Part shown: piece by piece, positions 1 through 38,270 of the stretch
Layout of the letters: every line of letters starts with the position of its first letter
Numbering within the stretch: position 1 is the stretch's first letter
Source: Natronomonas aquatica
GTDB taxonomy: Archaea; Halobacteriota; Halobacteria; Halobacteriales; Haloarculaceae
Direction of reading: 5' to 3'
DNA: 38,270 bases
NCBI RefSeq assembly: GCF_024449025.1
Contig: NZ_JAHLKM010000020.1
Coordinates: 1-38,270, forward strand
Program-made: the position numbers and the translations under genes
The notes under the pieces: generated by a model
Seen by the model: the letters and a program-made list of their open reading frames with translations, nothing else
What the model was told of the DNA's origin: nothing
The model's database searches: none

Positions 1-30
1 TTCCAGGGTGATGTCGTCCAGCCGACCCAT
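1..30 (-). CDS. Possible N-terminus of an IS630-type transposase ORF (partial, runs off left edge)
   Basis: Reading leftward from an ATG at position 30, the ten visible codons give MGRLDDITLE. From memory this resembles the start of the first ORF of haloarchaeal IS630-type elements, which open with a short helix before a helix-turn-helix. A TATA-like tract (tttactatag on the minus strand) lies about 20 to 28 bases upstream. Only ten residues are visible, so this is a weak call. Any other gene starting here is possible. Confidence 0.3.
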   Translation of the reverse strand, partial: MGRLDDITLE

Positions 31-581
31 TATGCAGAAATACGATTGCTATAGTAAATACTTTCGCACGACCGTATCAATCGCTATACTGTGGTGAGTC
101 GGATCACTCTGAAACAGTGGCCAACGGCAACTGAATCGGAATTACGCTTCCCTGTGGCTCATTCCGTGAGAGTTCAACTGTTCCAGCGAGTGCAGTCACA
201 GCCCAGTAGACCACTCAAAGTCCGGTAGCTTCAGTGTGGCGCAGTCGTGTCTCCTCGGTTTCCGGGCGGCTTCCAACGGATGTAGAAAAGAATCTTTCCA
301 CCTATCACACCAATTATCGACACTAATTCGGCGTATTTGGACACGGCAGGGGAGTCTATACTAGACTCGGTTTTTGTTTTCTATTTGTCAGACAAACTGA
401 TACCGTCCTGCTATGATTATTTTACCCGTCGAATTTTCCCTCCGCTTTCGTCACGGGATAACAGTACATTTTCACTTCAATAAATCCTATATAGAGGTAT
501 TGGGGTATGTTTAATTGAACCTACCGAAAAATATGAAAATTATAAACTGCTTTTATTATTGGATATGTCAGACGCATCCGG
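31..581. other. Gene-free stretch with the promoter region of the ECF operon
   Basis: No ORF with haloarchaeal composition is visible on either strand. The right half becomes AT-rich. It carries TATA-like sequences (cctatatag near 487-495, attataaac near 538-546, ttttattatt near 551-560), any of which could drive the transporter operon starting at 582. The left part may be the flank of an insertion element starting at the window edge. No riboswitch-like fold was recognised, so nothing here reveals the transporter's substrate. Confidence 0.45.
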
Positions 582-1436
582 ATGGCGTCGATAAACCAGC
601 AGAACGAGAGCATGTTCAGTTTCGACAATCAAGACATGATGGTGTTCATACTCGTCATGTCCCTTCACGGGTTGCAGATGATGTTTGCGGAGCTGCTACC
701 CTCGTTCTCTCTCGGTGGCTTAGAACTTGAACTCGGACCGTTCCTGTTTATCTCCTACACGCTCGTCTTCCTCTTTCGGTCCTTTTGGGCATGTCTGGCT
801 GTCCCAGTTGGCGGAATCATCTTTGGCGAAATCCTGATCGGCGATTTCAGTGCGTTCGGTGCGGTCGAGAGCTTGCTGATGATCACCATTTCGCTGTACA
901 TCGCAACGACGATGATTAATGATCCGGAGGATGTGAAATGGCTTGCAGTCCTGGCAGTGGTCGCCAAGGGGTTGGAAGAGCTCTCCGCCCAGTTCATCGA
1001 CGTCGGGAAATTCTACGTCGGCGTCGAATCGCTTGAAGCCATCGAGTGGCTCCCGGAGACGATTTGGGCCGTCGAAATTGCGGGTGCAACCACCCAGGTC
1101 ATCATCGCGGGGATCATTTTCGGCGCGCTTCCGATGACGTACTTCTATCCGAGAATGCGTGGCAAGATTGAGCCACTACTCGGGATGGAACCGGTTGAGG
1201 GCCACCCGAGCGGCAAACGAATTAATAATGACACGCTCAAGGGGCTTCTCGCGTGGGTCGTCCTGACACCTATCGCATTCGTTTTCGAGGCGTTCAGCGA
1301 GACCAGCGGTGCGTTCCTCGTCTTCGAACCGGAGTTCGTTGAGATCTACGGAGAGGTCTTCCTGGCAGTGCCGATCGTCGCCGCCGCGATCGTCGCCTAC
1401 GCCGTGGTGTACTACCGTCAGCAGGACACCGCGTAA
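582..1436 (+). CDS. Putative ECF transporter substrate-binding (S) component
   Basis: A 284-residue integral membrane protein with about six to seven hydrophobic segments between residues 18 and 275, including runs such as LGPFLFISYTLVFLF and VVLTPIAFVFEAF. It lies 26 bases before a double-ATPase gene that is itself followed by an EcfT gene. That S-A-T order is what an energy-coupling-factor importer operon looks like, so this gene fills the S-component slot. It is longer than typical S components (about 180 to 220 residues). The substrate cannot be read from the sequence: I see no diagnostic motif for thiamine, biotin, riboflavin, cobalt or queuosine. The start at 582 is the first ATG in this frame. 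It may be leaderless from the AT-rich tract just upstream. The membrane nature is direct observation; the S-component role is inferred from context. Confidence 0.7.
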   Translation: MASINQQNESMFSFDNQDMMVFILVMSLHGLQMMFAELLPSFSLGGLELELGPFLFISYTLVFLFRSFWACLAVPVGGIIFGEILIGDFSAFGAVESLLMITISLYIATTMINDPEDVKWLAVLAVVAKGLEELSAQFIDVGKFYVGVESLEAIEWLPETIWAVEIAGATTQVIIAGIIFGALPMTYFYPRMRGKIEPLLGMEPVEGHPSGKRINNDTLKGLLAWVVLTPIAFVFEAFSETSGAFLVFEPEFVEIYGEVFLAVPIVAAAIVAYAVVYYRQQDTA

Positions 1437-1462
1437 TCGCCTCATCCCGTTTCTGTATTCCA

Positions 1463-3172
1463 ATGAGTTCAACCACAATCACTGTCGACGACCTGACGTT
1501 CCGCTACCCAGGGAGCGACGAGCCGGTATTACGGAACGTCAACGTTGAGATCGACTCCGGGGAGTTCACAGCGATTATCGGAGGTAATGGGAGCGGTAAG
1601 ACGACGCTGTGTAAGGCGTTTAACGGGCTTATACCCCACTTCTTCAACGGAACGTTCCAGGGAACGGTCAGTATCGGCGACACCGTGACCACTGAGAGTG
1701 ACGTCTCTGGGCTTTCCAAGACGGTGGGCTACGTGTTCCAGGATTTCGAAAACCAACTCGTCCAACCGATCGTTCTTGACGATGTCGCGTTTGCACCAAA
1801 AAACCACGGACTCGAAGACTACGAAACCCGTGCTATGAGAGCGCTCGAATCGGTCGGCCTCGAAGATGCCGCCGACCGGTTCATCTGGGAACTCAGTGGT
1901 GGCCAGCAACATCTCGTCGCTCTAGCCGGCGTGTTGGCGATGGAACCGCAGTTCATTATTGTTGACGAGCCCGCAGCTCAACTTGATCCGCACAACGCAC
2001 GGAAAACCTACGAACAGCTCCGGGAGATCCAACGGGAAACCGAGGTGGGCGTAATCGCGATCGAGCACCACACAGAGTTCATCGGTGATTATTGTGACCG
2101 TCTCGTGATGGTCGCTGACGGGGATGTGGCGTGGGCCAATCGGGTAGATGTCGGACTGAACCGGGTCGAGGAGCTGCTCGATGCAGATATTCATCCGCCT
2201 CAGGTCACACAGATTGCCCGGCAACTCCCGAACAAACAGGGAACCTTGCCTAGCGGTCGATACCCGGTGACCGTTGAGCAGGCGGTCAGTGCATTTCCGA
2301 CAGGCTCACCCAAGGGGGATCCCCCGGTCAAACCGGACGGTCGCGGTTCCGACGAGACTCTCATAACCGTCAGTAATTTGACCCACGGCTACCCGACCCT
2401 TCGCGAGGGGCGAAAGACTGTCCTTGACGCGTTCGATCTGGAGTTGTACGCCGACAGCAGAGTTGCCCTCGTCGGTGCCAACGGAGCCGGGAAGTCCACG
2501 CTCCTGCGACTCCTGACCGGGCTCGAATCCCCCGACAAAGGAACAGTCACCGTTCTCGGTAACGACACGAACGACACACTCCCCGAGGAACTGGCCGAGG
2601 AGACTGTGTACATTCATCAGAACCCTGAAGAGATGTTCGTCGAAGAGACGGTCCGCGAAGACATCGCGTATTACTTGGAGAGCCGTGACGATCCCGACGT
2701 TGACGAACGGGTCGCCGATGTGATCGAATTTCTCGATTTGGAGGATATCGCCGACAGGGACGGTCGTCTCTTGAGTGTCGGGCAGCAACGACGGGCGTCG
2801 CTCGCTATCGGTTTGGCGACTGATCCCACCATCGTCCTGCTTGACGAGCCAACCGGGAGTCTCGATCTCCAGAGCCGCCGCGAAGTAACGAGGATACTCT
2901 CGCGATCTGTAACTCGAACAGAGACAGTCGTCGTCGCCACGCACGACCTACAGTTGGTGGCCGAGTGGGCTGACCGGGTTATCGTTCTCGGTCCGAACGG
3001 CATCCTCGCCGATGAGACGCCCCAATCGGTGTTCCAGCAACCTGGACTGTTAGAACAGGCCCACCTCCGACCACCGCAAGTCGTCGAACTTAGCGACCGT
3101 CTCGGGATCGATCCCCCCTCACTCACCAAATCAGACATCGTCGACCGCCTAGCAACACAGGGGGGCAGATAA
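1463..3172 (+). CDS. ECF transporter ATPase, two fused ABC domains (EcfA1-EcfA2 type)
   Basis: A 569-residue protein with two complete ABC ATPase domains. Domain 1 (about residues 5-235) has Walker A GGNGSGKTT at 40-48, signature LSGGQQ and Walker B with DEPAAQLDP. Domain 2 (about 295-530) has Walker A GANGAGKST, signature LSVGQQRR and Walker B LLDEPTGSLD. A charged, Gly/Pro-rich linker (SPKGDPPVKPDGRG) joins them. The fused pair would form the heterodimer-like motor that powers vitamin or metal uptake at the inner face of the membrane. Both domains keep all catalytic motifs. The stop codon overlaps the next start as TAATG, so translation of EcfT is probably coupled. Confidence 0.93.
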   Translation: MSSTTITVDDLTFRYPGSDEPVLRNVNVEIDSGEFTAIIGGNGSGKTTLCKAFNGLIPHFFNGTFQGTVSIGDTVTTESDVSGLSKTVGYVFQDFENQLVQPIVLDDVAFAPKNHGLEDYETRAMRALESVGLEDAADRFIWELSGGQQHLVALAGVLAMEPQFIIVDEPAAQLDPHNARKTYEQLREIQRETEVGVIAIEHHTEFIGDYCDRLVMVADGDVAWANRVDVGLNRVEELLDADIHPPQVTQIARQLPNKQGTLPSGRYPVTVEQAVSAFPTGSPKGDPPVKPDGRGSDETLITVSNLTHGYPTLREGRKTVLDAFDLELYADSRVALVGANGAGKSTLLRLLTGLESPDKGTVTVLGNDTNDTLPEELAEETVYIHQNPEEMFVEETVREDIAYYLESRDDPDVDERVADVIEFLDLEDIADRDGRLLSVGQQRRASLAIGLATDPTIVLLDEPTGSLDLQSRREVTRILSRSVTRTETVVVATHDLQLVAEWADRVIVLGPNGILADETPQSVFQQPGLLEQAHLRPPQVVELSDRLGIDPPSLTKSDIVDRLATQGGR

Positions 3173-4011
3173 TGGGGTATCTTGATGCGATCCAGAACAT
3201 CACGATTGCCGATATTAAGCTCGATCTGATGCGCACGGCCTACGACAACGACGAAGCGCTACTGAACAAGTTCGACCCACGTATTGTGATTATCTGGTCG
3301 GCAATCTTCGTTATTGTCCCGTGGTTCTTTTACGAGCCAGAGCCGCTATTCGCGATGCTCATAGCGGCGCTGCTCTTGGCGTACCTTTCTCAAACCAGTA
3401 TCTACCTCCTCGTACTGCTTATATGGGGGAGCCTCTCAAATATTGGATTCATCGTTATCCTCAGTTCCGTCGTCTATTGGTGGCAAGGAGGGCCGGGCGG
3501 TCTCCGGGGAGCCGTCGTCGACAACAGCGTCGCGCTCCTTCCTTTCACGATGAAACTCACCGTCATCTCGGTCGTGAGTCTGGCGGCGTTTTCGGCGATG
3601 AGCCCGAAGAAACTCGCCAAGGGTCTGCTGAGTCTCGGCGTCCCGCGGCCTTTCACATTTGCGATCGCATATGGCTACCGGATGGTGCCGGTTCTGGTCG
3701 AGGAGTATCACGACCTGGTCAATTCCCTGCGGCTCAGAAACAAGGCCCCGGAGAAAAGCGGCCTGCTACGGTGGCGATACTACCTCTATCTGTTGAAACT
3801 CTCGATCAAGGCGTTTTATCCGATGGCGTTTAACGTTGCGAAACGCTCTAGAGTCACCGTTGAGGCGATGGAGACCCAGGGGTTTTCACATTCGCTCGGC
3901 AACGAAGCTAGCCGGGAACTCAGGCTTGGTGACCTCCAAATCCTCCCTCGGGATGTGACGTTCATGCTGGTTTCGTTACTGTTCGTCGTCGTGGTTTCAG
4001 TTTTCCTCTGA
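3172..4011 (+). CDS. ecfT: ECF transporter transmembrane component EcfT
   Basis: A 279-residue membrane protein of the EcfT/CbiQ family. It has an N-terminal cluster of hydrophobic helices (residues about 40-135), then an amphipathic cytoplasmic region with the hallmark stretch after FAIAYGYRMVPVLVEEY: the charged NSLRLRNKAP segment and the later VEAMETQGF segment. These match the two coupling-helix positions that usually carry Ala-Arg-Gly motifs; here they are divergent (RLRNK and ETQG). A last helix closes the protein. It shares one base with the ATPase stop codon. EcfT links the ATPases to the S component. Confidence 0.9.
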   Translation: MGYLDAIQNITIADIKLDLMRTAYDNDEALLNKFDPRIVIIWSAIFVIVPWFFYEPEPLFAMLIAALLLAYLSQTSIYLLVLLIWGSLSNIGFIVILSSVVYWWQGGPGGLRGAVVDNSVALLPFTMKLTVISVVSLAAFSAMSPKKLAKGLLSLGVPRPFTFAIAYGYRMVPVLVEEYHDLVNSLRLRNKAPEKSGLLRWRYYLYLLKLSIKAFYPMAFNVAKRSRVTVEAMETQGFSHSLGNEASRELRLGDLQILPRDVTFMLVSLLFVVVVSVFL

Positions 4012-4452
4012 ACGAGTTCGACTGCTTTCGTTTCCGAGTCATGATTAGTTTGACCCCGTCCGGTCGATTCTGGAGTGACAGACAACTACCTCTCCGGCGT
4101 CTTACCGCCCCATAGCTCGGGGTCGAAAAGCTGGGCTTGCCAGCTGCGTCACCATATCATGAATCCCGACCAGACCGACGGCTGCAGCGTCAGAAGCCAG
4201 TTGAAGCCTAAGAACCCGGTTAATCATTTCGCTGGGGGGATGGTCATCGTTTCTAATTGTAAACTCGACGCTGTATCAGCAAACAACCATAATATGGACA
4301 GGGGGGTGGAGATACCTGAGCAACTGGCCGCCCTGACCAGTGTTGATTTCTGGTATGGTCATAGAGTCGGCCAAGCCTGCGGTGACACATTCGCAACTGC
4401 TCGGGCATGAGTGACCACCCAGTGCTCTTTCATCGGTTGGCTGTCAAGCTTA
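4012..4452. other. Intergenic region, no convincing gene; one hairpin
   Basis: A GTG-initiated frame of 111 codons (4075-4410) crosses this region, but its composition (many Ser, His, Cys and few Asp or Glu) is unlike the surrounding proteins, so I do not call it. A perfect 6-bp inverted repeat with a five-base loop (AGCTGG and CCAGCT) occupies 4129-4145, about 120 bases after ecfT. It is not followed by a T-run, so it is a weak terminator candidate. The region may be a decayed remnant of a mobile element. Confidence 0.4.
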
Positions 4453-5217
4453 TCAATCATTATCAGACACGTCATACAACTCCTGCCCATCGAGTTTCGG
4501 GACGATGTCCCGACTGTCAATATTTAGTACATACTCGTAGAGGTCAGTGCGTTTTATGTCAGGCTTCTGCTCGTACTTCGGTCCTTTCGAAAATTTAACC
4601 ATTTCACGGTAGACCGCGAGTTCGCGATCAGACGGTGGATCCTCAAACAAATGGCGAGCGATGAACAGGGCACCAGCGATGTCCTCCGGTGAGGGTTTCC
4701 GATTGGAGCCAGCTGCAACAAAATATGTCTCTTCGTTCTGTTCGCGAAGGTGATCGGCCAGTGCGACACCGTTCGTTAACCCACCAACATAAATTTCGAC
4801 ATCGTCGCCGCCGGCCAACCGGAGGTCGGTGACAGCGTTGCCGCCGTTCGTAGACGTCATCGCCGTCGGACGGCCCGCTACATCGACATCTTGGACAAAA
4901 CTCGGGGAATTGAAGAAGTCGTACCCCGGCTCACCCTGATAATTCGGTCCGGAGCCTCCACCGATTTTCGCCCGGGGATTACGTTGCTTGAACGCCGGTT
5001 CGTCTCCTCGATCCTCTGTAATGTGAATGTACTTAGCGCCGCTAGCGAACAGTTCGGGTACTGTGGTTGAGAACTGTGCAATGTCGACAACGACGTAATT
5101 CCCCTGGTTCGGGTCTTCGGGTATCTGCTCCCGTGCGGGAATCATGCGGTCGATAAGTAGCGGATCCGCATCCCCGGCTGCAAGTAAACTCACACCAGGT
5201 GAACAGCCAGCATACAC
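4453..5217 (-). CDS. 2-phosphosulfolactate phosphatase (ComB) family protein
   Basis: A 254-residue protein matching the ComB family along its length. It has the N-terminal [12 protein letters not shown] segment (equivalent to DVLRATTT), then [21 protein letters not shown] (equivalent to the GE...GFD.GNSP motif), [12 protein letters not shown] (equivalent to TTTNGT) and a late glycine-rich stretch. ComB removes phosphate from 2-phosphosulfolactate in coenzyme M synthesis, but halophiles have no methanogenesis, so the true substrate here is unknown. The canonical DVLRA is DIAQF, so the usual Arg is absent. A TATA-like box (forward strand about 5235-5245) lies about 24 bases upstream of the GTG at 5217 and supports a leaderless GTG start. 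An internal ATG at 5146 gives a shorter product beginning MIPAREQ and is the alternative. Confidence 0.82.
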
Positions 5218-5223
5218 TTGAGG

Positions 5224-5490
5224 ATGACTAAGATAGCTATATACCGATATAAAGACCTATTCAACGGAGAGCCGGTTGTCCGGACAATCGTTGAATGTGC
5301 CACGCCAGTGGTGGTTGCGGTCGGTCACGAGGACGATGAGACGCTGGCTGAGAGGGTTGCCGACGAGCGAGCGATGACACGAACGTCATCGTCCAGTCAT
5401 TCTAGCGACGTAGCCCCGCTACGAGTGGAGTATGATGCATTCGTGTCCTGTCTTTTGTACGGCTTGATTCAACCTATCGATGAGCTGTAA
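5224..5490 (+). CDS. Small hypothetical protein (doubtful)
   Basis: An 88-codon frame from an ATG at 5224 (a TTG six bases earlier is possible), divergent from the ComB-family gene. The first half ([38 protein letters not shown]) has plausible haloarchaeal composition. The second half has a Ser-rich stretch. No family is recognised. It lies on top of the promoter of the divergent gene, which argues against it being an independent gene. It could be a remnant. Confidence 0.25.
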
Positions 5491-5584
5491 AAATCAGCTG
5501 CTGAATACAGAGGCTGAATTCTACAATTGCCTCAGAATCAGTAGCAGTAACCGGTTTTTAGTAGCTTGAACGTGTTTTCTCTCT

Positions 5585-6382
5585 GTGAAGCGGGCCCCCG
5601 ATTCGCTTGCCGATTTCATAAATGAGGTTCCTGAATCGGAAAAGACGCTCTTGGTAGTGAATCGGACGACAGCGGACCCACTCATCGACCTGCTAAACGA
5701 CGCGTTCAGTAACCAGTCAGTAACGATCGCGGAACGGCAGGTCCCTGACGGAGCCGACGACCTCGTCTGTCTGATTGACGATGGACACGTCGTTGCGACC
5801 TCATCCTTTGAGCAATTGCGGAACTCGTTTTTATTGGTGAATGTTGATCAGTACCGAACAGGGGTCCAAGCCCGACATCCGGGCCGGTTTCCGGACGTGC
5901 TGACTGGATTGACAGAGACTGAATTCACAGTCGCTGGATTCCCGGCATCCACCAAAGAGAAGCTTCTGTTGGTGATGATCTCACGATTTATTGAGCAGCT
6001 TGCGCTGACGACGGGACAGGGGGAACTCCATAGCACATTTCAGCAACTCTCACGGCTGGATGACGAGTACGGCACCCGACGGATGTATGAGTGGCTCGGT
6101 GACAGCGGGACCGAGACACACGTCTACGGCGTCGATGACAATCCCGAAGCCGTCACAGATATAGACGTTGTTGTCCACAGTGGCGATACCGAGCCATACG
6201 GGCGGTCGTGGGTTGTCGCGTTTAGCCCGGAGACAGACGGGACGCACTCCCCGGTCGACACTGAACCGACTCATGCAGCGCTTGTCGCAATCGAGATCGG
6301 GCCGAACGTCTGGCGAGGCCTCTGGACGTATGACAGCCCCCGTGTCGAACGTATACTCTCGCATATCGACCAGGAATTTTGA
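5585..6382 (+). CDS. DICT sensory domain protein
   Basis: A 265-residue soluble protein that looks like a stand-alone haloarchaeal DICT-domain sensor. Features seen are the N-terminal TLLVVNRTTADPLIDLLND strand-helix, LLVNVDQYRTG, the segment FTVAGFPASTKEKLLLVMISR followed by FIEQLALTTGQGELHSTFQ, and LSRLDDEYGTRRMYEWL. DICT domains occur in diguanylate cyclases, two-component proteins and haloarchaeal regulators; their ligand is not known. The GTG start at 5585 has a TATA-like tract (ggtttttag, about 5552-5560) about 27 bases upstream, so a leaderless transcript is likely. There is no DNA-binding domain or transmembrane segment, so it probably works through a partner. Confidence 0.85.
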   Translation: MKRAPDSLADFINEVPESEKTLLVVNRTTADPLIDLLNDAFSNQSVTIAERQVPDGADDLVCLIDDGHVVATSSFEQLRNSFLLVNVDQYRTGVQARHPGRFPDVLTGLTETEFTVAGFPASTKEKLLLVMISRFIEQLALTTGQGELHSTFQQLSRLDDEYGTRRMYEWLGDSGTETHVYGVDDNPEAVTDIDVVVHSGDTEPYGRSWVVAFSPETDGTHSPVDTEPTHAALVAIEIGPNVWRGLWTYDSPRVERILSHIDQEF

Positions 6383-6520
6383 TCGATCGATCTCCACCGA
6401 GGTAGATGTGTCCGGTCTGCGAACAGCTCCTGATCGATACGCTCTCTGTACCTTGCACGGCTCAAAATACACGGTTGAGCATAGACAGGAACGTGACTGA
6501 ATTGGAGCCTACCGACAATT

Positions 6521-6548
6521 CGAGGCGGAAGCCTCGCCGTTCACGGCT
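6521..6548. other. Adjacent hairpins resembling an IS200/IS605 right end
   Basis: CGAGGC-GGAA-GCCTCG (6521-6536) is a perfect 6-bp stem closed by a GGAA tetraloop, followed directly by a second short stem GCCGT/ACGGC. From memory, very similar paired hairpins sit after tnpB genes in haloarchaeal IS200/IS605 elements, where they form the end of the element and of its guide-type RNA. No tnpA or tnpB is present nearby, so this would be a solo end. The sequence symmetry is directly seen; the origin is inference. Confidence 0.35.
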
Positions 6549-6590
6549 GTCTCTTACCCACGAGTCTCGTCGTTAGCCCTGCGAGAGTAT

Positions 6591-6702
6591 TATAGTAGTC
6601 AGTAAAACTGTTAACACACCACTCACAGCCGGATGGCCAGCGACAGCCATGCTGGCCGGATACTCGCGAGTGGATCTGCAGTGGCTTCTACCGACTACTA
6701 TA
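6591..6702. repeat. MITE-like element with terminal inverted repeats
   Basis: The two ends of this roughly 112-bp segment are inverted copies of each other: TATAGTAGTCAGTA on the left and, read on the other strand, TATAGTAGTCGGTA on the right (13 of 14 match). Inside is a nested palindrome, GGCCAGC and GCTGGCC around a nine-base loop, framed by CACTC/GAGTG. There is no coding capacity. This is the architecture of a small non-autonomous insertion element. Target-site duplications are not evident. Confidence 0.5.
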
Positions 6703-6807
6703 GCTATCTTGAGCAAACCGCAAGAAATCGGCAGGATAATCAGTCAGTGTGCGTTTTCGAGGCCGAGGTCACACAATCGTCTTATTCGTCGGTCCCCTCA
6801 ATAATGT

Positions 6808-7027
6808 ATGACTTTCAGCGTCTCGTGGCACGCGCTTTTGGATGACCTCGACGACCTCCCTGAGGGGTCGACGCTCACCACGCCGCTGTCGCATGACCGG
6901 TTTCGAATCACAGATGTACCGGAAACGGGTTCTCATCGAGTTTCCCGACCGCGACATCGACGAGACACGCCCGCTCCACTGCGACCAATTCGAAACGCTC
7001 TATCGGCGCATCGTCGAGAGTTCTTGA
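6808..7027 (+). pseudogene. Small haloarchaeal protein gene broken by one frameshift
   Basis: The first frame gives MTFSVSWHALLDDLDDLPEG, continues to DRFRITDVPE at about 6930, then degenerates. A frame displaced by +1 continues naturally as RVLIEFPDRDIDETRPLHCD and ends QFETLYRRIVESS at TGA 7025-7027. Removing one A near 6931 joins them into a 72-residue acidic protein. The pattern (LPEG...L.TPLS..RF.ITD, then RV.I.F, then FETLYRR) resembles a short conserved haloarchaeal family that I cannot name. It sits in a decayed patch beside MITE-like DNA. A sequencing error is the alternative to true loss. Confidence 0.55.
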
Positions 7028-7452
7028 CCGCTCTCGACACTCCACGGTGCAGCCGAGTCGGTTCTTTTCGGTCGATCGTATCCCGGAAAAGAGTCTACCA
7101 CGATTGAGTTTGCCGGCTCACGATCACCCAGCGGTTGCCGCTCACCAGCGATGGTAAGATGTCCGTGGCGGCTACAAACCTTTGTCTTTGCTCTCAGCAG
7201 ATTCAGCATTACTTTCTGGAGTGCAGACACAAGACACACTATGGGGACCACTGCGTCGAACCACCGACAGAGTTCTTACTCATACCCCGGCAATAAATCC
7301 AGTGAGACGTGCGAGTTGCTACCTGTTGGACTCGATGACGGGCATCACAACTACGGCCCCGTGCTGACTTTATCCTCTACTACGTACTTTCCTGACCCGC
7401 TGTAAGAGACAGGACGCTCATGCAGCAGTACCCGGGTAGCTGCCCCGAACAC
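7028..7452. other. Gene-free stretch between broken small gene and histidine kinase
   Basis: No frame with convincing composition is present on either strand. The short frames seen are rich in Ser, Arg and Cys and lack the acidic bias of neighbouring proteins. I see no clear repeat or RNA gene. Confidence 0.4.
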
Positions 7453-9516
7453 TCAGACAGTCGACGACCTCGGGAGTCGAACCTCGACTGTCGTTCCCTG
7501 TTCGTACTCCGGAATATTGACCTCGCCGTCCAGATTCCTGACAATCCAGTAGGCTAACCACAGACCCAGGCCCTGGCCGTGAACGAGTGGTTCCTCCACC
7601 CCGGTCGACAGCACTTCCCGTTCGGTTTCCGGAATCCCCGGCCCATCGTCCGCGATAGCGATCAGAACCCGGTCATCTGTCTCTGTCACCTCGACATCGA
7701 TAGACGGGGGATTGCCGCCGTGCTTTGCGGCGTTGTCGAGAATTTCCCACAGGGCCGTCTTTACACGTGGCAGCGCCTCCGCGACGGCCGCCTCAGGGCT
7801 ATCGACGGCCACCGACGCGTCAGGATACCGTTCCCGGAGTTTCCGAACAGCCTCCTCGATGATCGGAACGACATCGACAGGCTCCAGGTCCGGTGACTGG
7901 TCCCGGTTCGCCTCGAGTTCGCGGGCCGATTCGGTGAGGCCGAGCAGCCTGTCGGCGGTTTCGACGATTTGGGTGGCTTTCGACGCCGCCTCACCATCGA
8001 GGTCCGTTGCCAGCATCTCGGCGTACCCATTGATTAGACTGAGTTCGTTTCTGACGTTGTGGCGCAATACGCGGTTGATTACGCTGATGAGTCCTTCGCG
8101 TCGCCGCCGCTCGGTCGCGTCCCAGACCATCGATTGTGCGCCGACGATGTCGTCGGCTGTTTTCCTTTCGTCCGGGACATTCGGATCGTATATCGGCACG
8201 ACGCGGATATCTGTATGCACTGTTTGTCCAGCGCGGTTCTCCAGTGGGAAATCCCGCACTTGGAGCTCCTCGCCGTCCGCTACTTGATCGAGATATTCTT
8301 GGGCCAAGTCGCTCGTCTGCTCATCGGGAACGATGACGTCGGTCGGTTCGCCGTCGATTTCGTCGGCCGTGTATCCCAGAAAGTCCTCGACAGAGGGTGA
8401 CGCGAACGTGAACCTCCGCTCGTCTATGTCAATCCGGAAGACGAAGGCGAAACTTGCGGCGATGACGGCCCGGTAGAGCTCGTTTCGCTCCGCAAGTTCC
8501 TGTTCCCGCCGGTTTAATTCTCGGCGCTTCCGTTCGATGGAAGTCACGTCGGTGAGGGTCAGTACCTGCGCCGCCGACTCGCCGACTCCCACGCCCTCGG
8601 TGGAAACGAGGTAGTACTGGGTGTGTTCTCCGCGTTCATTACTGACGATCCGATCGCCGGGTTCGACAGCTGCTGCTACCTCCGGGAGAACGTCTTCGAG
8701 ACGGTCACCGGTGGCACCCGCAAGCGCCGGAAACGCAGTTGTCGCTGCGGGAGAGTAGTCCTCTATCCGGCCAGCGCTGTCCAGAAACACCGATGGAGTC
8801 CCGCTCTGGGCAGTACTTCGAACCGCCAGAAAGCGCGGCGCGAAGACGAACATGGTTCCAAGAGCAAAGACTGCGACGCCGATCGGGGCATAAATAACGT
8901 CTAACAACTGTGGTGTCACAAGCGCGAGAACGTCGACGACGACCGGTACGCCGAGTATCGCTGTCAGTACACCGAGGGGGCGAGTATCGTACCCCGACTG
9001 GACATAGAGTTCGAATATCATGAACAGCCCCACAGCCGAGAGCACGTACGACAGCCCGGTTGCGCCCCAGTGGAGCAGTCCGTGCTCGATTGCCAGATGG
9101 CGGAAAGGCGTCGTCGCTTCCCGGGTCGTGAAATACACCCCGTGGAGCGGGTTCGTCAGTTTGAGCAAAGACACAGTGAGAAAGACACCGAGTCCGAGTC
9201 GGCGCAGCGTGGTATTCCGATGGAGCGTCCGACCGGTGTAGGCCGAACAGAAGTATAACCAGGCCCAGACAGTCGCAAACCCGAAAATGAGTCCGACTGT
9301 GTAGACGGTCTCTCGGAACGGACCGGGAATCACGAAGAAAACCGTCTTGAATACCGCCCAGGCCCCTGCCGTCCCCAGCAATCCGACCATCCCGGCCTGT
9401 ATCTCGGGGTCATCGAACGTTTTGGACCGGGGAATCAGGAGCAAACAGGCCACTCCGCTGAGCGAGAACAGACCGAGATATACCAGTCCGACAGGATCAG
9501 CCCACGGTGAGGTCAT
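7453..9516 (-). CDS. Sensor histidine kinase with 7TM N-terminus and two PAS-like domains
   Basis: A 687-residue membrane kinase. Residues about 10-232 form seven hydrophobic helices (histidine-kinase 7TM region). A PAS-like domain follows from SVFLDSAGRIEDYSPAA (242-325), then a charged coiled segment ERKRRELNRREQELAERNEL, a second PAS (about 347-470), and the H-box NRVLRHNVRNELSL with phospho-acceptor His486. The catalytic ATPase has N-box WEILDNAAKHGG, G1 IADDGPGIPETE and G2 GQGLGLWLAY near the C-terminus. It would autophosphorylate in response to a membrane or cytosolic signal. No response regulator gene is adjacent, so the partner is encoded elsewhere. The ATG at 9516 has a T-rich TATA-like tract about 27 bases upstream, so it is probably leaderless. 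Confidence 0.93.
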   Translation of the reverse strand: MTSPWADPVGLVYLGLFSLSGVACLLLIPRSKTFDDPEIQAGMVGLLGTAGAWAVFKTVFFVIPGPFRETVYTVGLIFGFATVWAWLYFCSAYTGRTLHRNTTLRRLGLGVFLTVSLLKLTNPLHGVYFTTREATTPFRHLAIEHGLLHWGATGLSYVLSAVGLFMIFELYVQSGYDTRPLGVLTAILGVPVVVDVLALVTPQLLDVIYAPIGVAVFALGTMFVFAPRFLAVRSTAQSGTPSVFLDSAGRIEDYSPAATTAFPALAGATGDRLEDVLPEVAAAVEPGDRIVSNERGEHTQYYLVSTEGVGVGESAAQVLTLTDVTSIERKRRELNRREQELAERNELYRAVIAASFAFVFRIDIDERRFTFASPSVEDFLGYTADEIDGEPTDVIVPDEQTSDLAQEYLDQVADGEELQVRDFPLENRAGQTVHTDIRVVPIYDPNVPDERKTADDIVGAQSMVWDATERRRREGLISVINRVLRHNVRNELSLINGYAEMLATDLDGEAASKATQIVETADRLLGLTESARELEANRDQSPDLEPVDVVPIIEEAVRKLRERYPDASVAVDSPEAAVAEALPRVKTALWEILDNAAKHGGNPPSIDVEVTETDDRVLIAIADDGPGIPETEREVLSTGVEEPLVHGQGLGLWLAYWIVRNLDGEVNIPEYEQGTTVEVRLPRSSTV

Positions 9517-9809
9517 GAAGTTACCCTTCTTAAGTATTACAAAAATAAAAATGGGGGGTACGAGGTATCACACGCGTAGGTGCCCGATCTCGAATTGATC
9601 TGTTCCCGCGCATCGCCATGGTCGGGAACCCCGGACTCGGGGTGCTGCTAATCGATGGATATGAACGCTTCTATGTTGTACGCAGGTTCTACCAAATTCC
9701 GGACAGATCGACCCGAGCCGCACAACACGTAGGCTGTGAATCGGTTACAGTCTTGTGATCAAGCTCCGTGTAGATTTCCGACCGCCGGGCGGGGATTATG
9801 TTTGCACCC
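9517..9809. promoter_or_regulatory. Intergenic region holding the kinase promoter
   Basis: The kinase-proximal end is AT-rich: tattacaaaaataaaaa on the forward strand at about 9534-9550 reads as a T-rich TATA box for the minus-strand kinase. The remainder up to the lipoprotein stop shows no gene. Confidence 0.4.
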
Positions 9810-10316
9810 TCACTCGATAGTGATTGTTGCCGTCTCCGTCCGAACTTCGTTGACTGCCATCTCTACCTCGTATTCGCCCGGTTCGCTCGGGTTGTCGACG
9901 GCTGGGTACTCGACCAGCACCGTATCACCTTGCATAAGCGTGTAGCCTGTGTCAAGTTCGATGCTAAACGAGAAATTATTGTTGTTGACTCCGCTGATGG
10001 CACTGGCCTCGAACTCTTCGTCGGCGTTCCCGTCGCCGGAGGAATCGACGCCGAGCCCGATTGCCTCATGCTGTGCGGACTGTACTACGAACCGGTCGCG
10101 GGGATAGGTGGCGCTTACCGACTGCCACTCGCTATCGGCGAGGTCTTCACCGACGGTCAACCGGAGTGACTGACTCGTCCGTTCTCCCGCGGTGTTGTCC
10201 CCGGGTTCTACCGGATTTTGATCGTTATTGGTGGTGTCGTTGTCGCCCGATGAGCAGCCTGCCAGTCCCGCCGCAAGGGCCGTCGCTGCCCCTGCGAGGG
10301 CGGTTCGTCGTTTCAC
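9810..10316 (-). CDS. Haloarchaeal lipoprotein of unknown function
   Basis: A 168-residue exported protein. The N-terminus has Arg-Arg (MKRRTALAGAATALAAGLAG) followed by a lipobox ending at Cys21 (LAGC), so it is probably exported by the Tat route and lipid-anchored on the cell surface. A Ser/Gly/Asp/Asn linker follows, then a predicted all-beta domain with repeated short strands and NADEEFEAS and EPGEYEVEM segments. No enzyme motif is seen. GTG is the start codon; a ttaat TATA-like site lies about 25 to 30 bases upstream. It is divergent from the phosphate transporter gene with about 140 bases between them, but a functional link is not demonstrated. Confidence 0.8.
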   Translation of the reverse strand: MKRRTALAGAATALAAGLAGCSSGDNDTTNNDQNPVEPGDNTAGERTSQSLRLTVGEDLADSEWQSVSATYPRDRFVVQSAQHEAIGLGVDSSGDGNADEEFEASAISGVNNNNFSFSIELDTGYTLMQGDTVLVEYPAVDNPSEPGEYEVEMAVNEVRTETATITIE

Positions 10317-10455
10317 AATCTCGGTAAGTCGCTTGACGCATTAATGGCTGTTGCCCGGCCCAGAGGTGGGTTACCACGGTGTATCGGCATCGGATCCGAC
10401 GCTATCCCGAGTGCGAAACGGCACTATTTTTTGCGTGTGATTTACTTACATACAC

Positions 10456-11715
10456 GTGGCAGAATTACTGATCCTGGTGGGACTGGTAGTTGCAGTCTTC
10501 GTCGGGTACAATATCGGCGGGTCATCAACCGGGGTCGCTTTCGGGCCGGCAGTCGGCAGCCGCGCCGTCAGAAAAGTCACCGCCGGAGCACTGTTTACGG
10601 TCTTCGCGTTCCTTGGAGCGTGGACAATTGGGCGGAAGGTCATCACGACGATGAGTACCGAAATCATCGATGCAGCAGCCTTTACACCCGCCGCGAGCGT
10701 TGGCGTTCTCTTTTTTACCGGGCTCGCACTCCTGATCTCGAACCTCTACGGTGTCCCGGCGTCAACCTCGATGACAGCCGTCGCAGCAATCGTCGGACTC
10801 GGATTGGCAACGGGGACGCTCAACACTTCCCTGATGTTTACCATCCTGTCGGCATGGATCGTCGCCCCGCTGGTCGCCGTCTTCACAGGTGCGTTTATCG
10901 GCAGGTATCTGTACCCGCACCTCGACGCCAAACTCGAATTTGGTCGCCTTCGGAACCCGTTGATCGCAATCGATACCGAGGGGAGACTCCCACGGCTATC
11001 GGTCAACGATACCGTCTCGTCTCGGGATCTGGCCGGATCAGCGCTTGTGGTGGCAATTGCCTGCTATATGGGGTTTAGTGCCGGGGCCTCGAACGCGGCG
11101 AACGCAGTCGCCCCGCTTGTCGGTAACGGGTCCCTTGACCCCAGCCCGGCGATTTTCCTCGCAATAGGGGCCATCAGCGTGGGCGGTTTCACGATTGCTC
11201 GGCGGACGCTGGCGACCGTCGGCAACGATATCACCGAGATGCCGATTCTGGCAGCGCTCATTGTTTCGACCGTGGGGGCGACGATTATCACCGTCCTCTC
11301 GTGGCTCGGGATTCCAGCCAGTCTCGCCGTGAGTACGACCAGTTGTATCATCGGGCTCGGGTGGGGGCGTGCAAGTCGAGCACGGACGCTTGCAGAGATA
11401 GTCACACAGTCACCTGCCGATGAATCCGCTCCAAAGTTTACGACTGGTGCACTCAAACTCCCGCCAGTTGAAGACGATAGGGGGGTCGCTGCGAGCCCAA
11501 CTGTGGGCGAACTCGCCGAAGGCGAAACTCCTCACCAGGACAGACAGCACGAATCCGGGGACAGTGTGTCTAGCATCGGCGAGAAAGACCCGGAGGAACT
11601 GTCCGCCGAAGGCCTGTTCCACCACGCAGCGGCAGCTCGCGTCGTGACACTCTGGGTAATCACGCCGATAATGTCGCTCGTGGGGGCCTATGCCTTGTTT
11701 TCATTTCTCGGCTAA
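10456..11715 (+). CDS. Inorganic phosphate transporter, PiT family
   Basis: A 419-residue membrane protein with the duplicated PiT signature: GYNIGGSSTGVAFGPAVGSR near residue 17 and GFSAGASNAANAVAPLVG near residue 205. About ten to eleven hydrophobic helices are split by a hydrophilic loop (about 155-190). A second long acidic cytoplasmic loop (about 315-390) precedes the last helix. PiT proteins import phosphate (or metal-phosphate) with cations. The N-terminal signature has NIGGSSTG where the second has NAANAVAP, so the usual first-copy GxNDxANxxG-type motif is altered, and substrate specificity could differ. The GTG start at 10456 has a T-rich TATA-like tract (about 10424-10431) at a leaderless distance. 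Confidence 0.88.
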   Translation: MAELLILVGLVVAVFVGYNIGGSSTGVAFGPAVGSRAVRKVTAGALFTVFAFLGAWTIGRKVITTMSTEIIDAAAFTPAASVGVLFFTGLALLISNLYGVPASTSMTAVAAIVGLGLATGTLNTSLMFTILSAWIVAPLVAVFTGAFIGRYLYPHLDAKLEFGRLRNPLIAIDTEGRLPRLSVNDTVSSRDLAGSALVVAIACYMGFSAGASNAANAVAPLVGNGSLDPSPAIFLAIGAISVGGFTIARRTLATVGNDITEMPILAALIVSTVGATIITVLSWLGIPASLAVSTTSCIIGLGWGRASRARTLAEIVTQSPADESAPKFTTGALKLPPVEDDRGVAASPTVGELAEGETPHQDRQHESGDSVSSIGEKDPEELSAEGLFHHAAAARVVTLWVITPIMSLVGAYALFSFLG

Positions 11716-11889
11716 GAGGACCCCTCGTCTGTCCATCGGGATCAGTCGTGGTCAGGGACACCGCCCACATACAAGAATCGTGCGCGGGTGGTCGGCCGGC
11801 GTCTTTGGTATCAAGACGGCTGTGTTGATTTGATCCTCGTTCGAGTATGTGGGAAAAGCTCAACCGTTACAAAAGCGAACGCGTAGCAA

Positions 11890-13461
11890 ATGGTGGCAAC
11901 AGGTAGGGAACAGTTCAAACCGACGCTACCACCTGAGGACGCAGTACCGGCAACCATACTTGCCGTTCCGGGAACGGTTATCCAAGAGTACGCCGTTGCC
12001 GATGTACTCGCCGACGCAATCGAGGCGGTTGATCCGGATCTCCTCATCGCGACACCGCCCAACGAAGCGGCCGTTTCCGGGCCGCACGTCGCCAAGCTAG
12101 TCGATGTTCCAGTAATCATCCCGAAACGGAACGCAACGCCAACGGTTGAGGTCATCCCGGAGGCTGAGGTCGGGATCATCGCAACGAATACCCCGACGGA
12201 TCTCCCTGCGACTCCAGCTGACCTTGCTCGTGATCTTCCCAACGCCCGCAATCTCGATGGAATCGATCACGGCTATCTCGTTACTGATCGGTTGGAACTC
12301 TCGATCGATCCGCATCACCGACGTACCCGGCTCGAAGGCATCGAATCATACACAACTGAGGTTCCGACGGCGTGGCGGACGGATGCTATCACGCATCTTT
12401 CGACCCGACTTCGTCCGGACTACACGACAGTCCACCGATACACCGATGGCGGAGATGATACCACCGAACGCACGCTTTCGATTCACGGCATCGGACTCAC
12501 AACGGGTAATCTCGGTGCTGGAGTCGATGAGTCCACACAAGAACTCGCCGTAGCGAAGGTGTACCGTAATGGTGCCGTTTGTACCACCTCGTACGATCCA
12601 ACGAACTTTGGGCTCCGAGGTCTCGACCAGGTCGGCCAAACGCGTGCCGAACGGCTCCGAAAACGTGGCTACGATACACGAGAGGCTGTCTCCAGAGCGG
12701 AGGTACACGAGATCGCAGATATCCGTGGCCTCGGGCAGTCCACAGCAGAGACAATTCAAGCATCGGCCACCGCCGTCGCGAACGGCGAGGTCGTTCCGAT
12801 CGGCGATGGGGCTGTTCCGGATGGCGATCCGATTTTCATCGATATCGAGACGAACGGGCTCAACGGCTCAACTGCGTGGCTTATAGGAGTTCTCGATGGC
12901 GATGCGCGGACGGGGACATATCTGCCGTTCAGACAGCGTACTCTCTGGAAGCCAGCCGAGCATCTCGAATCATTCCTGACGTGGCTCGCTGGGACGGCGG
13001 CTAATCGACCGGTTGTCGCGTGGAACGGGTACGACTTCGATTTCCCGATCATCGCCCGACAGCTCGAAGAACACCACCCCGACCGTCTCGAAGAGTGGCG
13101 TACCAGATATCGATTTGATCCGCTGTCATGGGCGACCCAGCAGGATAATGCAACGCTCCCGGGGCGGAGTAACAAGCTGGAGGCGGTTGCCACAGCGCTC
13201 GGTTGGGAGCCACAAACAGGCGAGTTGGACGGGCAAACAGCCGCCGAACTCTATAATGCGTGGGCGACCCAGTCCACTGGAGCCGAAGCCCGATTCACAC
13301 CCGACTGGAAGCGGTTTGAATCGTATTGTGAAGACGACGTGCGGGCTCTGGCCACGATATATGAAGCGCTCGGCGAGGCGTCCCGTCGGCCGCCTGGTAC
13401 GGCAACTAACCGATCGACGACAGAGACGACGTCCCAAGGATCCCTCTCGGATTTCTCATGA
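11890..13461 (+). CDS. mrfB: MrfB/YprB-like DEDD exonuclease with HhH region
   Basis: A 523-residue protein. Residues 1-200 are a divergent N-terminal domain. Residues about 245-300 form a helix-hairpin-helix-like region (VGQTRAERLRKRGYDT, then IADIRGLGQSTAETIQ). Residues about 312-492 are an RNase H-fold exonuclease: FIDIETNG with Asp318 and Glu320, AWNGYDFDFPII (379-387) and YCEDDVRAL with Asp483. This matches the YprB-like ribonuclease H family, whose Bacillus member MrfB works with helicase MrfA in repair of mitomycin C damage. The stop overlaps the start of the MrfA-like helicase (ATGA at 13458-13461), so the two are translationally coupled as in the bacterial pair. Catalytic residues are intact. 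That it acts on DNA crosslinks in this archaeon is inference. Confidence 0.82.
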   Translation: MVATGREQFKPTLPPEDAVPATILAVPGTVIQEYAVADVLADAIEAVDPDLLIATPPNEAAVSGPHVAKLVDVPVIIPKRNATPTVEVIPEAEVGIIATNTPTDLPATPADLARDLPNARNLDGIDHGYLVTDRLELSIDPHHRRTRLEGIESYTTEVPTAWRTDAITHLSTRLRPDYTTVHRYTDGGDDTTERTLSIHGIGLTTGNLGAGVDESTQELAVAKVYRNGAVCTTSYDPTNFGLRGLDQVGQTRAERLRKRGYDTREAVSRAEVHEIADIRGLGQSTAETIQASATAVANGEVVPIGDGAVPDGDPIFIDIETNGLNGSTAWLIGVLDGDARTGTYLPFRQRTLWKPAEHLESFLTWLAGTAANRPVVAWNGYDFDFPIIARQLEEHHPDRLEEWRTRYRFDPLSWATQQDNATLPGRSNKLEAVATALGWEPQTGELDGQTAAELYNAWATQSTGAEARFTPDWKRFESYCEDDVRALATIYEALGEASRRPPGTATNRSTTETTSQGSLSDFS

Positions 13462-15920
13462 GCGATCAGCCACAATCACGGCAAAACGTCCTGTCGAAGG
13501 ATGCACTTGAAGCGACGTTTCCCGAATACGACGATCAAATCGTCGACAGCGAGCGGCTCCCACCGCGGGAGGCAACGACGGTCCCTGCTGAGGCGGTGCT
13601 TCGGGACGAGTTGGCCAGGGAGTTGGACAACGATCTGTTTAGCCATCAGGCAACAGCGCTGGAGCGGCTTGCTAACGACGAGAACGTGGTGGTAACGACA
13701 CCTACGTCCTCGGGCAAAACATGGATTTACACGCTGCAAATCGCCAGAAACCATCTCGACGATCTGGATGCAACTGCCCTCCTGTTGTATCCGATGAAGG
13801 CGCTCACGCGGGATCAGGAACGAGAGCTTAACGACAAGCTTCGCGGTGATTGGAACACCGATCCAACTATCGGTGTCTATGACGGTGATACATCGAACGA
13901 CCGCAAGCGACAGATTCGGGAGAACGCGAACGTCATTCTGACAAATCCTGCGGGACTCAACGTCTATCTCCCCCGTCACGCGAAAGACAGCGGCTGGCAG
14001 CGGTTCTACAATAATTTGGAACTGATCGTCGTCGATGAAGCACACGAGTATTCAGGCGTCACGGGAACGCACGTCGCGTGGATTCTCCGGCGACTGCGCC
14101 GGCTCTTACAATACTACGATTCCGATCCACAGTACGTCATGACGACAGCGACTATCGGAAATCCGGCGACGCACGCCAATCGCCTCACGAGTGAGCAGTT
14201 CGCTGTCGTTGATGAAGACGGGTCGCCGCGAGGCGCCCGGGATGTTGTCCTTTGGAAGCCCCCGATCGACGAGGAAGCTCTCGAGACCGCCAACGAGGCG
14301 AATATCGATCCCGCCGAGGCCGAAGCCGACTTTGAGGAGTTCCGTATGTCTGCGGGTAATGAAGCGGCGAAGGTAGCTGCACATCTCGTATTGAACGGTC
14401 GACAAACGCTCCAGTTCTGTTCGGCGAGACAAGCAACGGAGATCGGAGTCAGACAGATCGAGTCAGCGGCTCGTTCTCACGACGAATCCGGCTATGTAGA
14501 GGCAAAAGCCTACCATGCGGGGCTCGGCAAGCGTACCCGTCGCGGTATCGAACAGTCGCTGAAACTGGGCGAGCTCGACGTTGTAGCCTCGACGAACGCG
14601 CTCGAACTCGGTATCGATATCGGGTCCGTCGATGCGACGGTCACGACCGGATATCCAGGCACGCAACAGTCGTTTTGGCAACAGATCGGTCGGGCCGGCC
14701 GTGGGACGTCGGATGCGCTATCGGTCCTCGTCGGCGGGAGCGATGCGATGGATGGGTACATTATGGATAATCCCGGCTATCTGTTCGACGATAACGTCGA
14801 AGACGCCGTCGTCTCGATCGATAATAACCGGGTGTACGCCGATCACTTACTCGCTGCCGCCAAAGAACGGCCCCTCACTGAGGCCGATACTGGTGTCCTT
14901 GGTGATCCGAAGCGGTTCAGAGAGGTCGTCGAAATGTGGCAGGACGCCGGCGTCCTCGAACGGACCGTCGATCTCGAATCCGGGGTGCTCTATACCGGCG
15001 ACCGACGCCCAGAGTCCAGAATTTCCATGTACTCGACGAGTGGGACTGAGTTTATCGTCCGCTCGACAGACGACGATATCGATCACGAGCCGATCGCCGA
15101 GGAACGCGCGTATCGCGACTATCATGAAGGTGCGTTGTTCTATCACGATGGCCAACAGTACGAGGTGATTGATGTCGAAAAATCTGGAATAAAGCCACGG
15201 GTTCTCGTCGAGCCGAAGAACTCCGGTCTGTATACGCAGACACTTTCGGAAAAACGAATCACGAACCTTCGCCCGGAACAACGCCGCGAATTTGACGGCG
15301 GATACGGGCTTCACTTCGGTCGTGGGACGGTCACCATCACCTACAATCAATTTTTGATCCGGGAGATCAGTACCGGCAACGTAGTCGACGGACCGCTCCC
15401 AACCGGATCGCCACCGCTCACACTCGAAACGGAATTACTGTGGGTCACACTCCCGGAGACCCACATCGACGAGACCATTTCAGCCCTCGAGGAGCCGCTG
15501 TTGACACCCACTGACCGGGCCGAACGCGATGCTGGCTTGACGGAGCCGGCACTGTACACCTATGCTGGTGGGATCCACGCCGCCGAGCACGGAGTGATTC
15601 AGCTGTCACCGCTAGAACTGATGATCGACAACTCGGACATCGGCGGCCTCTCGATGCCTCAACATCCTGACGGCAGCATTCCCGGCCCCGTCTGGTTCGT
15701 CCATGACGGTATCGACGGCGGAATCGGGTTTTCTCGGGCGATTTACGAGAACTTCGAGATCATCGCTGAACGAACGCGTGATCACCTCGAGACCTGTGAT
15801 TGTCAACGGCGGCGTGGCTGCCCTCTCTGTGTCATGTCCGAACACTGTGGTAACGAGAACGACCCTTTGGATCGTGTCGTCGGCCAGCGTATTCTCGAAG
15901 ACGTATTGAATGCAATATAG
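13458..15920 (+). CDS. mrfA: MrfA/YprA-like DEAH-box helicase with C-terminal four-Cys zinc site
   Basis: An 820-residue SF2 helicase: Q-motif-like FSHQATALE (61-69), Walker A TPTSSGKTW (81-89), motif Ia YPMKALTRDQ, Walker B VVDEAHEYSG (DEAH at 193-196), motif III TATIGNP, and in the second RecA domain STNALELGIDIG and QQIGRAGRG. The C-terminal third matches the DUF1998/MZB region: TCDCQRRRGCPLC, then SEHCGN and ND.LDR. This cysteine arrangement is the zinc site of MrfA-type helicases. Length and order agree with Bacillus YprA. It overlaps the exonuclease gene by four bases, so helicase and nuclease probably act as one machine at DNA damage. Confidence 0.9.
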   Translation: MSDQPQSRQNVLSKDALEATFPEYDDQIVDSERLPPREATTVPAEAVLRDELARELDNDLFSHQATALERLANDENVVVTTPTSSGKTWIYTLQIARNHLDDLDATALLLYPMKALTRDQERELNDKLRGDWNTDPTIGVYDGDTSNDRKRQIRENANVILTNPAGLNVYLPRHAKDSGWQRFYNNLELIVVDEAHEYSGVTGTHVAWILRRLRRLLQYYDSDPQYVMTTATIGNPATHANRLTSEQFAVVDEDGSPRGARDVVLWKPPIDEEALETANEANIDPAEAEADFEEFRMSAGNEAAKVAAHLVLNGRQTLQFCSARQATEIGVRQIESAARSHDESGYVEAKAYHAGLGKRTRRGIEQSLKLGELDVVASTNALELGIDIGSVDATVTTGYPGTQQSFWQQIGRAGRGTSDALSVLVGGSDAMDGYIMDNPGYLFDDNVEDAVVSIDNNRVYADHLLAAAKERPLTEADTGVLGDPKRFREVVEMWQDAGVLERTVDLESGVLYTGDRRPESRISMYSTSGTEFIVRSTDDDIDHEPIAEERAYRDYHEGALFYHDGQQYEVIDVEKSGIKPRVLVEPKNSGLYTQTLSEKRITNLRPEQRREFDGGYGLHFGRGTVTITYNQFLIREISTGNVVDGPLPTGSPPLTLETELLWVTLPETHIDETISALEEPLLTPTDRAERDAGLTEPALYTYAGGIHAAEHGVIQLSPLELMIDNSDIGGLSMPQHPDGSIPGPVWFVHDGIDGGIGFSRAIYENFEIIAERTRDHLETCDCQRRRGCPLCVMSEHCGNENDPLDRVVGQRILEDVLNAI

Positions 15921-16032
15921 GCCGGAAAAACACCCGTGGGAACTGTATGCCCTACGGACACCAGGATCTCCACGAAGTGTCTGTAGAGTACGTCCCCGGA
16001 ACGGGAAGCCTCGGGGGTTGCTCCGGTGACCA

Positions 16033-18135
16033 TCACGAGTACTGCACGAGACTTGCGTCAGTTCGATCTGCGAGGTACGAGCGGATATCCTGTTCGCGCC
16101 ATCCAAGCGGGGAAAGTACGCTTTCGGCAGCCCGGTAGAGCTGTGTTTCATAGAACGTTGTATCGTACGTGTCCGGCTGTTCGGATGCCAGCCGGATCCG
16201 ATCGACTGTCGTAGCGGTATCGTCCACGACGACAAACGAGACGTGTTCACCGGGTGATCTCGCGTATCCCTGCTGTGTGGCGCGGGTGGCTGCGGCGGCA
16301 GTTCGTGTGCTTCGCGTATATTCCTCGGCGTGTTTCGAAAGCCGAATCTCGATCACGAGATCATCGGTATCAACAGCATCTGATCGTAGATCCTCAAGTC
16401 GTGCTGCGAGGCGGTCACAGACTCGTTCTGGACTCCGGTGTGCATCAAGCGTCTCGATGAGTTCCCGTTGCGTCTCTTGGATGAACGTCGGTGTGCTTCG
16501 TTGTCGGCACTCGATCCCGCGGTACTTGAACTCGCTATCGTCTGCTCGACCGAAGTACTTCGTCAGGGCGCCAGCGTCGCTGTTGCGCTGGGGAACGAAG
16601 GCGATCCAGTCGTAGGCCGCTTCGTGTTCCAGGCGGATATCGACCGCGTCAGTGACCAACTCACAGAGTTCCTCAGGCGCTGTCTGCTCGCTATCGGGGC
16701 GTGGTGTTACCCACAGGCTGTCGACGATCCCGTGGACGATCTCCCAGCCGTTCGCCTCCAGGATGGCCTTCGCCTCAAGCAAAATCTCGCGGGCGAAGGC
16801 GTTGATCGCCTCGTGGCATTCGATCCGACCGAACTTCGCGTTCGAAAACCCCTGATACCCGAAACAGGAGACGAGAATCCACTTGATCGCGCTTGAGCGA
16901 CCCTCTAGTTCCGTTCGGCGTTCCGGGTCGGTCGTCTCGCGGAGTTCCCGCTTGATCGCGTCACGGTCCTCGATGAGCGGTTCCAACACGTCGGGTAGAT
17001 ACCCGCGTTCCGGACAGAGGCTATAACCGAGGCCCGGCACGTCATCGCGGTCCGGGTGGCAGTCACAGCGGACTGTTTCCGGACTGATGTTCAGCGTGAC
17101 GATGATGTTCGGATAGAGACTCGAGAAATCGAGTTCGTGGACGTCTTCGTGGAACCCGACATCGGGAGCGAACGTGAAGCCGCCGCGGTCGGCATCGTGG
17201 AGCTGCTGCATCGACTTGAATCGCTCGTGGCGCCAGGAACGCCACGGGACCAGGACGTTTCGCTCGTAAGCGTGGTGGATCTGAATCGCAGTGAGAATCC
17301 GCCCGATACTCGCCCAGGCCAATTCCTGAAGCGGAAGTCCTGACCGTTCGACCAGATCAAGGCAGCCGTCGAGGTTCGTCTCGTCCCACATGAACGTGTT
17401 CGAGCGATCGATGAGTACTCGCCCGGAGACGTTGTACCGGGCCGGTGAGTGTCCGACCTGACCGTAGCTTTCATACGTCGATTGGCCGGCCAGTTGTTCG
17501 TATCCGGAACGTCGGCCGAGGTCGAACTGTTCGTTGCCGCGTTGGTCGGCCAACTCGTACAGTTTCGGGATGAGACGGCTGGATTGTAGGCTCAATATGT
17601 CCGGGTCGATCTGGTTCAGTCGTTCGGTGATCGTTTCGAGGATTGCCGTTTCGCCGTCGACGGTGACGCCGTCGACAGTCACGGTTCGGAGATTGTTGCG
17701 AGCGAGTTGTTCTGGTGGTGCGTCTATCGAGACGGTTCGTAACGATCGTTCAGGCACCGGAATGCGTCCGGTTTCGAGGCAGAATCGGAACTCGCGCGTG
17801 AAATCGACGTTGTAGAGTCGATAGGTGCCCGGCGAGCCCCACCCTGCGACGGTGCTGGCAACGTCGGATACGGCGTCGATACGACCGATATCGGCACGTA
17901 AAACGGGTCCGGCATCGTGTCGAAAGCCAGTCCGCCACTCCTCGACGGCCGTCCGTTCGACGGCGGGGAGTTCGGCAAGGTGTCGTCCGACCGTTGCCAG
18001 TCGGTCCTGATCGTGATCGGGTGTCCCGACATAGATCGTCGCTGTGTACGATTCGATTCGTGCTGCTGTTGCGCCATCGTCGGTCAATAACCACGCGAGA
18101 ACATCGCCATCGCGGTAATCGAATTTGTACGGCAT
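16033..18135 (-). CDS. polB2: PolB2-type family B DNA polymerase with altered catalytic and exonuclease motifs
   Basis: A 700-residue polymerase. Motif A is intact (DFSSLYPNII, 336-345). Motif B is recognisable (AIKWILVSCFGYQGF, Lys418, Gly426-Tyr427). Motif C, normally YGDTDS, reads HGIVDSLW (468-475): the first metal-binding Asp is replaced by Ile while the second (Asp472) remains. The region aligning with Exo II (DPDILSLQSSRLIPKL, 178-192) lacks the Asn and Phe-Asp of an active proofreading site, and the Exo I region (TVSIDAPPE) lacks the Glu. Archaeal PolB2 proteins are known for such motif decay, yet crenarchaeal PolB2 is damage-induced. This is the last gene of a three-gene operon and lies 15 bases after the small charged protein. 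It is convergent with the MrfA-like helicase. Confidence 0.85.
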   Translation of the reverse strand: MPYKFDYRDGDVLAWLLTDDGATAARIESYTATIYVGTPDHDQDRLATVGRHLAELPAVERTAVEEWRTGFRHDAGPVLRADIGRIDAVSDVASTVAGWGSPGTYRLYNVDFTREFRFCLETGRIPVPERSLRTVSIDAPPEQLARNNLRTVTVDGVTVDGETAILETITERLNQIDPDILSLQSSRLIPKLYELADQRGNEQFDLGRRSGYEQLAGQSTYESYGQVGHSPARYNVSGRVLIDRSNTFMWDETNLDGCLDLVERSGLPLQELAWASIGRILTAIQIHHAYERNVLVPWRSWRHERFKSMQQLHDADRGGFTFAPDVGFHEDVHELDFSSLYPNIIVTLNISPETVRCDCHPDRDDVPGLGYSLCPERGYLPDVLEPLIEDRDAIKRELRETTDPERRTELEGRSSAIKWILVSCFGYQGFSNAKFGRIECHEAINAFAREILLEAKAILEANGWEIVHGIVDSLWVTPRPDSEQTAPEELCELVTDAVDIRLEHEAAYDWIAFVPQRNSDAGALTKYFGRADDSEFKYRGIECRQRSTPTFIQETQRELIETLDAHRSPERVCDRLAARLEDLRSDAVDTDDLVIEIRLSKHAEEYTRSTRTAAAATRATQQGYARSPGEHVSFVVVDDTATTVDRIRLASEQPDTYDTTFYETQLYRAAESVLSPLGWREQDIRSYLADRTDASLVQYS

Positions 18136-18150
18136 CAGTCTCGGCCTCGA

Positions 18151-18426
18151 TTACTCACGTTCGGTCTCGAGTTCCGCTTCGAGCGTCTCGAGTCGGTCTT
18201 CGAGTTCATCGAGCCGTGTCTCCTGTTCGAGATCGATCGAGATCAGTATCGGAAACAGCGGTTCGTCGTGATTGAGGTAGCCGCCGGCATCGGCATGGGC
18301 CTGTGCGTATTCGAACAGTCGCCCGAATCGCGGTTGGTCACGGCGTCGGAGTGCGCGTTTGAAATCGTCCCAGCGTCGTTCCAGCGCTTGGATGGTGTCC
18401 CGGTAGGTCGGGTTAGTTCGACCCAC
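18151..18426 (-). CDS. Small charged helical protein in the polB2 operon
   Basis: A 91-residue, strongly charged protein. The middle has FGRLFEYAQAHADAGGYLNH and the C-terminus is a heptad-like coiled coil rich in Glu and Leu (TRLDELEDRLETLEAELE). It overlaps the upstream RecA-like gene by 14 bases and is followed after 15 bases by polB2, so the three are one transcript. No known family is recognised. A coiled-coil tail next to a polymerase suggests an assembly or accessory subunit, but that is inferred only from position. Confidence 0.75.
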   Translation of the reverse strand: MGRTNPTYRDTIQALERRWDDFKRALRRRDQPRFGRLFEYAQAHADAGGYLNHDEPLFPILISIDLEQETRLDELEDRLETLEAELETERE

Positions 18427-19093
18427 GGAGCATCACCTCCGGCTGACCGGGGGCGGCAACGGTTGCACGCTGTGTGAGTACGTGTTCCCAGAACGCAAGC
18501 GTCGTCTGGACGCCCCCGTCTTCGAGGGGATAGACGAGCGTCTCGAACTGATCGCCGACGAACCGGGGCCCGAATTGTGTCGCTTCACACCGAATCGTTT
18601 CATCGACATGTCGGGCGATCGGTGCGCTGAGGGCGTCCTGCTGATGGCATGTTAGCACAACCGGGGTTTCGGTCTCCCGACAGCGGTTCGTGAGCGTCGA
18701 GACCGCCGCCCGAAGCAGTTCCTCGGCGTCGACGCCTTGGATGTCGTCGTCGCGGTACATCGCATCGACTGCCGGGGCGACGACGAGTGCCGTCTCTGCA
18801 GTAACCAACTCGGCGGCTCGGTCGAGAAGTACAGCGTGTTGATACGCGGTAAAACCCCTGGCGACCTGAATGCGATCTAATATCCGTGTGCTTGGTGCGA
18901 CGCGGGCGAGCGTATCCGTCCGGGCGTGTCCGGCTGCGTCGATCCAATATCCAGGACCGGCGTTCATCAACAGGTGGTCTAAGACCAGGGCCTGCAGTGG
19001 ACCTGTTGAGGTTTCATCGGTGTTTAATAAGTAACAATCAGTACCGAGAGACGGCAAGGTTGGCGTTGTCCGGGTGGCGGTTGCTGGACGCAT
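18413..19093 (-). CDS. RecA/RadA-fold protein lacking a Walker A motif
   Basis: A 226-residue protein, first gene of the polB2 operon. Its layout resembles the core of RadA/RadB: an N-terminal strand, a segment where the P-loop would be (LLNTDETSTGPLQALVLDHLL) but without GxxxxGKT, a YWIDAAGHARTD strand, RIQVARGFTAYQHAVLLDRA, a Walker B-like strand TALVVAPAVDAMY, and TPVVLTCHQQ as in the RecA L2-preceding strand. The missing Lys and Thr predict no ATP hydrolysis. Inactive RecA-family proteins next to PolB2 are, as I recall, a known archaeal arrangement; here the assignment rests on fold pattern. A TATA-like cttatc lies about 28 bases upstream of the ATG at 19093. Confidence 0.65.
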   Translation of the reverse strand: MRPATATRTTPTLPSLGTDCYLLNTDETSTGPLQALVLDHLLMNAGPGYWIDAAGHARTDTLARVAPSTRILDRIQVARGFTAYQHAVLLDRAAELVTAETALVVAPAVDAMYRDDDIQGVDAEELLRAAVSTLTNRCRETETPVVLTCHQQDALSAPIARHVDETIRCEATQFGPRFVGDQFETLVYPLEDGGVQTTLAFWEHVLTQRATVAAPGQPEVMLRGSN

Positions 19094-19298
19094 AGTCAGC
19101 TAAAGAAAGAGGTGCACGATAAGCCGTAGTGCGTGCTTTCCGGAATTTCCGATTCCCCTATCCTACCGACCCCGTCTGGAGGTGAGAATCAATCCCGAGT
19201 ATCCGAGACATTCCTGTTGAAATCCTCGATCGGAGATGAGAACTGTCGAAGAACTCACCACTGGCAGGTCTGGTTTACCGTATCCTGGATGAAACCAT

Positions 19299-19778
19299 CT
19301 ATATCCACAGAAAAACAAGAAACCCAGCGAGCATCGAGACGGTGAGGAGGACTTGTATCGCCGTTGAAGCAAGCATCCCGATAGCTGTGACCGCCGCAGT
19401 TCGTCCCCCTCGGCGGACATCACCGTGCCGAAGATACTCCAAGAAGAACACCGCTCCAACGACACCGAGGAGAGCGCCGAGCGGACCGAGGACGAACAGG
19501 AGTCCGATCGCCGCGATAGCGGCAATAATGGTCGTTCGAATCGATGCACCGCCGATCCGTGCCGAGAGTGCGCTTTCGAGGAGATCGAATACGACGGTGA
19601 AGACGCCCAAGATTACGAATCCGAGAAACGCGATAGTTCCGATTTCCCCTGTTACCATCCAGTAGTATGCAACTCCAAGTGTTGACAACGCCCCACCCGG
19701 GATCAGCGGCACGAAACTCGCGGCAATACCGACGAGCAACAGTATGATCGTGACGACGATCGGATCAAGCGGGAGCAT
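19299..19778 (-). CDS. DUF456-type membrane protein
   Basis: A 159-residue membrane protein with four to five hydrophobic helices and glycine-rich segments: LLLVGIAASFVPLIPGGALS at the start, the FLLESALSARIGG-like loop, and the LLFVLGPLGALLGVVGAVF glycine-zipper helix. These fit the DUF456 family, whose function is unknown. The frame is open further upstream to 20003, but that extension is Arg/Ser-rich and overlaps the Orc gene, so the ATG at 19778 (MLPLDPIVV) is the sensible start. It lies between two DNA-maintenance genes and is probably transcribed on its own. Confidence 0.8.
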   Translation of the reverse strand: MLPLDPIVVTIILLLVGIAASFVPLIPGGALSTLGVAYYWMVTGEIGTIAFLGFVILGVFTVVFDLLESALSARIGGASIRTTIIAAIAAIGLLFVLGPLGALLGVVGAVFFLEYLRHGDVRRGGRTAAVTAIGMLASTAIQVLLTVSMLAGFLVFLWI

Positions 19779-19930
19779 CCACACACAAAACGACGAGGAA
19801 CGACGAAACGGTGTCGGAGTGGTTCTCAGGGAAGCCCCCCGGACAATATCCTCTTGATCGTCAGCGGATGAATTCGACGACAGAGGTTTGTCTCTACTGC
19901 CTAGTAGGTCTGAACGGATTTCAGCAGAGC

Positions 19931-20941
19931 CTACGAGACCGACACGGGTCGATACGTGCGCCCGCGGTTCTGCCCTTCGGCGACGATGAGGTTGTACTGA
20001 CACATCTTCGTGAGATAGTTTCGCATCGTCCGTTTCGTCTTTGGATCGTCGACCTGTTCGCGATACATTTCGTATAAGTCGCCAGGAGTGATACTGCCGT
20101 GATTGGTGATTATCTCGTACAGTTGTTGCTGATGTGGAGTCAGCGTCTCGACGGTCCTTTGCTGGACTTCCGATCTCGCTTCGGGGATCGAATCGGTGAT
20201 CGCGGCCGACGTGATCTGGTCAGTGCCGTCCCGTTCGGCTCGCTGGGCTGCGTTCCGGAGGATGCCGATCGCCACGCGGGCGTCACCGGCTGCAGCGTCG
20301 GCGATCCGTTCTAGTTGTGACCGGCCGATCGCATCGGCAGTGAGACCACGGTCTACACGAGCCTGCAAAATCCCGACCAGTTCGTTGAGTCCGTATTTGT
20401 CAAACCGGATGCGGGTAGTGTTCATAAGCCGGCTAGAGAGCCGTTCGTCGATCCGGGCGAACAACTCCTCTTCGCGGTTCGCGATGAGCACCATCGAGAT
20501 GTTCGGGAGGGTGTACAGGTCGTACAGGACGTCCATGTCTTCGAGTTGATCGACCTCATCGAGAACGACGACATATGGCGGCCCGTCGTACTGTCGGAGC
20601 CGTTCGAGCAGTTCGTCTTTCGGTGTCGATTGTCGGTGGACATCGAGTGTCTGGCCGATGCCTTCGAGGATTCGGTAGATGGTGCGAAAGCGCGTGTAGT
20701 TCTGCCAGCAGTTGACGTACTGGTGTTCGATGTCGATGACTTCCCGCCGAAGGCGCTCGACGATGAACTTCGCGAGACAGGTTTTTCCGGTACCCGAGGG
20801 ACCGAAGAGAAAGGCTGTCTCCGCTGGTTCATCGCGGGTGATCGGCTCCAACGCGTTGGAGAGTTGGTTCGCTTCGGGATCGCGGTGGACGACCTCCTGG
20901 GGGACGAAATCGGCTTGCAGGACACGCGCATCCCGAATCAT
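19931..20941 (-). CDS. Orc1/Cdc6-family AAA+ ATPase
   Basis: A 336-residue AAA+ protein: Walker A LFGPSGTGKT (45-54), Walker B VVVLDEVDQLED (124-135), sensor-1 IANREEEL, the arginine-containing ERLSSRLM stretch, and a C-terminal winged helix from TLTPHQQQLYEIITNHGSI to the end (about 265-336). This fits archaeal Orc1/Cdc6. It is shorter than the usual replication initiator (about 400 residues) and its N-terminus is brief. The frame stays open to 21121, but the ATG at 20941 (MIRDARVLQADFVP) fits the family start. It is divergent from a DEDD exonuclease gene. It could be an origin-binding initiator or one of the Orc paralogues of haloarchaea that serve other roles. Confidence 0.88.
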   Translation of the reverse strand: MIRDARVLQADFVPQEVVHRDPEANQLSNALEPITRDEPAETAFLFGPSGTGKTCLAKFIVERLRREVIDIEHQYVNCWQNYTRFRTIYRILEGIGQTLDVHRQSTPKDELLERLRQYDGPPYVVVLDEVDQLEDMDVLYDLYTLPNISMVLIANREEELFARIDERLSSRLMNTTRIRFDKYGLNELVGILQARVDRGLTADAIGRSQLERIADAAAGDARVAIGILRNAAQRAERDGTDQITSAAITDSIPEARSEVQQRTVETLTPHQQQLYEIITNHGSITPGDLYEMYREQVDDPKTKRTMRNYLTKMCQYNLIVAEGQNRGRTYRPVSVS

Positions 20942-21124
20942 TACCGACGTCTTTTTCGCGCAGGGTAATAAGCGGAAGTGAGTTGTTTCCGATTTTTCCG
21001 ATACTCGCTCGAGTGACAAACGGACAAAGCGGACGATCGCTCCAGATCCGGCTCGATAATCGGAATTCCGGAAACTGCTCGCATAGCCTGATACCGACGA
21101 GTAACCGATACGCCGGTACAACCG
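20942..21124. promoter_or_regulatory. Divergent promoter region between Orc and exonuclease; short repeats
   Basis: The 183-base spacer contains the direct repeat TTCCGAT-TT-TTCCGAT-like tract around 20987-21002, several further CCGATA copies, and TCCGG...CCGGA inverted sequence near 21051-21074. Orc genes often lie beside their origin, but I do not see the usual long G-tract origin-recognition boxes. It is more safely described as a shared regulatory region. Confidence 0.35.
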
Positions 21125-21847
21125 ATGGGGACGAAACTCACGCCAGTCGCGTTCGATATCGAAACGTCCGGCTTCGAAACTGACGCGGTCGTCACGGCCG
21201 TCGGATTCGCCCTTCCACTCGGCTGTCGGGTCATGATTAACACCGACCAGCGGCCAGCCGATCGAGCGGCATTAGAGACAACTCTCGGGGATCGATTCGA
21301 CATAACGCTCAAACTGAGCTGCCACCGGACGGAACAGGAACTGCTCAAATCTCTCACCGAATTCGCAACCGATTCGTTGACGCCGAAGGAGTATCTGCTC
21401 GTTGCGTACAACGGCGAACGGTTCCGAAGTGGCTTCGACCTGCCGTTTCTTCGAACCCGCTACACGCTTCAAGACGCTGCCTGGCCGTTTATTGATGTGT
21501 CCTACGCGGACCTGATGCCGATCTTCCAACATCGCTTCAACACGCAACTCGATGATGAACCCGCTGCTGATCTCGAGGGCGTCTACGAGACGATCGTCGG
21601 CAATGAATTGACAGCAGTTGATCCGTTCGAAGATAGCAACCAGGCCGTCGAAGCCTTCGAAGACGGCGCCTTTGAGGCACTCTTGCGGCACAATATCGCA
21701 GATATTCTACGGACAAATGCGTTGGCCGCTGTTGGAGAGCAGTACTGTGGAAAATCGGAGTTTGATGTGAAATCTCTGACACCAACCGTTTCCGATTCGA
21801 CCGTCTTTCGGTCGAGCGCGCACGAATCGGTTCGCCATATCTTTTAG
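21125..21847 (+). CDS. Stand-alone RNase H-fold (DEDD) 3'-5' exonuclease-like protein
   Basis: A 240-residue protein of the polymerase-proofreading exonuclease fold. Exo I is VAFDIETSGF (Asp11, Glu13), Exo II is YNGERFRSGFDLPFLR (Asn96, Asp105) and Exo III is RHNIADILRT (Asp193). All four acidic positions of a DEDD nuclease seem present, so it should be active. It is divergent from the Orc gene, a few kb from a PolB2 whose own proofreading motifs are lost. It could therefore supply exonuclease activity in trans, which is a hypothesis from context. It stands alone at the end of the repair block and is convergent with the Rieske gene. Confidence 0.75.
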   Translation: MGTKLTPVAFDIETSGFETDAVVTAVGFALPLGCRVMINTDQRPADRAALETTLGDRFDITLKLSCHRTEQELLKSLTEFATDSLTPKEYLLVAYNGERFRSGFDLPFLRTRYTLQDAAWPFIDVSYADLMPIFQHRFNTQLDDEPAADLEGVYETIVGNELTAVDPFEDSNQAVEAFEDGAFEALLRHNIADILRTNALAAVGEQYCGKSEFDVKSLTPTVSDSTVFRSSAHESVRHIF

Positions 21848-21941
21848 TACGCGTTATCGGATAATCAATCCCTGGTTGCTACGGGCTGTGGTCCGCCCCC
21901 GTTGAGTGATTTTTCCTACTTCCGCTTGGCCGTGAGTTAGC

Positions 21942-22364
21942 TCACAACTGGAGATGTGAGGTCGAATCCGGCGCGTCGTCGTCATCATCATCACTCGGTC
22001 CGTCATGGAGAAACCGCACGTCGTCGTCAGTAAGATACACCTGACCGTCTTCGACCTCGATTTCGACAGAAAGCAGCGTCGTCTCCGCGGCCTCACCGCT
22101 GTCACAGTAGCCCGAACAACTGTCGAATGTAGAGCCGTGTTTCGGACAGATGATCTCGCCATCACGTGTCACGACGCCGATCTCTTCGCGGTACAGCCGC
22201 TGTTGCTCGTGGGTACAGTTGTTGACCCACGCCTGCACCGGCGGTTTCTCGTTTTCGTCACACGGAATCAGAAAGACTTCCGTTTCCTCACCATGGGCGT
22301 CTCGAACTGTAAACAGATAGCCGTCCTTGCGGACATCTGCGACGCTCGCAATTCGATAGCGCAT
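21942..22364 (-). CDS. Rieske [2Fe-2S] protein, soluble
   Basis: A 140-residue protein with the Rieske cluster motif: NCTHEQQRL (Cys-x-His) and, about 19 residues later, CPKHGSTFD (Cys-x-x-His). It therefore binds a [2Fe-2S] cluster through two Cys and two His. There is no transmembrane anchor, so it is a soluble ferredoxin-like carrier rather than part of a bc1 complex. An acidic C-terminal tail with a run of six Asp follows the domain. The ORF is open upstream to 22478, but the ATG at 22364 (MRYRIASVADV) is where homology-like sequence begins. Confidence 0.85.
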   Translation of the reverse strand: MRYRIASVADVRKDGYLFTVRDAHGEETEVFLIPCDENEKPPVQAWVNNCTHEQQRLYREEIGVVTRDGEIICPKHGSTFDSCSGYCDSGEAAETTLLSVEIEVEDGQVYLTDDDVRFLHDGPSDDDDDDAPDSTSHLQL

Positions 22365-22583
22365 GCTACCGATTCGGGCGGAGAGACAACTAAAAATTGC
22401 GCTACGAGAGGATTTGAGAGCAGGATCTGGCTGTCGCCGAACGGATATCAGACTTGCAGCACTACCATTTTCAAGCATACCCAGTCGAGACGGTCACTCT
22501 GACGACGAACGATATACTCGTATGGGCCATGTAGTCGCGGGATTGACACTCGCAGTTGTCCTTGCCATGGCTGACCTTCTTGA

Positions 22584-22751
22584 TCACCACCACCACGGTT
22601 CCCTCGCTCGATGATGCGGAGTGAAAACGGTCAGTTTCCGGTCTCTGGACGACAGCAGGTTGACCGGGCGGTTCCTCTCGATCAGCCCCCTGTCGTTGGC
22701 GAGGAGTATCTCCTCGTCGTCTTCCGGGATGGGCGTGGTGACCGTCTTCAT
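22584..22751 (-). CDS. Possible small protein, 55 residues
   Basis: An ATG at 22751 opens a 55-codon frame with acidic N-terminal composition (MKTVTTPIPEDDEEILLAND) ending in three Trp codons before TGA. Third positions are GC-rich in the first 40 codons, as in real genes here. No family is recognised. The other-strand frame at 22522-22614 overlaps it and is less convincing. Confidence 0.3.
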   Translation of the reverse strand: MKTVTTPIPEDDEEILLANDRGLIERNRPVNLLSSRDRKLTVFTPHHRAREPWWW

Positions 22752-22929
22752 CGTTACGATTCACAGCGTTACGATACGCAATAGATGTAACAGATGATTC
22801 CTTCAGGCCGTAGCATTCTCGTTCTCATCCTGTTCGAGCCGGACACGATTTACAGAATACGACCACTGAATAGCCTATGGGCAGATCATCCGTTAATAAA
22901 TACGATCGGTGTATTCGAGATGGTGGGGT

Positions 22930-23532
22930 TTATTGGTTTTCGAGCGCATCGAGGATGCACGCAGCGGCGATCACCGCTTCTTTCGGGACGGTGCTGGCAT
23001 CGTCTATACTGACCGTGTAGGTGTCCCGTAGCGAGAACTTGCCTTTGATATCGCCGACATGATCGCCGTCCGCGTCGAATATCTCGTACTTGTTCGGAAT
23101 CAGGTTCGTAACCGAGATGACGTGCCTGAGCGCCGAGAGCAGCTTGTTCTTGGATCGAATAGTCGCCAACTGATCCCCGGAATCGGGGTCTCGAATCGTC
23201 CAGTTCTCCATGAAAAGCGAGAGGTCCTCATCAAGGACGATGACTTCGTCGCCGGTACCCGCATCCATCATAGCGTAGCTACCTGCGACATCCAGAATAC
23301 CGCCCGCTTTCACCGTGAATGCGTCATCGCCGTCACCGGTGACGAACGGGAACTCCTCTTTCATTTTGAACAGTTTCTGCTTCCCGCGCAAGACGATATC
23401 ACCAGCGCTATCCCGGACAACGTACTTGTTCCGGATCCTTGGCTGCTTGACCACGTAACGGTCGTCATTCAGATCGACTGTAGAGATGTTGTACGTGGTC
23501 GACGCCGACTCGGTAGTGGAGGGCTCGGGCAT
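22930..23532 (-). CDS. LURP-one-related / tubby C-terminal-like protein
   Basis: A 200-residue beta-rich protein. It shows the LURP-one pattern: YVVKQPRIRNKYVVRDSAG, VLRGKQKLFKMKEEFPFV, then AGSYAMMDAGTGDEVIVL, WTIRDPDSGDQLATIRSK, a helix, and NKYEIFDADGDHVGDIKGKF before a final helix AVIAAACILDAL. Plant and bacterial members are thought to bind membrane lipid or act in stress, but archaeal function is unknown. The ATG at 23532 is preceded by an AT-rich tract and a 16-bp inverted repeat at 23570-23585. Confidence 0.82.
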   Translation of the reverse strand: MPEPSTTESASTTYNISTVDLNDDRYVVKQPRIRNKYVVRDSAGDIVLRGKQKLFKMKEEFPFVTGDGDDAFTVKAGGILDVAGSYAMMDAGTGDEVIVLDEDLSLFMENWTIRDPDSGDQLATIRSKNKLLSALRHVISVTNLIPNKYEIFDADGDHVGDIKGKFSLRDTYTVSIDDASTVPKEAVIAAACILDALENQ

Positions 23533-23569
23533 AGGGGAATGTTGAGCACGCTCGAAAAAAGATTTGTGC

Positions 23570-23585
23570 TTATGTTAAAACATAA
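23570..23585. promoter_or_regulatory. Inverted repeat TTATGTT-AA-AACATAA upstream of LURP-one gene
   Basis: A perfect 7-bp inverted repeat separated by two A lies between the divergent LURP-one-like and Hsp20 genes. It sits about 38 to 53 bases before the LURP-one start, just upstream of where its TATA/BRE should be. This is a position typical of a regulator-binding site in haloarchaeal promoters. The binding protein is unknown. Confidence 0.45.
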
Positions 23586-23714
23586 TGGCTCAACGGCTTA
23601 TCTGTCGCATGAAAGCTACAGCCCGATCTACGGACTGACTTCAGATATTAGCTAGCTGAATCGCTCCGTGTTCCGCGCCGAAGGCTTATCCGTGTAACTG
23701 GCCTATCAATAGTG

Positions 23715-24068
23715 ATGAGACGGAACTCGGACGACGACGAGGATCCCTTTGCCGGGGTCTTTGATCGGACCGACGGAATGCTATCCGGAATGGCGGACGA
23801 GAAAACAGCGCCCGTCGATATTCACGAGTACGACGACGAACTCCGGGTCGTCGCTGATCTCCCCGACGCCACGCTGGATGATATTGACATCCAGTGCGAT
23901 GGCCGATCATTAGCAATCCGCGTGGCAGCGGAACCGCATCCGTTCGTCACACGCGTTGATCTACCGGCATACGTCGACGAGCAATCAGTACAGACGAGTT
24001 TCAATAATGGCGTTCTTGAGGTCACACTCGATCGCGACACCGATCCTGCAAACATCGGCTTCCAATAA
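23715..24068 (+). CDS. Hsp20/alpha-crystallin family small heat-shock protein
   Basis: A 117-residue protein. The N-terminus is short and acidic (RRNSDDDEDPFAGVFD). From residue about 33 an alpha-crystallin domain follows: APVDIHEYDDELRVVADLPD, IDIQCDGRSLAIRV, VTRVDLPAYVDEQSVQTSFN and NGVLEVTLD. The pattern of DLP, SFNNGVLEVTL is diagnostic for Hsp20/GvpH-type chaperones. No gas-vesicle genes are nearby, so it is a general holdase. A GTG at 23712 is possible; the ATG three bases later is preferred. A ggcttatcc TATA-like box lies about 26 bases upstream. Confidence 0.85.
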   Translation: MRRNSDDDEDPFAGVFDRTDGMLSGMADEKTAPVDIHEYDDELRVVADLPDATLDDIDIQCDGRSLAIRVAAEPHPFVTRVDLPAYVDEQSVQTSFNNGVLEVTLDRDTDPANIGFQ

Positions 24069-24237
24069 AAACGCGCAAGCGACCACATCGGACCAAACGG
24101 GTACAGGAAGGCCAGCCTCGTCAGAGGCAGACAGTCCCCCAGCGAAGAGTGGAACACAGGGGCCGATGCGAACCGTAATAAGGCAGAGAGGGGATATTGC
24201 TGTACGGTTTGTCCGACGGGAAGGGGGAGCCTCCACG

Positions 24238-24526
24238 TGCATCGGCGGTCGTCGTCCGGGCGTACCTGTCGGCTTCCTGTGGACCATTTCCCGAACGTCA
24301 ACAGCCACCCTGGGCACTGCTCGAGGGTGGTTTCGTTTCGTTCAAATGTCTCGGTAAGGCGTTCCTCGAAGGAACCAGGGCGCTCGGTCGAAATATTCGT
24401 TATCGACTGATCCGGTTCGAGCTCGTCGGGAATGCCCGGCTCTACGAACAGTGGAGAACCGCCGCCGACCGTCACAAACAAGACGGTAACGACTACGACC
24501 GTTGCGAGTCGATACCGATCGAACAT
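24238..24526 (-). pseudogene. Remnant of a gene for a membrane/exported protein
   Basis: An ATG at 24526 with a TATA-like taaaatac about 26 bases upstream opens a frame starting with a hydrophobic segment (MFDRYRLATVVVVTVLFVTV) and an acidic stretch (PGIPDELEPDQSITNISTE, FEERLTETFERNETT). After about 75 codons the composition turns Arg/Trp/Ser-rich and runs antisense into the Hsp20 gene. The front half therefore looks like a real signal or anchor segment and the back half like shifted frame. Function is not recognisable. Confidence 0.35.
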
Positions 24527-24699
24527 CGGGGAGGATCGAGGAAAAGTATTTTACCATACGAAACTGTTGGCTGGCGCTGGCACCCTGCTCTTTGGTGTAG
24601 TAACTGTTCTATGACTCCCCCATGAGTTATCACTTTTCTGTTCATCATGACCAAGTGACTCAACAGTACCTGCGTTTTTAGCTTGTAGGAACCCCTAGA

Positions 24700-24730
24700 T
24701 TTAATACATTCTTCAGATCAATCACAGCTA
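24700..24730 (+). promoter_or_regulatory. Leaderless promoter of the dihydropyrimidinase gene
   Basis: A TATA box (tttaataca, about 24700-24708) lies about 26 bases before the GTG at 24731, placing the transcription start at or next to the start codon. Confidence 0.5.
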
Positions 24731-26113
24731 GTGACTGTTGATACAATTATCGCAGGCGGAACATTAGTAACGCCAAAAAAAGCATTCGAGGCTAGCATCG
24801 CGATCGATGGAGAAAGTATAGTAGCCGTTGGCCGAGAAGACAACCTTCCAGAGGCCGACGATCGTGTCGATGCCACCGGGAAAATAGTGATGCCCGGTGT
24901 TGTGGACCCCCACGTTCATATTGACGAGGTTCCTGAGAACCGCGCGGGTACTGTACCCACAGAAACAGCTGCTGCCGCACTCGGTGGTGTGACGACGTTT
25001 ATTGATTTCGCGTTCCAAGGCGGTGATCGCCAGATTTCTGACGAATCCAAAGACTTGGTCGATGGAATTGAGCACAAAAAATCGAAGCAAGACCAAAGCT
25101 ATATTGATTACAGTCTTCACGGCGTCCTTCATCGTGAAAGCCCTAGCACATTTGAAGAGTTAGAGCCGGCTATCGAACAAGGGGTAACGTCTTTCAAAAT
25201 GTTTATGTCGAATTATGAAGTTGGAATCTCAAACGGATTTTTGCTGGAAGCGTTTGAAGAGATAGCAGGTTTAGATGCAGTTGCCGCGGTGCATACAGAG
25301 GACCCCTCCATCTGTAACTTCCGGACTGAGAAATTTAAGCGTGAAGGTCGGGGAAAGCCAAGCGACTACCCGGATTCACGACCCGACTATGCAGAAGCAA
25401 TAGGGGCGGAGACTGCTCTACGAGCGGCTGTTGAAACTGGTGTCAAATACTACGGTGTACATACTACCTGCAGGAAAGCCGCTGAGGCTATCAGTCAGTT
25501 TCAGAGAGATCAATCGAGAATCCGGGCAGAAACATGCACCCATTATACAGCACTCACTCGCGATCTTCATGAAAAAATAGGAAACCGCCCACTAATAGCC
25601 CCACCACTTAGAACAGAGGACGATCGAAACGCGATGTTCGAGTATCTAAATAACGGAACACTGAGTATTGTTTCGACAGACCACTCGGTCTATCACGAGG
25701 AATATAAAGAAGTTGATAATTGGTGGGATGCACCGTTCGGAGCCAACTCTATCCAGTATAGTTTGCCAGTATTTCATGAAGTTGCGATAAATCAGCGGGG
25801 ATACTCGTTTCCGTTCCTCGTTGATGCGATGTGTGCTACCCCAGCAGAAACATTCGGTCTACAACAGAAAGGGACGCTGGATATTGGTACTGATGCAGAC
25901 GTAGTGGTTTTCAATCCGACTGGAGGCAAAAAAATAACTTCGGAAGATAACGCCTCAAATTCGACGTTTAGTATTTATGAAGGAATGAGTGTTAGCGGCG
26001 CAGTTGAGAGAACGTATGTACGTGGACAATTAGTGGCGGACAGCAGTACAATCGTTGCCGAGGAAGGGACAGGAGAGTTCATACAGCGTGATATCCCTAC
26101 TTGGGAGAATTAA
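24731..26113 (+). CDS. Dihydropyrimidinase / hydantoinase family cyclic amidohydrolase
   Basis: A 460-residue amidohydrolase of the dihydropyrimidinase-hydantoinase-allantoinase group. Metal ligands are visible: HVH (61-63), the lysine expected to be carbamylated in TSFKMFMSNY (Lys156), His188 in AAVHTEDP, His244 in YYGVHTTC and Asp317 in VSTDHSVY. The reaction is ring opening of a cyclic diamide to an N-carbamoyl acid. The C-terminal small beta domain (GTDADVVVFNP) is present. The next gene, convergent, encodes an N-carbamoyl amidohydrolase-type enzyme that would take the next step. Codon and base use are clearly more AT-rich than in flanking genes, which suggests recent acquisition. Exact substrate (dihydropyrimidine, hydantoin or allantoin) cannot be told. 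Confidence 0.9.
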   Translation: MTVDTIIAGGTLVTPKKAFEASIAIDGESIVAVGREDNLPEADDRVDATGKIVMPGVVDPHVHIDEVPENRAGTVPTETAAAALGGVTTFIDFAFQGGDRQISDESKDLVDGIEHKKSKQDQSYIDYSLHGVLHRESPSTFEELEPAIEQGVTSFKMFMSNYEVGISNGFLLEAFEEIAGLDAVAAVHTEDPSICNFRTEKFKREGRGKPSDYPDSRPDYAEAIGAETALRAAVETGVKYYGVHTTCRKAAEAISQFQRDQSRIRAETCTHYTALTRDLHEKIGNRPLIAPPLRTEDDRNAMFEYLNNGTLSIVSTDHSVYHEEYKEVDNWWDAPFGANSIQYSLPVFHEVAINQRGYSFPFLVDAMCATPAETFGLQQKGTLDIGTDADVVVFNPTGGKKITSEDNASNSTFSIYEGMSVSGAVERTYVRGQLVADSSTIVAEEGTGEFIQRDIPTWEN

Positions 26114-26185
26114 TCTCGTCCGGGCCAATAATAAAGGAAGCACCGGCATTCGTGAGCCAGAACGGATGGAGAATTTTCCAAACAT

Positions 26186-27445
26186 TCATTTCTCATTCAC
26201 ACCGGCAAGGGTCGTAATCGCATCCAGTAGTACGTTCCCGGCCTGTGCACAATCTTCCCAGTCTGTCCACTCCTGGGGGTTATGTGAAATCCCGTCTTGA
26301 GAAGGGACAAAAAGCATTCCTGCATCGGTCACACGAGCGATATTCATGCTATCATGTCCGCCTCCAGAAGGCAGGTTTATGGTTTGTATATCTCGATTTT
26401 CACTTCCTCTTTTTATTGCGTTAATGCACCGATCGCTCATAGATACAGGATCTATTGTTCGATAAGTGTCAAATTCGGTTACCAGATCGTGTTCTTTACC
26501 GATACGAGCAAGGCTTTTTTTAGCCCGATCGGCGATTTTTTCCATTACTTGAAGATCCGTGTCACGAAAATCAGTATTAATTTCAACTCGTCCAGGAACA
26601 ACGTTGCGGGCATTGGGATCAACTTCGATATTACCAACAGTTGCAACGGCGAATTCGCTTTCGGTTTCGACGACCTCACGAGCGATTTCATTAACAGTTG
26701 AAATAAATTCAGATGCACCTAATAACGCATCCGAACGGTCATACATGTGTGTCCCACCCGCATGATTAGAGTCACCAATTATTTCAATATTGCAATTTTT
26801 GATACCGGTGATAGCTGAAACGATTCCGAGTGGAATATTTGACCGTTCCAGTGTGGTCGACTGTTCAATATGTACCTCGAACCAAGCATCCCAGTCTTCC
26901 ACAGTAAGAGTGCCGTTGCCTTGGAACCCAATCTGAGTCAAATATTCCTTTAGACTCTTTCCGTCGTCGTCGGTCAAGGCAAGCGCCTCTTCGACGCTCA
27001 GATCGCCAGTTGCAACGGAGGACCCTAGCGTACCGACATCGAACCGTCCTCCTTCTTCTTCTGTAAAGGAAACGACGACAATCGGACGGTCCGGTTGTAC
27101 ACCTTCTTTTTGCATAGTTCGTACAGCCTCAAGCGCCGAGTAAACCCCCAATGGTCCGTCAAATATCCCACCGTTAGGAACAGAATCAAGATGGCTACCA
27201 GCAGCGATCGGAGATGCATCAGGATCTGTCTCGTCAGCTACCCATCGACCTGCAATATTTCCAACAGCGTCAATAGTGACGCTCATCCCGAGCTCGTTTA
27301 GCTGTTCAACAAAGTGTTCTCGAGCTCTTTGATCAGCTTTTGAACCAGTAAGCACGGTGCGTCCGTACCCTTCTTCTACTTCAATAGCCCCAAACTCTCC
27401 ATTCGTTAACAAATGCTCACGAAGACGGTTCTCACTCACATGCAT
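26186..27445 (-). CDS. M20-family N-carbamoyl-amino acid hydrolase / allantoate amidohydrolase
   Basis: A 419-residue zinc amidohydrolase of the hydantoinase/carbamoylase family. Seen are GSHLDSVPNGGIFDGPLG (His85, Asp87, Asp96 as metal ligands), VVSFTEEEGGRF with the catalytic Glu pair, WFEVHIEQSTTLE, the dimerisation segment with NHAGGTHMYDRSDAL, and LPSGGGHDSMN near the C-terminus. It hydrolyses an N-carbamoyl bond to release ammonia and CO2 plus an amino acid, following a hydantoinase. The frame extends 21 bases further upstream, but ATG 27445 (MHVSENRL) has a TATA box (tataaaatt, 27471-27479) at leaderless distance. The gene is AT-rich like its convergent partner. Confidence 0.88.
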   Translation of the reverse strand: MHVSENRLREHLLTNGEFGAIEVEEGYGRTVLTGSKADQRAREHFVEQLNELGMSVTIDAVGNIAGRWVADETDPDASPIAAGSHLDSVPNGGIFDGPLGVYSALEAVRTMQKEGVQPDRPIVVVSFTEEEGGRFDVGTLGSSVATGDLSVEEALALTDDDGKSLKEYLTQIGFQGNGTLTVEDWDAWFEVHIEQSTTLERSNIPLGIVSAITGIKNCNIEIIGDSNHAGGTHMYDRSDALLGASEFISTVNEIAREVVETESEFAVATVGNIEVDPNARNVVPGRVEINTDFRDTDLQVMEKIADRAKKSLARIGKEHDLVTEFDTYRTIDPVSMSDRCINAIKRGSENRDIQTINLPSGGGHDSMNIARVTDAGMLFVPSQDGISHNPQEWTDWEDCAQAGNVLLDAITTLAGVNEK

Positions 27446-27763
27446 CGTAATACAAACCAATAGCACAAAATATAAAATTAGGTATTACTCGGGTTAATAG
27501 ATCTAAAGCGGTCCGGTCAGGTAATAAAAACGAAAAGCAGCACGCGCAAATCCTGTTTTTACCGAATCTGTCGGTAAATCTTATTTTCTATTGAGGATTT
27601 GAACGCTGGTCCTTGTCGTGATAACCCCCGTCACCTCACAAGAATCACCCCTCGACCGCCCCAACTGACGCTTCCAAATCCGGGCTATCTGGACTGTGCC
27701 ACTACATTATAGTGGGGTATGGGTTATAAATGCCCGATAGACTTCTCTCCGGGAAACGGTGAT
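27446..27763. other. Gene-free stretch beside the carbamoylase gene
   Basis: No gene is seen. It starts with the TATA region of the carbamoylase gene and includes the perfect short hairpin CCACTA-CATTA-TAGTGG (27699-27715) followed by an AT-rich tgggttataaatg. Base composition falls back to the chromosomal average toward the right, marking the possible edge of the AT-rich segment. Confidence 0.35.
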
Positions 27764-27892
27764 TCAAATGATCTCAACGAGATTGTAGCCAGCGTCCGGA
27801 TAGTGGGCTTCTCGCTCCTCGTAACCGCTTTCGAACGCGCGGTCAGAGTTCTCTTCCATTCCGTCACTCAACGGTTCATCGTTGCCAGTCAT
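27764..27892 (-). CDS. Possible small acidic protein or gene fragment
   Basis: An ATG at 27892 opens a 42-residue frame (MTGNDEPLSDGMEENSD, later YPDAGYNLVEII) with strongly acidic haloarchaeal composition. It lies between the carbamoylase promoter and an IS1182-type remnant. It might be the C-terminal fragment of a gene cut by the element. No family is recognised. Confidence 0.3.
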   Translation of the reverse strand: MTGNDEPLSDGMEENSDRAFESGYEEREAHYPDAGYNLVEII

Positions 27893-27925
27893 ACTTGTTC
27901 GTAGAGACTGAGGGCACCGCACAAA

Positions 27926-27949
27926 GGGGTGTTCTGACGAGAACACCCC
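27926..27949. repeat. Perfect 10-bp hairpin next to transposase remnant
   Basis: GGGGTGTTCT, loop GACG, AGAACACCCC. It lies about 90 bases beyond the transposase stop codon and may be the transcription-stop hairpin or the end of the insertion element. Confidence 0.5.
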
Positions 27950-28037
27950 GACCCGGTCACCGGTGGTTATCTCATCAGAAGGGAGCCGTCACCACAGAAG
28001 GACCAGCTGACAGCGACAAACGACACTTTCTCTCCGA

Positions 28038-28939
28038 CTACCCTGCTGATCTCTCTTGCTTCGCCTCCGATTCCAGGAATCCGGAGGCTCGCTTCAGGTT
28101 TCTCCCCATAGCTTTCGCTATCGAGGCGTTCTTCACCTTGATTTTCCCCGTGAACTTCGCTTTCTCACCGTCCTTGTGATACATCTCGTTCATCAATGAC
28201 TCCACTCCGGCACGTAAGTTCAGGAACTCCTGTTCCGCTGGATCATCTAACTGCTGCCGTCGCTGAGCAATTTCTACCCGCCGTTTCCTGAACCCGTAGC
28301 TGTAGTGTTCCTGCTGTTCCTCAACGAAACAGTTCTCTTGATACTGGCAGCCATCACAGAACTTCTTGTCCATCTTTCCCGAGATACGGCCAGTCTCGTA
28401 ATGGTTCTGCTCGAATGGTTCGTGTCCGGCAGGACACGCAACCATTCTCGTCCCATCCCACTCTGGAGCAGCAAGCGACATCTTCTCCGCTGCAGGACGT
28501 TGGCCCGTGATTCCCGTGAAGTGCTGCGTGATCCCCTATCACGGCAGCACTTCTCTACTTCCTTGTGCGTGTACCCGCCATCTACGAGCAGGTCACGTAG
28601 TCCCGTTTCCTCAGCGAGATTCCTCGCGTCCTCACCCAAGAGGTCGCCATCATCTGTGTTGTTCGTATCGACTCGCACCGCTGTAATCAAGCGAAACGGA
28701 TTTTCACTATTGCATGTCTCAGCGATATTCGACTTGTAGCCGAAGTAATCCTCCGCGTCCTTGGAGCGATACGTCGCTTCGTCGTCGTGTGGGTTTTGTA
28801 GTGACCCACTATCGATCTCGTCGGACTCTTCCAGTCCGACGTGATCGTGTCTCTCTTCGACATCTCGATCTGACGATTCAGAGTTGGATTCATCTTCGAC
28901 ATTCGCCATGGACCCGGATGAGTCTAACACGAAGGTCAC
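28038..28939 (-). pseudogene. IS1182-type transposase remnant, 5'-truncated and frameshifted
   Basis: Read leftward, the frame from 28939 gives VLDSSGSMANVEDE, then DDEATYRSKDAEDYFGYKSN, VDTNNTDDGDLLGEDARNL and LLVDGGYTHKEVEKCC, all typical of the DDE core of IS1182 transposases. After CRDRG (about 28530) this frame loses sense, and the reading continues in another frame as ITQHFTGITGQRPAAEKMSL, CPAGHEPFEQNHYETG, FCDGCQYQENCFV and LRAGVESLMNEMYH to a stop at 28038. One extra G in the AGGGG run near 28528 would restore the frame. The N-terminal half of a normal transposase (about 200 residues) is missing, so the element cannot move by itself. Confidence 0.75.
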
Positions 28940-29037
28940 GTGTGTATCTATACATCAACGTCGAGGCGACGCCTGATAACCGGTCGGTGGCAAAAACTGT
29001 TTTAGCACGACTTGAGATCGATAAAAATCTGGCCACC

Positions 29038-31260
29038 CTATATCGATACTGGGATAAATTCTGGATCGATATTGTTCAGCCGACCTGTCGTCTCGAAGTA
29101 GTCCTGAAAATCCTGGTAGAATGCGGTACACTTCCCTTCGGCATCGTAGCGTAGCGTATGGAAATCACCGATAATAGCGCAGTAGCGCTTGGCCCGTGTC
29201 AGCGCAACGTTTAGTCGCCTAGGGCCGTCTTGTGGTCGGCCCAGAAATCCGATCTCGCCTTCGCTATTGCTACGGACGAGCGAAATAAGGATCGCCGTCT
29301 TTTCACTGCCCTGGAATGAGTCAATCGTATCGACTGTTATCGCTTGCTCCTCTTTGAGGTGATCAGCCAGCGTCTCACGGAGTAACCGAACTTGCGCCGC
29401 ATATGGCGTAATGACTTCAATCTCTTCGGCTGGAACCGTCCCTAGAAGCTCTGTGACAAGGTGGATGACTAATCGTGCTTCGGTTTCGTTTGCCCGCGAA
29501 TGACCGATTACATCGACAGATCCGCCAACGTTGTATCCCTCGATCGCTCCCCGATCGGGAAGTGAGTCAACGACTTCGCCGTTTCGGAGCGTCCGGTCGT
29601 AGAACTCGCGATTGGAGAAATACGCGATATCTGGATGCATTCGATACTGCGTTTTGAGTTGGAGCCCAACATCTTCGTACACGCCACCATCCGCATAGAG
29701 GTGCTCAAACAGCGACAAACCGTAACTCAGCTCTGGTGGCTCCTCGGTTGCGCTAAACGGCGGCAACTGATGATGATCTCCGGCGAGAACTGCTCGGCTG
29801 GCCCGTGCAAGCGGGATACACGACGCCGTGCAGGTCGACTGCGTCGCTTCATCAAGCACGACGAGATCAAACTCTCGGTGAAGCGTTGCGGCACTACTGT
29901 TTGTTGCAGCCACGACATCCGCCCGTCCTGCGACGTCACTGTAGTTGTCTCGAACGAGATTACGTCCCGACCGACCAGCATTCACTCGTTTAAGCGTTAG
30001 CTCACCGGACCCGTGTTGGCTACGAGCGTGCAGCGACTGTGGATCCAGTTCTTCCGCCGTTGATCCGCCGACGACAAGATTATCTAAGGCCTGATTTGAG
30101 CCGGTGCAGACAAGGACGTCCTCTCCAGCGTCAACAGCCCGCCGAATGATCTCCAGCAACGTCCGGGTCTTGCCGGTCCCAGGCGGGCCGTGAATACAGA
30201 AGAGATCATCGGCAAGCAACGCGTAGGTGACAGCCAACTGCTGTTCTTGATTCAGATCGGTATCAAACTGCTCGCTCATCGCAGCGGCTTCGTTCGAGAA
30301 CGTCAGGGGTCGCTCACCCGACAGAATCTCACGGAACTCATCGTCTCGTAGCGTCTCGATCGCCTCAGTTTCTCGATCGAACGGCACCGGGTTCAACAGC
30401 GCCGAAAGTCCAAATCCATGATCGCCCTTGAGATGTGATCCGACAGCTGCAGACTCTTCGACTGACTCCCACTCAACCGCTAGCCATAGCGTTAGCCCTC
30501 GGATTTGCTTGACTTCTGCCGCAATCGGAAACGCATCGGGAGCGTTGCTATCGAAGGCTTGTAGCAGGACTTCGTTTCCTTGATAGATCCCGAACTCATT
30601 TTCAACAAAATAGGCCCAGTCATCATCCCGGCGACTCCGAAGCGATTCGTCTAGTTCGACGCTGAATTTGTACCCCTTGTCGGTCGTTTCGACACAGGAA
30701 AGTGAGGGAATCGCGGATAGCCCCTGTTCGTACAAATGCCGGGCAGAGTGTTTGCGAGCCTGCGTAGCATTGCCCTCCCGCGTAATAGTTCGTTCTTCAT
30801 CTACATATGAGTCGAACTCCGCAAGGAGATCATCGGTAATCGGGTTACGGGGCGGTTCATAATCATCAATCGGGGCGTCATAGCCAGGCGGGTAGGAGTT
30901 CGGCAGGTAATCCGAATGCCAAAATCGGATCCGGTGAGCCAATTGTGACTCGCTGAATGCTTCGGCAGGGATTGCTTCATATTCCCCTTCGGAGGCGACG
31001 AGAAAGATCTTCCCGCGTATTGTATGATCAGTATACGCGACGAACTCATCAGTTACTATTGCATCATCATGCCCGTGGAGTGGGATACAGGTCCAATCTC
31101 GATCGGGGTGGCTTAATGAGTCATGCAGACTCGCGAATTCTGCGATTGGTTGGACTGGGACCTCAGCCTCAATCGTTGGCAGTGTAGCCGGATCCGCAGA
31201 AACGAGGGCAGCATCGTTGAGATTGAATTGATCGACGGCATGTTCAAACAGCAGGGACAT
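29038..31260 (-). CDS. Superfamily 1 helicase, UPF1/DNA2/NAM7-like
   Basis: A 740-residue SF1B helicase. Residues 1-330 are a long N-terminal region of no recognised family. Residue 336 onward is the motor: LNQEQQLAVTYALLADD, Walker A CIHGPPGTGKTRT (GPPGTGKT, 358-365), LVVLDEATQST (motif II), LAGDHHQLPP (motif III), LKTQYRMHPDIAYF (motif IV), TVDTIDSFQGSEKTAI (motif V) and RRLNVALTRAKRY (motif VI). All motifs are intact, so it should translocate 5' to 3' on nucleic acid. The N-terminal region could be a specificity or recruitment domain. It is divergent, with about 235 to 310 bases between, from a SWIM zinc-finger protein, a layout seen in defence and repair islands. The ATG at 31260 is the first in the frame. 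Confidence 0.9.
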   Translation of the reverse strand: MSLLFEHAVDQFNLNDAALVSADPATLPTIEAEVPVQPIAEFASLHDSLSHPDRDWTCIPLHGHDDAIVTDEFVAYTDHTIRGKIFLVASEGEYEAIPAEAFSESQLAHRIRFWHSDYLPNSYPPGYDAPIDDYEPPRNPITDDLLAEFDSYVDEERTITREGNATQARKHSARHLYEQGLSAIPSLSCVETTDKGYKFSVELDESLRSRRDDDWAYFVENEFGIYQGNEVLLQAFDSNAPDAFPIAAEVKQIRGLTLWLAVEWESVEESAAVGSHLKGDHGFGLSALLNPVPFDRETEAIETLRDDEFREILSGERPLTFSNEAAAMSEQFDTDLNQEQQLAVTYALLADDLFCIHGPPGTGKTRTLLEIIRRAVDAGEDVLVCTGSNQALDNLVVGGSTAEELDPQSLHARSQHGSGELTLKRVNAGRSGRNLVRDNYSDVAGRADVVAATNSSAATLHREFDLVVLDEATQSTCTASCIPLARASRAVLAGDHHQLPPFSATEEPPELSYGLSLFEHLYADGGVYEDVGLQLKTQYRMHPDIAYFSNREFYDRTLRNGEVVDSLPDRGAIEGYNVGGSVDVIGHSRANETEARLVIHLVTELLGTVPAEEIEVITPYAAQVRLLRETLADHLKEEQAITVDTIDSFQGSEKTAILISLVRSNSEGEIGFLGRPQDGPRRLNVALTRAKRYCAIIGDFHTLRYDAEGKCTAFYQDFQDYFETTGRLNNIDPEFIPVSI

Positions 31261-31570
31261 ATCTTTGCGCTGTTCTCACGCATCCTACTTGAGCGCTTCC
31301 CACGCACTCTCTTCTCCGTAATGGGTTGGTGATCGGTGGATCTGGCCCGACCGGATCCAAAACCACCCCGCTGGGGACCAATGAGCCAACCGGAACGCAG
31401 ATATTTGAGTGTGTCACTGAGTCACCAGATCGCTTGGATGAGTGTGCCCGACAAGTGAATAAACCCTCTGACCCTCTCCATCTTGTACACTATTTTTGAC
31501 AAAAGTTGGATGGATCTACCGTGCGAAGGTTTCTATGTCACGCTCTTTCATAGGGAAAGATAGCCCAGGC

Positions 31571-33583
31571 ATGGAGTACCCGACCCGATCGGAAATTCGC
31601 TCGCTCTGCACAGAACAGTCCTTCGAACGGGGGGTCAAGTACTACGAGAGGGATAGGGTTCAGAAACTGGAGGTCGAGGGTGGAGACATTACTGCAATCG
31701 TTCGTGGATCCCACGATTACGACATCTCGATCAATATCGATGACGACACGATTCGGACCGTCTGTAGTTGCCCCTACGACTACGCTGGAGATTGTAAACA
31801 CATCGTCGCTGTACTCTTAGCCGTCGAAGATCGCTCATCCGAGTCAACTGTTGAGACAGCCGATTCATCAGACAGCTCTGAGACGGTCGATATTGAAGCC
31901 CTGATCGATCGGACGCCTGACGACGAGCTTCGGACGTTTCTCCTCGATCTCATCGCGGACGACTGTGATATCCGTGATCGGTTCGTCGCATTTGCTGGTG
32001 AAGAGCCAGGCAAGACTGTTTACGATTACAAGCAAGAAATCGACTGTCTGTTCGAGGATGCAGCCGGTCGTGGTGGCATGATCGAATACGATACTCGTAT
32101 CGACTTCTCCCAGTATCACGACCTGGCGGAAATGCACCGAAGCCGTGAAAACATTAGCACAGCGACCGATATCTACCGTGCGTTGGCGGAGACAATCCGT
32201 GAGAATATGAACCGGATCGACGACAGTAGCGGATACTACGGTCGCGAATTGAGCCGTGCCATCGAGGGGTACGCCGAGACGATCGTCGAACAAGACTGTG
32301 AACATGACGAAAAGCAACCCCACATCGAATATCTCTTCGAGGAATTCATCGAGGCAGACTACGGCTTTGCCAGTGAGGACTACGACGAGGCATTACGGAC
32401 CATCTGTACGACGAGGGCGGATCTCGAATACTGGCTCGAACGGTTGGACGCACACGTTTCGGGTGTCGACCTCGAGCCAGAGGCCCTCGAAGCATCGGTC
32501 GGTTCTTCGACAGAGACAACTCAGGACGACGTCGAAGGAGACACCTCATCAAGCGAATCGACAGCTATTTCGAACGCACAGCCGGCAGACGAGACAGACA
32601 CAACTGACGAAAACGATCGGACCGACGATGTCCTCTATACTTCGGATTTCACGACTGGACCGCTCTCTACGGACGACTTTACTGGCGGAACGCTTGATGT
32701 CGAGCATTTAGCGGTCGGACCACTAGAGATCGGATACTTCGTCGGCGATTCGTTTGACGAGCTTCGCGTGGACGCTCCAACAACCGTCGAACGACATACT
32801 GCAGCGATCGAATCGCCCGAATCCAGTGCTTCCGAGTCAGATCTTGCTTCGAAGTTCCAGAAGCGGCGTGTCCTCTCGACGTACGTATACGTGCTGGAGG
32901 AGCTTGGCGAGGAAGATATTCTGGATGTGCTGTACGAAGAGATCTACCTCGAAGACAAGCGGTTCTGTAAGGCGTATGCCGAGCGGCTGGTCGAACAAAA
33001 CGACGAAGAGCGTGCACTCAAGATCGTCGAACACGGAATTGACACATTCCATTCAACGACTGACCTGCGCTGGATCGCCGTCGATCTCTACGGAGATCCG
33101 GAGGCGGACAGATACAAGACGCTGTTGAAGCAACTATTTCTCGATCACTCTGAGTGGGACGCCTACGATGAACTAAAACAGGCCTGTACCGATCGCGAAT
33201 GGTCGTCGATATATGGGGAGTTCGAGCGTACACTCGACCAGCGTGACCGACAACGGCTGATCTCTATGTACGTCCACGAGATGGATCTCGAGAAGGCATT
33301 CTTCGAACTGAAGGAAGCCGAAAATCTATCCTGGATTCGTCGCTATCAGGACCCGGTCGCAACGGTCGATCCGATCGAGTATTTCGAGATGTACCGCGAA
33401 CAGTTGATTCCGTTTGCCGCCGCTGAGACGGGGCGTCGTCATTATCGGGAAATTGCAGATCACTTGGAGTCGATGCAGGAGTTGGTTTCTGACGCCCGGT
33501 TCGAAGAGTTCGTCGAGTTCCTGAAGGAAAAACATTCGAATCGACCAGCATTCCTCGATGAACTCGAGACAGCAGGGTTTTGA
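31571..33583 (+). CDS. SWIM zinc-finger protein with alpha-helical repeats and a short tandem repeat
   Basis: A 670-residue protein from ATG 31571 (MEYPTRSEIRS); a TTG at 31496 or ATG at 31535 would add 25 or 12 residues, but family proteins begin like this one. SWIM ligands are CSCPYDYAGDCKH (Cys65, Cys67, Cys75, His77), preceded by the usual FERGVKYYERDRV segment. Residues about 85-250 are acidic and helical. An acidic Ser/Thr/Asp linker follows, then four roughly ten-residue copies of a pattern like DFxxGxL (TSDFTTGPLS, TDDFTGGTLD, VEHLAVGPLE, IGYFVGDSFD). The rest (residue about 425 on) is helical-repeat sequence. SWIM domains bind DNA or protein and occur beside helicases. Its stop abuts the convergent broken gene within two bases. 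Confidence 0.82.
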   Translation: MEYPTRSEIRSLCTEQSFERGVKYYERDRVQKLEVEGGDITAIVRGSHDYDISINIDDDTIRTVCSCPYDYAGDCKHIVAVLLAVEDRSSESTVETADSSDSSETVDIEALIDRTPDDELRTFLLDLIADDCDIRDRFVAFAGEEPGKTVYDYKQEIDCLFEDAAGRGGMIEYDTRIDFSQYHDLAEMHRSRENISTATDIYRALAETIRENMNRIDDSSGYYGRELSRAIEGYAETIVEQDCEHDEKQPHIEYLFEEFIEADYGFASEDYDEALRTICTTRADLEYWLERLDAHVSGVDLEPEALEASVGSSTETTQDDVEGDTSSSESTAISNAQPADETDTTDENDRTDDVLYTSDFTTGPLSTDDFTGGTLDVEHLAVGPLEIGYFVGDSFDELRVDAPTTVERHTAAIESPESSASESDLASKFQKRRVLSTYVYVLEELGEEDILDVLYEEIYLEDKRFCKAYAERLVEQNDEERALKIVEHGIDTFHSTTDLRWIAVDLYGDPEADRYKTLLKQLFLDHSEWDAYDELKQACTDREWSSIYGEFERTLDQRDRQRLISMYVHEMDLEKAFFELKEAENLSWIRRYQDPVATVDPIEYFEMYREQLIPFAAAETGRRHYREIADHLESMQELVSDARFEEFVEFLKEKHSNRPAFLDELETAGF

Positions 33584-33584
33584 T

Positions 33585-34478
33585 TCACTCGGTAACCTCC
33601 TTGAATTCCCCACCACGACCGGTAAACACTCGAACGTCTGGTTCGTTTGATATCGCGGTCAACTGATCTATAGTCGCCAACACAGCGTCGATATCCAGTT
33701 CCCAGGGCACCGTATTGAATACGATCGCCAGAGTCGTGTCCGTATTCGTGCCTGTTTCGAGACGGTAGAGTCGATCACGAACAAGAGCCTGCCCGAGAGC
33801 GGTGTCGAACGCCGATGCCTCGAAGGTTTTCGTCGTTTGAATGATCCAGTCACTCTCGTCCGTCTCAATAATGGCATCGACCGTTCGGGTAATTATCTCA
33901 CCGACTGAACTGTCTACCCCATGCGCAGGCGAGTCGGGAAGTTATGATGTCCCGACAACAACATCTCGATGAACAGTGCCGTCAATGACATCTGCTGTGG
34001 GGAACTGCTCAAGGACGGTTCGTTCACGTTCGTCTTCATCCATGTACTTCTCCTCGATCGCTTCCAAACCGTGATTGGCGACCTGATCGAGAAATCCGAG
34101 TGTGGTATCCATAGCATCGACGTCCGGCCCATAGCCGATTGGATCCCCACGATGGGTCGTCGCCCAGACGAGTCCGTCGTCGATGATGCCAACGTACCCA
34201 TCGATGTCGACGTGCCGGCCAGCGGCTTTGAATGCCTGTGACGGCGATTCGTCGATGTTCGAGCCGAGCGTCCGGTTGTAGTGGAAATCCCGATCGTAGA
34301 CGTCTTCCGGCGACTTTTCGCGTATATCCCCCGGAAAGACTTGGATCGACCCATATCGATTGTTCACCCGCTCGATCTCTACTGTGATGCCGTACTTGTC
34401 GGAGATCGTGTACAGGAGGTCGATGATCTGCTCGTGATCGTCGTAGTTTGGTGCGTCAGCATAGTATCGAAGCTTCAT
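33585..34478 (-). pseudogene. Unknown protein interrupted by one in-frame TAA (298 codons)
   Basis: The frame starts at ATG 34478, overlapping the upstream C2H2 gene's end as ATGA, and runs 178 codons to TAA at 33942-33944. The same frame then continues without another stop for 118 sense codons, with fully haloarchaeal acidic composition and no ATG or GTG start near the break (LPDSPAHGVDSSVGEIITRT, then ESDWIIQTTKTFEASAFDTA, LGQALVRDRLYRLETGT, and VFTGRGGEFKEVTE). So the second half is the natural C-terminus of a 297-residue protein cut by a single nonsense codon. No family is certain. The TTK...A.GQALVRDRLYR segment faintly resembles the core of PD-(D/E)XK nucleases, but the E-x-K is not intact. 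Alternatives are a sequencing error or recoding. Confidence 0.7.
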
Positions 34479-35578
34479 GGCTCTTCAGTCCCCCGTTCGT
34501 CGGACGCCCTCGCGTCAGTCAGTCGGGTTTCGACGTCCTCGAGACAGTCGGCTACCATCGACGCTCCTTCGAGAGGACCCTCGACCTCCAGCGCTGCTCG
34601 GTACAGTTCCGCAGTACGCTCCAACTCTTCGATCGATAGCTCGTCGGACTCATCGAGCCAGTAGCTATCCGCGAGTTTCTTGTACGCCCAGGGATCCTCG
34701 GGGTACTCCTCGATGAGCGCCTCGAACTCAGCCCTGCTGTCAGCGGTTCTACCCAGTTCCGCGAGCGAGTCGGCGACGAAGTGACGAAAGTCGAGCAGGA
34801 ACTCGTCGTCTGCGTCAGGAAACTGCTCACAGACCTCCCGACAGAACTCGAGTCGGTGATCGTAATACGCCGGGTCGTCCTCAGCGACGGTGGCAAGATC
34901 GCTATCGAGCGTTCGAATGAACGCCTCGAGCGAGAGAAACGTCGGTAATGTTCGGTCTGCTTCTTCGATGGTCGTACTGTCGTCGGGGATGACGGCGAGG
35001 ATGTACTCCCAGGCAGTTAGCCACTGATTGCAGGCCTCAGCGCGGTTCCCTTTCTCTCGGAGATCGCGTCCCTCCTGCACGAAATCGTAGATCCGCTCTT
35101 TATGCGGAACCTCGGGTGCCCAGCGCTCCCAAAGTTCCTGTGCCGCCATCCAGATAAAGTCCTGATCGTAGCCCGTGGCATCGACCTCGTAGTCAGTCTC
35201 CCACTGGTCCGAAAGTGCGGTTGCTGAATCGAGGTCTTTTGCTCGGTTCCGAAACGCCGTCTCATTTGTTTCGATGCCGTTGTCCGCGAGTTTCTCAACG
35301 ATTTCATCCGTCGAGAGTGCTTCGACATCACTGAGTTCCCATGCATCGGCAGGATGGGTGTCGTCTGATGTATTGACTGTTCGTTGCTCACGCTGGATGG
35401 ATTGGTTGGCGTCCGTGTCCGCATCGTTACTCTCCTCTATCCCGTGTTCGTCGATGTATTGCTCGACACGCTTTCGGTCGATTCGACTCAGTCCGTCACG
35501 TTCGTGGGCCTCGTAGAGATGTTCTCGGAGCGCAGTCTCCTTCTCGAAAGTTTGCTCGCAGTAGCGACAGTCGCTCAT
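34475..35578 (-). CDS. C2H2 zinc-finger protein with helical repeat domain
   Basis: A 367-residue protein. The N-terminus has a single C2H2 finger, CRYCEQTFEKETALREHLYEAH (Cys4, Cys7, His20, His25 with spacing 2-12-4), followed by RIDRKRVEQYIDEHG. A long acidic linker (about 40-90) follows. From residue 100 there is a helical, TPR-like region with DSATALSDQWETDYEV, a WERWAPEVPHKERIYDF segment and a later LAELGRTADSRAEFEALIEE repeat-like unit. The finger suggests nucleic-acid or protein binding. It is the first gene of a two-gene operon, with ATGA overlap to the broken downstream gene. Similar finger-containing helical proteins occur in haloarchaeal accessory regions. Its role is unknown. Confidence 0.72.
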   Translation of the reverse strand: MSDCRYCEQTFEKETALREHLYEAHERDGLSRIDRKRVEQYIDEHGIEESNDADTDANQSIQREQRTVNTSDDTHPADAWELSDVEALSTDEIVEKLADNGIETNETAFRNRAKDLDSATALSDQWETDYEVDATGYDQDFIWMAAQELWERWAPEVPHKERIYDFVQEGRDLREKGNRAEACNQWLTAWEYILAVIPDDSTTIEEADRTLPTFLSLEAFIRTLDSDLATVAEDDPAYYDHRLEFCREVCEQFPDADDEFLLDFRHFVADSLAELGRTADSRAEFEALIEEYPEDPWAYKKLADSYWLDESDELSIEELERTAELYRAALEVEGPLEGASMVADCLEDVETRLTDARASDERGTEEP

Positions 35579-35729
35579 TAGTTGGAGCTACGTATGCGGG
35601 TGGAAAAAGCAATGGGTGTCAACAGGAAGTCTGTGACGAAGCGACCGATGAATCTGCGATATCGACCTCCAAAGCGCCTACCTTACCAAGTAGTTCGAAG
35701 AAGCGTGCCAATCGCTTGGCAGAGTATGC

Positions 35730-36302
35730 CTACTCCTCAAGGTACTGGAGTAACTGTCCAACGTAGGGACTGTTCTCCCAGCTTCGATGCGGGCTAATCA
35801 TCGTGATCAACGCTTTCGCTTCCTCATGGGTCATGTGACCGTTCCGGGCGTAGTCACAGATGAGCCGCGGTGTCGGCACGATACGAGGTCCTTGGAGGAC
35901 CGCATGGATGAGCGGGAAGTTCGTCCCACCGAACTCATCGGTAAGAAACCCATCGGCTGAGAGGGCGTTCGCGAGGACGATGCCGTCGGTCTCGCCGTCG
36001 TCAAGCCCGAACGTTGGCCGCGAATTCGGTGTGGCGTCATACTCGTACGGATCCTCGACCGTATAGTGGTTGCGAGCTGCGATGGCATTGCTCGCGGCGA
36101 CGGCATGGATGTCCTGATACTGTCTGATCTCGTGGAGTTCTGTCAGAACTTCCGGTGGTACGAACACGTTACACGAGGTACAGAAATACTGGAGTGGGTC
36201 TGGATTCGTCTCAGTATCGAAGGCTGCGTCCGCACTGGGGACGGCGAGACTAACGAGCGCACTGGTGTCGGCGACGGCTGTTCGCAGTCGGTAACCGGTC
36301 AT
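35730..36302 (-). CDS. PIN-domain protein, probable toxin of a RHH/PIN pair
   Basis: A 190-residue PIN-fold protein with conserved acidic positions: AVADTSALVSLA (Asp12), VLTELHEI (Glu55/Glu58), LDDGETDGIVLANAL (Glu104/Asp106) and LTDEFGG (Asp122). A CTSC pair (41-44) lies between the first two motifs, unusual for PIN toxins. Catalytic residues are all present, so it should be a metal-dependent RNase. It follows a ribbon-helix-helix gene with overlapping stop/start (ATGA at 36299-36302), as in VapBC-type modules. It is longer than typical VapC (about 130 residues) because of a C-terminal helical extension. Confidence 0.8.
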   Translation of the reverse strand: MTGYRLRTAVADTSALVSLAVPSADAAFDTETNPDPLQYFCTSCNVFVPPEVLTELHEIRQYQDIHAVAASNAIAARNHYTVEDPYEYDATPNSRPTFGLDDGETDGIVLANALSADGFLTDEFGGTNFPLIHAVLQGPRIVPTPRLICDYARNGHMTHEEAKALITMISPHRSWENSPYVGQLLQYLEE

Positions 36303-36661
36303 CGCTCGTCATCTGTGTCGACTGTCGCCGCCTTGCCATCGTAGATATCGATATCGTCGGGTGCCGCGAGATCAAGTGGTTCGTCTTCAAGATCTCTCTT
36401 GAGCAGGCGGAGACGTTGGGCGCTCTCAGCACCGACCAGTTGCTTGACGGTCTCGAAGTCGAGTTGATCGTCGTAGTATTTCGTTGCGACGAGTTCCTGA
36501 AACGTCTCGCTGTCGGCAGTCTCTTCGATATATTCACGGATCGCTTCGACGAGCAGATCCGTCCGATCTTTGTCGAAGAGATCGGCGATCGCGTCGAGAC
36601 GGTCAACGAGGTACTCCGGGGATTGGAAGTGAACTCGCCGCGGATCATCGCTTGCACTCAT
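36299..36661 (-). CDS. Ribbon-helix-helix protein, probable antitoxin
   Basis: A 120-residue acidic protein. Residues about 8-46 form a ribbon-helix-helix unit: RRVHFQSPEYLVDRLDAIAD followed by RTDLLVEAIREYIEE. Such domains bind operator DNA and pair with PIN toxins. The C-terminal half, with an acidic DDIDIYDGK tail, would wrap the toxin. The frame is open upstream to 36808, but ATG 36661 (MSASDDPRR) is preferred because the extra part is Cys/Thr-rich and crosses the operator-like repeats. It is coupled to the toxin gene by four-base overlap. Confidence 0.78.
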   Translation of the reverse strand: MSASDDPRRVHFQSPEYLVDRLDAIADLFDKDRTDLLVEAIREYIEETADSETFQELVATKYYDDQLDFETVKQLVGAESAQRLRLLKRDLEDEPLDLAAPDDIDIYDGKAATVDTDDER

Positions 36662-36665
36662 TCTA

Positions 36666-36729
36666 TGTGCATATCTTGCACATGGGTCCATAACAGTTTC
36701 GCCGACTGCACATACCTTGCACACTGTGC
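36666..36729. promoter_or_regulatory. Operator-like repeats upstream of the antitoxin gene
   Basis: CATATCTTGCACA (36670-36682) and CATACCTTGCACA (36711-36723) are direct repeats differing at one base, 41 bases (about four helical turns) apart. The first is part of an inverted repeat TGTGCA-TATCT-TGCACA (36666-36682), and the second is followed by GCACA-C-TGTGC (36719-36729). They lie directly upstream of the antitoxin start, as expected for autoregulation by the RHH protein. Confidence 0.6.
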
Positions 36730-36811
36730 CGCGGGGAAGCCAGCAGGCATCAACAGAGTCGGGGGGTGTCGTCTTGCTCGTTTTGAGCACTTTGGCTGCA
36801 ATGCGCATGAG

Positions 36812-36821
36812 CGTCTAGACG
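36812..36821. promoter_or_regulatory. Palindrome CGTCTAGACG upstream of the DUF7342-like gene
   Basis: A perfect 10-bp palindrome lies about 20 bases upstream of a TATA-like gatttattc (36841-36849), which is itself about 25 bases before the ATG at 36872. Placement fits an operator upstream of a leaderless promoter. Confidence 0.45.
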
Positions 36822-36871
36822 GATTATTACGTGACAATAAGATTTATTCAGTTTTAGCCCGCAACGCTCGT

Positions 36872-37447
36872 ATGGAAGAACCGCGTGCGGAGCTGACAGC
36901 GGATGTCGATGAGCGTGCTGAGACTCCCGACTTCGAGGCGTTGGCTTCTCCGGAGGAGTTGGTGCGCGGCGACCGAACGCGGGATGATTTTTTCGACGCT
37001 GTCCTCGCACTCGATGAGCCAGCGACAGCGAGCGACGTCGCCGAACTGGCAGGACATGGTGTTGATGCCGCACGTGAGTACTTGGAGTGGTTCGAACGAA
37101 TGGGGATCGTGACACAGGTCACAGACTCACCAGCCACCTACACGCGGAATCAAGCGTACCTGAACTGGCGACGGGTTCAGAAGCTCCAGCGGGAATACGC
37201 CACTGAAGAGCTCCTCGATCTTCTGAAGACGGAATCGGAGCGTGTAGAGACGCTGGAAAACGAATTCGACGTCGAATCACCGGACAACATCTCGATTGCA
37301 CGCTATGCCGGCGAGACTGACCGATCCCTCGAAGACATCTGGGAACGGCTCTCTGGGTGGCACACAGCTCGTCGTCGAGTGGCGCTGCTCGAACGAGCCC
37401 TCATGACCGAGTCCGGTGACAGCACTGATCTACAGTCCACGGTATGA
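36872..37447 (+). CDS. DUF7342-like winged-helix regulator, possible antitoxin
   Basis: A 191-residue protein. The N-terminal two thirds form a winged-helix unit: LVRGDRTRDDFFDAVLALDEPATASDVAELAGHGVDAAREYLEWFERMGIV, then TYTRNQAYLNWRRVQKLQREY, then a helical part with SLEDIWERLSGWHTARRRVALLERAL. From memory this pattern matches the haloarchaeal DUF7342 family, related in organisation to ArsR- or TrmB-like regulators. The ATG at 36872 has a gatttattc TATA box about 25 bases upstream, so it is leaderless. The frame's longer upstream extension overlaps the RHH gene and is not used. The stop overlaps the next gene's start (ATGA at 37444), so the two are one unit. Confidence 0.75.
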   Translation: MEEPRAELTADVDERAETPDFEALASPEELVRGDRTRDDFFDAVLALDEPATASDVAELAGHGVDAAREYLEWFERMGIVTQVTDSPATYTRNQAYLNWRRVQKLQREYATEELLDLLKTESERVETLENEFDVESPDNISIARYAGETDRSLEDIWERLSGWHTARRRVALLERALMTESGDSTDLQSTV

Positions 37448-37887
37448 GTGGCGACGACGAGAGTACGCCTGACTCACTTAGCGGTGCGCCGATTGATTTC
37501 GACCGACTCGACGCCATTCGAGAGCGATTCGCTGCTAGTGACCGTTTCAGGCGAATCAATGAGCAGCCGGCAGTTGCCCCAGATCGGCTGGCATGCGTGT
37601 ATGACCAACGGTTCTACCCGAAACGAGTTCGTACTGCTCGCCTAGAGGTTGTTTGGTTCGAAAACGGGGATTTCTCGTTACACTACCACGGGGCACACGA
37701 AAGCGGCGAATTCGATCGTCGTTGGGATAGACACCCGTCCGATCACAACACTCGCGACCATATCCACCCAGGGCCTGACGCACCGACCCCTGGTACCGAT
37801 ACATCGCATCCCGAAGACTGGCGAGATGTCCTCTCGATGGTCCTTTCAGAGATTGAAGACCGACAGCGTGCTTTCTGGGAGGAATAG
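37444..37887 (+). CDS. Small His/Asp-rich protein paired with the regulator; TumE-like toxin candidate
   Basis: A 147-residue acidic protein. The middle has RTARLEVVWFENGDFSLHYHG, then FDRRWDRHPSDHNTRDHIHPG and a C-terminal helix DVLSMVLSEIEDRQRAFW. A beta strand before an Arg-Trp-Asp and a His cluster, followed by a helix, is the pattern of TumE (DUF6516-type) toxins, whose partner is a winged-helix TumA-type protein. The gene follows a DNA-binding-type gene by ATGA overlap, as in toxin-antitoxin modules. The match is from pattern only and length is slightly above the family norm, so the toxin call is tentative. Confidence 0.55.
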   Translation: MSGDDESTPDSLSGAPIDFDRLDAIRERFAASDRFRRINEQPAVAPDRLACVYDQRFYPKRVRTARLEVVWFENGDFSLHYHGAHESGEFDRRWDRHPSDHNTRDHIHPGPDAPTPGTDTSHPEDWRDVLSMVLSEIEDRQRAFWEE

Positions 37888-38196
37888 CTTCGACAACCTG
37901 GGTCGCAGTGTCGGGGCTCGACAGATCGGATCGTACTCATGATTGCCACCCTCGAAATCCAGGGACGGTTATAATACACCCATTCTGGGACTGTCGGCGA
38001 TGTTCGGGCTCGGTGCGTGTCAACTCACTAATGCCGCGATCCTACTTCGATATTGCTCCAATGCGATGGACCACTGTAGCGAGCTTACAAGGCCATATGC
38101 GACGATCGTCTCGTCTGCTTGAAGCGCAAACTGCGCCAGTGTGGATGCGGGTTCGCCTGAGAATCGAGGGCTATTCCTGAGAAAATCAAAGAACGC
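37888..38196. other. Intergenic, no convincing gene
   Basis: Short frames on both strands lack haloarchaeal composition. A TATA-like ggttataatac (37969-37979) lies just before a 40-codon frame starting at ATG 38000, but that frame is Cys- and Leu-rich and not called. Confidence 0.35.
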
Positions 38197-38270
38197 TCAT
38201 CTGTAGAAGTCAGTACTTAGAATTTTCTCGAACCAGCGATCTGTATTGAGTGTGAGGCTGAAGAAGTTCA
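38197..38270 (-). CDS. Possible 3' end of a gene running off the right edge
   Basis: On the minus strand, a frame open from the window edge ends at TGA 38197-38199 with the residues FSLTLNTDRWFEKILSTDFY plus Arg. Only about 24 codons are visible, so chance openness is not excluded. The family is not identifiable. Confidence 0.22.
   Translation of the reverse strand, partial: NFFSLTLNTDRWFEKILSTDFYR

Follow-up and report, generated by a model that had tools for sequence, protein, structure and literature searches.

A haloarchaeal operon of the PolB2 mutasome type and the tandem promoter element it shares with an adjacent orc1/cdc6 gene

The PolB2 mutasome is a published system (Rogozin 2008, PMC2527604; Makarova 2014; Timinskas 2025, PMC11791011), which has been modelled as a PolB2:iRadA:PPB2(3) heteropentamer in which a D(K/R) motif of PolB2 contacts the arm of PPB2 (PMC11791011). 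Purified PolB2 from Sulfolobus (Dpo2), whose motif C is of the HxxxD type, is an active exonuclease-free polymerase that extends from mismatches and lesions (PMC8764526), and in vivo it is solely responsible for targeted mutagenesis (PMC7390963); the canonical DxD occurs in some TACK PolB2 proteins (PMC11791011). Among haloarchaea, polB2 of Halobacterium (NRC-1, pNRC200) is non-essential (PMC1906834) and that of Haloferax volcanii (HVO_A0065) has been reported as deletable (PMC7776575), a dispensability that is compatible with a mutasome role but shows no phenotype; our literature search found no biochemical assay of a haloarchaeal PolB2. With respect to regulation, Orc1-2 of Saccharolobus islandicus is an Orc paralogue that binds its own promoter and those of damage-response genes (PMC9738581).

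Within the window, a 38,270-nt stretch of the Natronomonas aquatica contig NZ_JAHLKM010000020.1, we found three genes in the order iRadA-PPB2-PolB2 on the minus strand (16033-19093), which belong to this already described polymerase complex and are well preserved. The iRadA 3′ end and the PPB2 start overlap by 14 nt (18413..18426, minus strand), an overlap that is identical in 33/61 homologous loci, and a Shine-Dalgarno-like AGGTG lies inside iRadA, just upstream of the PPB2 start; PPB2 and PolB2 are separated by a gap of 15 nt. A sequence-only reading of this DNA had placed the operon at these coordinates, strand and gene order, taken its three genes to be co-expressed and described its leader as a RecA-fold protein devoid of Walker A, all of which is borne out by the overlap, the gap and the properties of the leader given below. 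We consider it very probable that the operon encodes the haloarchaeal PolB2 mutasome (iRadA, PPB2 and PolB2) and is transcribed from a tandem-element promoter, with the adjacent Orc1/Cdc6 as its proposed autoregulated, damage-responsive regulator.

The first gene of the operon (18413..19093, minus strand) codes for iRadA, a 226-aa protein of the RadA/RAD51 fold that has neither the Walker A motif nor the Walker B Asp. Its profile matches to RadA/RAD51/DMC1 (best 1.7e-13) are confined to sequence past the P-loop region, with the RadA match beginning near residue 33-44 and the N-terminal helical domain absent, and its AlphaFold model likewise matches RAD51/DMC1/RadA (E 2e-10). A Walker A Lys is impossible because the protein contains no lysine, a search for a P-loop elsewhere in iRadA returned none, and the Walker B Asp is replaced by a Pro (P107, conserved in 42/45). 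A functional RadA/RAD51 recombinase is hence excluded by the lack of both GxxxxGK[TS] and the Walker B Asp. Eight residues, D52, R79, F81, T82, Q85, G175, Q196 and T198, are invariant in 44 homologues. iRadA cannot bind ATP via a Walker A site and, by analogy with the modelled complex, is likely to sit on PolB2 as a static subunit resembling RadA. The second gene (18151..18426, minus strand) starts with GTG and codes for PPB2, an arCOG07300-type protein of 91 aa with an MGRT N-terminal arm and a C-terminal coiled coil. Its N-terminus, MGRTNPTYRDT, is conserved at G2 (50/52), R3 (50/52) and R9 (49/50), and a Pfam search of PPB2 gave no family above the cut-off. Again by analogy, the MGRT arm of this small coiled-coil protein probably enters the PolB2/iRadA cleft.

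The third gene (16033..18135, minus strand) encodes PolB2, a B-family DNA polymerase of 700 aa, which passes the curated threshold of NCBIfam NF004418 (1015.8 bits against a cut-off of 692), matches Pfam PF00136 and yields an AlphaFold model (pLDDT 91) that matches the archaeal PolB fold (E 6e-42). Across 100 PolB2 copies from the phylum, motif A (ELDFSSLYP with D336; 17110..17136, minus strand) is intact, its D and F being conserved in 100/100, and the motif B region SSAIKWILVSCFGYQGF (16846..16896, minus strand) retains the catalytic Lys, K418, and an intact FGY, with K, W, F, G and Y each at 100/100. The D(K/R) motif, D316-R317 (17185..17190, minus strand), stands ahead of the GG in the YxGG/A loop (D 97/100, R/K 100/100). 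Motif C reads HGIVDS (residues 468-473; 16717..16734, minus strand) in the context VHGIVDSLWVT (residues 467-477); when aligned to YSDTDGFFAT and YIDTDGLYAT of the KOD-type and Deep Vent polymerases, the Tyr is replaced by His and the first Asp by Ile, while the second catalytic Asp, D472 (16720-16722, minus strand), is retained. The same substitutions recur throughout the phylum (H and D 100/100, I 96/100, V 98/100), and the canonical DTDS was present in 0/100 of its PolB2 homologues. We thus regard HxIVD as the near-invariant motif C of the whole PolB2 family in the phylum, not as a motif broken in a local sense; a local mutation or a misalignment is excluded by this conservation. A profile alignment to solved PolBs covers the exonuclease domain, where the acidic residues of Exo I (DIE) and Exo II have no counterpart in PolB2 and a stretch of about 45 residues that includes Exo III is absent. 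Lacking both the YxDTD of motif C and intact Exo I-III, the protein is excluded from the canonical active PolBs (PolB1/PolB3).

These results uphold much of what the sequence-only reading had claimed for the polymerase, namely retained motifs A and B, a motif C of the form HGIVDSLW with one catalytic Asp replaced, and degraded Exo motifs; neither of the outcomes that it had named as refuting was observed in this phylum, where the PolB2 comparison brought up no DTDS and iRadA showed no P-loop elsewhere. What does not stand is its view of motif C as notably or locally broken, given that HxIVD is family-wide and dN/dS for PolB2 is about 0.13, and the finding does away with the notion that the enzyme is in decay. 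Its question of whether such a polymerase is a weak translesion enzyme, a structural factor or dependent on partners is largely answered for homologues, because purified Sulfolobus PolB2, with HxxxD, is an active exonuclease-free extender (PMC8764526) and accounts for targeted mutagenesis in the cell (PMC7390963). A catalytically dead PolB2 with a purely structural or scaffolding role at the replisome was put forward in Rogozin 2008 (PMC2527604) and would fit the replacement of both the Tyr and the first Asp of YxDTD and the lost exonuclease; however, invariance of the Asp of motif A, the Lys of motif B and the second Asp of motif C would be odd in a pure scaffold, and homologues with the same HxxxD are robust polymerases (PMC8764526), which makes this reading improbable. 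We instead favor PolB2 as a proofreading-free B-family polymerase that retains the essential metal ligands D336 (motif A) and D472 (motif C), with HxIV in place of YxDT, and that, judging from its homologues, most likely extends primer ends beyond lesions or mismatches instead of replicating the genome.

Homologues are present in 187/293 genomes of the order, and this genome holds one intact copy of the operon with no additional iRadA or PPB2 copies, weaker matches being background. Elsewhere the distribution is patchy, with several copies per genome that are often plasmid-borne and in some cases carry stops, as would be expected of a passenger, decaying or selfish, that travels on plasmids and mobile replicons and plays no part in host repair. 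Such a passenger is nevertheless hardly credible here: selection on the PolB2, iRadA and PPB2 genes is strongly purifying (dN/dS 0.10-0.18 over the three genes in all compared pairs but one; 0.09-0.18 for the rest), their overlap and promoter are conserved and the single copy in this genome is intact. The full pentamer cannot be universal, because at some PolB2 loci no iRadA is detectable nearby or the PPB2 arm is missing.

Upstream of the operon we found a 15-bp tandem element, TCGGAAnnnYCGGAA, placed 14 nt before a TATA-like YTTAT, which together would form the operon promoter. The candidate operator and TATA box (TCGGAAATTCCGGAA-N14-CTTAT; 19119..19152, minus strand) represent one of exactly three matches to the element in the 3.2-Mb genome, which has zero one-mismatch copies, and the iRadA ATG begins 44 nt past the element. 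A second exact match, TCGGAAAAATCGGAA-N14-CTTAT, lies upstream of orc1/cdc6 (20968..21001, minus strand). Upstream regions of homologous iRadA genes come within two mismatches of the element in 24/58 cases versus 0/2900 shuffles, and most of the exact matches examined in the order lie ahead of this orc gene. Chance occurrence is excluded by the shuffles and by the gap between matches with zero and two mismatches, on which we relied since the pattern-reversed genome control differs in sequence make-up. Element matches on viral contigs (53, of which only five looked intergenic with a downstream ORF, none apparently related to these loci) were set aside as background. The sharing of a tandem element between the operon and orc1/cdc6 promoters seems to be new.

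A possible further copy near orc, the weakly matching TCGGAATTCCGGAA (21060..21073, plus strand), has a 2-nt spacing and no clear YTTAT and precedes a divergent RNase_H_2-like gene (21125-21847). It is inverted relative to the copy at 20987-21001 on the minus strand, and these two inverted copies in the orc upstream region, the adjoining orc1/cdc6 gene and a GGAA half-site similar to the core of origin recognition boxes (ORBs) might suggest that the element is such a box, serving an orc-linked origin, and not a promoter operator. Haloarchaeal ORBs and origins have a G-string and an AT-rich unwinding region flanked by inverted copies (PMC3528665, PMC3936714), whereas here there is no G run of five or more and the sequence between the copies is not AT-rich (GC 0.55). 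ORB identity was rejected on these grounds (PMC3528665), and the constant spacing of 14 nt to a TATA-like box ahead of different genes, among them an iRadA roughly 1 kb or further away, also speaks for a promoter site; an origin box is therefore unlikely.

The neighboring gene (19931..20941, minus strand) encodes a divergent Orc1/Cdc6 paralogue, 336 aa from its ATG, which scores 197 bits against TIGR02928 (cut-off 181). The remaining Orc1/Cdc6 loci above the cut-off in this genome are both on contig C66, and the orc family of the present locus is also found upstream of many homologous operons. A real regulatory site could also be read by another factor, such as a TFB paralogue or a TrmB- or HTH-type regulator, in response to a signal other than DNA damage. 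In Sulfolobus a TFB paralogue participates in the damage response, and one examined exact match precedes an ORF that we judged by reading to be TFB-like (L242); yet the orc gene is the commonest gene downstream of the examined exact matches, as autoregulation predicts. We hold another factor to be a genuine if somewhat doubtful possibility.

From these shared sequences, we propose that haloarchaea have a damage response of the Orc1-2 type with the tandem element as its operator, in which the adjacent Orc1/Cdc6, having the same element at its own promoter, would be the autoregulated, damage-responsive regulator of a small regulon. A broader version, advanced tentatively as not quite an even prospect, is an SOS-like haloarchaeal regulon: the divergent Orc1/Cdc6 paralogue would recognize the operator at its fixed 14-nt distance ahead of the TATA box, autoregulate and induce the PolB2 mutasome after damage, and some mobile elements (e.g., the cluster of primase-type genes that this genome carries on contig C34) may have captured the operator to sense host damage. 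The polB2 gene goes unmentioned in two papers on UV in Halobacterium (PMC1224876, PMC2556686), which leaves its induction in haloarchaea a supposition. If the element is a damage switch, genetically tractable haloarchaea would offer a defined, testable circuit in which a single regulator acts through one operator on two or three targets, a mutagenic polymerase among them, and the use of an Orc1/Cdc6 paralogue as a damage regulator, known from Sulfolobales, would reach euryarchaea.

Compared with known systems, the locus shares with the described mutasome (PMC11791011) the gene order, the inactive RadA, the MGRT-armed PPB2, HxxxD, D(K/R), the lost exonuclease site and a nearby orc1/cdc6, and differs in that its proteins are haloarchaeal and that inspection by eye of the PolB2 and iRadA C-termini gave no convincing PCNA-binding motif (no QxxLxxFF-like tail). 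Like Sulfolobus Dpo2, the polymerase has neither the first motif C Asp nor the exonuclease motifs, but at 700 aa it contrasts with Dpo2, which has been characterized as the smallest PolB2, its exonuclease domain being more reduced. NRC-1 polB2 is of the same family (54% identity) and also has an orc gene nearby; unlike the orc-iRadA-PPB2-PolB2 block seen here, it is closely followed by orc4 on the other strand, and the annotation shows neither iRadA nor PPB2 within 4 kb of it. The putative regulator resembles S. islandicus Orc1-2 in being an Orc1/Cdc6 paralogue with a short element common to its own and another promoter, although the Orc1-2 DDRE is ANTTTC (PMC9738581) and the one found here is a tandem repeat of 15 bp with fixed spacing to the TATA box. 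The Halobacterium UV-B motif TTTCACTTTCA (PMC2556686) is also short and tandem and lies ahead of TATA, about 50 nt from the start codon, but has another sequence and spacing and precedes the damage-induced radA1, top6B, vng17 and vng280, not polB2. Finally, a published comparison (PMC11791011) likens the working of the complex to that of the E. coli Pol V mutasome (UmuD′2C-RecA), in which an error-prone polymerase likewise joins a RecA-family subunit and a small arm-bearing subunit; the polymerase families are unrelated and iRadA is not an active recombinase.

The minus-strand series from 19093 to 16033, comprising iRadA (226 aa), PPB2 (91 aa, GTG start) and PolB2 (700 aa), is an operon already described as the PolB2 mutasome: its polymerase was previously reported as an inactivated PolB2 (PMC2527604), the linkage of PolB2 to an inactive RadA and arCOG07300 has been published (PMC4104785), and a PolB2:iRadA:PPB2(3) complex has been modelled (PMC11791011). 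The sequence-only reading correctly observed an altered motif C, lost exonuclease residues and a P-loop-less RadA-like partner in this three-gene operon, and its interpretation holds in part; its "broken" polymerase does not, given that HGIVD is conserved across the phylum and dN/dS against the closest homologue is ~0.13. The protein scores 1015.8 bits against the NCBIfam PolB2-type subfamily (threshold 692). In a profile alignment to solved B-family polymerases, His replaces Tyr and Ile the first Asp of motif C, the second Asp is kept, nothing corresponds to the acidic residues of Exo I and Exo II, and ~45 residues are absent at the Exo III position. Among 100 homologues sampled from a single phylum, motif C is HGIVD (His and Asp 100/100, Ile 96, Val 98), the Asp of motif A and the Lys of motif B each occur in 100/100, the D(K/R) loop is retained (D 97/100, R/K 100/100), and none carries the canonical DTD in motif C. 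The AlphaFold model (pLDDT 91) structurally matches archaeal PolB. Motif conservation, fold and dN/dS together therefore identify PolB2 as a conserved variant and not a ruin.

An intact DxD in PolB2 has been reported only for some TACK archaea (PMC11791011). Purified Sulfolobus Dpo2, in which the first Asp is missing as well, polymerizes robustly, has no exonuclease activity and extends mismatches and lesion termini; the second Asp, its authors point out, is the metal ligand (PMC8764526), and targeted mutagenesis in vivo stems from Dpo2 (PMC7390963). The earlier question of a weak translesion, structural or partner-dependent enzyme is thus mostly answered for homologues. The same genome also has a canonical-type PolB on contig C29 (347406-349466), lying inside an 1809-aa open frame and matched by its family in two pieces ~1 kb apart, as with inteins.

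The iRadA profile matches RadA, RAD51 and DMC1 (best 1.7e-13), aligning only downstream of the expected P-loop position, and the fold predicted for it (pLDDT 81) corresponds to that of the RAD51/RadA ATPases. A conserved Pro stands in place of the Walker B Asp, and a Walker A Lys is impossible in the window iRadA because the whole protein contains no lysine. PPB2 begins with MGRTNPTYRDT, of which G2, R3 and R9 are almost invariant. The iRadA and PPB2 genes share 14 nt, an overlap also present in 33/61 homologous loci, and 15 nt separate PPB2 from the PolB2 start. A Shine-Dalgarno-like AGGTG lies within the iRadA 3' end; many iRadA proteins end in PEV...G, probably because the same codons double as the ribosome site and start of PPB2.

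Seven loci (L014, L016, L017, L021-L023, L026; larger regions L104-L107) form a PolB2 subgroup whose PPB2 lacks the MGRT arm and starts with MMQSS or MSHTN; in this subgroup iRadA is undetectable upstream and PolB2 still reads HGIVDS. Such a joint loss of arm and iRadA is what a position of the arm in the PolB2/iRadA cleft would predict. A second PolB2 clade of ~55% identity (L034-L060, L309), which includes Halobacterium pNRC200, often lacks an adjacent iRadA or PPB2 and has other orc genes nearby.

Contig C22, one of the 82 that make up this 3.2-Mb genome, carries the window, whose relatives mark it as haloarchaeal. Convergent with the PolB2 operon, an RNase_H_2+HHH exonuclease-like gene (11890-13461 plus) overlaps a DEAD helicase gene with an MrfA Zn-binding domain (13458-15920 plus), and the two look like an MrfB/MrfA mitomycin-repair pair. 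On the other side is orc (19931-20941 minus), a divergent Orc1/Cdc6 paralogue assigned by TIGR02928; the genome has only a few Orc1/Cdc6 loci, and of those over the cut-off orc scores lowest. In many relatives orc immediately precedes iRadA; here a DUF456 membrane protein gene (19299-19778 minus) lies between the two, and it is absent from the other loci searched.

iRadA and orc share a tandem TCGGAA promoter element (19119-19152 and 20968-21001, both minus). Before iRadA it reads TCGGAAATTCCGGAA, followed by 14 nt and CTTAT; the ATG comes 44 nt downstream of the element. Genome-wide, TCGGAANNNYCGGAA with YTAT at the matching distance has three exact, no one-mismatch and six two-mismatch matches, and two of the exact ones are those before iRadA and orc. 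The third (C34:21984-22017, minus), which likewise has a 14-nt spacer and an ATG at +44, stands before a cluster of small genes whose last member is an 870-aa primase-like ORF (L215, C34:12000-28822); the cluster, by reading and not by family search, looks like a mobile element that possibly uses the host promoter element. A TCGGAA tandem with 2-nt spacing (21060-21073 plus) lies upstream of a divergent 240-aa RNase_H_2-like gene (21125-21847 plus), and this spacing is also seen before iRadA in four other loci (L008, L009, L011, L013).

The element is present with at most two mismatches in 24, and with at most three in 29, of 58 regions upstream of iRadA gathered by homology, as against 0/2,900 and 0.3% of shuffled regions. 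The test is partly dependent in that about 10 of the 58 served to see the motif, but others carry the element too. At one mismatch or fewer it occurs in 114/293 genomes of the order, where the reversed control pattern has ~11 matches in all. Among 46 exact matches around selected hits, a chosen set of non-independent relatives whose fractions carry no significance value, 24 precede orc and 12 iRadA/PPB2; the remaining 10 were unassigned, though one of them also belongs to orc. Outside the searched pattern, conservation also covers an A/T ahead of the first box, the C at positions 20 and 22, and a G in front of YTTAT. In two genomes (L232, L235), an exact element precedes near-identical HNH-endonuclease-like ORFs of 270-273 aa.

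By the haloarchaeal criteria in the literature (PMC3528665, PMC3936714), the element is no origin recognition box: a G-string is absent, and the stretch that separates the inverted copies in the orc upstream region is not AT-rich. The TCGGAA tandem may be novel, and we found no published report of it in the literature searched. It differs from both the Halobacterium UV-B motif TTTCACTTTCA (PMC2556686) and the Sulfolobus damage-response element ANTTTC (PMC9738581). Given that the element also stands before orc, and that Saccharolobus uses an Orc paralogue as its damage regulator (PMC9738581), we propose that the window Orc might autoregulate its own gene and exert damage control through this element.
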